NCBI RefSeq assembly: GCF_012910955.1
Contig: NZ_WTVQ01000041.1
Coordinates: 1-44,061, forward strand
Source of the DNA: Aromatoleum diolicum
Lineage (GTDB): Bacteria; Pseudomonadota; Gammaproteobacteria; Burkholderiales; Rhodocyclaceae
Direction: 5' to 3'
Length of the DNA: 44,061 nt
The notes beneath the pieces were generated by a model, which worked only from the letters and a program-made list of their open reading frames with translations, was not told the origin of the DNA and made no database searches. A program made the translations under genes and the position numbers. The stretch's first letter is position 1. Every line of letters begins with the position of its first letter. Shown piece by piece: positions 1-44,061 of this stretch.

Positions 1-1364
1 GTGTTGCTGCGGGGGGCGTTGGGGGAACTCGAGGCTGACCGGAAGTTCGCCTCGGTGTCGCGTTGTGGCCAGGTGCGCGCCGCAGGTTTCAGTCCGAAGG
101 CGGATTCGACCTCGGATTGACTGAATTCGGCTGCTTCGGCGATGGCCTTGACGATTTGCAGTCGCAGCATCGGCGCGGCGATGCGCGTCACCAGTGGTTT
201 GGCTTCATGTACTAGGCGGGCTCGTCCTTCCGCAGTGTCCGGCGGGCAGCTTGCGCGCAGTTCGTTGAGCAGAAAACTTGCAAGTGGCGTCGCCGTCGCG
301 GCAGCTTGGCTGAATGCGGCGGCGCCGTGGGCGCGGACGAAGGAGTCCGGATCGTGTTGTTCGGGCAGGAACAGGAAGGCTAGGGTGACGTCGTCACGCA
401 GAGCTTCCAGTGCCGATTCGAGAGCCCGACGGGCGGCCTTGCGCCCGGCGTTGTCTCCGTCGAAACAGAATACGATGCGTTGTGATTGGCGTAGTAGCGT
501 ATTGATGTGGTGCGGCGTGGTGGCGGTGCCGAGCGTGGCTACCGCGTTGCCGACGCCGAACTGGGCGAGCGCGACGACGTCCATGTAGCCTTCCACCACG
601 ATCGCGTAGCCGGCGTCGCGGATGGCCTTCTGTGCCTGGGGTAGGCCGTAAAGCTCGCGTCCTTTCTCGAAGAGGGGCGTTTCCGGTGAGTTCAGGTACT
701 TGGGTTCGCCGCCATCGAGCACGCGTCCGCCAAATGCGATGATGCGCCCGCGCCGGTCCTGGATCGGAAACATGATGCGGTTGCGGAAGCGGTCATAGCG
801 TCGTCCGGTGTCGTTCTCGATGACCAGTCCGGCTTCGAGCAGGGCTTTCGCGTCGTAACTCGGAAAAGTGTTGCGCAGCGCCTGCCAGTCTTCCGGCGCG
901 TAACCTATGCCGAAGCGAGCGGCGATTTCGCCGCTTAATCCGCGCCGCTTTAGGTAGTCAATCGCGTCCGGGGAGCCCTTGAGCTGTTCGCGGTAGAAGC
1001 GCGCGGCCGTGGTCATGGCGTCGACGAGTGCGTCGTTTGCCGGGGCGGTGTCGCTGCGGAAGCTGGGGTTTGATTCCTGTGGTACCTGCAGGCCGGCGTG
1101 CCCGGCCAGTTCTTTGACTGCCTCGACAAACGGCAGTCCGCTGTATTCCATCAGGAAACTGATGGCGCTGCCATGGGCGCCGCAGCCGAAGCAATGGTAG
1201 AACTGTTTGGTCGGGCTGACCGAGAACGACGCGGACTTCTCTCCGTGGAAGGGACAGCAGGCGAAATAATTCGCTCCGCCCTTTTTCAGGGGCAGGTGGC
1301 GCTCAATGACGTCGACGATGTCGACTCGGGCGAGAAGGTCCTGGATGAACGACTGCGGAATCAT
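1..1364 (-). CDS. dnaG: DNA primase DnaG (C-terminus outside window)
   Basis: Primase makes the RNA primers for chromosome replication. The frame is open from an ATG at 1364 to the window edge, giving 454 complete codons of an enzyme usually near 600 residues, so the helicase-binding C-terminus is missing here only because the window ends. It starts MIPQSFIQDLL and carries the CHC2 zinc finger (Cys37, His40, Cys58, Cys61), the catalytic core, and a TOPRIM domain with the Glu of VVEGYMDV near residue 257 and the DGDNAG acidic motif near residue 302. It is the third gene after rpsU and yqeY, the usual betaproteobacterial order, with rpoD expected next beyond the edge. No strong Shine-Dalgarno sequence precedes the ATG, so it may depend on coupling to yqeY, which ends 37 bases upstream. 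Identification is secure. Confidence 0.97.
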   Translation of the reverse strand, partial: MIPQSFIQDLLARVDIVDVIERHLPLKKGGANYFACCPFHGEKSASFSVSPTKQFYHCFGCGAHGSAISFLMEYSGLPFVEAVKELAGHAGLQVPQESNPSFRSDTAPANDALVDAMTTAARFYREQLKGSPDAIDYLKRRGLSGEIAARFGIGYAPEDWQALRNTFPSYDAKALLEAGLVIENDTGRRYDRFRNRIMFPIQDRRGRIIAFGGRVLDGGEPKYLNSPETPLFEKGRELYGLPQAQKAIRDAGYAIVVEGYMDVVALAQFGVGNAVATLGTATTPHHINTLLRQSQRIVFCFDGDNAGRKAARRALESALEALRDDVTLAFLFLPEQHDPDSFVRAHGAAAFSQAAATATPLASFLLNELRASCPPDTAEGRARLVHEAKPLVTRIAAPMLRLQIVKAIAEAAEFSQSEVESAFGLKPAARTWPQRDTEANFRSASSSPNAPRSN

Positions 1365-1401
1365 GACCCGGTCGCTGCCTGCCCCTGAGGGCGACAGGCC
1401 A

Positions 1402-1848
1402 TCAGCTGGAAAGCTTTGTGCGCACTCGGCGCGAGGCTTCGGCCATATCGGCGCGCCCGGCCAACCGGGCTTTCAGCAGAGTCATCACGCGGCCCATGTC
1501 GGCAGCGCCGGTTGCCCCGCACTCGCCGATCGCCGCGTTAATTTCAGCATTCAGTTCGTCGTCGGACAGTTGCGCAGGAAGATAGGCAGACAGTACTTCG
1601 ATCTCGAAGCGCTCACCGGCGGCAAGTTCCGGGCGGTTGGCTGCGTCGTACTGGGTCGCAGCGTCGCGACGCTGCTTGACCAGTTTTTCGACGGTAGCCA
1701 TGACCCCCGCGTCATCCAGCTCAATTCGATCATCGATCTCACGCTGCTTAATTGCCGCGACAAGCAGGCGCACGGCAGACAGTCGTGCGCTGTCCCTGGC
1801 ACGCAGCGCGGCCTTCATGTCGTCCTGGATGCGTTGCTTGAGGGACAT
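1402..1848 (-). CDS. yqeY: GatB/YqeY-family protein
   Basis: A 148-residue protein starting MSLKQRIQDDMKAALRARD. The whole length matches the YqeY family, which resembles the tail domain of the GatB amidotransferase subunit and is thought to bind tRNA or related RNA; its exact role is not established. The conserved helical stretch RLSAVRLLVAAIKQREID (residues 22-39) and the LSAYLPAQLSDDEL segment are visible. The ATG at 1848 has a GGAG element about eight bases upstream. It lies between rpsU and dnaG on the same strand, the standard position in betaproteobacteria. A strong hairpin separates it from rpsU and probably lowers its expression relative to the ribosomal protein. Confidence 0.93.
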   Translation of the reverse strand: MSLKQRIQDDMKAALRARDSARLSAVRLLVAAIKQREIDDRIELDDAGVMATVEKLVKQRRDAATQYDAANRPELAAGERFEIEVLSAYLPAQLSDDELNAEINAAIGECGATGAADMGRVMTLLKARLAGRADMAEASRRVRTKLSS

Positions 1849-1870
1849 GGCTGACTCCGAATCGAAAATG

Positions 1871-1916
1871 CAAAAGCCACGCCGGGCGCGAATCGTTTGA
1901 TTCGCGCCCGGCGTGG
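1871..1916 (-). terminator. Long perfect hairpin between rpsU and yqeY
   Basis: The arms 1877-1894 and 1899-1916 are exact reverse complements, giving an 18-bp GC-rich stem with a four-base loop. Read on the minus strand, the stem is followed by CTTTTG, a weak U-tract. This fits a partial terminator that lets rpsU be made in excess over yqeY and dnaG, as is known for the E. coli rpsU-dnaG-rpoD operon. Partial read-through is inferred. Confidence 0.75.
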
Positions 1917-1943
1917 TGGCCGACTGGCTGAATCCCCGAGGGG

Positions 1944-2156
1944 TCAGTACAGCTTTGGCGGCAGGGTCTGGCTGCGCAGGCGCTTGTGGTTGCGCTTGAC
2001 GGCCGCAGCCGACTTGCGCTTACGTTCCGCGGTAGGCTTTTCGTAGAATTCGCGGGCGCGAAGCTCGGTCAGCAAACCGGTTTTTTCGATGGTGCGCTTG
2101 AAGCGGCGGATGGCAACTTCAAACGGCTCGTTTTCCTTGACGCGAATACCCGGCAT
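1944..2156 (-). CDS. rpsU: 30S ribosomal protein S21
   Basis: A 70-residue, strongly basic protein beginning [20 protein letters not shown], full length for bacterial S21. S21 sits on the platform of the small ribosomal subunit near the 3' end of 16S rRNA and helps translation initiation. It heads the rpsU-yqeY-dnaG cluster. A matching sigma-70 promoter lies about 40-70 bases upstream, and a partial terminator follows. The divergent neighbour tsaD is also a common partner in proteobacteria. No anomalies. Confidence 0.97.
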
Positions 2157-2196
2157 TGCGAACTTCCTTGTGTGTCTTGTGGGCGGAAAAACGCGA

Positions 2197-2225
2197 ATTA
2201 TAACGACTCAATTCCGACAAGCCAA
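2197..2225 (-). promoter_or_regulatory. Sigma-70 type promoter for rpsU
   Basis: On the minus strand TTGGCT is followed after exactly 17 bases by a perfect TATAAT, located about 40 bases before the rpsU ATG. The -10 is at 2197-2202 and the -35 at 2220-2225. The spacing and -10 match the housekeeping consensus. It would drive rpsU-yqeY-dnaG. Confidence 0.75.
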
Positions 2226-2303
2226 GTACAAACTTAGCTTCCTGCGATGCGGGTCGTTAGAATGTGGGCTTGTTCGATGGGTCGAGGCCATGGATTACGA
2301 ATC

Positions 2304-3344
2304 ATGAAAGTGCTGGGAATCGAGACGTCCTGCGACGAAACGGGTGTGGCGGTGTTCGACACCGATGCGGGGCTGCTCGGCCATTGCGTGCATTCGCAGA
2401 TCGACCTGCATGCCGCGTATGGCGGCGTGGTGCCGGAGTTGGCGTCGCGCGATCACATCCGGCGCCTGCCGGTTCTGGTGAAACAGACGCTTGCCGCGGC
2501 ATCCTGTGAGCTGTCGCAAGTCGATGCGGTCGCCTATACGGCCGGGCCTGGTCTTGCCGGTGCCCTGCTTGTCGGCGCGAGCTACGCGGAGTCTCTCGGC
2601 TTGGCGCTTGGCGTGCCGGTGTTGCCCATCCATCATCTGGAGGGGCATCTGTTATCGCCGCTGCTGGCGGCGGATCCTCCCGCGTTTCCGTTTGTCGCGC
2701 TGCTCGTTTCGGGTGGGCATACGCAGCTTATGCAGGTGACGGGCGTTGGCGAATATGCCTTGCTTGGCGAGTCGCTCGACGATGCGGCCGGTGAAGCTTT
2801 CGACAAGACGGCAAAGTTGATCGGGCTGGGTTATCCGGGCGGCCCGCAACTCGCGAAACTCGCCGAGGCGGGGCGTGGCGGGCGCTTCCGTTTGCCGCGC
2901 CCGATGTTGCGTTCGGGTGATCTTGATTTCAGCTTTAGCGGGCTCAAGACAGCGGTGCTGAATGTCGTCTCTGGGCCGGACTGGCGTCCCGAGGATACAG
3001 CCGATCTGGCGGCGGATTTTCAGGATGCGGTGGTGGACGTGTTGTGCGCGAAGGCGTTGAAGGCGCTTGAGCAGACCGGGCTGTCACGGCTGGTTGTGGC
3101 CGGCGGGGTGGGGGCTAACCACCACCTACGCGAACGCCTAAACTCGGCTGCGCGGCACAAGGGTTGGCGAGTGTACTACCCGGAGCCCGAGCTATGCACG
3201 GATAACGGAGCGATGATCGCCTTCGCGGGGGCTCGGCGTCTGGCGGCGGGGCAGATTGCCACCGAAGGGCATGCGGTGCGGGTGTACCCCCGCTGGCCGC
3301 TGGCGGGTTTGAGAGCACCCGGTGATGCAATCAATGAGGCGTAG
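2304..3344 (+). CDS. tsaD: tRNA N6-adenosine threonylcarbamoyltransferase TsaD
   Basis: TsaD transfers the threonylcarbamoyl group to A37 of tRNAs that read ANN codons, working with TsaB and TsaE. The 346-residue product starts [13 protein letters not shown], the family N-terminus. The metal-binding His pair is in HHLEGH (His111 and His115), and the nucleotide-binding signatures LVSGGHTQL and [12 protein letters not shown] follow. I place the start at 2304 because the 19 further in-frame codons upstream do not resemble the family. It diverges from rpsU, leaving a 147-base shared control region. Its stop codon lies inside the left arm of an inverted repeat (3332-3405) that separates it from the convergent plsY. 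Confidence 0.96.
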
Positions 3345-3405
3345 CGAGATTCGGGGTAGGGGGCGACGGAGTGCCTCGTGCCCTTCGTTTCGCAGCGCCT
3401 CATTG
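3332..3405. repeat. Imperfect inverted repeat at the tsaD 3' end
   Basis: The arms 3332-3347 and 3390-3405 match over 16 bases with two mismatches (outer ten bases perfect: CAATGAGGCG and CGCCTCATTG). The 42 bases between them contain further short complementary pieces. The left arm includes the tsaD stop codon. It lies between two convergent genes, so it could act as a two-way terminator or be a REP-like element; there is no U-tract. Confidence 0.5.
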
Positions 3406-3445
3406 CAGCGTCATTCGAACTGCGAGACCGGCGCCATCGTGGCGA

Positions 3446-4039
3446 TCAGGCCTTGCTTCCGCCGATCTTGCCTTCCGTGCCATTCAGCAGCTTGCGAATA
3501 TTCGAGGCGTGACGCCAGATTAGGAGCGCTGCAATTAGCGCAAGGACCGCAACGGCGGGTTGTGCCCCGAGCAGAAGAAATCCGGCGGCCGGTGTGACGA
3601 TTGCAGCACTGAGTGCGGCAGCGGAGGAGTAGCGGGTCGTGAAGGCGACGGCGAGCCACACGAGCAATGCGCTGAGCGCGACCCAGCCATTGATGCCGGC
3701 AAGCACGCCAAGGGCGGTGGCAACACCTTTGCCGCCATTGAAGCGCAGAAAGATGCTGAAGACGTGGCCGAGGAATGCCGCCAATCCGGCAAGCGCCGCG
3801 TCGGTCGCGTCGAAGCCGAGTCGCGCAGAGGCCCACACCGCGAGCCAGCCTTTGGCGCAATCGCCGATCAGAGTCAGCAGGGCGGCGGCCTTATTGCCGC
3901 TGCGCAGGACATTGGTTGCACCAGGGTTGCCGGAGCCGTACTTGCGCGGGTCGGCGAGGCCGAACAGGCGGCTGGAGACAATTGCGAAGGGGATCGAACC
4001 AAGCAGGTAGGCGGCAAGCAATAAAGGCAGAAGAGTCAT
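3446..4039 (-). CDS. plsY: Glycerol-3-phosphate acyltransferase PlsY
   Basis: An integral membrane enzyme that transfers an acyl group from acyl-phosphate to glycerol-3-phosphate, the first step of phospholipid synthesis. The 197-residue protein starts MTLLPLLLAAYLLGSIPFA and shows about five hydrophobic segments. The family motifs are present: GSIPFA near residue 14, GSGNPGATNVLR around residues 36-47 and the FLRFNGGKGVAT loop in the middle. The C-terminus is short and basic. It diverges from folB with only 41 bases between the starts, so their promoters must overlap. Identification is secure. Confidence 0.95.
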   Translation of the reverse strand: MTLLPLLLAAYLLGSIPFAIVSSRLFGLADPRKYGSGNPGATNVLRSGNKAAALLTLIGDCAKGWLAVWASARLGFDATDAALAGLAAFLGHVFSIFLRFNGGKGVATALGVLAGINGWVALSALLVWLAVAFTTRYSSAAALSAAIVTPAAGFLLLGAQPAVAVLALIAALLIWRHASNIRKLLNGTEGKIGGSKA

Positions 4040-4080
4040 GTTTTCACCTAGAATTGCCGCGATTCTAATCGGGAACCGCC

Positions 4081-4458
4081 ATGGATTTCATTTTCATCGA
4101 GGAATTGCGGGTGCAGGCTTGGATCGGCATCTATCCGCGCGAAAAAGCCGCGCCTCAGACGGTTGAGCTGAACCTGACCTTTGGCGTGCCGGATTCCGCC
4201 GCGGAGCATGACGACATCGCGGACACCATCAACTACGCGGAAGTGATCGAACGGATTCGCAAGGAATTGGCGGAACGCCATTTCAATCTGATCGAGACGC
4301 TCGGCGAATTCGTGGTGCATCTGTTGTTCGACGAATTCGGCGCTCCGTGGGTGAAGATCCGAATTGCCAAGATCGGCGTAATGAAAGGCGTGCGCCGGGT
4401 AGGGGTGTACATCCAGCGCGGCAGGGAGGGGGTTTCCCTTCCCCCGACCTCGATCTGA
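4081..4458 (+). CDS. folB: Dihydroneopterin aldolase
   Basis: FolB converts dihydroneopterin to hydroxymethyl-dihydropterin and glycolaldehyde in folate synthesis, as a ring-shaped octamer in the cytoplasm. The 125-residue protein matches the family over its length: IEELRVQAWIGIYPREK at the start, the INYAEVIERI substrate-binding segment in the middle, and a ...VRRVGVYIQR strand near the end. Folate use recurs at the other end of the window (folA-thyA), but the genes are not linked. A short perfect hairpin lies just after the stop codon. Confidence 0.94.
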   Translation: MDFIFIEELRVQAWIGIYPREKAAPQTVELNLTFGVPDSAAEHDDIADTINYAEVIERIRKELAERHFNLIETLGEFVVHLLFDEFGAPWVKIRIAKIGVMKGVRRVGVYIQRGREGVSLPPTSI

Positions 4459-4470
4459 TTTTCCGATGCA

Positions 4471-4493
4471 TTCCGGGCGCATCGCGCCCGGAA
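4471..4493. terminator. Hairpin between convergent folB and H-NS-like gene
   Basis: The arms 4471-4480 (TTCCGGGCGC) and 4484-4493 (GCGCCCGGAA) are perfectly complementary with a three-base loop. It lies between convergent genes but has no U-tract on either strand, so it may be a bidirectional weak terminator or a stabilising 3' end. Confidence 0.5.
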
Positions 4494-4504
4494 CCGGATT
4501 CAGA

Positions 4505-4873
4505 TCATTTGCCGGCGCTGACTTCGAGTTCCACGAGAGGCTTGTTCTGTGCAAGCCAGTCGACCACCCACTGGGGTTTTCTGCCGCGTCCGCTCCAGCC
4601 GATGGCCGGATTTTCCGGGTGACGATATTTCACCGGAACCGGACCGGTTTTCTTGCCGGCGGCTTTGCTCTTCCGTTTGGCCGGGGCGCTTTTCTCTTCG
4701 GCGACAGCGGCGCTCGGCAACAGGTCGCTCAGCGACATGCCTTGGTCGGCGGCCATTTTCTGCATTTTCTTCAACAGGTCGCGACGGGTGGTGTCGCTTC
4801 GGCGGCGGATTTCTGTTTCAACTTTGGATTGCAGGCGGCGCAATTCGGTCAGCGATAGCTTGGCCAGTTCCAT
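4505..4873 (-). CDS. H-NS family nucleoid protein
   Basis: A 122-residue histone-like DNA-binding protein of the H-NS/Bv3F/MvaT-like type common in Betaproteobacteria, which binds AT-rich DNA and silences genes. The N-terminal 60 residues are helical and charged (oligomerisation domain, MELAKLSLTELRRLQSKVET). A Lys/Ala-rich linker follows (about 62-80). The C-terminal DNA-binding domain holds YRHPENPAIGWSGRGRKPQW (about 83-102), whose GRGRKPQW loop is the minor-groove hook. The ATG is preceded by TGGAGAATAAA, a good ribosome-binding site. It is monocistronic, convergent with folB. The paralogue name cannot be fixed from sequence alone. Confidence 0.92.
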   Translation of the reverse strand: MELAKLSLTELRRLQSKVETEIRRRSDTTRRDLLKKMQKMAADQGMSLSDLLPSAAVAEEKSAPAKRKSKAAGKKTGPVPVKYRHPENPAIGWSGRGRKPQWVVDWLAQNKPLVELEVSAGK

Positions 4874-5009
4874 TTTATTCTCCAGTTATCGATTGTCTTA
4901 TTGTGTGGTGCGGGTCAATCACGGATGGCGTCGCGATTCAAACGCTTGAGATCAAAAGTGATTGGCTGCGGGCATTCTGCCAGCAAATTCCGATAATTAG
5001 AATCCCGTG

Positions 5010-5064
5010 GAGAATTAAAATGGAAATTCAGAAACTGTTTCGAAACGCTAGAGCGCCGCGTTGA
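5010..5064 (+). pseudogene. Possible decayed start of a second H-NS-like gene
   Basis: A ribosome-binding site and start (GTGGAGAATTAAAATGGAA) at 5008-5026 nearly repeat those of the H-NS-like gene on the opposite strand (CTGGAGAATAAAATGGAA). The reading frame runs only 14 codons, MEIQKLFRNARAPR, before a stop at 5062-5064, and ends inside the 3' end of the YbaK-type gene. The resemblance to an H-NS N-terminus is limited to the first six residues, so this is a weak call. Confidence 0.25.
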
Positions 5065-5536
5065 CGAGCTGCGGCTGCAATATCCGGATAATGTCGTGAG
5101 GATGCAATCCGAGTAGGAATCCGCGGCGTCCGCCATTGATATAGACGAGCGGCAGGTCAAGAATTGTCTTTTCCATGTATACCGGGAGCTGTTTGCGCAG
5201 GCCGAATGGCGAAGTGCCGCCAACCAGGTAGCCGGAATGGCGGTTTGCCACTTCCGGCGTGCAGGCCTCGATGCGTTTTCGCCCGATCTGGCGCGCGAGT
5301 TCCTTTGTGGATACCTTGCGATCTCCGTGCATGAGCACGATCAATGGATCGGCATTCTCGTCTTCCATGACCAGTGTTTTGACCACCGCGTGTTCCGCGA
5401 CATTCAATTCGCGCGACGATACCTTGGTGCCACCATGCGGTTCATATTCATATAGATGGGTCGAATAGGCGACATGGTGCTGCTTTAGGAAACGCGTTGC
5501 TGGCGTTTCAGGCGCGTGGTGCTCTGGCTTGCTCAT
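5048..5536 (-). CDS. ybaK: YbaK-type Cys-tRNA(Pro)/aminoacyl-tRNA deacylase
   Basis: This 162-residue protein belongs to the YbaK/EbsC editing family, which hydrolyses Cys-tRNA(Pro) made in error by prolyl-tRNA synthetase. Visible landmarks are the N-terminal TPATRFLKQHHVAYSTHLYE, the conserved Lys in VVKTLVMED near residue 53, the central LIVLMHGDRKVSTKELAR, and the GYLVGGTSPFG substrate loop near residues 102-112. A GGAG sits seven bases before the ATG at 5536. It follows xerD on the same strand after 54 bases and could be co-transcribed with it. Substrate specificity within the family is inferred from overall similarity. Confidence 0.9.
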   Translation of the reverse strand: MSKPEHHAPETPATRFLKQHHVAYSTHLYEYEPHGGTKVSSRELNVAEHAVVKTLVMEDENADPLIVLMHGDRKVSTKELARQIGRKRIEACTPEVANRHSGYLVGGTSPFGLRKQLPVYMEKTILDLPLVYINGGRRGFLLGLHPHDIIRILQPQLVNAAL

Positions 5537-5590
5537 GCTTATGCTCCGGAATAGCTGTGTTGCGTGGACCGATCATGTCGCAGCGCCTGC

Positions 5591-6508
5591 TCAACCGCGC
5601 GGGTGGTGTTTTGCGTGCAGGGTCTTGAGTCGTTCGCGGGCGACGTGAGTATAGATTTGGGTGGTGGATATATCCGCATGACCCAGCAGCATTTGCACAA
5701 CGCGCAGGTCGGCGCCATGGTTGAGCAGGTGCGTGGCAAATGCGTGGCGCAGGGTATGGGGCGAAATGCGTTCGCGGGGAATGCCTGCGGTCGTGGCATA
5801 TTGTTTGACGATGCGCCAGAACATCTGGCGCGTCATGCCTGCGCCACGTTGGCTGACAAATATGTCGTCGCAGGTTTTCCCGGCCAGCAGCTGCGCGCGC
5901 GATTCGCGAAGATAACGCTGCAGCCAATGAATGGCTTCCTCGCCGAGCGGGACGAGTCTCTCTTTGCTGCCCTTGCCCATGACGCGTACCAGACCGTCGA
6001 TCAGGCTGGTGGAAAAAACCTTCAATCCTACAAGCTCCGATACGCGCAGTCCGGTGGCGTACAGCACTTCGAGCATGCTGCGATCGCGCAGCCCGAGGGG
6101 CGTATCGGCATCGGGCGCCACAAGCAGGGCTTCGACCTGAGTCTCGGAGAGGGTCTTGGGGAAGCGTTCAGCACGCATGGGCGGGTCGAGCAGGGCAGTC
6201 GGGTCCTCTGCGATGCCGCCGCGCGCCAGCAGGTGACGGTAATAACGGCGCCACGCCGACAGCAGGCGGCGTTGGCTGGCTGGCTTCGCGTTCCGGCTGA
6301 ATTCCGCGAGATAGGCTGCGAGGTCGGCGCCGCTAGCCTGACTCAGGTGTCCGCCGCGTTTGCACGCCCAGTGCGCAAACAGCGCGAGATCGCTGCGGTA
6401 CGCGGCAAGGGTATTGCGCGACAGTCCATGTTCGAGCCACATCGCATCGTTGAAAGCGTCGAGTTCCGCAAGCGTATCGGCGCTGAGTTGTGCTGCGATT
6501 GCGCTCAC
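5591..6508 (-). CDS. xerD: Tyrosine recombinase XerD
   Basis: XerD, with XerC, resolves chromosome dimers at dif during division. From the GTG at 6508 the protein has 305 residues: a SAM-like core-binding domain (about 10-100) and a catalytic domain with all expected residues: Arg155 (ATGLRVSEL), Lys179 (GKGSKER), His251 and Arg254 (HTLRH), His277 (LLGHAD) and the Tyr286 nucleophile (IYTHV). I chose this GTG because it overlaps the stop of the upstream repair gene in a GTGA junction and gives the usual length; a longer in-frame extension to 6613 reads as overlap with that gene. XerD is preferred over XerC on length and the C-terminal sequence. Confidence 0.93.
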   Translation of the reverse strand: MSAIAAQLSADTLAELDAFNDAMWLEHGLSRNTLAAYRSDLALFAHWACKRGGHLSQASGADLAAYLAEFSRNAKPASQRRLLSAWRRYYRHLLARGGIAEDPTALLDPPMRAERFPKTLSETQVEALLVAPDADTPLGLRDRSMLEVLYATGLRVSELVGLKVFSTSLIDGLVRVMGKGSKERLVPLGEEAIHWLQRYLRESRAQLLAGKTCDDIFVSQRGAGMTRQMFWRIVKQYATTAGIPRERISPHTLRHAFATHLLNHGADLRVVQMLLGHADISTTQIYTHVARERLKTLHAKHHPRG

Positions 6509-6999
6509 CGGCGGGCCTCGAAGTCGAGCAGCCAGCGTTTCGCGTCGAGCAGATAGCCGCCGGTCGCGCCGGCGAAGCCGCCGAGACCGCTTTTGGCAAC
6601 GACTCGATGGCAAGGAACGATGAGCGGAAACGGATTGGCGCCGCAGGCTTGCCCGACGGCGCGCGCAGCACTGTTCAGTTCGTCAGCAAGACTGCCGTAG
6701 CGTCGCCACTCGCCGCGCGGGATATTGGTGATGGCGGCCCAGACGCGGCGCTGGTAGGGCGTGCCGCGTTCGGCGAGGGGCAGGTCGAAGGGGCGATCGG
6801 GGTCGTCGAGCCAGCTCGTGATCTGGGCGACTGCGTGCTCTGCGAGCTTACTGTCCGGGGGGCGAGTGGGCATGCCGGGAGGCAGAAAGACCAGCTCACG
6901 GATCTGGGTGTCATCGGCGCGGATGCCAAAGCCGCCAAACGGAGCCGCCAGGATCGCGGAAAATGCGCCGGGGGATTTTGCGATGTCGCGGGCGGGCAT
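6505..6999 (-). CDS. ogt: Methylated-DNA-protein-cysteine methyltransferase (Ogt type)
   Basis: A suicide repair enzyme that moves alkyl groups from O6-alkylguanine or O4-alkylthymine to its own cysteine. From the ATG at 6999 it has 164 residues: a small N-terminal domain, then the DNA-binding helix-turn-helix (GEWRRYGSLADEL) with the Arg finger in ARAVGQACGANP, and the active site PCHRV with acceptor Cys130. The start is uncertain: neither this ATG nor an upstream in-frame GTG at 7086 has a convincing ribosome-binding site, but the shorter form matches family length. Its stop overlaps the xerD GTG, suggesting translational coupling. Confidence 0.9.
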   Translation of the reverse strand: MPARDIAKSPGAFSAILAAPFGGFGIRADDTQIRELVFLPPGMPTRPPDSKLAEHAVAQITSWLDDPDRPFDLPLAERGTPYQRRVWAAITNIPRGEWRRYGSLADELNSAARAVGQACGANPFPLIVPCHRVVAKSGLGGFAGATGGYLLDAKRWLLDFEARR

Positions 7000-7075
7000 G
7001 GAGTCGGTCAGCACAAGGTGCAGGGCCGAATGGCGAGCCTGCGGCGAGTCGGGGGGAGGGGACTGTGCTGCGGTG

Positions 7076-7663
7076 TCACGTGGCACTTCCCAGAAGGCGT
7101 TTTTTGAGATCGTTGTCGGCGGGCTGCTCGCCCAACCAGATGCGCAGCAGGGCCGCATAGAAGCGTTCATCGGGGATGTCGTCGCCGCGGCGTGTTCCAC
7201 CGACCGTCAGGCGGGTGCCGCCGCCGGGGATCCAGTCGATCAGGACTTCGGTGCCCTTCGGAGCCTCCTTGAGTGTGAGCATGGCGTTGCGGAAGGCATC
7301 GATCGACGGCTGGATGGACGCCAAGGCCTCCGGTGGATGATTTTTCTTCAGGCCTTCGATCAGGGCGTCAATGAACTGGTCGGTGCCGAGGTCGCGCAGT
7401 GTGACGATGCGAATGCGTTTGCTTCCGGGCAGGTTCTGGATCGCAGTAGGCGTGTCCGTCCGCTGCGGTAGGTACAGACCCATCGCATACACTTTGAACA
7501 TGATCCTGGTGCGTACCCCCGCGCCGTTAAGAGTGAGCGACTGCGCAGCAACGTTGCTGCTGTCCTCAAAGGAGACACCGGCAACGTCAACGGCGGCAGT
7601 GGCAATGCTTGCGGTCGCGGCGAGGGTCAGCATGGCGCCGGCAAGCAGCGATCGACGGGGCAT
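7076..7663 (-). CDS. Periplasmic chalcone-isomerase-like protein
   Basis: A 195-residue exported protein with a signal peptide (MPRRSLLAGAMLTLAATASIATA, cleavage near residue 23) followed by a domain of the bacterial chalcone-isomerase-like family (VDVAGVSFEDSSNVAAQSL, then LNGAGVRTRIMFKVYAMGLYLP, the typical core). Bacterial members are not known to isomerise chalcones; their ligand, perhaps a fatty acid, is unknown. I chose the ATG at 7663 because AGAGGAGA lies just upstream and the signal peptide begins there; a longer frame upstream overlaps proA. It sits between proA and ogt on the same strand, separated from proA by a hairpin. Confidence 0.85.
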   Translation of the reverse strand: MPRRSLLAGAMLTLAATASIATAAVDVAGVSFEDSSNVAAQSLTLNGAGVRTRIMFKVYAMGLYLPQRTDTPTAIQNLPGSKRIRIVTLRDLGTDQFIDALIEGLKKNHPPEALASIQPSIDAFRNAMLTLKEAPKGTEVLIDWIPGGGTRLTVGGTRRGDDIPDERFYAALLRIWLGEQPADNDLKKRLLGSAT

Positions 7664-7703
7664 GAAAGTTGTCTCCTCTTTGATTTCCAGTTTGACAAAG
7701 GCG

Positions 7704-7727
7704 AACGCCCGTGATGGCACGGGCGTT
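7704..7727 (-). terminator. Hairpin between proA and the chalcone-isomerase-like gene
   Basis: The arms 7704-7713 (AACGCCCGTG) and 7718-7727 (CACGGGCGTT) are perfectly complementary with a four-base loop. It lies 64 bases beyond the proA stop. The T-run is on the plus-strand side (GTTTTC); on the minus strand the stem is followed by CGCCTTT, so its strength as a proA terminator is uncertain. Confidence 0.5.
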
Positions 7728-7790
7728 TTCAGTGTTTCATGCGCGCTGGTGGCAAACCATCGGTCGGAACGCGCGATGTGTCGTCGGTGC

Positions 7791-9068
7791 CTAGCGGCGG
7801 GTTTCGCCGTTGCCGAACACGATCCATTTCTGGCTGGTGAGGCCTTCGAGCCCGACGGGGCCGCGGGCGTGGATCTTGTCCGTAGAGATGCCGATCTCGG
7901 CTCCCAGACCGTACTCAAAACCGTCCGCAAAGCGCGTCGAGGCATTGACCATGACCGACGCGGAATCCACCTCGCGCAGGAAACGCATTGCACGCGTGTA
8001 GTTCTCTGTAACGATTGCTTCGGTATGCCCCGAGCTGTACATGTTGATGTGCGCAATCGCTTCGTCAAGGTCTGCGATCACCTTCACTGCAATGATTGGG
8101 GCCAGGTACTCTTCGTGCCAGTCCTGCTCGGTTGCGGCCGCGAGTTGGGCATCGGCGATGGCGGCCTCGCGCAGGATTGCCAGCGATTCGGTACAGCCTC
8201 GCATCTCCACACCCTTTCCGGCGAGCATGCGTCCGATCTCGGGCAGGAAGCGGGCAGCGACTGCACGGTCGATGAGCAGGGATTCGGCGGTATTGCAGGT
8301 GCCGTAACGCTGCGTTTTCGAGTTTTCGACGATCGGCACGACCTTGGCCGGGTCCGCGTCGGTATCGATATAGACGTGGCAATTGCCGTCGAGGTGCTTG
8401 ATGACCGGTACCCGTGCTTCGCGCGAGATGCGTTCGATCAGGCCCTTCCCGCCACGCGGAACGATCACGTCGACGAACTCCGGCATCGTGATGAGCTCAC
8501 CGACGGCGGCGCGGTCGGTCGTTTCCACTACCTGGACTGCCGCTTCAGGCAGGCCAGCAACTGTCAGCCCCGCGCGCACGCACGCGGCGATCGCCTGGTT
8601 GCAGTGCAGGGCTTCCCTGCCGCCCCGCAGGATCGCCGCATTGCCGGATTTCAGGCACAGCGCAGCGGCATCTGCGGTGACGTTCGGACGGGCTTCGTAG
8701 ATGATCCCGATGACGCCCAGCGGTACCCGCATCTTGCCGACCTGGATGCCCGAGGGGCGGCGCTTGACGTCGGTGATCTCGCCGACCGGGTCGGGCAGGG
8801 CCGCAACCTGCTCCAGTCCTTCGGCCATCGCTTCGATGCCCTTTGCGTTGAGCGTCAGCCGGTCGATCATCGCCGCGTCCAGCCCGGCGGCACGGGCTTC
8901 CTCAAGGTCGCGTCCATTTGCAGCGAGAAGCTCCTCGCGGCGATCGCGGACTGCGGCGGCCATCGCCAGAAGTGCTGCGTTCTTGTCGGCGGTCGAGGCC
9001 GCGGCAAGCTGACGAGAGGCGGCACGTGCCTGGCGGCCCAGAGTCTGCATATATTCGTGAATGTCCAT
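7791..9068 (-). CDS. proA: Gamma-glutamyl phosphate reductase
   Basis: ProA reduces gamma-glutamyl phosphate to glutamate-5-semialdehyde with NADPH, the second step of proline synthesis. The 425-residue protein belongs to the aldehyde dehydrogenase superfamily, with the catalytic Cys in [12 protein letters not shown] and conserved segments [16 protein letters not shown] and [17 protein letters not shown] take the ATG at 9068 ([13 protein letters not shown]), as in homologues, rather than one eight codons upstream. It lies downstream of holA after a 117-base gap, an arrangement common in betaproteobacteria; proB is not adjacent. Confidence 0.95.
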
Positions 9069-9185
9069 CGGGATCTCGGTGTTGCCGTGCAAAAAACAAT
9101 TAAAACACCGATTGGCCCCGTGCGGCCAGTATCGTGCCTGCCGGCGACGAATCGTCGGCCGCCCAGAGGGGCAGCCCGGCTGTGT

Positions 9186-10193
9186 TCAGCGACGGACGAG
9201 GCGCAATACGAGTTGCAGGAACTCGTCCCAGACGTCCCCAGGTGCGAGGCCCTTGATGATGCGATCGATTTTCGCCGCATGCAGCAGTGCTGCACGGAGA
9301 GCAGCAGCCTGCAGGCGTGGCAGCGCGCGCTGGATCGCTTGACGGCGACGTTCGTCGAATACTCGCTCAGCCTTCAGCAGGCCGGCGAGTTGCTGGCCCG
9401 AGGCGAGACCCGTGCTCAGTGCCGCCAGGGTACGGATTTCGTTCGCGAGAGCCCAGAGGACCAGCGGTGCGGCGGCACCTTCGTCCTGCAGGCCTTCGAG
9501 CAGGCGCGTGCAGCGCACAGGGTCGCCTTCGAGCAGCGCCTGACGCAACTTGTCGATGTCGTAGCGGGCGACATTGAGGACGGCGTCCTGGACGTTTTCG
9601 AGACTCAGCCTGCCCTCGCCGTGGAGCAGGCCGAGCTTGAGGATTTCCTGATGGGCGGCGAGGAGGTTGCCCTCTACGTGATCTGCGATGAAGCTCAGGG
9701 CTTCCGGTACGGCCGATTGCTGCTGTCGTGCCAGGCGGCCGGCGATCCAGTCCGGCAGGCGCTCGCGTTCGGGGGCGTTCAGTTCGACGGCGATGCCGGC
9801 CTCGCTCAGGGCGGTGAGCCATGCCGTCTTGCGCGTAGCCCAGTCGAGTTCAGGCAGGGTGATCAGCGTAACGATGCCATTACCGATATTGCGCGCATGC
9901 CGTTGCAGTGCATCGCCGCCCTCGCGTCCGGGCTTGCCATTGGGGATGCGCAGATCGATCAGCTTCGAGCCGCCGAACAGCGAAAAATTGCCCGCCGCGG
10001 CGTTCAGGCTGTCCCAGCGGAAGCCTTGTCCGACGACCAGCGTTTCCCGTTCCTCAAAACCTTGGCGGCGCGCGGCGGCGCGCACCAGATCGGCCGCTTC
10101 GAGCACCAGCAGGGGTTCGTTGCCGTGCAGGAGGTAGAGCGGGGCGAGCGGTTTTTCGAGGAGGGCGGGTAGCTGGTCGGGTCGCAGATTCAC
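9186..10193 (-). CDS. holA: DNA polymerase III delta subunit HolA
   Basis: Delta is the clamp-loader subunit that opens the beta sliding clamp. The 335-residue protein starts MNLRPDQLPALLEKPLAPLY from a GTG at 10193 that overlaps the lptE stop (GTGA), so translation is probably coupled. The N-terminal clamp-binding region is followed by LYLLHGNEPLLVLEAADLVR, an AAA+-like fold, and a C-terminal collar domain (about 215-335). The order leuS-lptE-holA matches proteobacterial gene order, which supports the call since delta is poorly conserved in sequence. Confidence 0.93.
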   Translation of the reverse strand: MNLRPDQLPALLEKPLAPLYLLHGNEPLLVLEAADLVRAAARRQGFEERETLVVGQGFRWDSLNAAAGNFSLFGGSKLIDLRIPNGKPGREGGDALQRHARNIGNGIVTLITLPELDWATRKTAWLTALSEAGIAVELNAPERERLPDWIAGRLARQQQSAVPEALSFIADHVEGNLLAAHQEILKLGLLHGEGRLSLENVQDAVLNVARYDIDKLRQALLEGDPVRCTRLLEGLQDEGAAAPLVLWALANEIRTLAALSTGLASGQQLAGLLKAERVFDERRRQAIQRALPRLQAAALRAALLHAAKIDRIIKGLAPGDVWDEFLQLVLRLVRR

Positions 10194-10699
10194 GGTTTGA
10201 CGGCGGCCAGGCGGCGCATCAGCTGTTCCACCAGATCGCCCTGCATGTCGCGATACAGCAGGGCTTCTTCCTGTTCTTTCGCCAACACCAGGGAGTCGTC
10301 GTAGGTGTATTCGCGTTTCGCAGAGATGCTGGTGGGTCGAATGCGCTCAGTGCCTGCGCGGTCGATCAGCCGGAAAGTAATGACGTGCCGCAACTCGTAC
10401 TCGCGCACCTTGCCGGCGCCGGTCAGGGTGAGAATTTCGCGCTCCGGCTGGTTGCGCAGGATTTCGAGTCGTACCTCGGCCTTGGCTGCGTCATCGACGA
10501 TCTCGGTGGTGCCGCTGGTACGCACGCGGCGGCGCAATGCAGCGCCGAGTTCGGTCTGCGCGCCGATGCCGATGAAGATGCTTGAAAACGCAAGCGGACG
10601 CGGACCTCGCAGCTTGAACCCGCAACCGGCCAGCGGCCCGGCCGCTGCCAAGGCACCGAGGGCGAGAACCAGGCTGCGGCGGGATCGTGAAGGAGTCAT
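10190..10699 (-). CDS. lptE: LPS-assembly lipoprotein LptE
   Basis: LptE plugs the LptD outer-membrane barrel that inserts lipopolysaccharide. The 169-residue protein has a signal peptide with lipobox LAGC (Cys26), then GFKLRGPRPLAFSSIFI, the typical start of mature LptE. The rest is low in recognisable motifs, as usual for this family; EREILTLTGAGKVREYEL is the conserved central part. It follows leuS by 12 bases and overlaps holA by four, so all three are one operon. The position between leuS and holA is the strongest support for the name. Confidence 0.92.
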   Translation of the reverse strand: MTPSRSRRSLVLALGALAAAGPLAGCGFKLRGPRPLAFSSIFIGIGAQTELGAALRRRVRTSGTTEIVDDAAKAEVRLEILRNQPEREILTLTGAGKVREYELRHVITFRLIDRAGTERIRPTSISAKREYTYDDSLVLAKEQEEALLYRDMQGDLVEQLMRRLAAVKP

Positions 10700-10711
10700 C
10701 CGCTTGTGTCC

Positions 10712-13348
<2,637 letters not shown>

Positions 13349-13438
13349 TCAAGGCGTGGAAAACACGCAAGTATATCGCGAAGCCCGGTGACCTCGTGCG
13401 GAGGCATAGTTTGCGCGGAGCAATGATGCTTTGTGAGC

Positions 13439-13470
13439 AAAAAAAAAGCACCCGGACGGCGCCGGATGCT
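13439..13470 (-). terminator. Rho-independent terminator of the small unknown gene
   Basis: Read on the minus strand, a nine-base-pair stem (13462-13470 with 13447-13455, one mismatch, six-base loop) is followed by nine Ts (13439-13447). It lies 65 bases after the stop of the gene at 13536-13862 and upstream of leuS, isolating the two. Confidence 0.85.
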
Positions 13471-13535
13471 GAATCTCCATGAAGGAGAGGGAGGAAGAGG
13501 GTGTCGCGATCGCTGCCGCGTGGAATTCAGTGCGC

Positions 13536-13862
13536 TCAGGCGACCCGGCGTGGCGTTCCAGAATGGCGTTGCCAGTTGGCGGAAAAGGCGGAGAACACGT
13601 CTTCCATCGCCGTCAGCGGGAGGCGCCAGATGCGGTTCTGCGTACGCACAAACGGCGTGACGCGCGGCGAGCAGAAGCTGTCGCGCTCATCACCGAGCAG
13701 GCGCAGGAAACTGTTCATGGCTTCGCCCCAGTATTCGGCATTGCCCACCCAGCCGGTTTGAGCGGTCGCCTCGCGAACAGCCTTGTGCCACAGCACGGTG
13801 GCGCGTTCAATGGATACGCCGGCCTTGCGGGCATACCAGGGCAGCAGCTTGGGGGTCTTCAT
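13536..13862 (-). CDS. Conserved hypothetical protein, 108 aa
   Basis: I do not recognise this family by name. The 108-residue protein starts MKTPKLLPWYARKAGVSIER and is basic and Trp-rich, with no signal peptide or membrane segment. Residues 1-65 look helical, with the segment TQTGWVGNAEYWGEAMNSF-like motif (W-V-G-x-x-E-Y-W) as its clearest signature. The C-terminal third is strand-like (TQNRIWRLPL). It is supported as a real gene by a strong AGGAGA ribosome-binding site before the ATG at 13862, and by a textbook terminator after it, so it is monocistronic. A cytoplasmic, possibly nucleic-acid-binding role is only a guess from its charge. Confidence 0.75.
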   Translation of the reverse strand: MKTPKLLPWYARKAGVSIERATVLWHKAVREATAQTGWVGNAEYWGEAMNSFLRLLGDERDSFCSPRVTPFVRTQNRIWRLPLTAMEDVFSAFSANWQRHSGTPRRVA

Positions 13863-14200
13863 GATCTGGTTCTCCTGTTGGCCACGGTTGGCCTTTGCTT
13901 GCGCCGCGGTGGCCTCATGAGCCCGCCGTGCTTAAGGCGCGATTAATGCAGTGCAGCAAGTCATAAAACGCTAAGTTTCATGGATTTCAAGGAGAGTTTC
14001 CTTGATTTTCCTCAAACGAATGCTGCTTTGCACAATTCCAAAATAGTCTACTCGTCAGACAACTTCAAGCGTCATGTTGCGGCGCCGCAACATCTGTTGC
14101 GCAGGGTGGCATTGCGAGTCGTTACGCATGGCGCTGGTGTTCGCAATGCGGGAGTTCCGGTCCCGCCCGGTTAAAATTGCCCCCTAACCAGGAAAAACGC
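13863..14200. promoter_or_regulatory. Divergent control region between the small unknown gene and uvrD
   Basis: A 338-base stretch without a gene. It holds a perfect 20-base palindrome at 14074-14093 (ATGTTGCGGCGCCGCAACAT), and a smaller inverted repeat TCAAGGA/TCCTTGA at 13987-14005 with a five-base spacer. A TTAAAAT at about 14171-14177 could serve as the uvrD -10, without a clear -35. The two start codons face away from each other, so both genes must be transcribed from here. Confidence 0.6.
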
Positions 14201-16420
14201 ATGTCCGATTTGCTTGCCAATCTCAACCCGGAACAACTCCAGGCCGTCACCCTGCCGCCGCAGCACGCACTGATTCTGGCCGGCGCCGGCTCGGGCAAGA
14301 CCCGTGTCCTGACTACCCGCATCGCCTGGCTGGTGCAGACCGGCCAAGTCGATCCGCAGGGCGTGCTTGCCGTCACTTTCACCAACAAGGCTGCGAAGGA
14401 GCTGCTCGCGCGCCTTTCGGGGATGTTGCCGTTAAGCTTCAATCAATCGTCGCGCGGCATGTGGATCGGTACTTTCCACGGCCTGTGCAACCGGCTGCTG
14501 CGTGCCCACCATCGCGATGCCGGGCTGCCGCAGCTGTTCCAGATCCTCGATTCCGCGGATCAACTCGCCGCCATCAAACGTCTGCTGAAGGCGCTCAACG
14601 TCGATGATGAAAAGTTTCCTCCGCGCGAGCTGCAGCACTTCATCAATGCACAGAAGGAAGCCGGTCTGCGCCCGCACGCGGTCGAGGCCTGGGACGATTA
14701 CACCCGTCGCAGGGTCGAACTTTTCACGGAGTATGAGACACAGTGCCAGCGCGAGTCTGTTGTGGATTTTGCGGAGTTGCTTTTACGCACCTATGAGTTG
14801 CTTGAGCGCAACGAGCCGATCCGGCGCCATTACCAGCGGCGCTTCCGGCACATCCTGGTGGACGAATTCCAGGATACCAACCGCCTGCAATACCGCTGGC
14901 TGAAGCTGCTTGCCGACGGTGGGCAGGAAGGGGGCGCGTGCCTGTTCTGCGTCGGTGACGACGATCAGTCGATCTACCGTTTCCGCGGTGCCGAGGTCGG
15001 CAATATGCGCGACTTCGAACGTGAGTTCCGCGTCGCGAATGTGATCCGGCTTGAACAGAACTACCGTTCGCACGGCAACATCCTCGACGCCGCCAATGCG
15101 ATCATCCGCCACAACACCGGCCGTCTCGGCAAGAATTTGTGGACCGAACGTGGTGCCGGCGAACCGATCCGGGTGTTCGAGGCCTTTGCGGACATTGATG
15201 AGGCCCGCTGGATTGTCGAGGAGATCCAGTCGCTGGTGCGCGACGGCATGAGTCGTTCGGATGTCGCGCTGCTGTACCGTTCCAACGCGCAGTCGCGCGT
15301 GCTCGAACACCAGCTTTTTTCGGCCGGTATCGCATATCGCGTGTATGGCGGTCTGCGCTTTTTCGAGCGTCAGGAGATCAAGCACGCGCTCGCGTATTTG
15401 CGCCTGATCGCCAATGCCGACGACGATACCGCGTTCAGTCGTGTGGTGAATTTCCCGACGCGCGGCATCGGTGCGCGGTCTCTGGAGGCTCTGCAGGACG
15501 CTGCACGTACCTGGAATACCAGCCTGTACGCGACGGTGCCGCACTTGGCCGGCAAGCCCGGCACGGTCCTGGCGCAGTTCGTGCGCCTGGTCGAGGATCT
15601 GCGACGCGATACCACGCGCTTGCCGCTGCCCGAGTTGGTCGACCACGTGCTCGACGCCAGTGGTCTGCGCGATTTCTATCGCAGCGAGAAGGAAGGTCAG
15701 GAGCGGCTCGAGAACCTCGACGAGATTATCAACGCCGCGGCGAATTTTCTCGGTGAAGCGGGAGCGGATGCCGAAGCGCTCGCGCAGCCGCACTCGCTGC
15801 TTGCGGACTTCCTTGCCCATGCCTCGCTGGAAGCGGGCGAGCATCAGGCCGATGCCGGCAGCGACGCGGTGCAGCTAATGACCGTGCACGCGTCGAAAGG
15901 GCTTGAGTTCGATGTGGTGTTCCTGTCCGGGCTGGAGGAGGGGCTATTTCCGCACGAAAACAGCGCGCTTGAAACCGAGGGGCTGGAGGAGGAGCGGCGC
16001 CTGATGTATGTCGCGGTCACGCGTGCGCGTCAGCGGCTTTATCTGAGCTTTGCCCAGAGCCGGATGCTGCACGGTCAGACCCGCTACAACTTGCGATCGC
16101 GCTTTCTCGAGGAAATCCCGCAGGGGCTTACGAAATGGCTGTCGCCGCCCAGCCCCCGCGGGATGGGCGCACGCAGCGGTTTTGGGCAGCGGATGGAGCC
16201 GCCGCGTAGCGGTTTTGCCGCGAAAGCGCCGCAGCCCTCATCGCGCAGCCAGGATTTCGGCGGTTTGCGGGTGGGGCAGTTGGTAAAGCATGCGAAGTTC
16301 GGGCAGGGGGTGATCGTATCGGCTGAGGGGAATGGGGCCGATGCGCGCGTCCAGATCAATTTCGGCGTGGCCGGGGTGAAGTGGTTGATGCTGGCAATCG
16401 CCAAGCTTGATCCGGCTTGA
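14201..16420 (+). CDS. uvrD: UvrD/PcrA-type 3'-5' DNA helicase
   Basis: A superfamily 1A helicase used in nucleotide excision and mismatch repair. The 739-residue protein begins MSDLLANLNPEQLQAVTLP. Walker A is AGAGSGKT (residues 27-34), motif II is DEFQDTN near residue 223, motif III GDDDQSIYRFRGA, and the C-terminal core has VQLMTVHASKGLEFDVVFL and the VAVTRARQRLYL motif VI. The last 60 residues (LVKHAKFGQGVIVSAEG...) form the Tudor-like tail of UvrD/PcrA that binds RNA polymerase. I take the ATG at 14201, preceded by AGGA, over an upstream in-frame codon. UvrD rather than Rep is favoured by this tail. Confidence 0.94.
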   Translation: MSDLLANLNPEQLQAVTLPPQHALILAGAGSGKTRVLTTRIAWLVQTGQVDPQGVLAVTFTNKAAKELLARLSGMLPLSFNQSSRGMWIGTFHGLCNRLLRAHHRDAGLPQLFQILDSADQLAAIKRLLKALNVDDEKFPPRELQHFINAQKEAGLRPHAVEAWDDYTRRRVELFTEYETQCQRESVVDFAELLLRTYELLERNEPIRRHYQRRFRHILVDEFQDTNRLQYRWLKLLADGGQEGGACLFCVGDDDQSIYRFRGAEVGNMRDFEREFRVANVIRLEQNYRSHGNILDAANAIIRHNTGRLGKNLWTERGAGEPIRVFEAFADIDEARWIVEEIQSLVRDGMSRSDVALLYRSNAQSRVLEHQLFSAGIAYRVYGGLRFFERQEIKHALAYLRLIANADDDTAFSRVVNFPTRGIGARSLEALQDAARTWNTSLYATVPHLAGKPGTVLAQFVRLVEDLRRDTTRLPLPELVDHVLDASGLRDFYRSEKEGQERLENLDEIINAAANFLGEAGADAEALAQPHSLLADFLAHASLEAGEHQADAGSDAVQLMTVHASKGLEFDVVFLSGLEEGLFPHENSALETEGLEEERRLMYVAVTRARQRLYLSFAQSRMLHGQTRYNLRSRFLEEIPQGLTKWLSPPSPRGMGARSGFGQRMEPPRSGFAAKAPQPSSRSQDFGGLRVGQLVKHAKFGQGVIVSAEGNGADARVQINFGVAGVKWLMLAIAKLDPA

Positions 16421-16447
16421 ATTCAGGGGCACCTTGCCCGGGCGTGC

Positions 16448-17227
16448 TCAGGCGCCGTAGGCGCGCGCGAGCGTGTCGTGCAGTGCGACGAATTCCAGCG
16501 CGAGCTTGTGCTTCGGGTCCAGGTGGATCATCGGTTTCGATTGTTCGTGCGATTCCTTGATCTTGATCGAGGCTGACAGGTAGGGCGCGAGCACCGGCAG
16601 GCCTTCGTTGATGAGCTCCTGTACCACTTTTTGCGGCAGGCCCGCGCGGGCCTGGAACTGGTTGACGACGATGCCTTCCACCCTCAGTTCGCGGTTGTGA
16701 TCCGCCTGGATTTCCTGCACGTTTTCCATCAACGAATACAGCGCGCGACGCGAGAATTCGTCGCAGTCGAACGGAATCAGGCAGCTGTCTGCGGCGATCA
16801 GCGCGGAGCGGGTATAGAAGTTGAGTGCCGGGGGAGTGTCGATATAAACCACATCGTAGTCGTCGGCCAGTTCATTGAGCGCGTCGCGCAGCTTGTAGAT
16901 CTTGTAACGGGATTCGAGCTTGCTTTGCAGGTCTTCCAGCGCCGGGTGCGAGGGCATCACGTCCAGCCCGTCAAACGGGCTGGCGACGACAAATTCGCCG
17001 GTTTTCTTCGGATTGAGCTTGAAATTGAGCGTCTGGTCGAAAAAGTCCGCCAGCGTGGTGTCGAACGCTTCGCCCGCCTGTCCCAGCAGGTATTGCGTCG
17101 AATTGCCTTGCGGGTCGAGGTCCACCACCAGCGTTCGTTTGCCCTGGTGAGCGCTGATCGCCGCCAGGTTGCACGTAATCGTTGACTTGCCGACACCGCC
17201 CTTCTGATTGAACACCACGCGTCGCAT
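16448..17227 (-). CDS. Orphan ParA-family ATPase
   Basis: A 259-residue ParA/MinD-type P-loop ATPase. The deviant Walker A is KGGVGKST (residues 9-16, signature Lys9), with the switch regions VVDLDPQGNST and YIDTPPAL. The product lacks an N-terminal helix-turn-helix, so it is the small, chromosomal ParA type. No parB or parS-like repeat is visible beside it, unlike the main chromosomal parAB, so its cargo is unknown: protein clusters, flagellar or chemotaxis arrays, or a plasmid-derived remnant are possible. A strong AGGAAAG ribosome-binding site precedes the ATG. It is convergent with uvrD and divergent from maeB. Confidence 0.88.
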   Translation of the reverse strand: MRRVVFNQKGGVGKSTITCNLAAISAHQGKRTLVVDLDPQGNSTQYLLGQAGEAFDTTLADFFDQTLNFKLNPKKTGEFVVASPFDGLDVMPSHPALEDLQSKLESRYKIYKLRDALNELADDYDVVYIDTPPALNFYTRSALIAADSCLIPFDCDEFSRRALYSLMENVQEIQADHNRELRVEGIVVNQFQARAGLPQKVVQELINEGLPVLAPYLSASIKIKESHEQSKPMIHLDPKHKLALEFVALHDTLARAYGA

Positions 17228-17613
17228 CTTTGCTTTCCTCTATAGAGTGCGGTGAGATTGTGCCAAAAATTGTCGACAAGCACGCATCAGCGAGACGCTG
17301 TGCTAGCAATTTGGTCCTCCGTCTGCTTGCACTGGGGTTTACCCTGATTTGCCTCTGCCCAACGCTGGTCGCCTGCGCTAAACTTGCCCCTCGTCAAAGG
17401 TGACGCAAGCGGCTCATCTCCCGAAGCCGCAGTCATTCGGGTCCTGCGACCCGAGATCCGCAGCGCAGCGCCCGTTGTGTCGGGTTCCGGCAGGGATATG
17501 CCGAGCGGCTGCGGTTGTTCGCAATTGGCGAGACGCTGGTGCGGGCGTAGAGTCCTTCTTCGCACAACTCAGACAACCTCGGACAACAATCACCCACCCG
17601 GAGAGGGAGAACA
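17228..17613. promoter_or_regulatory. 386-base divergent region between parA and maeB
   Basis: No convincing gene lies here. On the minus strand TTGGCA and TATAGA are spaced by 16 bases (17239-17266), but they leave only about 11 bases before the parA ATG. On the plus strand TTGGCG and TAGAGT are spaced by 17 bases (17525-17553), a weak maeB promoter. An 11-base direct repeat (GCGAGACGCTG) occurs at 17290-17300 and 17528-17538. A 7-bp hairpin (TCGGGTC/GACCCGA, four-base loop) lies at 17437-17454. The function of these elements is not known. Confidence 0.4.
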
Positions 17614-19917
17614 ATGGATCAGGATTTCATCAAGGCGGCGCTTGACTATCACCGTTCGCCGACGCGCGGCAAAATTTCGGTCGTTCCGACCAAGAGTCTG
17701 ACGAATCAACGCGATCTTGCCCTGGCGTATTCGCCCGGTGTTGCCGCCGCCTGCGACGCGATCGTCGCAGACCCTGCTACCGCGCGGGAATACACGTCGC
17801 GCGGCAATCTCGTCGCGGTCGTCACGAACGGAACGGCGGTGCTAGGCCTGGGTAACATCGGCCCGCTCGCATCCAAGCCGGTCATGGAAGGCAAGGGTTG
17901 CCTGTTCAAGAAATTCGCCAATATCGACGTGTTCGACATCGAACTGGCGGAGAACGACCCCGACAAGCTGATCGACATCATCGCCGCGATGGAGCCCACG
18001 CTCGGTGGTATCAATCTCGAGGACATCAAGGCGCCCGAATGCTTCTACATCGAGAAGAAGCTGCGCGAGCGCATGAAGATCCCGGTCTTCCATGACGACC
18101 AGCATGGCACTGCGATCATTTCGTCCGCTGGTCTGATCAACGGCCTCAAGGTGGTCGGCAAGGACATCGGCAAGGTGAAGCTGGTGTGTTCCGGCGCCGG
18201 TGCGGCGGCGATCGCCTGCCTCGACCTGATGGTCGGCCTCGGCCTGAATCGCGAGAACGTGTTCGTCTGCGATTCCAAGGGTGTGATCTACGTTGGCCGC
18301 GAGGACAACATGGAGGCCAACAAGGCGCGCTACGCGCAGAAGACGGATGCGCGCACGTTGGCCGAAGTGATGGAAGGTGCCGATGTGTTCCTTGGCCTGT
18401 CGACCGCGGGTGTGCTCAAGCCCGAGATGGTCGCGAAGATGGCCGACAAGCCGCTGATCTTTGCGCTGGCCAATCCGAATCCGGAAATCCTGCCGGAGGA
18501 CGCCAAGCGGGTGCGTCCGGACTGCATCATCGCCACCGGCCGTTCGGATTACGCCAACCAGGTGAATAACGTCCTGTGCTTCCCGTTCATTTTCCGTGGC
18601 GCACTCGATGCCGGCGCGACGACGATCAACGAGGAGATGAAGCTCGCCTGCGTGAAGGCGATTGCGGAACTGGCCCAGGCCGAACAGAGCGACGTCGTTG
18701 CGTCGGCCTACGGCGGCGCAGACCTGCGCTTTGGCCCCGAATACATCATCCCCAAGCCTTTCGATCCGCGCCTGATTGTCCGGATCGCCCCGGCAGTCGC
18801 GAAAGCTGCGATGGAGTCCGGTGTGGCGACCACCCCGATCGCGGATCTGGTCGCATACGCCGCAAGTCTGTCGGATTTCGTGTACCAGTCCGGTATCGTC
18901 ATGAAGCCGGTGTTCTCGGCCGCCAAGCGCGTGCCGGCTGAAGCCAAGCGCGTGCTGTATGCCGAAGGTGAGGACGAGCGCGTGCTGCACGCGGCACGAG
19001 TGGTCATCGACGAGAATCTGGCACGCCCGATCCTCATCGGTCGTCCCAGCGTGATCGAGATGCGCATCCAGAAGATCGGCCTGAATCTGGTGCCGGGCCG
19101 CGACTTCGATATCGTGAACCCCGAGTCTGATCCGCGTTATCGCGAGCTGTGGCAGGAATACCATCGCATGATGTGTCGCGACGGCGTGACCCCGGACATC
19201 GCCAAGGCCAAGATGCGTCGCGACACCACGCTCATCGGCTGCATGCTGTTGCGCCGTGGCGATGCCGATGCGCTGGTGTGCGGCACCTTCGGCACCTACG
19301 ATTACCATTTCGATCAGGTCGAGAAGGTCATCGGGCTGAAGAAGGGCGCCAAGCTGTTTGCCGCGATGAGCTTGTTGTTGCTACCCAAGCGCACCTTGGC
19401 GATCACCGATCCGTACGTGAATGAAAACCCCAACGCCGAGGAAGTGGCGGAAATCGCCCGCATGGCCTCCGAGGAGCTGCGTCGTTTCGGTATCGAACCG
19501 CGCGTCGCGTTGCTGTCGCATTCGAACTTCGGCAGCTCGCGCTCCGCCTCTGCGCGCAAGATGCGCGAAGCGGCCGGGATCCTGCGCAGCATCGCGCCGG
19601 GGCTCGAGTGCGATGGTGAAATGCATGGTGACTCGGCGTTGTCGCCGGAAATCCGTGCCAAGGTCAATCCCGAATCGACCTTGATCGGGGAGGCCAATCT
19701 GATGGTGATGCCGAACCTCGATGCGGCAAACATCTCGTTCAACATGATGAAGATGGCAAACAGCGACGGGGTCTCGATCGGACCAATGCTGCTTGGCGCA
19801 AGCTTGCCGGTGCATATCCTGACACCGTCGGCGACCGTGCGCCGTCTGGTGAATATTACCGCGGTATCGGTGGTGGATGCCTACGAGCAGCGTATGCAGA
19901 CGGCGGCGGGCGCCTGA
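17614..19917 (+). CDS. maeB: NADP-dependent malic enzyme MaeB (with phosphotransacetylase-like tail)
   Basis: MaeB decarboxylates malate to pyruvate with NADP, feeding NADPH and pyruvate in organisms growing on acids. The 767-residue protein has the malic enzyme half (residues 1-about 425): the N-terminal [14 protein letters not shown], the catalytic region [13 protein letters not shown] and HDDQHGTAI, then the nucleotide-binding [13 protein letters not shown]. The second half (about 430-767) resembles phosphotransacetylase ([15 protein letters not shown] and later [18 protein letters not shown]). In this family that tail is regulatory, binding acetyl-CoA, and is not an active enzyme. The ATG has GGAGAGGGAGAAC before it. 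Confidence 0.95.
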
Positions 19918-19997
19918 GTCGCCTGATGCGGGCCGCCGATTCCATTGCGCGGGTCGGCGGCTCGTGCGTTCTCCGGATCGTCGTTGATGGTGTAATC

Positions 19998-20096
19998 ATG
20001 CCGCGCGTGCTGATCGTGCTCGGTGTCGCACTTCTTGCCGTCGGCCTGCCGCTATAGGGGTTGATGAGTCTGCCGATCTGGCTCTTCCGGCGTTAA
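19998..20096 (+). pseudogene. Possible remnant of a small membrane protein (DUF2905-like)
   Basis: The frame from the ATG at 19998 reads MPRVLIVLGVALLAVGLPL, then a TAG at 20055-20057, then GLMSLPIWLFRR and a stop at 20096. The first half resembles the N-terminal membrane segment of the DUF2905 family (about 65-70 residues) and the last residues resemble its WLFRR-type end, with the middle missing. This suggests an internal deletion plus a nonsense mutation. It could instead be chance; the alignment is from memory of the family. Confidence 0.4.
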
Positions 20097-20142
20097 CAAG
20101 GATTACAATCGGTCGGAAAAGGTCTTCCATCAGGAGCTAAAC

Positions 20143-21117
20143 ATGCCCCAGGCGATTCGCTTTCATCAGACCGGCAGCCCCGACGTACTGCAATGGGAAT
20201 CGGTTGAGCTTGCCGCGCCGGGAGTTGGAGACGCTCAGGTTCGTCATCACGCGGTCGGCCTTAATTACATCGATACATACCACCGCAGTGGCCTTTACCC
20301 GGTGCCGCTGCCGTCGGGTCTCGGTCTTGAGGGCGCCGGGGTGGTGGTCGCGGTGGGTGAGGGCGTTACGAATGTGGCACCCGGCGATCGCGTAGCGTAC
20401 GCCGGTGGGCCGCTCGGCGCGTACGCCGAGGTGCGCAACATCCCGGCGCATCGCCTGGTGACGCTGCCCGAGGCGATCTCGTTCGAGCAGGGGGCGGCGA
20501 TGATGCTGCAGGGTCTGACCGCACAGTACCTGCTGCGGCGGACCTATCGTGTGCAGGCAGGCGACACCATCCTGATTCATGCTGCCGCCGGCGGAGTTGG
20601 TCTGATTGCTTGCCAGTGGGCCAAGGCGCTTGGTGCGACGGTGATCGGAACGGTCGGCTCGGATGAAAAGGCCGCACTCGCGCGCGTTCACGGTTGCGAT
20701 CATCCGATCGTGTATACGCGGGAAAATTTTGTCGAAAGGGTCAAGCAGATTACCGCCGGCGAGGGTGTCCCGGTGGTGTACGATTCCATCGGCAAGGACA
20801 CCTTCATGAATTCGCTGGACTGCCTGCGACCGCTCGGCATGATGGTGTTGTTCGGCGCGGCGTCCGGGCCGGTGCCGCCTTTCGATCTCGGGCTGCTTGC
20901 GGCGAAGGGGTCGCTGTACGTAACCCGTCCGGGGATCGCGACCTACATCGCGAAACGCGAGGATCTCGTGGCGATGGCAGCTGAACTCTTCGATATCGTC
21001 GGATCGGGCAAGGTAAAGATCGAGATCAATCAGCGTTACGCGCTCAAGGATGCGGCACAGGCGCATCGTGATCTGGAAGCGCGCCGCACGACCGGGTCGA
21101 CGATTCTGTTGCCCTGA
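20143..21117 (+). CDS. qor: NADPH:quinone oxidoreductase (zinc-independent MDR)
   Basis: A 324-residue medium-chain dehydrogenase/reductase of the Qor type, which reduces quinones with NADPH without zinc. It shows the N-terminal GroES-like domain (VGLNYIDTYHRSGLYP near residues 39-54, SGLGLEGAGVV), then the Rossmann part with AAAGGVGLIACQWAKALGAT (about 149-168), and the usual C-terminus. No zinc-ligand Cys cluster is visible, which fits Qor rather than an alcohol dehydrogenase. CAGGAG stands seven bases before the ATG. It is followed after 22 bases by a small secreted protein gene and may be in the same transcript. The physiological quinone is unknown. Confidence 0.92.
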   Translation: MPQAIRFHQTGSPDVLQWESVELAAPGVGDAQVRHHAVGLNYIDTYHRSGLYPVPLPSGLGLEGAGVVVAVGEGVTNVAPGDRVAYAGGPLGAYAEVRNIPAHRLVTLPEAISFEQGAAMMLQGLTAQYLLRRTYRVQAGDTILIHAAAGGVGLIACQWAKALGATVIGTVGSDEKAALARVHGCDHPIVYTRENFVERVKQITAGEGVPVVYDSIGKDTFMNSLDCLRPLGMMVLFGAASGPVPPFDLGLLAAKGSLYVTRPGIATYIAKREDLVAMAAELFDIVGSGKVKIEINQRYALKDAAQAHRDLEARRTTGSTILLP

Positions 21118-21139
21118 CGAGCAAGGATTGGGGCGAAAA

Positions 21140-21532
21140 ATGGGGCAAAGGATGACTGTGTTGCGACGTGCGCTGATCCTGCTGGTGTGGTTGTTGGCGA
21201 TTCCGCCGGCACCCCCGGTTATTGCGCAGACGGCTGCTCAGCCCTCGATGAACCCCGCCCAGGCCGCTTTTGTCGCGGCGGCAAGTCGGCGCATCGAGGA
21301 TCATTTCGTGTCGGAGGTGGCGCGCATCACCGGTACGAGCCCCGCCCGCGTGCGCAAGGCGATGCCGGACGAACGCCGCATCACTTCCGCCGCGTCCCGT
21401 CTTATTTCCGCGCTGGAGGTCGATCTCGGCGCACCGTTGTCGGCAGAGCAGCAGGCTGCGATTCTCGATGCCGATCAGGCGCGCAAGCTGTCGCTGGCGA
21501 AGGCGCGCGAGGCCGCCGCAGCGCAACACTGA
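21140..21532 (+). CDS. Small secreted protein of unknown function, 130 aa
   Basis: I do not recognise the family. A signal peptide is evident: from either ATG at 21140 (MGQRM...) or 21152 (MTVLRRALILLVWLL), followed by a hydrophobic run and an AxA-like site (PPVIAQ|TAAQ). The mature part, about 100 residues, is mainly helical and Ala-rich. It has a central ITGTSPARVRKAMPDERR stretch and a C-terminus rich in AxxARKLSLAKARE. The ATG at 21140 has GGGGCG and an AAGGA further upstream, so the exact start is uncertain. It follows qor by 22 bases and precedes dnaE by 54, probably as part of the qor transcript. A periplasmic role is inferred. Confidence 0.7.
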   Translation: MGQRMTVLRRALILLVWLLAIPPAPPVIAQTAAQPSMNPAQAAFVAAASRRIEDHFVSEVARITGTSPARVRKAMPDERRITSAASRLISALEVDLGAPLSAEQQAAILDADQARKLSLAKAREAAAAQH

Positions 21533-21586
21533 CGAGAATCCGAAAACGCGGTTTGGCAGGGCGGGCCATCGGGTAAAATTCGGCCC

Positions 21587-24500
21587 ATGACTGCTCCACA
21601 CGAACCCCGCTTCATCCACCTCCGCCTGCATTCCGAATACTCGATCTCCGACGGCATCGTCCAGGTCGATCAGGCGATCGCCCGTGCAGCCGCCGACGGC
21701 ATGCCGGCGCTTGGCATTTCCGACCTGGCCAACCTGTTCGGGATGGTCAAGTTCTACAAGGGCGCGCGCGGCAAGGGCATCAAACCCGTTGTTGGCGTGG
21801 ATGCGTGGATCACCAACGACACCGACCGCGACAAGCCGTTTCGTGTCCTTTTGATCTGCAAGAATCGTAAGGGCTACGGCCAGCTGTGCGAACTGCTGAC
21901 CCGTGCGTATCTGGAAAACAAGTTTCGCAGCCGTGCAGAAATGCGTCAGCAGTGGTTCTCCGACGGCGCCGCGTCGGATCTGTTGTGCCTGTCCGGGGCG
22001 ATGCGCGGAGATGTCGGCCAGGCATTGATCAATGGCAATTCCGACCAGGCCGAGCGTCTGGCGACGGAATGGGCGACATTGTTCCCCGGGAGCTTTTACA
22101 TCGAGTTGCAGCGCGCTGGTCACGCGGGCACCGAGGCCTACATCCGCCAGGCGGTGCTGCTTGCCGGCAAACTGGGTCTGCCTGTTGTCGCCACCCATCC
22201 GGTGCAGTTCCTCAAGCCGGAGGATTTCAAGGCCCATGAGGCGCGCGTGTGCATCGCCCAAGGCTATGTGCTGGCGGACAAGCGTCGTCCCCAGGATTTC
22301 ACCGCGGAGCAGTATCTCAAGAGCCAGGACGAGATGTGCGCGCTGTTCGCCGACATTCCGGAAGCGCTAGAGAACTCGGTCGAAATTGCGCGCCGCTGTT
22401 CTCTGACGGTGCAACTGGGCAAGAACTTCCTGCCGCAGTTTCCGACGCCGGAAGGCATGACGCTCGATGATTTCCTGGTTGCCGAAGCAAAGTCCGGACT
22501 CGAGCTGCGCCTGAAGGAGCTCTATCCCGACGAAGCCGAGCGGGAGCGCCAACGTCCGACCTACGAGACGCGGCTGAAGTTCGAGACCGACACCATCATC
22601 CAGATGGGTTTCCCCGGCTATTTCCTGATCGTGGCCGACTTCATCAACTGGGCCAAGCACAATGGTGTGCCGGTCGGCCCCGGGCGCGGCTCTGGTGCGG
22701 GTTCGCTGGTGGCCTACAGCCTGCGCATCACCGACCTCGATCCGCTCGCCTATGCGCTGCTATTCGAGCGCTTCCTGAACCCCGAGCGGGTGTCGATGCC
22801 CGACTTCGATATCGACTTCTGCCAGGACAACCGTTATCGCGTTATCGAATACGTGCGCGAGCGTTACGGCAAGGAGGCCGTCTCGCAGATCGCCACTTTC
22901 GGCACGATGGCGTCGAAGGCCGTCGTGCGCGACGTCGGTCGCGTGCTCGATCTGCCCTACGGTCTGTGCGATCGTCTCTCCAAGCTGATCCCGATCGAGG
23001 GCGCGAAGCCGGTGTCGCTCGCCAAAGCCTACGAGATGGAGGCACAGATCGGCGAGATGATGAAGGACGGCAATGACGGTGAGTCCATCCAGGAGCTCTG
23101 GGGGCTGGCCGAACCGCTCGAAGGCCTCTCGCGCAACGTCGGCATGCACGCAGGGGGCGTGCTGATCGCGCCGGGCAAGCTCACGGATTTTTGCCCGTTG
23201 TACATCGCCGACGGCGAGGATGCGACGCCGGTTTCGCAGTTCGACAAAGACGACGTCGAGGCGGTCGGCCTGGTGAAGTTCGACTTCCTCGGTCTGCGCA
23301 ACCTGACGATCATCGAGCTCGCGGTCGAGTACGTTGAACGCCTTACCGGCGTAAAGCCCGATCTCGCCGCGCTGCCCTTCACCGATCCCGCCGCCTACCA
23401 GATACTCAAGGATGCGAACACCACCGCGATCTTCCAGGTCGAATCGGAGGGGATGAAGAAGCTGCTGAAAAAGCTCGCCCCCGACCGCTTCGAGGACATC
23501 ATCGCGGTGCTCGCGCTGTATCGCCCCGGTCCGCTCGGCTCGGGGATGGTGGACGACTTCATCCTGCGCAAGAAGGGACAGCAGGAAATCGACTATTTCC
23601 ATCCGGACCTGAAGCCCTGCCTCGAGCCGACCTATGGCGTGATCGTGTATCAGGAGCAGGTGATGCAGATCTCGCAGATCATCGGCGGCTATACGCTCGG
23701 TGGCGCCGACATGCTGCGTCGTGCGATGGGCAAGAAGAAAGCCGAGGAAATGGCGCTGCACCGCGAGACGATCGCCGCCGGTGCCAAACAGAAGGGTTAC
23801 GACCCCGCGCTCGCCGAACAGCTCTTCGACCTGATGACGAAGTTTGCGGAGTACGGCTTCAACAAGTCGCACACCGCGGCCTATGCAGTCGTCACGTACC
23901 ACACCGCGTGGCTGAAGGCTCACCACTGCGCGGCCTTCATGGCCGCGACGATGTCGGCGGATCTGGACAACACCGATACGATCAAGATTTTCTTCGAGGA
24001 CACGCTCGCCAACGGGCTGACAGTTCTGCCGCCGGACGTCAATGCGTCCGACTTCCGCTTCGTGCCGACGGATCGCAAGACGATCCGTTACGGCCTCGGT
24101 GCGGTGAAGGGCGCTGGCGAGCCCGCGGTACGTGCAATTCTCGCCGCGCGCGAGTCGGGTGGACCGTTCAAGGACTTATTCGACTTCTGCGCGCGCGTCG
24201 ACCGCCGCATGGTCAATCGCCGTGTTATCGAGGCGCTGATCCGCGCAGGCGCCTTTGATCTGATCGAGCCAAGTGGGACGGCGGATCGTGCGCGCCTGCT
24301 TGCCACGGTGAGCCTCGCGATAGAAGCTGCCGAGCAGGCGGCGGCGAATGCAATGCAGGGTGGGCTCTTCGATCTCGTGCCGGAAGCTGCCGGCGCTGCG
24401 CCCGAGTACGTCGCTGCTCGGCCGTGGACCGAGCGTGAGCGTCTCAAGGAGGAAAAGCTTGCAATCGGTTTCTTCCTCTCCGGCCATCCGTTCAACAGTT

Positions 24501-25081
24501 TCCGTAGGGAGGTGCGGCGCTTTGTCCGACGCCCCCTTGCGGAACTTGAACCGTCGCGCGATCTGCTGATGTTGGCCGGCGTCGTGATGGACGTGCGCAC
24601 CAAGATGACCGGGCGCGGCAAGATGGCTTTTGTCGTGCTCGATGACGGCAGCCAGGTGCGCGAAGTTTCGGTGTTCTCGGAGCTTTTCGATTCGCAACGC
24701 GGCAAGATCGTCACCGACGAGGTGCTGGTGGTCGAAGGCAAAGTCAGCAACGACGACTTCACCGGTGGCCTGCGCATCGTCGCCGACAAGCTGATGACCC
24801 TCGGCGAGGCGCGTTCGCGCTTTGCCCGCGCGCTGCAACTTACCGTCAATGGTGAGGTAAAGCGGGCCGGCGGTGCAGTAGCTGCCGCCGACAAGCTCCA
24901 GACGCTGCTTGCTCCCTTCCGTGATGGCGTGTGTCCGATCCGGATGCGTTACCGCAATGAACGGGCCGAGGCCGATCTGCCCTTCGGCGAAGGTTGGCGC
25001 GTCCGTCTCGACGATGCGCTGCTCGATAGTCTGCGCGAGTGGCTGCCGCCCGAGGCGGTCGAAGTACTTTATCCGAACTGA
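21587..25081 (+). CDS. dnaE: DNA polymerase III alpha subunit DnaE
   Basis: The replicative polymerase of the chromosome. The 1164-residue protein starts with the PHP domain (FIHLRLHSEYSISDG, residues 9-23; the GISDLANLF segment near 43), then the palm with catalytic Asp406 and Asp408 in PDFDIDF, and VGPGRGSGAGSLVAY before it. The third acidic residue is in VKFDFLGLRNL. The clamp-binding region, the helix-hairpin-helix and the OB domain (near 980-1060, VVMDVRTKMTGRGKMAFVVL) follow. Length matches E. coli DnaE. A short intergenic hairpin terminates the convergent peroxiredoxin and possibly dnaE. Confidence 0.97.
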   Translation: MTAPHEPRFIHLRLHSEYSISDGIVQVDQAIARAAADGMPALGISDLANLFGMVKFYKGARGKGIKPVVGVDAWITNDTDRDKPFRVLLICKNRKGYGQLCELLTRAYLENKFRSRAEMRQQWFSDGAASDLLCLSGAMRGDVGQALINGNSDQAERLATEWATLFPGSFYIELQRAGHAGTEAYIRQAVLLAGKLGLPVVATHPVQFLKPEDFKAHEARVCIAQGYVLADKRRPQDFTAEQYLKSQDEMCALFADIPEALENSVEIARRCSLTVQLGKNFLPQFPTPEGMTLDDFLVAEAKSGLELRLKELYPDEAERERQRPTYETRLKFETDTIIQMGFPGYFLIVADFINWAKHNGVPVGPGRGSGAGSLVAYSLRITDLDPLAYALLFERFLNPERVSMPDFDIDFCQDNRYRVIEYVRERYGKEAVSQIATFGTMASKAVVRDVGRVLDLPYGLCDRLSKLIPIEGAKPVSLAKAYEMEAQIGEMMKDGNDGESIQELWGLAEPLEGLSRNVGMHAGGVLIAPGKLTDFCPLYIADGEDATPVSQFDKDDVEAVGLVKFDFLGLRNLTIIELAVEYVERLTGVKPDLAALPFTDPAAYQILKDANTTAIFQVESEGMKKLLKKLAPDRFEDIIAVLALYRPGPLGSGMVDDFILRKKGQQEIDYFHPDLKPCLEPTYGVIVYQEQVMQISQIIGGYTLGGADMLRRAMGKKKAEEMALHRETIAAGAKQKGYDPALAEQLFDLMTKFAEYGFNKSHTAAYAVVTYHTAWLKAHHCAAFMAATMSADLDNTDTIKIFFEDTLANGLTVLPPDVNASDFRFVPTDRKTIRYGLGAVKGAGEPAVRAILAARESGGPFKDLFDFCARVDRRMVNRRVIEALIRAGAFDLIEPSGTADRARLLATVSLAIEAAEQAAANAMQGGLFDLVPEAAGAAPEYVAARPWTERERLKEEKLAIGFFLSGHPFNSFRREVRRFVRRPLAELEPSRDLLMLAGVVMDVRTKMTGRGKMAFVVLDDGSQVREVSVFSELFDSQRGKIVTDEVLVVEGKVSNDDFTGGLRIVADKLMTLGEARSRFARALQLTVNGEVKRAGGAVAAADKLQTLLAPFRDGVCPIRMRYRNERAEADLPFGEGWRVRLDDALLDSLREWLPPEAVEVLYPN

Positions 25082-25083
25082 CG

Positions 25084-25116
25084 AAAAAAAGGCCGCGCCC
25101 GGGAGGATGCGGCCTT
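25084..25116 (-). terminator. Rho-independent terminator after the peroxiredoxin gene
   Basis: Stem AAGGCCGC (25089-25096) pairs with GCGGCCTT (25109-25116) across a twelve-base loop. On the minus strand it is followed by seven Ts (25084-25090), making it a good terminator for the peroxiredoxin. On the plus strand it may also stop dnaE transcripts, with only TT after the stem. Confidence 0.75.
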
Positions 25117-25136
25117 CCTACTGCGATGGATGCTGA

Positions 25137-25736
25137 TCAGAGCGCTTCTGCGTGCTCGGCCAGGTATTCGGCGACGCCGTTGGTGCTGGCCTTCATGCCG
25201 GCCTTGCCCTTGTTCCAGCCAGCCGGGCAAACCTCGCCGTGCTCTTCGGTGAATTGCAGCGCGTCGACCATGCGGATCATCTCGTCGATGTTGCGGCCCA
25301 GCGGCAGGTCGTTCACCACCTGGTGACGCACCACGCCGTTCTTGTCGATCAGGAAGGAGCCGCGGAAAGCCACCCCGCCTTCGGCTTCAACGTCGTACGC
25401 ACGGCAGATTTCGTGCTTGATGTCGGCGACCAGTGTGTACTGAACTTGACCGATGCCGCCCTTGTTGACCGGGGTGTTTTTCCATGCCAGATGGCTGAAC
25501 TGGCTGTCGATCGAAACACCTAGCACCTCGACGTTGCGCTTCTTGAACTCTTCCAGACGATGATCGAAGGCGATCAGTTCGGACGGGCAGACAAAGGTGA
25601 AATCCAGCGGATAGAAGAACACCACGGCGTACTTGCCCTTGGTGGCGTCCGAGAAAGTGATGTCCTTGATTTCGTTGTTGCCGAGGACTGCGGTCGCGGT
25701 GAAATCGGGGGCCTTCTTGCCGACGAGAACTGCCAT
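25137..25736 (-). CDS. 2-Cys peroxiredoxin (AhpC/Prx1 type)
   Basis: A thiol peroxidase that reduces hydrogen and organic peroxides. The 199-residue protein starts MAVLVGKKAPDFTATAV, the family N-terminus. The peroxidatic Cys50 is in DFTFVCPSE and the resolving Cys170 is in EVCPAGW. The GGIGQVQYTLVADIKHEI segment near the middle and a C-terminal tail around VAEYLAEHAE complete the typical 2-Cys form. I chose the ATG at 25736, preceded by AGGAG; a 26-codon longer frame upstream does not fit the family. It is monocistronic, with a terminator downstream, a TTGCGG-17-CATAAT promoter upstream and an OxyR-like box beyond that. The reductant, AhpF or thioredoxin, is not encoded here. Confidence 0.93.
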   Translation of the reverse strand: MAVLVGKKAPDFTATAVLGNNEIKDITFSDATKGKYAVVFFYPLDFTFVCPSELIAFDHRLEEFKKRNVEVLGVSIDSQFSHLAWKNTPVNKGGIGQVQYTLVADIKHEICRAYDVEAEGGVAFRGSFLIDKNGVVRHQVVNDLPLGRNIDEMIRMVDALQFTEEHGEVCPAGWNKGKAGMKASTNGVAEYLAEHAEAL

Positions 25737-25772
25737 GTTCGAAATCTCCTGAGTGGGTTGAATGACACGATG

Positions 25773-25801
25773 ATTATGTTGCCGCCCACCATAAACCGCA
25801 A
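25773..25801 (-). promoter_or_regulatory. Sigma-70 type promoter of the peroxiredoxin gene
   Basis: On the minus strand TTGCGG (25796-25801) is followed after 17 bases by CATAAT (25773-25778), about 37 bases before the start codon. The spacing is ideal and five of six -10 bases match; the -35 is weak in its last three positions, as is usual for an activated promoter. Confidence 0.6.
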
Positions 25802-25823
25802 ATTGCCTTTTCAATATTGCGAG

Positions 25824-25838
25824 ATAGTAATTTGCTAT
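25824..25838. promoter_or_regulatory. OxyR-like half-site pair upstream of the peroxiredoxin gene
   Basis: ATAG, seven bases, then CTAT: the tetranucleotide cores of the OxyR dimer site (ATAGNTNNNANCTAT), although the inner conserved T and A are not matched. It lies centred about 65 bases upstream of the presumed transcription start, a usual place for OxyR activation. The neighbouring second dimer site is not clear. A peroxide-induced peroxiredoxin is the known kind of target. Confidence 0.45.
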
Positions 25839-25889
25839 CGTTCCGGGATCCGGAATTGACGCCCTTTTCTACGCGATTTCCCCGCTTGC

Positions 25890-25916
25890 TAAACTTTCCG
25901 CCTCGGTTACCGTTAT
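25890..25916 (+). promoter_or_regulatory. Sigma-28 (FliA) like promoter for the chemoreceptor
   Basis: TAAA (25890-25893) is followed after 15 bases by ACCGTTAT (25909-25916). The FliA consensus is TAAA, 15 bases, GCCGATAA; the -35 core matches fully and the -10 in five of eight positions. Chemoreceptor genes are classical FliA targets. The start would fall about 75 bases before the ATG at 26001. Confidence 0.45.
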
Positions 25917-26000
25917 CTACATACAAAGTCATATAAGGCCGCATTGTGAGCCGGCCCCGTGGCCGACCGGCGGCAGAAGAAACAACAGGATCTCGTAGCC

Positions 26001-27629
26001 ATGATGCAACGACTGAAAAACTCCCCGATCTGGGTTCGCCTGATTCTCGCCATCGGCAGCGTGTTGATTGGCGTGGGGAGCAGCCTGGTGGTGTGGGTAT
26101 CCGCCGAACAGGAAAAGATGGCGATCAGCCAGTCGCATGATTTTGCCGAGACCATCAACCAGATGACGATGGCGACGCTGGTGTTCATGAAGAGCACCAA
26201 GACCATCAAGAAGCGGGCGATCTATCTGGATCAGGTGAAAAAATCTTCCGGCCTCACCGACATGCGTGTGGTGCGTGCCGAACCGGTCATTCACCAGTTT
26301 GGCGATGGTGACGAAGATGAAATGAACGTCGGGCCGGACGAGAAGTTTGCGATCGACAGCGGCAAGCCGTTCTTCGAACTCCGCACCGATCCCGCTAAGG
26401 GCAAGATCCTCAAGGCGGTGTTCCCCGCCATCAACCAGACGAACTACCTCGGCAAGGACTGCACGGAATGTCACGACGAATCCCCCGTCGGGACGGTGCT
26501 CGGGGCCGTGACGATGGAGGTGTCGCTCAACCGCATGGATGCTGCCGTCAACGCCTCGCGCACCAAGCTGATCGGCGGCGCTCTCGCCGCGCTGGGCTTG
26601 CTGATGGTGCTGATCTTCGTGTTTCTGCAGGCCGTGGTGGCCAGGCCGTTGGCCGAACTGTCGACTCGCCTGCGTGATATTGCTGACGGCGAAGGTGACT
26701 TGACGCAACGGCTTCCGGTGCGGGCTCAGGACGAGGTTGGCCAGGCGGCGACCTACTTCAATCGCATGATGGAAAAGTTGCAAGGAGTGATCCGAAATAT
26801 CTCGGTCTCTGCCGAACAGGTTTCCGGCGCGGCCTCCGACTTGCAGCGCGGGGCTGTGCAAATTCGCGCCGGCGCCGGCGAGCAGTCTGAAAAATCCGCG
26901 TCGGCCGCCTCTGCGGTTGAGCAGATGGCCGCGAGCATCATGTCGGTCGCGCAGGCGAGTGGTGAAGTGCTTGACCTGGCGCGCAGTAGTCTGTCGCGTG
27001 CGGAGGCCGGAAATGCGGACGTCAGCGAACTCACCGGACGCCTGTCGGACGTCGAGACCGCCGTCACCAAGATGACGCAGACCGTCAATGACTTCATCCA
27101 GAATACCGACGCGATCTCCAGCCTGACCGCGCGGGTCAAGGAAATTGCCGATCAGACCAACCTGCTTGCACTCAATGCCGCTATCGAGGCTGCCCGGGCC
27201 GGTGAGCACGGACGGGGTTTTGCCGTTGTCGCCGACGAGGTGCGCAAGCTCGCCGAAAAATCGACGCGCTCGGCCAGTGACATCGACAATGTCACCCACA
27301 GTCTCAACACGGGCTCCGAGGGGGTTCGCGCGGCCATTACCCAGGGTTCCGAAGCCCTGGTGCTGATCCGCGAGTCGATGCAGCGGGTTTCCGATGCGCT
27401 GCGCAGCAACATGGATTCCGCCAGCGGCGTGGCCGACGGCATGAACAACATTGCCACCGCCACCGAAGAGCAGATGCAGGCCAGTGGCCTGGCGGCAAGC
27501 AGTGTCGAGATGATTGCCGGACTCGCCCAGCAGACGAGCGCCTCGCTCGACGGCGTTGCAAACTCAACGCAAAGCCTCGAACACCTTGCGTCCGAATTGC
27601 GCGACGAGATTCGGCGCTTCCGTGTCTAG
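26001..27629 (+). CDS. Methyl-accepting chemotaxis protein with periplasmic c-type haem motif
   Basis: A 542-residue transmembrane chemoreceptor. One membrane segment (residues 11-33) precedes a periplasmic sensor (about 34-188), a second membrane segment (190-213), HAMP (about 211-265) and a cytoplasmic signalling domain whose hairpin tip [20 protein letters not shown] lies near residues 385-405. The sensor contains CTECH (Cys154, Cys157, His158), the c-type haem attachment motif, in the order [18 protein letters not shown], like the haem-binding sensor domains of Geobacter chemoreceptors. I use the ATG at 26001 with AGGA upstream; an in-frame GTG at 25959 would add 14 residues. It lies just before a cytochrome cluster, so redox or small-ligand sensing by haem is a reasonable inference. 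The ligand is unknown. Confidence 0.93.
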
Positions 27630-27676
27630 ACTGGTCCGGTGTGTGTCAAATGTCGTTTCGGCGCCACAGGCGCGAC

Positions 27677-27705
27677 TTGCTGGCGACTAGGCCAAAAGGT
27701 ATAAG
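27677..27705 (+). promoter_or_regulatory. Sigma-70 type promoter for the cytochrome operon
   Basis: TTGCTG (27677-27682) and TATAAG (27700-27705) are separated by exactly 17 bases, about 56 bases before the monohaem cytochrome ATG. It lies after the chemoreceptor stop, so the cytochromes can be expressed apart from the receptor. Confidence 0.65.
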
Positions 27706-27761
27706 AAACATTCTGCTACAAATGGGGGTTTCGCGGTCTGATCCCTCGCCAAGGAGTTGAA

Positions 27762-28091
27762 ATGAAGCGCTTTTGTCTTATTGCGGCAACGCTCGTTGCC
27801 AGCGCCGTCAGCCTTCCGGCGGCGGCAGTCGACGCCGCCGCGGCTGACGCATTGGTTCGCAAGAGCAAGTGCCTGACCTGCCATGCGGTCGAAAAGAAAA
27901 AAGATGGTCCCCCCTTCAAGGAAACAGCCGGCAAATACAAGGGCAAGCCGGACGCAATCGAAAAACTGACCAAGCACGTCACCGTGCCCAGCAAGGTCAA
28001 GGTCGAGGGCAAGGAAGAAGATCACGAGACTCTCAAGACCGAAGATCCGGCGGCGGTCAAGAACGTGGTTGAGTGGATTTTGTCGCTCTGA
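27762..28091 (+). CDS. Periplasmic monohaem cytochrome c without a Met ligand
   Basis: A 109-residue exported cytochrome c. The signal peptide is MKRFCLIAATLVASAVSLPAAAVDA (cleavage near residue 22). One haem motif, CLTCH (Cys37, Cys40, His41), sits where class I cytochromes have it, and the C-terminal helix VKNVVEWILSL fits. The only Met is the initiator, so the usual Met axial ligand is absent; His72 and His88 are the candidates. AAGGAG precedes the ATG. It precedes the decahaem cytochrome gene and probably carries electrons in the periplasm to or from it; a low potential would be expected of bis-His ligation. The distal ligand is inferred. Confidence 0.88.
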   Translation: MKRFCLIAATLVASAVSLPAAAVDAAAADALVRKSKCLTCHAVEKKKDGPPFKETAGKYKGKPDAIEKLTKHVTVPSKVKVEGKEEDHETLKTEDPAAVKNVVEWILSL

Positions 28092-28289
28092 TCAAGACCA
28101 CGAAGTCAGACGCCAGCAAAAAAACACAAGGGAGGCGAGAACATGGGTCCGACCTGCGAACGACGCAGGGACAGGACGTAGTTCCGCGGGCTGGCGTCTG
28201 CCTGGCACGCATCGGCAATGAGATTTTGTGAGCGCGGCGGCGAGAATCTTGCCGCTCGCCCACACGCGGTAATAAAAGGGGAGAAGTAA
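28092..28289 (+). promoter_or_regulatory. Structured leader between the two cytochrome genes
   Basis: 198 bases. A perfect 11-base inverted repeat (CAGACGCCAGC at 28107-28117 and GCTGGCGTCTG at 28190-28200) encloses 72 bases that contain GGGAGG, a spacer of seven and an ATG with a 12-codon ORF. Downstream a second, GC-rich partly complementary stretch lies at about 28226-28262 before the GGGGAGAA site of the decahaem gene. The pattern suggests RNA-level control or processing of the decahaem transcript, but this is inference. Confidence 0.5.
28143..28181 (+). CDS. Possible 12-residue leader peptide
   Basis: The ORF MGPTCERRRDRT starts at 28143, seven bases after a near-perfect GGGAGG. The ORF and its ribosome-binding site lie wholly between the arms of the inverted repeat at 28107-28200. 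Very short, arginine-rich and lacking known relatives; it may be a leader peptide or chance. It precedes the decahaem cytochrome gene by 108 bases. Confidence 0.3.
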   Translation: MGPTCERRRDRT

Positions 28290-29255
28290 ATGAGGAAAAA
28301 ACCAAGCGGCATCCGGAAGTGGATGTTGGCCGCGCTCGCCGGGGCAGCATTGCTCGGCGGCGCACAAGCATGGGCAGCGACTGAAAGTGGGGAGGCGTCC
28401 AAGCGCAAGGACGTCGTTCAGGTGGGCGACGCGGTATGTACCCGCTGCCATGACGAGGGCGAAGCCAAACCGATCCTGTCGATCGGCAAGACGCCGCACG
28501 GCACGATGGCGGACAAGAAGGCCGGCACCTGTACCAGCTGTCACGGGGCGAGCCCGACGCACATCAACAAGCCGTCCGACGTGACGGAGCGCCCGGAGCC
28601 CGGCATCAATTTCGGCAAGAGTTCCTCCACGCCGATTGCCGAGCGCAATCAGGCCTGTCTGAACTGCCACCAGGGTGGCGCACGCATGCACTGGCAGTCC
28701 GGGCCGCACGCCGCGGCGGACATGGAATGTGCGTCCTGTCACCGGATCCATTCCCAAGAGGATCCCGTGCGCGATCGCGCGACGCAGCCGGAAGTCTGCT
28801 TCAGCTGCCACAAGGAGCAGCGGGCCCTCGTCAATCGCCAGTCGCACCACCCCATCAAGGAAGGGACCGTCATCTGCGCCGACTGCCACAATCCGCACGG
28901 CTCGGCAGGTCCGAAGCTGATGGCGCGCGATAGCGTGGTGCAGACCTGCTACACCTGCCACATGGAGAAGCGTGGCCCGTTCATCCGCACCCACCAACCT
29001 GTTACCGAAGACTGCACGATCTGTCACAACCCGCACGGCTCGAACATCGACAACTTGCTCAAGTCGCGTCCGCCCTTCCTGTGCCAGCAGTGTCACGAAC
29101 CGAGTACACATCAGGGCAATATCGCGTCCACGACGTTCCCGGCTAATACGACGAACAACAATACCTTGGCGCGCGGCTGTCTGAACTGTCATACGCAGAT
29201 TCACGGCACGAACAATCCGCTCAATGTGGGCAACGAACGCACGTTCCGCCGTTGA
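28290..29255 (+). CDS. DmsE/MtrA-type decahaem cytochrome c
   Basis: A 321-residue exported cytochrome with ten CxxCH motifs: the first at Cys50 (CTRCH), then CTSCH, CLNCH, CASCH, CFSCH, CADCH, CYTCH, CTICH, CQQCH, and the last at Cys297-His301 (CLNCH). The signal peptide ends near residue 29 (AQAWA). This fits the DmsE/MtrA/PioA decahaem family, which sits in a porin and passes electrons across the outer membrane. Its direct downstream neighbour, 19 bases away, encodes the MtrB-type porin, which makes this reading firm. The ATG has GGGGAGAA upstream. Whether electrons go out (to minerals or acceptors) or in is not shown by sequence. Confidence 0.93.
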   Translation: MRKKPSGIRKWMLAALAGAALLGGAQAWAATESGEASKRKDVVQVGDAVCTRCHDEGEAKPILSIGKTPHGTMADKKAGTCTSCHGASPTHINKPSDVTERPEPGINFGKSSSTPIAERNQACLNCHQGGARMHWQSGPHAAADMECASCHRIHSQEDPVRDRATQPEVCFSCHKEQRALVNRQSHHPIKEGTVICADCHNPHGSAGPKLMARDSVVQTCYTCHMEKRGPFIRTHQPVTEDCTICHNPHGSNIDNLLKSRPPFLCQQCHEPSTHQGNIASTTFPANTTNNNTLARGCLNCHTQIHGTNNPLNVGNERTFRR

Positions 29256-29274
29256 TCAGGGATAGGGGAAAATC

Positions 29275-31425
29275 ATGAAGATGCGTGCAGATAAGACGGC
29301 ATTCCGGATTGCCGCCCTCGCAGCGGCAGTTTCCGCGGCGTTTTCGTCAAACGTGATGGCGGAAGAAGCCGACGAGATGACCCGGCTGATCAAGCCCGAA
29401 AGCAGCGTCCGCTTGGGTATCGGCTCGGTGGACAAGGGCAATGCCCGGTTCGGTCAGTACCTCGGGCTGCAGGACAGCGGTGTGTACGGCCTGGCAGATA
29501 TTGACGTGGTGCGGCGTGACGACGCGACAGGCACCTGGTTCAAGCTGCGCGGCCGCAATCTGGGGCTGGACAGGCGCGAACTGGGCTTGGTCTACGGTCC
29601 TCAGGGTGACTGGAAGCTGTCGCTCGATTACCGCGAGATTCCGCGTTACAGCCAGTACACGATCAACACGGGATTGCAGGGGATTGGTTCGGAGAACCTG
29701 CGTGTTCAGTCGGCGAACAAGCGCGACAAGGTTCTCGAAACCAAGCGCGAGAAGGTCTCGCTCGGCTTTCAGAAATCCATCGGTGACAACTGGAGCGCGC
29801 GCTTCCGTTTCACGAACGAGGAAAAGGATGGCACGCGCCTGTTCGCAAGGGGAACGAGCAGCGGCGTGGGTAATGCCAACCGCTGGTTCAATTTCCTTGC
29901 CGAACCGATCGACAGCACGATCACACAGTGGGAGGCGCTCATTTCCTACGCTGATCCGCGCTTCCAGTTGCAGGGTGGGTACTATGGCTCGCACTACTCG
30001 AATCACAACACCAGCCTGAACATCACGGGCGGCGGTGTCGGATTCAACGGTGCGGGTGCAAACACGCTCTCGCCGATCGCGCTCGCGCCGAGCAACGAGG
30101 CTCACCAGTTCTTCGTCGATGGCGGTTACAACTTCACGCCAACGACCCGCGCGTCGTTCAAGGTTGCCTACACCAATGCGACGCAGACCGATGCGTTCGT
30201 CGCCAATCCTCCCGGGGTCCTGAACACTGCGACGACCGGAAACATCTCGGGTCGGACGAACCTCGGCGGGCGCGTGGAGACCACACTGGCCTACCTTGGG
30301 CTCAGTTCCCGACCGCTGCCGAAGTTGTCCCTGCTGGGGAGCCTGCGCTATGAGGACCGCGACGACAAGACGCCGGTTGTGAGGTACATCAGCACGACGC
30401 CTACAGGTAACCATGACGGCACGAACGAAACCCGTTCCTTCCGTACGTCACAGGGCAAGTTCGAAGCGAACTACCTGGTTGCGAATGGCTATCGGCTGGT
30501 TGCCGGTCTGGATCACGACGTCAAGGACCGCGACACCTCCGACGTGCGTGTCGTCAGTCATCGCGACACGACCGAGGAGACAGCGTGGAAGATCGAACTG
30601 CGCCGCGCGATGTCCGAAACGGCCAATGGCTCGATTGCTTATGTCAGCAGTGAGCGCACGGGGTCCGATTTCAAGGTCAATTACCGCTTCAACGGCACGC
30701 CGGGGCGAAATGTCATTGCACCGATCCATCTTGCCGACCGCGATCGCGAGAAAATCCGCCTGAGCGCCGACTGGACGCCGATCGAGTCGCTGAGCCTGCA
30801 GGCCAACATCGAGGATTCGCGCGACAGCTATTCGTCCCGTGCCGACCTCGGTCTGGGCGCCCGCCGCGGCTCCTCGAAGCTGTACTCGCTGGACGCGACC
30901 TACAATGCGTCGAGCGCGCTGAGCTTCAATGCCTGGGCAACGCACTCCGACACGCAGTCCAAGCAGGCGACAGCATTCAATGCGCCCGAGGTGGTGACGC
31001 TGACGGCCGCGCAGATTTCCGCGCTCAACATCTGGTCCGCAGGGTTGATCAACAAGACCGACGCGGTGGGCCTGGGGGCCGACCTGAAACTGAGCGAGAA
31101 ACTCGACGTCGGGGCGGATTTCGAGTTTTCGGAGGATCGCGCCGAGTACCGTCTGCGGCCCGAACGTGGCGTGACGGGGGCAGCGAGCCTGCCGGACATC
31201 AAGTACCGCACCGCAACCTTCCGCCTCTTCGGACGCTATGCGCTGCGCAAGAACGCCGGGATTCAACTTGACCTCGTGCATGATCGCCGCGTGATCGATG
31301 ACTGGACTTGGAGCACCTGGGTGTATAACTCGCCGACCGCCGCCGGCGATGGTACGACCGTCGGCCAGGATCGTACGCAGACGACGACCTTCGTAGGACT
31401 CTCGGGCTACTACAAGTGGTGGTAA
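29275..31425 (+). CDS. MtrB/PioB-family outer-membrane porin
   Basis: A 716-residue protein with signal peptide (cleavage near residue 28, ...SSNVMA|EEA) and no predicted membrane helix otherwise, but many alternating strands ending in YYKWW, as expected for an outer-membrane barrel. It belongs to the MtrB/PioB decahaem-associated family, in which the barrel sheathes the decahaem cytochrome. Shewanella MtrB has an essential N-terminal CxxC; no Cys is visible in this protein. GGGGAAAATC precedes the ATG, 19 bases after the decahaem stop, so the two are one operon. A good terminator follows. No outer cytochrome (MtrC/OmcA type) is encoded next to it. Confidence 0.9.
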   Translation: MKMRADKTAFRIAALAAAVSAAFSSNVMAEEADEMTRLIKPESSVRLGIGSVDKGNARFGQYLGLQDSGVYGLADIDVVRRDDATGTWFKLRGRNLGLDRRELGLVYGPQGDWKLSLDYREIPRYSQYTINTGLQGIGSENLRVQSANKRDKVLETKREKVSLGFQKSIGDNWSARFRFTNEEKDGTRLFARGTSSGVGNANRWFNFLAEPIDSTITQWEALISYADPRFQLQGGYYGSHYSNHNTSLNITGGGVGFNGAGANTLSPIALAPSNEAHQFFVDGGYNFTPTTRASFKVAYTNATQTDAFVANPPGVLNTATTGNISGRTNLGGRVETTLAYLGLSSRPLPKLSLLGSLRYEDRDDKTPVVRYISTTPTGNHDGTNETRSFRTSQGKFEANYLVANGYRLVAGLDHDVKDRDTSDVRVVSHRDTTEETAWKIELRRAMSETANGSIAYVSSERTGSDFKVNYRFNGTPGRNVIAPIHLADRDREKIRLSADWTPIESLSLQANIEDSRDSYSSRADLGLGARRGSSKLYSLDATYNASSALSFNAWATHSDTQSKQATAFNAPEVVTLTAAQISALNIWSAGLINKTDAVGLGADLKLSEKLDVGADFEFSEDRAEYRLRPERGVTGAASLPDIKYRTATFRLFGRYALRKNAGIQLDLVHDRRVIDDWTWSTWVYNSPTAAGDGTTVGQDRTQTTTFVGLSGYYKWW

Positions 31426-31462
31426 GCGCCCGGCGGGCTTGATCCCCGTCCGTCTGGCATGT

Positions 31463-31495
31463 AAGGCCGTCCAGTTTCGACTGGGCGGCCTTTTT
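31463..31495 (+). terminator. Rho-independent terminator of the cytochrome-porin operon
   Basis: The arms AAGGCCGTCCAGT (31463-31475) and ACTGGGCGGCCTT (31480-31492) pair over 13 bases with one G-U, loop TTCG, followed by five Ts (31491-31495). It lies 37 bases after the porin stop and ends the operon. Confidence 0.9.
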
Positions 31496-31629
31496 GTTGC
31501 TGGCTTTCGGGTAGCCTCGTCGCGGCAACTGACCGGCTCGGATGATCCGGGACTTGTGCAATCGACAAGATCCGTGCAGTCGATAGCGCGTCGAGCGAAT
31601 TGGGGCGGATGAGGGGTGGATCGTAGGGT

Positions 31630-31920
31630 CTATAGCGTTGCTTGCACGGTGAACGTTGGTGACTCCGGCACATCCGTGACGGTGATTTCAATTGCCGCGA
31701 CCTGAGCATGGGTCGGGCCGCGATGCGCCCAGGCGACGAATTGCTCGACGGCCGTCTCCGGCCCGGCGATCAAGGCTTCGACGGAACCATCGCCGCGATT
31801 GCGCACCCAACCGCTCAGCCCCAGCCGTTCCGCTTCGAACTGCGCACTCGCCCGGTAACCCACGCCCTGCACCCGGCCGCGGATCATCAGGCGCCGCGCG
31901 ATGATCATTCGCCTATACAT
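31630..31920 (-). CDS. acyP: Acylphosphatase
   Basis: A small hydrolase of acyl-phosphates. I choose the ATG at 31920 because it has GGAGG six bases upstream and overlaps the end of the SulP gene; this gives 96 residues. The catalytic Arg23 is in GRVQGVGYR and Asn41 in GWVRNRGDG, the two family signatures. The rest follows the alpha/beta fold of about 90 residues. An inner ATG at 31908 is possible, and a longer frame reaching into SulP is not supported. It is probably translated with the SulP transporter, but no functional link is known between the two families. Confidence 0.9.
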   Translation of the reverse strand: MYRRMIIARRLMIRGRVQGVGYRASAQFEAERLGLSGWVRNRGDGSVEALIAGPETAVEQFVAWAHRGPTHAQVAAIEITVTDVPESPTFTVQATL

Positions 31921-33601
31921 ACGAAACCTCCGGTTCGTGCCCCCGCGTCCGCTGGGCGCGAAAAAGCGCGTCGGTGATGTTGCCCGCAATATTCCGTCCC
32001 CCCAGTCTTTCCTGAAAGCCCGAACGCTCGACGATCGATGCCGGCTGGGCATTGAGGTCGCACAGCATCAGGTCCGCTCCGCGCTTTTGCAGAGTCCGGT
32101 GCAAGGTCTGCAACATGTCGAGGCCGGTGGTATCGATGTTGATAACCTTTTCCATGTCCAGGATCACGACGTCCGGGTGGCCGTCCTGCATCATCACCAG
32201 GTTTTCGAGTTTGTTGGCTGCGCCGAAGAACAGACTGCCGAACACGCGGTAGGCGAGGACTCGAGGCGTGCCGTCGGGGCGCGACAATGCTTCGACACCA
32301 TAGTGTTCCTCGAGTGCGATCCGTTCGATGCGCGTCAGGTCGGACATGCGATAGATGAAGAACAGGCTCGCCAGCACCATCCCGAGTTCGACGGCCAGGG
32401 TCAGATCGAATACCACGGTGACGAAGAAGGTCCCCAGCAGGATCGCGCGGTACTGGTTCGAATAACGGGTCAGCTCCTTCCACGCAAAGGCATGCCATTC
32501 GCCCATGTTGATCGAGACGACAACGACGATGGCAGAGAGTGTCGCAAGCGGGATGTGTGCGGCCAGCGGGGCGAGCACCAACACGACCGCGAGCAGCACG
32601 ACCGCGTGAATCATGCCCGCCACCGGGGATTGCCCACCGGCGCGGATATTGGTAGCGGTGCGGGCGATCGCGCCGGTGGCTGCGAACCCACCGAACAGCG
32701 GTGCCGCGATGTTGGCGATTCCCTGGGCCATCAATTCCTGGTTGGGGTCGTGGCGGTCGTCGATCTGGTTGTCGGCGACACGTGCGGACAGCAGCGATTC
32801 GATCGCGCCCAGCAAGGCGATCGTGAGCGCAGGCGCGATCAGCTTGCCCAGCGTGCCGAGCGACAGAGCGGGAAGACCAAAGCCGGGTAGTTCCTGCGGA
32901 ATGCCGCCGAAGCGGCTGCCGATCGTGTCGATGGGCAAACCGATCACGGCATTGACGGCCGTGGCCATCAGCAATACGGCAAGCGGTCCCGGTACGCGGC
33001 GCATCCATGCCGCACGGTTTGCGATCCGGTTCCACGACAGCAGCACCACGAGTGAGGCTGCGGCGACAACAATGGTAGGGAGGTGGACCGTGTGCAAGGC
33101 GCCGAGCAGCGCCTCCATCTTTCCGAAGAACTCGCCTGGCATTTTTTCGATTGCCAGCCCGAGGAAATCCTTGATCTGCGAGATGAAGATCACCACGGCG
33201 ATGCCATTGGTAAAACCGATCACCACCGACACCGGAATGAAGCGGATCATGTTGCCGAGCCGGAACGCGCCCATGGCAAACAGCATCACGCCCGACATCA
33301 TTGTCGCGATCAGCAGGTTCTGGATACCGTAGTCGACGACGATGGCATAAACGATCGGAATGAAAGCGCCAGTGGGGCCACCGATCTGGACTTTCGAGCC
33401 GCCGAGCGCGGAGATCAGGAAACCCGCGACGATCGCGGTCCAGATGCCCGCGGTCGGGCTCATCCCTGACGCAATGGCAAAGGCCATCGCCAGCGGCAAG
33501 GCGAGAACGCCCACCGTGATGCCGGCGGATATGTCATGGGTCAATGCAGTCCTGCCGTAGCCGGGCAGGGTGTCAAACAGCTTGGGGCGAAAATTTATCA
33601 C
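31913..33601 (-). CDS. SulP-family anion transporter with STAS domain
   Basis: An inner-membrane transporter of 562 residues. About ten to twelve hydrophobic segments fill residues 20-420, with the SulP signatures TVGVLALPLAMAFAIASGM near residue 30 and IGGPTGAFIPIVYAIV near residue 73. The C-terminal STAS domain (about 440-555) holds VVILDMEKVINIDTTGLDML. SulP proteins carry sulfate, bicarbonate or other anions; the substrate cannot be fixed here. The start is a GTG at 33601 with GGAGG four bases before it, so it may be weakly translated. Its TAG is overlapped by the acylphosphatase start. Confidence 0.92.
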   Translation of the reverse strand: MINFRPKLFDTLPGYGRTALTHDISAGITVGVLALPLAMAFAIASGMSPTAGIWTAIVAGFLISALGGSKVQIGGPTGAFIPIVYAIVVDYGIQNLLIATMMSGVMLFAMGAFRLGNMIRFIPVSVVIGFTNGIAVVIFISQIKDFLGLAIEKMPGEFFGKMEALLGALHTVHLPTIVVAAASLVVLLSWNRIANRAAWMRRVPGPLAVLLMATAVNAVIGLPIDTIGSRFGGIPQELPGFGLPALSLGTLGKLIAPALTIALLGAIESLLSARVADNQIDDRHDPNQELMAQGIANIAAPLFGGFAATGAIARTATNIRAGGQSPVAGMIHAVVLLAVVLVLAPLAAHIPLATLSAIVVVVSINMGEWHAFAWKELTRYSNQYRAILLGTFFVTVVFDLTLAVELGMVLASLFFIYRMSDLTRIERIALEEHYGVEALSRPDGTPRVLAYRVFGSLFFGAANKLENLVMMQDGHPDVVILDMEKVINIDTTGLDMLQTLHRTLQKRGADLMLCDLNAQPASIVERSGFQERLGGRNIAGNITDALFRAQRTRGHEPEVSYV

Positions 33602-33736
33602 TGAGCCTCCTCATTTCCTCGTTGTGTTGGTGCGTGCCCGGGGTGATGGCGTAAAACCAGCATCCCGGTGCGATGCGTTGCCGCACGATCCAGCGTTTCG
33701 AGGGTGTGAGGGGCATCGCCGCTCGGGGCTTCCGGA

Positions 33737-35878
33737 TTATTTGACGCGCATCCCGGCGGTCGCCCCCGCGTCGGGCGAGAGGATATACAGCCCGCTGGAC
33801 GTGCCGTCCGGGTCGGATGCAGCGAGCACCATGCCTTCGCTCATGCCGAATTTCATCTTGCGCGGGGCAAGATTGGCCACCATTACGGTGAAGCGTCCGA
33901 CCAGCGCTCCCGGGTCGTAGGCGGACTTGATTCCGGCAAACACTTGTCGTGGCTTGTCCTCGCCGATATCGAGTTGCAGGCGGATCAGTTTGTCGGCGCC
34001 CTCGACGTGCTCGGCGCTGACGATTTTCGCGATGCGCAGATCGACCTTGGCAAAATCGTCGATCGAAATATGCGGCGATGCCGTTTCGGCGGTCTGCGCG
34101 GCGTGTTGCTGCTTCTCGGCATGGCGCTGCTGCGACGAGGCGGCTTTGGCTTCGGTCATGGCGGGCGCGAGCGACTCTCGATTGGCGTCGAGCAATGCGT
34201 CGATCTGCTTGCGTTCGACACGCGTCATCAGATGAGCGTAGACGCTGATGGCGTGGCCTGTGGGCAGCACCTGCCACTCACCTTTCCATGCCAGCGGCGT
34301 GATCGCGAGGAAGGCCTCGACCTTTTCCGCGAGCGACGGTAGCACTGGCTTCAAGTACAGCGTGAGATCACGGAACAGCGTCAGCGCGGTGCTGCACACG
34401 GCATGGAGCTGCACTTCCTTGTCTTCCTGCTTTGCCAACTCCCACGGTTTGTGGTCGTTGACGTACTGGTTGGCGAGATCCGCCAGATGCATGATTTCGC
34501 GTAGCGCGCGGCCGTAGTCGCGCTCCTCGTACGCCTGGGCGATCACGCCGGATTCGAAGGCCGCCTTGAATGCCGCGGTCGCCTGCGAGTCGCTGGCGCC
34601 GAGCTTGCCGTCGAAACGTTTCGCGATGAAGCCGGCACAACGGCTCGCAATATTCACGTACTTTCCGACCAGATCGGAATTGACCTTGGCGATCATGTCG
34701 TCGAGATTGAGGTCGACGTCTTCCATCGTGCCGTTGGACTTGGTCGCAAAGTAGTAGCGCAGCCATTCCGGGTTCAGGTTCTGGGCGGTGTACGAGCGGG
34801 CCGTGATGAACGTGCCGCGGCTCTTGCTCATCTTCGCGCCGTCAACGGTCAGGAAGCCATTGACGCACAATTGCGAGGGTGTGCGCAGGCCGGCAAATTG
34901 CAGCATCGCGGGCCAGAACAGGGCATGGAAGTAGAGGATGTCCTTGCCGATGAAGTGCACCATCTCGGTGCCGGCCGCCTCGGCTCCGGCGGCATCGACG
35001 AAATCGTCGACGACGATGTCGCCGCGCTTGTCGGCAAGATTGCGAAAGCTTGCCAGATAGCCGATTGGCGCATCGAGCCAGACGTAAAAATACTTGCCCG
35101 GTGCGCCGGGGATCTCGAAGCCGAAGTAGGGCGCATCGCGGGAGATGTCCCAGTCGGACAGCGTGTTCTCGCCGTCACTCGTGCTGTCGTCGCCGAGCCA
35201 TTCCTTCATCTTGTTGGCCGCTTCGGCCTGCAGCCGGCGCGTACCTGCGGCGTTCGTGCCGCGCGTCCAGTCGCGCAGGAATGCGACCGCGCGCGGATCG
35301 GAGAGGCGGAAGAAGTAGTGCTCCGACGTCTTCAACACCGGTTTCGCGCCCGATACGGCCGAGTACGGGTTTTTGAGCTCGGTCGGCGCATAGGCCGCAC
35401 CGCACACTTCGCAGTTGTCCCCGTACTGGTCGGCTGCCCCACACTTCGGGCACTCGCCCTTGATGAAGCGGTCTGGCAGGAACATCTCCTTGACCGGGTC
35501 GTAGAACTGCTCGATTGCGCGCGTGTCGATCAGTTTGGCTGCCTGCAGTCGCGCGTAAACGTCTTCCGCGTAGGCACGGTTTTCCGGGCTGTGAGTGCTG
35601 TGATAGTTATCGAACGCGACACCGAAGTCGGTGAAGTCTCGCAGGTGTTCGCCATGCACGCGGCCGATCAGCGCCTCGGGAGTGATGCCTTCCTTCTCCG
35701 CGCGCAGCATGACCGGCGTACCGTGCGTGTCGTCGGCACACACGTAATGCACCGTGTTTCCCCGCATACGCTGATAGCGTACCCAGATGTCGCCCTGGAT
35801 GTAGCCGACCAGATGGCCGAGGTGGATGTCGCCGTTGGCGTAGGGCAGGGCGTTGGTAACGAGGATCTTGCGAGACAT
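33737..35878 (-). CDS. metG: Methionyl-tRNA synthetase
   Basis: A class I synthetase of 713 residues that charges tRNA(Met). HIGH is present as HLGH (His19, His22), KMSKS as KMSKSRGTF, and the zinc knuckles as [18 protein letters not shown] in the connective domain. The C-terminal part (about 605-713) is the tRNA-binding dimerisation domain ([20 protein letters not shown]...), which only some bacteria carry. I chose the ATG at 35878, where the family N-terminus [16 protein letters not shown] starts, over an earlier in-frame codon. It is followed by the SulP gene on the same strand after 135 bases; no terminator is obvious there. Confidence 0.96.
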
Positions 35879-35957
35879 GGTCGGCCAGTTGAATCGAAAA
35901 CGGAAGTTTAACAAACGCGTCGCTGCTTATCCTGCGACGCGGGGTGGACGCATCGGC

Positions 35958-36527
35958 TTACCGGATGAATGGGCGGACAATGACCTCCACGCGGCGGTTC
36001 TTCGCGCGTCCGGCCTCGGTGCCATTGTCGGCGACCGGCTCGGCCTCGCCGCGCCCATCCGCGTGCAGCCGGGTCAGCGCAAGGCCGCGTCCGCGCAGAT
36101 ATTCAGTAACGGCCTCGGCACGACGAATCGAGAGTTGTAGATTATGCAGCTCGCTGCCCATGCCATCGGTATGGCCAAGAACCAAAATCTCGGTTTCCGC
36201 TTTTTCCGCCAGTGCCGCAGCGACTTTGTCGAGCGTCGTACGCAGTCCCGGTTTCAGATCGGTACCGTCGCGCGCGAAGGCCTCCGCGCCGGGTATCACC
36301 AGTTGCAGCGTGCCATCCTGCCGGGTGACGACAGCAATGTCGCTTGATCCGCCCAGCGCGCGGGCAATACGGGCACGCTCTGCTGGCCAGTCAATCTTGG
36401 GGGGGGGCACGTTACTGCTGCGACTGGGGGGCGGCGCCTCGGGCGCTCGCGTGCTTTCCGTGGGGGTCGCGCAGGCGGACAGCAGCACGAGGAGCGCGGG
36501 TAACGCCAATGCCGGGAGTCGGGTCAT
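35958..36527 (-). CDS. OmpA/Pal-family lipoprotein
   Basis: A 189-residue lipoprotein. The signal peptide MTRLPALALPALLVLLSAC ends in a lipobox with Cys19. After a Pro-rich, low-complexity part (about 25-45), the C-terminal OmpA-like peptidoglycan-binding domain (about 80-185) contains ILVLGHTDGMGSELHN, LSIRRAEAVTEYL, DGRGEAEPVADN and AKNRRVEVIV. It anchors the outer membrane to the cell wall. I chose the ATG at 36527, where the signal peptide begins. It diverges from the Mrp/ApbC gene. It is not Pal itself, since no tol genes are near. Confidence 0.9.
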   Translation of the reverse strand: MTRLPALALPALLVLLSACATPTESTRAPEAPPPSRSSNVPPPKIDWPAERARIARALGGSSDIAVVTRQDGTLQLVIPGAEAFARDGTDLKPGLRTTLDKVAAALAEKAETEILVLGHTDGMGSELHNLQLSIRRAEAVTEYLRGRGLALTRLHADGRGEAEPVADNGTEAGRAKNRRVEVIVRPFIR

Positions 36528-36709
36528 GCCGGACAGTATCCTGAAATGATGGGTAAAATCGTCAAGGGCCGGGATTTTACCGCGAGGAGTCGCAGCAATG
36601 GGACTAATGACCCTGTTGGTTCCGAGGATGAGCACAGGCGCCGGCTTAGGTATGATGCGATTTCTTGTCGCCCCGTCCGCGGGCCTATGATTGTCGAGGA
36701 TCGTTCGTC

Positions 36710-37801
36710 ATGAGTCTGACCCCAGAGTCTGTTACCGAAGCCCTGAAAACCGTTATCGACCCGAATACCGGGAAGGATCTGGTGTCGACACGCTGTGTCA
36801 GGAATGTGAGCGTGAGCGGCGGCGACATCAGCTTCGACGTCGAACTCGGCTATCCCGCCAAGAGTCAGCATGGCGTCATTCGCGAACTGCTGACGGCCGC
36901 GTTGAGTGGGTTGCCGGGCGTCGGGCGGGTGACTATCCAGGTCGCCAGCAAGATCGTCGCGCATGCAGTGCAGCAGGGCGTCAAACTGCTGCCCGGGGTA
37001 AAGAACATCATTGCGGTTGCTTCCGGCAAAGGCGGCGTCGGCAAGAGCACGACCGCCGCCAACCTGGCCTTGGCGCTGGTGGCCGAAGGCGCCCGCGTGG
37101 GCGTGCTCGATGCGGACATCTATGGCCCGTCTCAGCCGCAGATGCTCGGCATCGGCGAACACAAGCCGCATTCGCTCGACGGCAAGACCATGGAGCCGCT
37201 CGAAGCGCACGGCCTGCAGGCGATGTCGATTGGCTTCCTCGTGGATATCGAGACTCCGATGGTGTGGCGTGGTCCCATGGCCACCCAGGCGCTTAATCAA
37301 CTGCTCAAGGAAACCAACTGGAAGGATCTCGACTACCTGATCATCGACATGCCTCCGGGCACTGGCGACATTCAGCTCACCCTGTCGCAAAGTGTGCCGC
37401 TGACCGGGGCGGTCATCGTCACGACGCCGCAGGACATTGCGCTCCTCGATGCACGCAAAGGGCTCAAGATGTTCGAAAAGGTCGGCGTGCCGATCATCGG
37501 GGTGGTCGAAAACATGAGCATTCACATCTGCTCGAACTGCGGTCACGAAGAACCGATCTTCGGCACCGGGGGCGGTGCCAAGCTTTGCTCCGATTACAAC
37601 ATTCCGTTTCTCGGGGCGCTGCCGCTCGACCTTCAGATCCGCCTGGAGGCCGATTCGGGCGCACCAACGGTGGTTGCCGATCCCGATGGACGGATCGCCG
37701 GCATTTACAAGGAAATCGCCCGCAAGGTTGCGGTGCACGTGGCTGAGAAGGCCAAGGACATGACTCACAAATTCCCCAACATCGTCATCAAGAACACCTG
37801 A
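36710..37801 (+). CDS. apbC: Mrp/ApbC family Fe-S cluster carrier ATPase
   Basis: A P-loop protein of 363 residues that binds and delivers Fe-S clusters. The N-terminal MIP18-like domain (residues 1-about 90) precedes the deviant Walker A GKGGVGKST (about 106-114). The ATPase core holds DADIYGPSQPQMLGI and DMPPGTGDIQLTLSQ, and the cluster-binding CxxC is in CSNCGHEEP near residues 274-277. I chose the ATG at 36710 with GAGGA upstream. A divergent lipoprotein gene shares the upstream region. This order (Mrp, then dcd, after metG) is seen in betaproteobacteria. Confidence 0.94.
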   Translation: MSLTPESVTEALKTVIDPNTGKDLVSTRCVRNVSVSGGDISFDVELGYPAKSQHGVIRELLTAALSGLPGVGRVTIQVASKIVAHAVQQGVKLLPGVKNIIAVASGKGGVGKSTTAANLALALVAEGARVGVLDADIYGPSQPQMLGIGEHKPHSLDGKTMEPLEAHGLQAMSIGFLVDIETPMVWRGPMATQALNQLLKETNWKDLDYLIIDMPPGTGDIQLTLSQSVPLTGAVIVTTPQDIALLDARKGLKMFEKVGVPIIGVVENMSIHICSNCGHEEPIFGTGGGAKLCSDYNIPFLGALPLDLQIRLEADSGAPTVVADPDGRIAGIYKEIARKVAVHVAEKAKDMTHKFPNIVIKNT

Positions 37802-37912
37802 ACCGAGTGTGCCGCCTGATTTGTGCTTTAGATCCGGCGGCGCTTGCCCTACACTACGCGGATTTTTCGCGTCTGGCCGGTGCCGGACAGGCCGTAGAGG
37901 AAACCGCGCCCC

Positions 37913-38479
37913 ATGTCCATCAAGTCTGACAAGTGGATCCGCCGCATGGCGGAGCAGCAAGGGATGATCGAGCCGTTCGCGCCCGAGCTGGTGCGCCATA
38001 ACGAAAGCGGCAAGATCGTTTCGTATGGCACGTCCAGCTACGGCTACGACGTGCGTTGTGCCAACGAATTCAAGATCTTCACCAACATCAACTCGACAAT
38101 CGTCGACCCGAAGGATTTCGATGCACGCAACTTTGTCGACTTCGTCGGCGACGTTTGCATCATTCCGCCGAATTCTTTCGCGCTGGCGCGTACCGTCGAA
38201 TACTTCCGCATCCCGCGTAGCGTCCTGACGGTGTGCCTGGGCAAGTCGACCTACGCGCGCTGCGGCATCATCGTGAACGTGACGCCGCTCGAGCCGGAGT
38301 GGGAAGGTCATGTGACCCTTGAATTTTCCAACACCACACCCTTGCCCGCCAAGATCTATGCGAACGAAGGCATCGCCCAGATGCTGTTCTTCGAGTCGGA
38401 TGAAGTATGCGAGACCTCGTACCGGGATCGTGGTGGCAAGTACCTCGGTCAAACGGGTGTGACGCTGCCGAAAATCTGA
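37913..38479 (+). CDS. dcd: dCTP deaminase
   Basis: Dcd converts dCTP to dUTP, the usual route to dTMP through dUTPase and thymidylate synthase. The 188-residue protein starts [20 protein letters not shown] and shows [15 protein letters not shown], the [21 protein letters not shown] segment and the [10 protein letters not shown] motif near residues 149-158, as in the family. It lies 111 bases after the apbC-like gene. A hairpin and a T-run follow about 40 bases downstream. The thyA gene that uses its product lies about 3 kb further on, transcribed the other way. Confidence 0.95.
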
Positions 38480-38520
38480 TTTACTGCTTCGAGCCGCAAG
38501 GCACCGAACGAACTATCGAC

Positions 38521-38543
38521 AGGGGCCGGCTGACGGCCCTTTG
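38521..38543 (+). terminator. Weak terminator after dcd
   Basis: GGGCCG (38523-38528) pairs with CGGCCC (38534-38539) over a five-base loop, with the flanking A-T and G-T pairs extending it, followed by TTTG. It ends dcd before the decarboxylase leader. Confidence 0.45.
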
Positions 38544-38625
38544 TGCTTTCCGGTAACACGGGAAGCAACCTTCACACGGGTATGATTCCCGTTTGCCGCA
38601 GGGCGAGCAGCTGGAGAACACTGGG

Positions 38626-40872
38626 ATGCGCTTTCATTTTCCGATCATCATCATCGACGAGGATTTCCGCTCCGAGAATACGAGCGGCCTCGGCATCCGC
38701 GCGCTGGCCAAGGCCATTGAAGACGAGGGCATGGAAGTGCTGGGCGTCACCAGTTACGGCGATCTGACCTCGTTCGCGCAGCAGCAGAGCCGCGGTTCGG
38801 CCTTCATCCTATCGATCGACGACGAGGAGTTCTCGTCGCCCGAGGCCTCCGACAAGGCTATTGCCGACCTGCGCGCCTTCGTCGAGGAGATCCGCTTCCG
38901 CAATGCCGATATTCCGATCTTCCTGCACGGTGAAACGCGCACCAGTCGCCACATTCCCAACGACGTGTTGCGCGAGATGCACGGCTTCATCCACATGTTC
39001 GAGGATACCCCGGAGTTCGTCGCCCGCTACATCATGCGCGAGGCCAAGAACTACCTCGAAAGCCTGCCTCCGCCTTTTTTCCGCGCGCTCACGCACTACG
39101 CGGCCGACGGATCGTACTCATGGCATTGCCCCGGCCACTCCGGCGGCGTCGCTTTCCTGAAAAGCCCGGTTGGCCAAATGTTCCATCAATTCTTCGGTGA
39201 GAACATGCTGCGCGCGGACGTCTGCAATGCGGTCGAGGAACTCGGTCAGTTGCTCGATCACACCGGCCCGGTGGCGGCCTCCGAACGCAACGCGGCGCGC
39301 ATCTTCAACTGCGATCACCTGTATTTCGTTACCAACGGCACATCGACGTCGAACAAGATGGTGTGGCATACGACCGTTGCGCCGGGCGACATCGTCGTCG
39401 TCGACCGTAACTGCCACAAGTCGATTCTTCATTCGATCATCATGACCGGGGCGGTGCCGGTGTTCCTCACGCCGACGCGGAACCACTACGGCATCATCGG
39501 TCCGATTCCGCTGGAAGAGTTCACGATGGAGACCATCCAGCGCAAGATCGAAGCCAATCCGTTTGCGCGCGAAGCCGCGTGCAAGAAACCGCGGATCCTG
39601 ACGATCACGCAGTCGACCTATGATGGCGTGGTGTACAACGTCGAGACCATCAAAGACATGCTCGACGGCGAGATCGACACCCTGCATTTTGACGAAGCAT
39701 GGTTGCCGCACGCGGCGTTCCACGATTTCTACGGCGACTATCACGCGATTGGCGCTGATCGTCCACGTTGCGAACAATCGATGATCTTCTCGACCCAGTC
39801 CACGCACAAACTGTTGGCTGGTCTGTCGCAAGCGTCGCAGATCCTCGTGCAGGACTCGCAGACGCGCAAGCTTGATCGCGACATCTTCAATGAAGCCTAC
39901 CTGATGCACACGTCGACCTCGCCGCAGTACGCGATCATTGCCTCGTGCGACGTCGCGGCGGCGATGATGGAGCCGCCGGGTGGGCCGGCGTTGGTCGAGG
40001 AGTCACTATCCGAAGCGGTGGAATTCCGTCGCGCCATGCGCAAGGTCGAAGCCGAATTCGGCAGTGCCGACTGGTGGTTCAAGGTGTGGGGCCCCGAGTA
40101 TCTCCCCGAGGAGGGCATCGGCGAGCGCGAAGACTGGATGCTCAAGACTGGTGAGCGCTGGCATGGCTTCGGCAATCTCGCACCCGGCTTCAACATGCTC
40201 GACCCGATCAAGGCGACCGTGATCACTCCGGGCCTCGACGTCGATGGTGATTTCGCCGATTCGGGTATCCCCGCCGGTATCCTGACGCGCTATCTCGCCG
40301 AGCACGGCATCATTGTTGAGAAGACCGGGCTGTACTCCTTCTTCATCATGTTTACCATCGGCATCACCAAGGGCCGCTGGAACACGCTGGTGACCGAGTT
40401 GCAGCAGTTCAAGGACGACTACGACCGCAATCAACCCCTGTGGCGCGTGATGCCGGACTTCATCGCCAAACACCCGCGCTACGAAAAGGTCGGCTTGAAG
40501 GATCTCTGTACCCAGATTCACTATTTCTACAAGGCTCATGATATCGCCCGCCTCACCACCGAGATGTATCTCTCGGACATGATTCCGGCGATGAAACCCG
40601 CTGATGCTTTCGCCAAGATGGCGCACCGCGAGATCGAGCGCGTCGCCATCGATGAACTGGAAGGGCGCGTCACCGCGATGCTCGTTACCCCTTATCCGCC
40701 GGGTATCCCGCTGCTGATTCCGGGCGAACGCTTCAACTCGACCATCGTTCGTTACCTGAAGTTCGCGCGTGATTTCAACGCCGCGTTCCCTGGCTTTGAA
40801 ACCGACATTCACGGACTGGTGCGCGCGCAGGCGAATGGCACGAACGAGTACTACGTCGACTGTGTGAAGTAG
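38626..40872 (+). CDS. Arg/Lys/Orn decarboxylase (PLP, fold type I)
   Basis: A 748-residue decarboxylase of the prokaryotic ornithine/lysine/arginine type. An N-terminal wing domain (residues 1-about 130, receiver-like: FHFPIIIIDEDFRS) precedes the PLP domain with VTNGTSTSNKMV, HFDEAWLPHAAF and the Schiff-base Lys395 in STQSTHKLLAG. The C-terminal part runs to ...YYVDCVK. Substrate (Arg, Lys or Orn) cannot be decided from sequence. The ATG at 38626 has GGAGAA before it; an upstream TTG in frame is not supported. Two competing small hairpins lie in the leader (38558-38592). Such enzymes serve acid resistance or polyamine synthesis; no antiporter gene is adjacent. Confidence 0.93.
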   Translation: MRFHFPIIIIDEDFRSENTSGLGIRALAKAIEDEGMEVLGVTSYGDLTSFAQQQSRGSAFILSIDDEEFSSPEASDKAIADLRAFVEEIRFRNADIPIFLHGETRTSRHIPNDVLREMHGFIHMFEDTPEFVARYIMREAKNYLESLPPPFFRALTHYAADGSYSWHCPGHSGGVAFLKSPVGQMFHQFFGENMLRADVCNAVEELGQLLDHTGPVAASERNAARIFNCDHLYFVTNGTSTSNKMVWHTTVAPGDIVVVDRNCHKSILHSIIMTGAVPVFLTPTRNHYGIIGPIPLEEFTMETIQRKIEANPFAREAACKKPRILTITQSTYDGVVYNVETIKDMLDGEIDTLHFDEAWLPHAAFHDFYGDYHAIGADRPRCEQSMIFSTQSTHKLLAGLSQASQILVQDSQTRKLDRDIFNEAYLMHTSTSPQYAIIASCDVAAAMMEPPGGPALVEESLSEAVEFRRAMRKVEAEFGSADWWFKVWGPEYLPEEGIGEREDWMLKTGERWHGFGNLAPGFNMLDPIKATVITPGLDVDGDFADSGIPAGILTRYLAEHGIIVEKTGLYSFFIMFTIGITKGRWNTLVTELQQFKDDYDRNQPLWRVMPDFIAKHPRYEKVGLKDLCTQIHYFYKAHDIARLTTEMYLSDMIPAMKPADAFAKMAHREIERVAIDELEGRVTAMLVTPYPPGIPLLIPGERFNSTIVRYLKFARDFNAAFPGFETDIHGLVRAQANGTNEYYVDCVK

Positions 40873-40886
40873 GGTCGAAGAAACGA

Positions 40887-40912
40887 GCGGGAGCGATGTG
40901 ACGCGCTCCCGC
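40887..40912. terminator. Hairpin between convergent decarboxylase and folA
   Basis: GCGGGAGCG (40887-40895) pairs exactly with CGCTCCCGC (40904-40912) over an eight-base loop. It lies between convergent genes, without U-tracts, and is probably a two-way terminator. Confidence 0.55.
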
Positions 40913-40956
40913 CGGTCTGCATCTGATCTGCCGACAGTCAGATAGGGAGAAAGCGC

Positions 40957-41460
40957 TTAGCCGACGCGGCGCCGGTACTCGACGAAATCGAACGGAAACT
41001 CGTTATATGCATCTGCACAATGCGCTTCACGCCGAATTTCCACGAAGCGCGTACGGCTGAAATCCGGAAAGGCGGCGTCGCCCGCAACGTCCGCGTGGAC
41101 CTCGGTCAGGATCAAGGCGTCTGCACGGTCGAGTAGCTGCCGATAAATTTCAGCGCCACCGATCACGAATACCTTGCCGGACCCTGCAGCCTGCAGCGCA
41201 GCCTCCGGGCTGTTAAACACTTCCGCTCCGGGCGCCGCGTAACCCGGATCACGGGTGACAATCAGGTTGCGTCGTCCTGGCAGAGGGCGCCCGAGCGATT
41301 CCCAGGTTTTACGACCCATCAGCACTGGATGGCCGCTCGTTGTTGCCTTGAAATGCGCCAGATCAGCCTTCAATCGCCAGGGCAGTGTGTTTTCCCGCCC
41401 AATCACGCCGTTGGTCGCTACCGCGGCAATCAGGATGACCTCCGCTCCGCGGCTAGTCAT
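40957..41460 (-). CDS. folA: Dihydrofolate reductase
   Basis: FolA reduces dihydrofolate to tetrahydrofolate, which thymidylate synthase oxidises. The 167-residue protein has [19 protein letters not shown] near the start, with catalytic Asp33 in KADLAHFK, then [19 protein letters not shown] and FVIGGAEIY, all family motifs. Its ATG at 41460 overlaps the thyA stop by four bases (ATGA), so translation is coupled. Together they are the standard thyA-folA operon, in which the two enzymes recycle each other's folate. Confidence 0.96.
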
Positions 41461-42251
41461 ACGGCGACGTCCGCCTTGATGTGCGGATGCGGGTCGTAGC
41501 CCGACAACATGAAGTCCTCGAATCGGAAGCTGAAAATATCCGAGACAGTGGGGTTCAGTGTCATCGTCGGCAACGCGCGCAGTTCACGCGTCAATTGCAG
41601 TCTTGCCTGATCAAGGTGATTCACATACAAGTGGCAATCACCTCCGGTCCACACGAAATCCCCCGGCCGCAGGCCGCAGACCTGCGCCACCATCATCGTC
41701 AGCAACGCATACGACGCAATATTGAACGGCACGCCGAGGAAAATGTCCGCGCTACGTTGATACAGCTGGCAAGACAAGCGGTCGCCCGCGACATAGAACT
41801 GGAACAGCGCATGACAAGGCGGCAGTGCCATGCCATCCACTTCTCCGGGATTCCATGCCGAGACTAGATGACGCCGTGAATCCGGATTGCGTTTCAATCC
41901 TTCGATAAGTTGGGTGAGCTGATCGACCGTCCGGCCATCCGCCGTCTCCCAACGCCGCCACTGTTTGCCATATACCGGCCCGAGGTCGCCAGTCTCGTCG
42001 GCCCAATCGTCCCAGATCGATACACCGTTTTCCTTCAGATAGCGGATGTTGGTATCGCCCCGCAAAAACCACAGCAACTCGTGGATGATCGAACGTGTAT
42101 GCAGCTTCTTGGTGGTCAGGAGCGGAAAGCCTTCGTCGAGATTGAAACGCATCTGCCAACCGAACACCGAAAGCGTGCCGGTGCCGGTGCGGTCAGACTT
42201 GCGATGACCGTGCTCCAGGACATGCCGCATCAGATCAAGATACTGTTTCAT
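41457..42251 (-). CDS. thyA: Thymidylate synthase
   Basis: ThyA methylates dUMP to dTMP with methylene-tetrahydrofolate. The protein has 264 residues, exactly the E. coli length. The start [22 protein letters not shown], the catalytic Cys146 in [12 protein letters not shown], the [12 protein letters not shown] motif and the NLDE folate region are all present. It precedes folA, with which it overlaps by four bases. A weak candidate promoter on the minus strand and an 8-bp inverted repeat lie upstream (42309-42336). No clear Shine-Dalgarno sequence precedes the ATG. Confidence 0.97.
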
Positions 42252-42308
42252 GTAGATATCCGTTGCTCAGGAGATCGCGATTCTACATCCTTGACTCCGT
42301 GTCTCAGG

Positions 42309-42336
42309 GCACACGACCTGATACATCATCGTGTGC
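42309..42336. repeat. Inverted repeat in the thyA / PilZ-like divergent region
   Basis: GCACACGA (42309-42316) and TCGTGTGC (42329-42336) are perfect inverted repeats of eight bases around a twelve-base spacer. They lie between the thyA start (42251) and the divergent PilZ-like gene start (42420). A regulator operator or a transcript hairpin are both possible. Confidence 0.45.
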
Positions 42337-42419
42337 TAATCTTTTTGCGACAAGGGCTCATAACGGGTGGCACATTCCGGCGGTCGACCGCAATTACCCT
42401 GCGCCAGGTGGGAGCATGC

Positions 42420-43859
42420 ATGTCGGTAGATGACGAGGTGGTTTCGGCAGCGCGTCAATGTTCGGAGACCGCGCAAGCAGGAGGCGGCGATCTCCTGCAT
42501 GAACTCGAGGCGTGCACTGCGAGAGTGCATCACCTCATGCGTGCGGACGGATTGTCGGTCGATACCCGCTTTGAAGCGCTTGCACGACTCGACGATGAAG
42601 CTCGTGCCGGTATTAGCCGACTCCGCGGTTCACATGCCGCCCAAATCCTCTCTACCGTATCCGCGGTTGCTGCAGGGCGTGACATGTTCGGTGCCATCCT
42701 GGATGCCTATCAAGGCTGTATTTACGCGTACGAAGATGAGGCCAGCCACCCCGCGCGCCGCGGGCTCCTCGAGGACTGCCGAGTCCGGCTTGTCCGTGCG
42801 GGTGCAGAGCGCGTCCTCTGGGAGCGCTTTAGCGGTGGTCCTGCACATGAGCACCTGTGGCGTTGGCTCGGCGCAGCATTCCGGGAAGTCACGTCCCCCG
42901 ACGGCGGCCATTACTCAGCCGGCCCCGGGGTGCCGGAAGACTGCACGGTCTCCGTCAAACGCGAATACCTCAGGGCAGTCGCCGCACAAAGTGCCTCGTT
43001 CGACCTGCTGCAACCGCAGTTGATCCATGTCGTCGATCGTCTGCTTGATTTCGCACTGCCAATGTTCCAATTTCAGGCGGCACCCTTCGCTGGCGCAACT
43101 TACTATGTTGATCCGGACTGGTCCGTCGGACCGCGCAGAATGGTAAGACTCCCCGAGTCGATAAACGGAACGTGGTTCTTCGCGCCACGCATGGCAGCCG
43201 AGGCCCTGCAGGAAGTTGCCGAGCAACTTGCGGTGGGTAATTTGCCAAAGGGTCTCACGTTGGGACAGGAGAGCGACGATTCGCTCAAGGCCGGGCTCGA
43301 GCACGTGCTGCGACACTGGTCAGATATGCCGCCGGTCAGACGCTATCGGCGCCACCTTCTCGGCGGGACCCTGTCCGCCGTGCGTGGCATCAAGGATCTT
43401 CAGCGCCTGTTTTCGGGGCAAAACGTCACCGAGCAGGCGGAATGGTCGCTTCGCGATGTGAGTCGCGGCGGACTCGGCGTCTACGCCCCAATGCTTACGG
43501 ATGGATCTGTTCGCGTCGGTGAGCTCGTGGGTATTTGCCCTATTGAAGGGGCCACCTGGCAACTTGCCATAGTGCGACGCACTTGGGCCAATCCCGGCGG
43601 TTGCCCCTTTGTAGGGCTCGAAACCTTGACGCAACGCCCTGTGCTGACAAGTGTCGATGACGGTCGAGCCAGCGCCGATGTCGTTATGTGTGATCCCCTT
43701 ATGCGTGGAGAAGCGGTTCGCATCGCTGCGCCGGCGAATGTTCTTAATGCGGGGGTGCCGCTATTTGTAACGAGTAATGGAAGCATTCAAAAGCTCAAAC
43801 CGCTCGAATCATCCATGACCGGTGACGGATTTGAGTTGCGCGTTTATCAAGTGCTTTAA
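42420..43859 (+). CDS. Unknown protein with PilZ-like C-terminus, 479 aa
   Basis: Not a family I can name. The first about 300 residues are helical and soluble, with no signal peptide or membrane segment. The C-terminal part (about 340-440) has DVSRGGLGV, matching the PilZ motif D/N-x-S-x-x-G, and strands such as VRVGELVGICP and WQLAIVRRTW, followed by FVGLETL, as in PilZ barrels. An RxxxR (RRYRR) lies about 40 residues before it, further than the usual 20-30. This suggests cyclic-di-GMP binding, but the spacing is unusual. The ATG at 42420 has GGGAG five bases upstream; a much longer frame reaching into thyA is rejected. It is divergent from thyA and no partner gene is adjacent. Confidence 0.7.
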   Translation: MSVDDEVVSAARQCSETAQAGGGDLLHELEACTARVHHLMRADGLSVDTRFEALARLDDEARAGISRLRGSHAAQILSTVSAVAAGRDMFGAILDAYQGCIYAYEDEASHPARRGLLEDCRVRLVRAGAERVLWERFSGGPAHEHLWRWLGAAFREVTSPDGGHYSAGPGVPEDCTVSVKREYLRAVAAQSASFDLLQPQLIHVVDRLLDFALPMFQFQAAPFAGATYYVDPDWSVGPRRMVRLPESINGTWFFAPRMAAEALQEVAEQLAVGNLPKGLTLGQESDDSLKAGLEHVLRHWSDMPPVRRYRRHLLGGTLSAVRGIKDLQRLFSGQNVTEQAEWSLRDVSRGGLGVYAPMLTDGSVRVGELVGICPIEGATWQLAIVRRTWANPGGCPFVGLETLTQRPVLTSVDDGRASADVVMCDPLMRGEAVRIAAPANVLNAGVPLFVTSNGSIQKLKPLESSMTGDGFELRVYQVL

Positions 43860-43944
43860 GGGTGGCTCATTAGGCCGCATAGCGCATCCGCGGCGCGCGA
43901 AGCTAGTTTTTTCACCATTACTAGAATTTTTTTGTTTTGGGAGC
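43860..43944. promoter_or_regulatory. A/T-rich upstream region and weak terminator before the final promoter
   Basis: CTAGT (43903-43907) and ACTAG (43920-43924) could pair over twelve bases, followed by a seven-T run (43927-43933), a weak terminator for the PilZ-like gene. The same A/T-rich stretch ends just before the -35 of the strong promoter and resembles an UP element. Confidence 0.45.
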
Positions 43945-43972
43945 TTGACAGTATATTTTGGGTGTCTATAAT
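43945..43972 (+). promoter_or_regulatory. Strong growth-rate-type promoter at window end
   Basis: A perfect TTGACA (43945-43950), a 16-base spacer and a perfect TATAAT (43967-43972). An A/T-rich UP-like region lies upstream and a GC-rich discriminator (TCGCCCC) follows the -10. After it, CCCCTCTTC (43976-43984) and GAAGAGGGG (44026-44034) form a perfect nine-base inverted repeat in the leader. These are the marks of rRNA or other stringently controlled promoters. No gene follows in the window, so rRNA is inferred. Confidence 0.75.
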
Positions 43973-44061
43973 TCGCCCCTCTTCGCGGCACTGGCGGTGG
44001 TTAGGCGGGTGAAGCGGGGGGTCGGGAAGAGGGGAAAAGGTTTTGCCGGTATTTGAAACGA

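Follow-up and report, generated by a model that had tools for sequence, protein, structure and literature searches.

In Aromatoleum diolicum, a methyl-accepting chemotaxis protein (MCP) with a haem-c attachment motif is encoded next to an Mto-type electron conduit, and within the genus the receptor gene and the three conduit genes are present or absent as a unit. This suggests that the conduit's electrical state may guide the swimming of these cells. The linkage by itself is no demonstration that the receptor reads the conduit. The genes were found in the window, that is, the whole 44,061-nucleotide stretch of contig NZ_WTVQ01000041.1 analysed here. A preliminary description of this DNA had placed four adjacent same-strand genes at positions 26001-31425, and all four ORFs are indeed there on the + strand.

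The chemoreceptor

The first gene (26001..27629, + strand, ATG at 26001 and stop at 27629) encodes a haem-c MCP of 542 amino acids. The protein is comprised of a transmembrane segment (TM1), a periplasmic Cache/PAS-like domain with the motif CTECH, a second transmembrane segment (TM2), a HAMP domain and an MCP signalling domain; the transmembrane segments were placed using the helices of an AlphaFold2 model together with the sequence. In a profile search, both domains C-terminal of TM2 scored above their cut-offs, HAMP (PF00672) with 48.3 bits against 25 and MCPsignal (PF00015) with 119.6 bits against 34.6.

The haem-c attachment motif, located by translation, covers residues 154-158 (26460..26474, + strand), which bears out the periplasmic CxxCH of the preliminary description. 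C154, C157 and H158 are invariant in all 39 aligned sensors, and CxxCH is also present in 40 of 40 further receptor relatives; hence, the motif is not due to chance. Met63 is likewise invariant (39/39). One broken receptor gene, L054, has no haem motif, because the gene is cut before it.

The AlphaFold2 model of the receptor has a pLDDT of 85.7. When it was searched with Foldseek, the second match was 3b42, the sensor of GSU0935 (E 1.7e-5; TM 0.53 by target length and 0.34 by query, rmsd 13.7), followed by the sensors of WalK, CitA and PctC, the latter two at E 0.013 and 0.015. The predicted fold of the sensor is Cache/PAS-like. At the sequence level, PF21563 (Mcp40H-20_sensor) matches the window receptor with E 7.4e-4 and 20.2 bits, below its cut-off of 27, and matches 23 of 39 receptor relatives at E <= 1 (best 1.6e-5); PF11845 matches 12 of the 39 (best E 0.0054) and leaves the window receptor unmatched at E <= 1. 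Comparison of the sensor with the PDB by sequence, both singly and as a profile, yielded no haem sensor, and the fold search alone found one. The receptor resembles the Geobacter GSU0935-type haem MCPs.

The conduit genes

The second gene (27762..28091, + strand), separated from the receptor gene by 132 bases and from the third gene by 198, encodes an MtoD-like periplasmic monohaem class I cytochrome c of 109 amino acids, with a signal peptide recognized by eye. It scores 30.4 bits with Cytochrom_C (cut-off 21.3), and its best PDB match is 4xxl (E 1.6e-24), labelled cytochrome c class I, which we take to be MtoD of Sideroxydans. The third (28290..29255, + strand) encodes a periplasmic decahaem cytochrome c of the DmsE/MtrA/MtoA family, 321 amino acids long with ten CxxCH motifs (TIGR03508, 279 bits against a cut-off of 192.2; PDB 6r2q chain A, E 2.4e-66). 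After a gap of 19 bases it is followed by the gene of a 716-residue outer-membrane beta-barrel of the MtrB/PioB/MtoB type (29275..31425, + strand; MtrB_PioB, 535 bits; TIGR03509, 365 bits against 240.05; 6r2q chain B, E 2.6e-28). The monohaem, decahaem and MtrB/PioB families named in the preliminary description thus hold by profile scores above the cut-offs, and the three genes are an Mto-type conduit. As members of these families, the predicted proteins would transfer electrons across the outer membrane.

An intrinsic-terminator-like hairpin of 13 pairs followed by a T run lies 3' of the barrel gene (31463..31492, + strand). The one other terminator-like site on the + strand within 25700-31700 is weak, with 5 pairs, and is situated at 26121, inside the MCP gene. 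A promoter scan gave no sigma-70-like site (1.1 expected by chance). FNR-box matches number 17 in the window against 10.8 expected, a count reached by 3 of 100 shuffles; none is upstream of the block genes, and we dropped this signal. A search of 25700-31960 for repeats as traces of insertion gave nothing convincing.

The host genome (146 contigs) carries three conduits. It has no match to the OmcA/MtrC family (TIGR03507, E <= 0.001) and a single NapC/NirT-family place, elsewhere than the block, and therefore the inner-membrane partner of the three conduits is not obvious. The block contains no CymA-type quinol partner, and no DmsAB-type reductase is encoded between the flanking genes. CheW domains occur at eight places in the host.

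Among relatives of the decahaem cytochrome, an MtoD-like ORF is found at most 1.5 kb from the decahaem gene in 62 of 99, and a receptor, in one case broken, at 9 of 79 loci, several of which are short. The conduit tree of 99 rows, with L105 left out, is a quick one; the careful tree was built from 47 chosen rows. No trace of a receptor is seen in the 375 bases upstream of L049, a member of the linked conduit group on a 4.8 kb contig.

Occurrence of the block within the genus

On the left, the block is bounded by a divergent peroxiredoxin gene (AhpC/TSA; 25137..25739, - strand) and, on the right, by a SulP-family transporter gene (31913..33601, - strand), both conserved as boundaries in the genus. 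Between the block and the transporter gene is an acylphosphatase-like ORF, with the family name assigned by eye (31633..31923, - strand), which occurs both with and without the block. The peroxiredoxin and SulP flanks are joined in 16 of 17 genus genomes; eight of these loci hold all four genes, and eight just the acylphosphatase-like ORF. This pattern, together with the receptor tree, rules out chance neighbours. On a tree of dnaE and SulP, comprising these 16 genomes and G009, the distribution of the block needs three changes. Aromatoleum tolulyticum ATCC 51758, an environmental strain, is among the relatives that carry the block. Other conduits are retained, with no receptor alongside, in three genus members that lack the block (G213, G233, G322).

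The decahaem and barrel genes group G288 with G333, while dnaE and SulP group G288 with G311. This difference means that the conduit genes recombine within the genus.

The receptor clade and its conduits

In a tree of 54 receptors, 18 form a clade (support 100/99), and 16 of the 18 are encoded beside such a conduit. The tree excludes L236, L237, L240, L241 and the 309-residue ORF of L137, which have other output domains or are cut short, as well as the broken receptor L054. Outside the clade, none of 36 receptors is beside a conduit, six of them (L036, L141, L160, L225, L226, L239) having less than 2.5 kb on one side. Beyond the tree, the count is 0 of 41 further relatives, these being the 40 next in match-list order plus G332, with contigs ending near the receptor in at least L301, L305 and L308. 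Receptor relatives are frequent in the bacterial family, where a whole-protein match at E <= 1e-50 occurs in 274 of 395 genomes, although some of these matches may rest on the signalling domain alone. Conduit linkage as a general rule for haem MCPs is thereby ruled out, as one clade alone was found linked.

Within the clade, the receptor gene is upstream on the same strand in nine genomes, divergent in four and downstream in three; the link has therefore outlived rearrangement. The preliminary description had made its proposal depend on conservation of the receptor beside the conduit pair. The receptor is so placed in 8 of 8 genus members with the locus and, with changed gene order, in at least six further genera (g2, g10, g23, g49, g53, g62). 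As the linked rows are related, these counts stand for a few events, not 16. In G053, among the matches listed, a clade receptor is paired with a clearly different, separate conduit branch. This case was found when the listed receptor and TIGR03508 coordinates were compared by eye, before the further relatives were sampled, and other such cases may have been missed. The conduit of G009 was considered as another independent partner, but its separate placement is not secure (p-AU 0.10), and so we claim just G053 as an independent pairing. Two clade members are away from a conduit, namely, the host's own paralog, beside rnf genes, and that of G344, beside ccm genes; in the whole of G344, no TIGR03508 match exceeds the cut-off (best E 6.5e-8).

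The mean charge of the sensor is -6.2 in linked receptors (n=16) against -2.2 in the others compared (n=82), the two unlinked clade members being more acidic as well. Where a receptor is adjacent, the MtoD-like protein carries less positive charge (2.5, n=17) than elsewhere (4.9, n=62). These data are mixed and do not support electrostatic docking of the receptor and MtoD.

A possible role in redox taxis

The explanation we favor, and to which we give an even chance, is that through its haem the receptor follows how reduced or oxidised the conduit's electron pool is, and that the cells show redox taxis as a result; haem loading, redox exchange, the ligand switch, the direction of electron flow and the behaviour are what we infer here. 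The four genes would be one functional block, an Mto-type conduit with an inner-membrane chemoreceptor that monitors it. The decahaem cytochrome would sit in the barrel, the MtoD-like protein would act as a periplasmic shuttle, and the single periplasmic haem c of the receptor would exchange electrons with the pool of periplasmic cytochromes into or out of which the conduit moves them. In the reduced haem, a methionine of the N-terminal helix would bind the iron, and upon oxidation this ligand would leave. Its best candidate is the invariant Met63, proposed as the distal ligand by analogy only. By way of TM2 and HAMP, the resulting shift would reach the signalling domain and alter flagellar switching, and the cell would stay where the conduit carries current, showing redox taxis linked to one respiratory or lithotrophic pathway.

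More tentatively, the haem may trade electrons directly with MtoD or the decahaem cytochrome; the receptor would then report current through one conduit and steer the cell toward whatever loads that conduit, be it solids, Fe(II) or partner cells, and receptor and conduit would be one block whose conduit half is exchangeable between species while the receptor stays. We consider this stronger version possible but on balance doubtful.

The link bears on how motile bacteria sense an extracellular electron donor or acceptor within their reach, a question that becomes testable because named Aromatoleum strains have a haem-motif receptor genetically tied to one conduit. In addition, conduits serving motile, gradient-following cells gain a marker in this block.

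Alternative explanations

The main rival to redox taxis is nitric oxide sensing, in which the haem would bind periplasmic NO and steer the cells off or along nitrosative gradients, the conduit being a neighbour because both serve anaerobic life. The host, judging from its genus, is likely a denitrifier. In PMC12889525, a HAMP-linked signalling sCache_heme protein from Pseudomonas azotoformans is reported to act as an NO sensor, with slow NO release and no stable oxygen complex, and its authors assign the signalling sCache_heme members to NO sensing; GSU0582 and GSU0935 also bind NO and CO, according to passages of PMC8396549. Still, we consider NO sensing unlikely, as it gives no reason for the all-or-none occurrence with an outer-membrane conduit or for the second association with another conduit branch. 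Moreover, other haem MCPs from the same bacterial family or order could sense NO too, and 0 of 77 are beside a conduit.

It is quite unlikely that the receptor is a passenger, functionally unconnected with the conduit, in a block exchanged or lost as a whole. Close relatives do share gene order by descent, so that the eight genus members may represent one inheritance, and the recombination of conduit genes seen for G288 fits such exchange. On the other hand, the link survives three gene orders, seven genera and a second conduit branch, and the receptors of the six closest genus members share 94-98% identity, although the adjoining barrels of these genomes split into two groups that are 69-70% identical to each other.

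Improbable, too, is sensing of a small molecule in the Cache pocket, for instance, a chelate or a quinone-like shuttle used by the conduit, with the haem in a structural or tuning role. The Cache/PAS-like fold and the Foldseek matches to the ligand-binding CitA and PctC would agree with it, but with a haem motif this invariant, the haem itself is the more likely working group. Finally, it is highly improbable that the receptor belongs to the electron path itself, as a haem-bearing relay, anchored in the membrane, that passes electrons between MtoD and a quinone enzyme of the inner membrane, its chemotaxis domain being secondary: while the host's conduits have no obvious inner-membrane partner, both HAMP and the MCP signalling domain of the receptor are intact, and one haem whose ligand can switch would make a poor relay.

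Comparison with known systems

Haem-bearing MCPs as such are already known; among the papers listed by searches of the open literature, none is on a genetic link between a haem chemoreceptor and a conduit. In GSU0582 and GSU0935 of Geobacter sulfurreducens, two transmembrane helices likewise flank a periplasmic PAS/Cache-like domain with one CXXCH, and HAMP and MCP domains follow, as in the window receptor, although the window receptor stays under the Mcp40H-20_sensor cut-off. Passages of PMC8396549 report that the redox state decides whether Met60 or water ligates the haem, with values of -251 mV for GSU0935 and -156 mV for GSU0582.

Like the MtoAB-MtoD system of Sideroxydans and PioAB, the host has adjacent decahaem and barrel genes with a monohaem class I cytochrome just upstream, and likewise no OmcA/MtrC-family match in its genome. 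Unlike them, its block adds a chemoreceptor and is without a CymA-like partner. The Mto system is that of iron oxidisers, which the host resembles in these genes. The metal-reducing MtrCAB form of Shewanella differs in its extracellular OmcA/MtrC decahaem partner, and DmsE-type extracellular DMSO respiration in its DmsAB-type reductase, neither of which accompanies the host block.

The closest parallel in behaviour would be the congregation of Shewanella oneidensis, in which mtrBC/omcA and a Cache MCP, SO_2240, are both needed to gather at minerals, a tactic response toward solid electron acceptors (PMC5789149). Both systems thus combine a Cache MCP with an outer-membrane conduit. The passages of that paper name no molecular tie between the two and do not call SO_2240 a haem protein, whereas the host receptor has a haem motif; and while the locus tag of SO_2240 is away from the mtr genes SO_1776-SO_1779, the host receptor is genetically linked to its conduit.

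Structure of the gene block

The window corresponds to the entire contig C82 (44 kb) of the 5.15 Mb draft genome. The four adjacent same-strand genes claimed in the preliminary description are indeed present at 26001–31425, all on the plus strand: the chemoreceptor (26001–27629), a monohaem cytochrome (27762–28091), a decahaem cytochrome (28290–29255), and an MtrB/PioB-type barrel (29275–31425). The block is flanked by a divergent peroxiredoxin gene on one side and a convergent pair of acylphosphatase-like and SulP transporter genes on the other, and a terminator-like hairpin lies 3' of the barrel gene. Between the peroxiredoxin and receptor genes, we found a palindrome, ATAG-N7-CTAT (25824–25838), present in 15 of 16 examined genomes of the genus, with the block or without it; the exception is locus L250. 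As it resembles half an OxyR-type site, the palindrome is probably there for the peroxiredoxin gene. Further along, a 14-nt inverted repeat (28104–28203; 93% complementary, 72 nt apart) separates the monohaem gene from the decahaem one, and its sequence could allow an RNA hairpin to form.

The best solved-structure match of the monohaem protein is 4xxl, presumably MtoD, while the decahaem cytochrome and the barrel match chains A and B, respectively, of 6r2q, a Shewanella MtrCAB complex (the molecule names differ in the copy searched). A search of the host genome found no match to the MtrC/OmcA family. Therefore, the trio resembles MtoD-MtoA-MtoB both in components and in order. At 71–73% identity, the nearest named relatives of the decahaem gene come from three Aromatoleum species and Azoarcus sp. 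Aa7; a Thiobacillus-labelled MAG comes next (71%). The host carries two further monohaem-decahaem-barrel sets, on contigs C130 (L144) and C124 (L145); no receptor was seen alongside either, the L144 contig being only 4.8 kb long.

The receptor combines HAMP and MCP signalling domains with a periplasmic domain, whose CxxCH motif is unchanged in all 39 aligned relatives, the window's included. The Pfam Mcp40H-20_sensor model matches the window receptor weakly (E 7.4e-4, under the cut-off) and 23 of the 39 relatives at E <= 1; a Tll0287-like Pfam model matches 12 of the 39. For the AlphaFold2 model (pLDDT 85.7), the second PDB match, after a WalK model, is the GSU0935 haem sensor, 3b42 (E 1.7e-5), with poor superposition (TM 0.34 by query, 0.53 by target, rmsd 13.7). 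Given the conserved CxxCH, the weak Pfam matches and the fold match to 3b42, the receptor most probably belongs with the c-haem Cache sensors called sCache_heme in a 2026 preprint (PMC12889525). The same kind of sensor domain occurs in proteins of 823–826 residues at loci L236, L237, and L240, in L236 and L240 followed by what, by eye, appear to be PAS-GGDEF-EAL outputs. Another haem sensor, with the motif CLFCH, lies 3.8 kb away from the G358 decahaem gene (L137:17074–18001); it continues into HAMP and the beginning of a PAS domain, where the end of the locus cuts it off.

Linkage of the receptor to the conduit

The proposed co-location of the receptor with an MtrAB-type pair proved real and conserved in relatives. 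Among 20 regions around the best receptor matches, 14 have a conduit beside the receptor and six do not. The receptor is upstream on the same strand in the window, seven genus members, and G009 from another genus; divergent from the conduit in G170, G215, G140, and G053; and downstream of the barrel in G129, G358, and G270. In a tree of 54 receptors, all 16 linked ones, the window's included, fall into one clade of 18 (support 100/99). Two members of this clade are unlinked: a host paralog (L146:8146–9768, contig C58; 44% identity over the protein, CLECH motif), standing shortly after rnfC, rnfD, and FMN-binding (rnfG-like) genes, and a G344 receptor (L135:8850–10472) near ccmE and cytochrome c assembly (ccmC-like) genes. 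Outside the clade, none of 36 receptors is linked, six of these having short flanks. Among the matches listed, none of 41 further relatives stands beside a conduit; in the 40 of these that were compared, CxxCH is always present and the best match never falls inside the clade of 18.

From the conduit side, a receptor is present at nine of 79 named loci around decahaem-gene relatives. One of the nine is broken: at L054:8771–9484, downstream of the barrel, the receptor gene retains ∼80 N-terminal residues followed by unrelated sequence, representing either a broken gene or an assembly join. The careful tree, built from 47 decahaem proteins, unites L049 with 15 linked conduits in one 16-member group, whose support is 89/87 (not starred), against 95 in the quick tree. 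The G053 conduit lies outside this group, as sister (100/100) to L107, whose flanks contain no receptor, and the placement of the G009 conduit is unsure (p-AU 0.10). L049, a Thiobacillus-labelled MAG contig with no receptor remnant in the 375 upstream bases present, is a counter-example to the linkage, though on a short contig.

Probable loss and exchange within the genus

SulP and peroxiredoxin genes were found in all 17 genus genomes. Eight, counting the window, have the four genes between them; in eight others, the gap is 0.42–0.52 kb by coordinates and contains only the acylphosphatase-like ORF (tblastn), and none of the four block genes gave even a partial match in the 10-kb regions searched (tblastn, E <= 1e-3). 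G344 was left out of this call, as both its flanking genes are at contig ends. On the dnaE+SulP tree of 16 genus genomes and G009, three changes account for presence and absence. Since the G009 block likewise lies between dnaE and SulP, ancient presence with later loss of the whole block is favored over gain, the possible alternative. Five of the eight block-less genomes give no match whatever to the decahaem profile TIGR03508; the other three (G213, G233, G322) retain other conduits, without the receptor.

The block has diverged unevenly. Between the window and seven genus mates, identity is 85–89% for the receptor, 85–87% for SulP, 78–90% for the monohaem protein, 74–81% for the decahaem one, and only 43–64% for the barrel, making the latter (29275–31425; L124–L130) far more divergent than the neighboring genes. 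The receptors of G288 and G311 are 98% identical and their barrels 70%, while the G288 and G333 barrels are 91% identical. In the decahaem tree, G288 pairs with G333 (100/94), in conflict with the dnaE+SulP (100/99) and receptor (96/78) trees, which place G288 with G311. Because of this conflict and the barrel identities, Aromatoleum species seem to have swapped the conduit pair beside a constant receptor and monohaem shuttle. A receptor reading the periplasmic pool, and not touching the barrel, would fit such exchange.

Possible function

In Geobacter sensors, as reviewed in PMC8396549, the haem is high-spin when oxidized and low-spin when reduced, probably with Met60 as ligand, at potentials of –251 mV (GSU0935) and –156 mV (GSU0582). 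In the window's sensor, Met63 is invariant and, in the alignment and model, lies on the N-terminal helix, a position that appears comparable to that of Met60. On the favored interpretation, the redox state of its haem would switch the receptor, which would be in contact with the pool of cytochromes that the conduit serves. The main rival is that the haem senses NO: the same review (PMC8396549) describes NO and CO binding to the Geobacter sensors, and NO sensing could be combined with redox switching. As for the direction of electron flow, the presence of an MtoD-like protein and the lack of a detected MtrC lean toward uptake.

Comparison with known systems

Haem MCPs as such are already known, and a Gallionellaceae study counts clusters of MCPs, each apparently bearing one CXXCH, among its c-type cytochromes (PMC10734462). 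Neither chemotaxis nor methyl-accepting proteins turned up in a term search of the text of a porin-cytochrome cluster survey (PMC4245776). The block is real, conserved, and built of known parts, with a putative function; in the open-licence literature, as covered by titles and abstract openings, we found no description of this genetic union of haem receptor and conduit. In Shewanella oneidensis, electron transfer and chemotaxis are reportedly tied by expression ("Genome-wide expression links the electron transfer pathway of Shewanella oneidensis to chemotaxis"; PMC2886065). Shewanella congregation, according to another study, requires both a conduit and a Cache MCP (PMC5789149).
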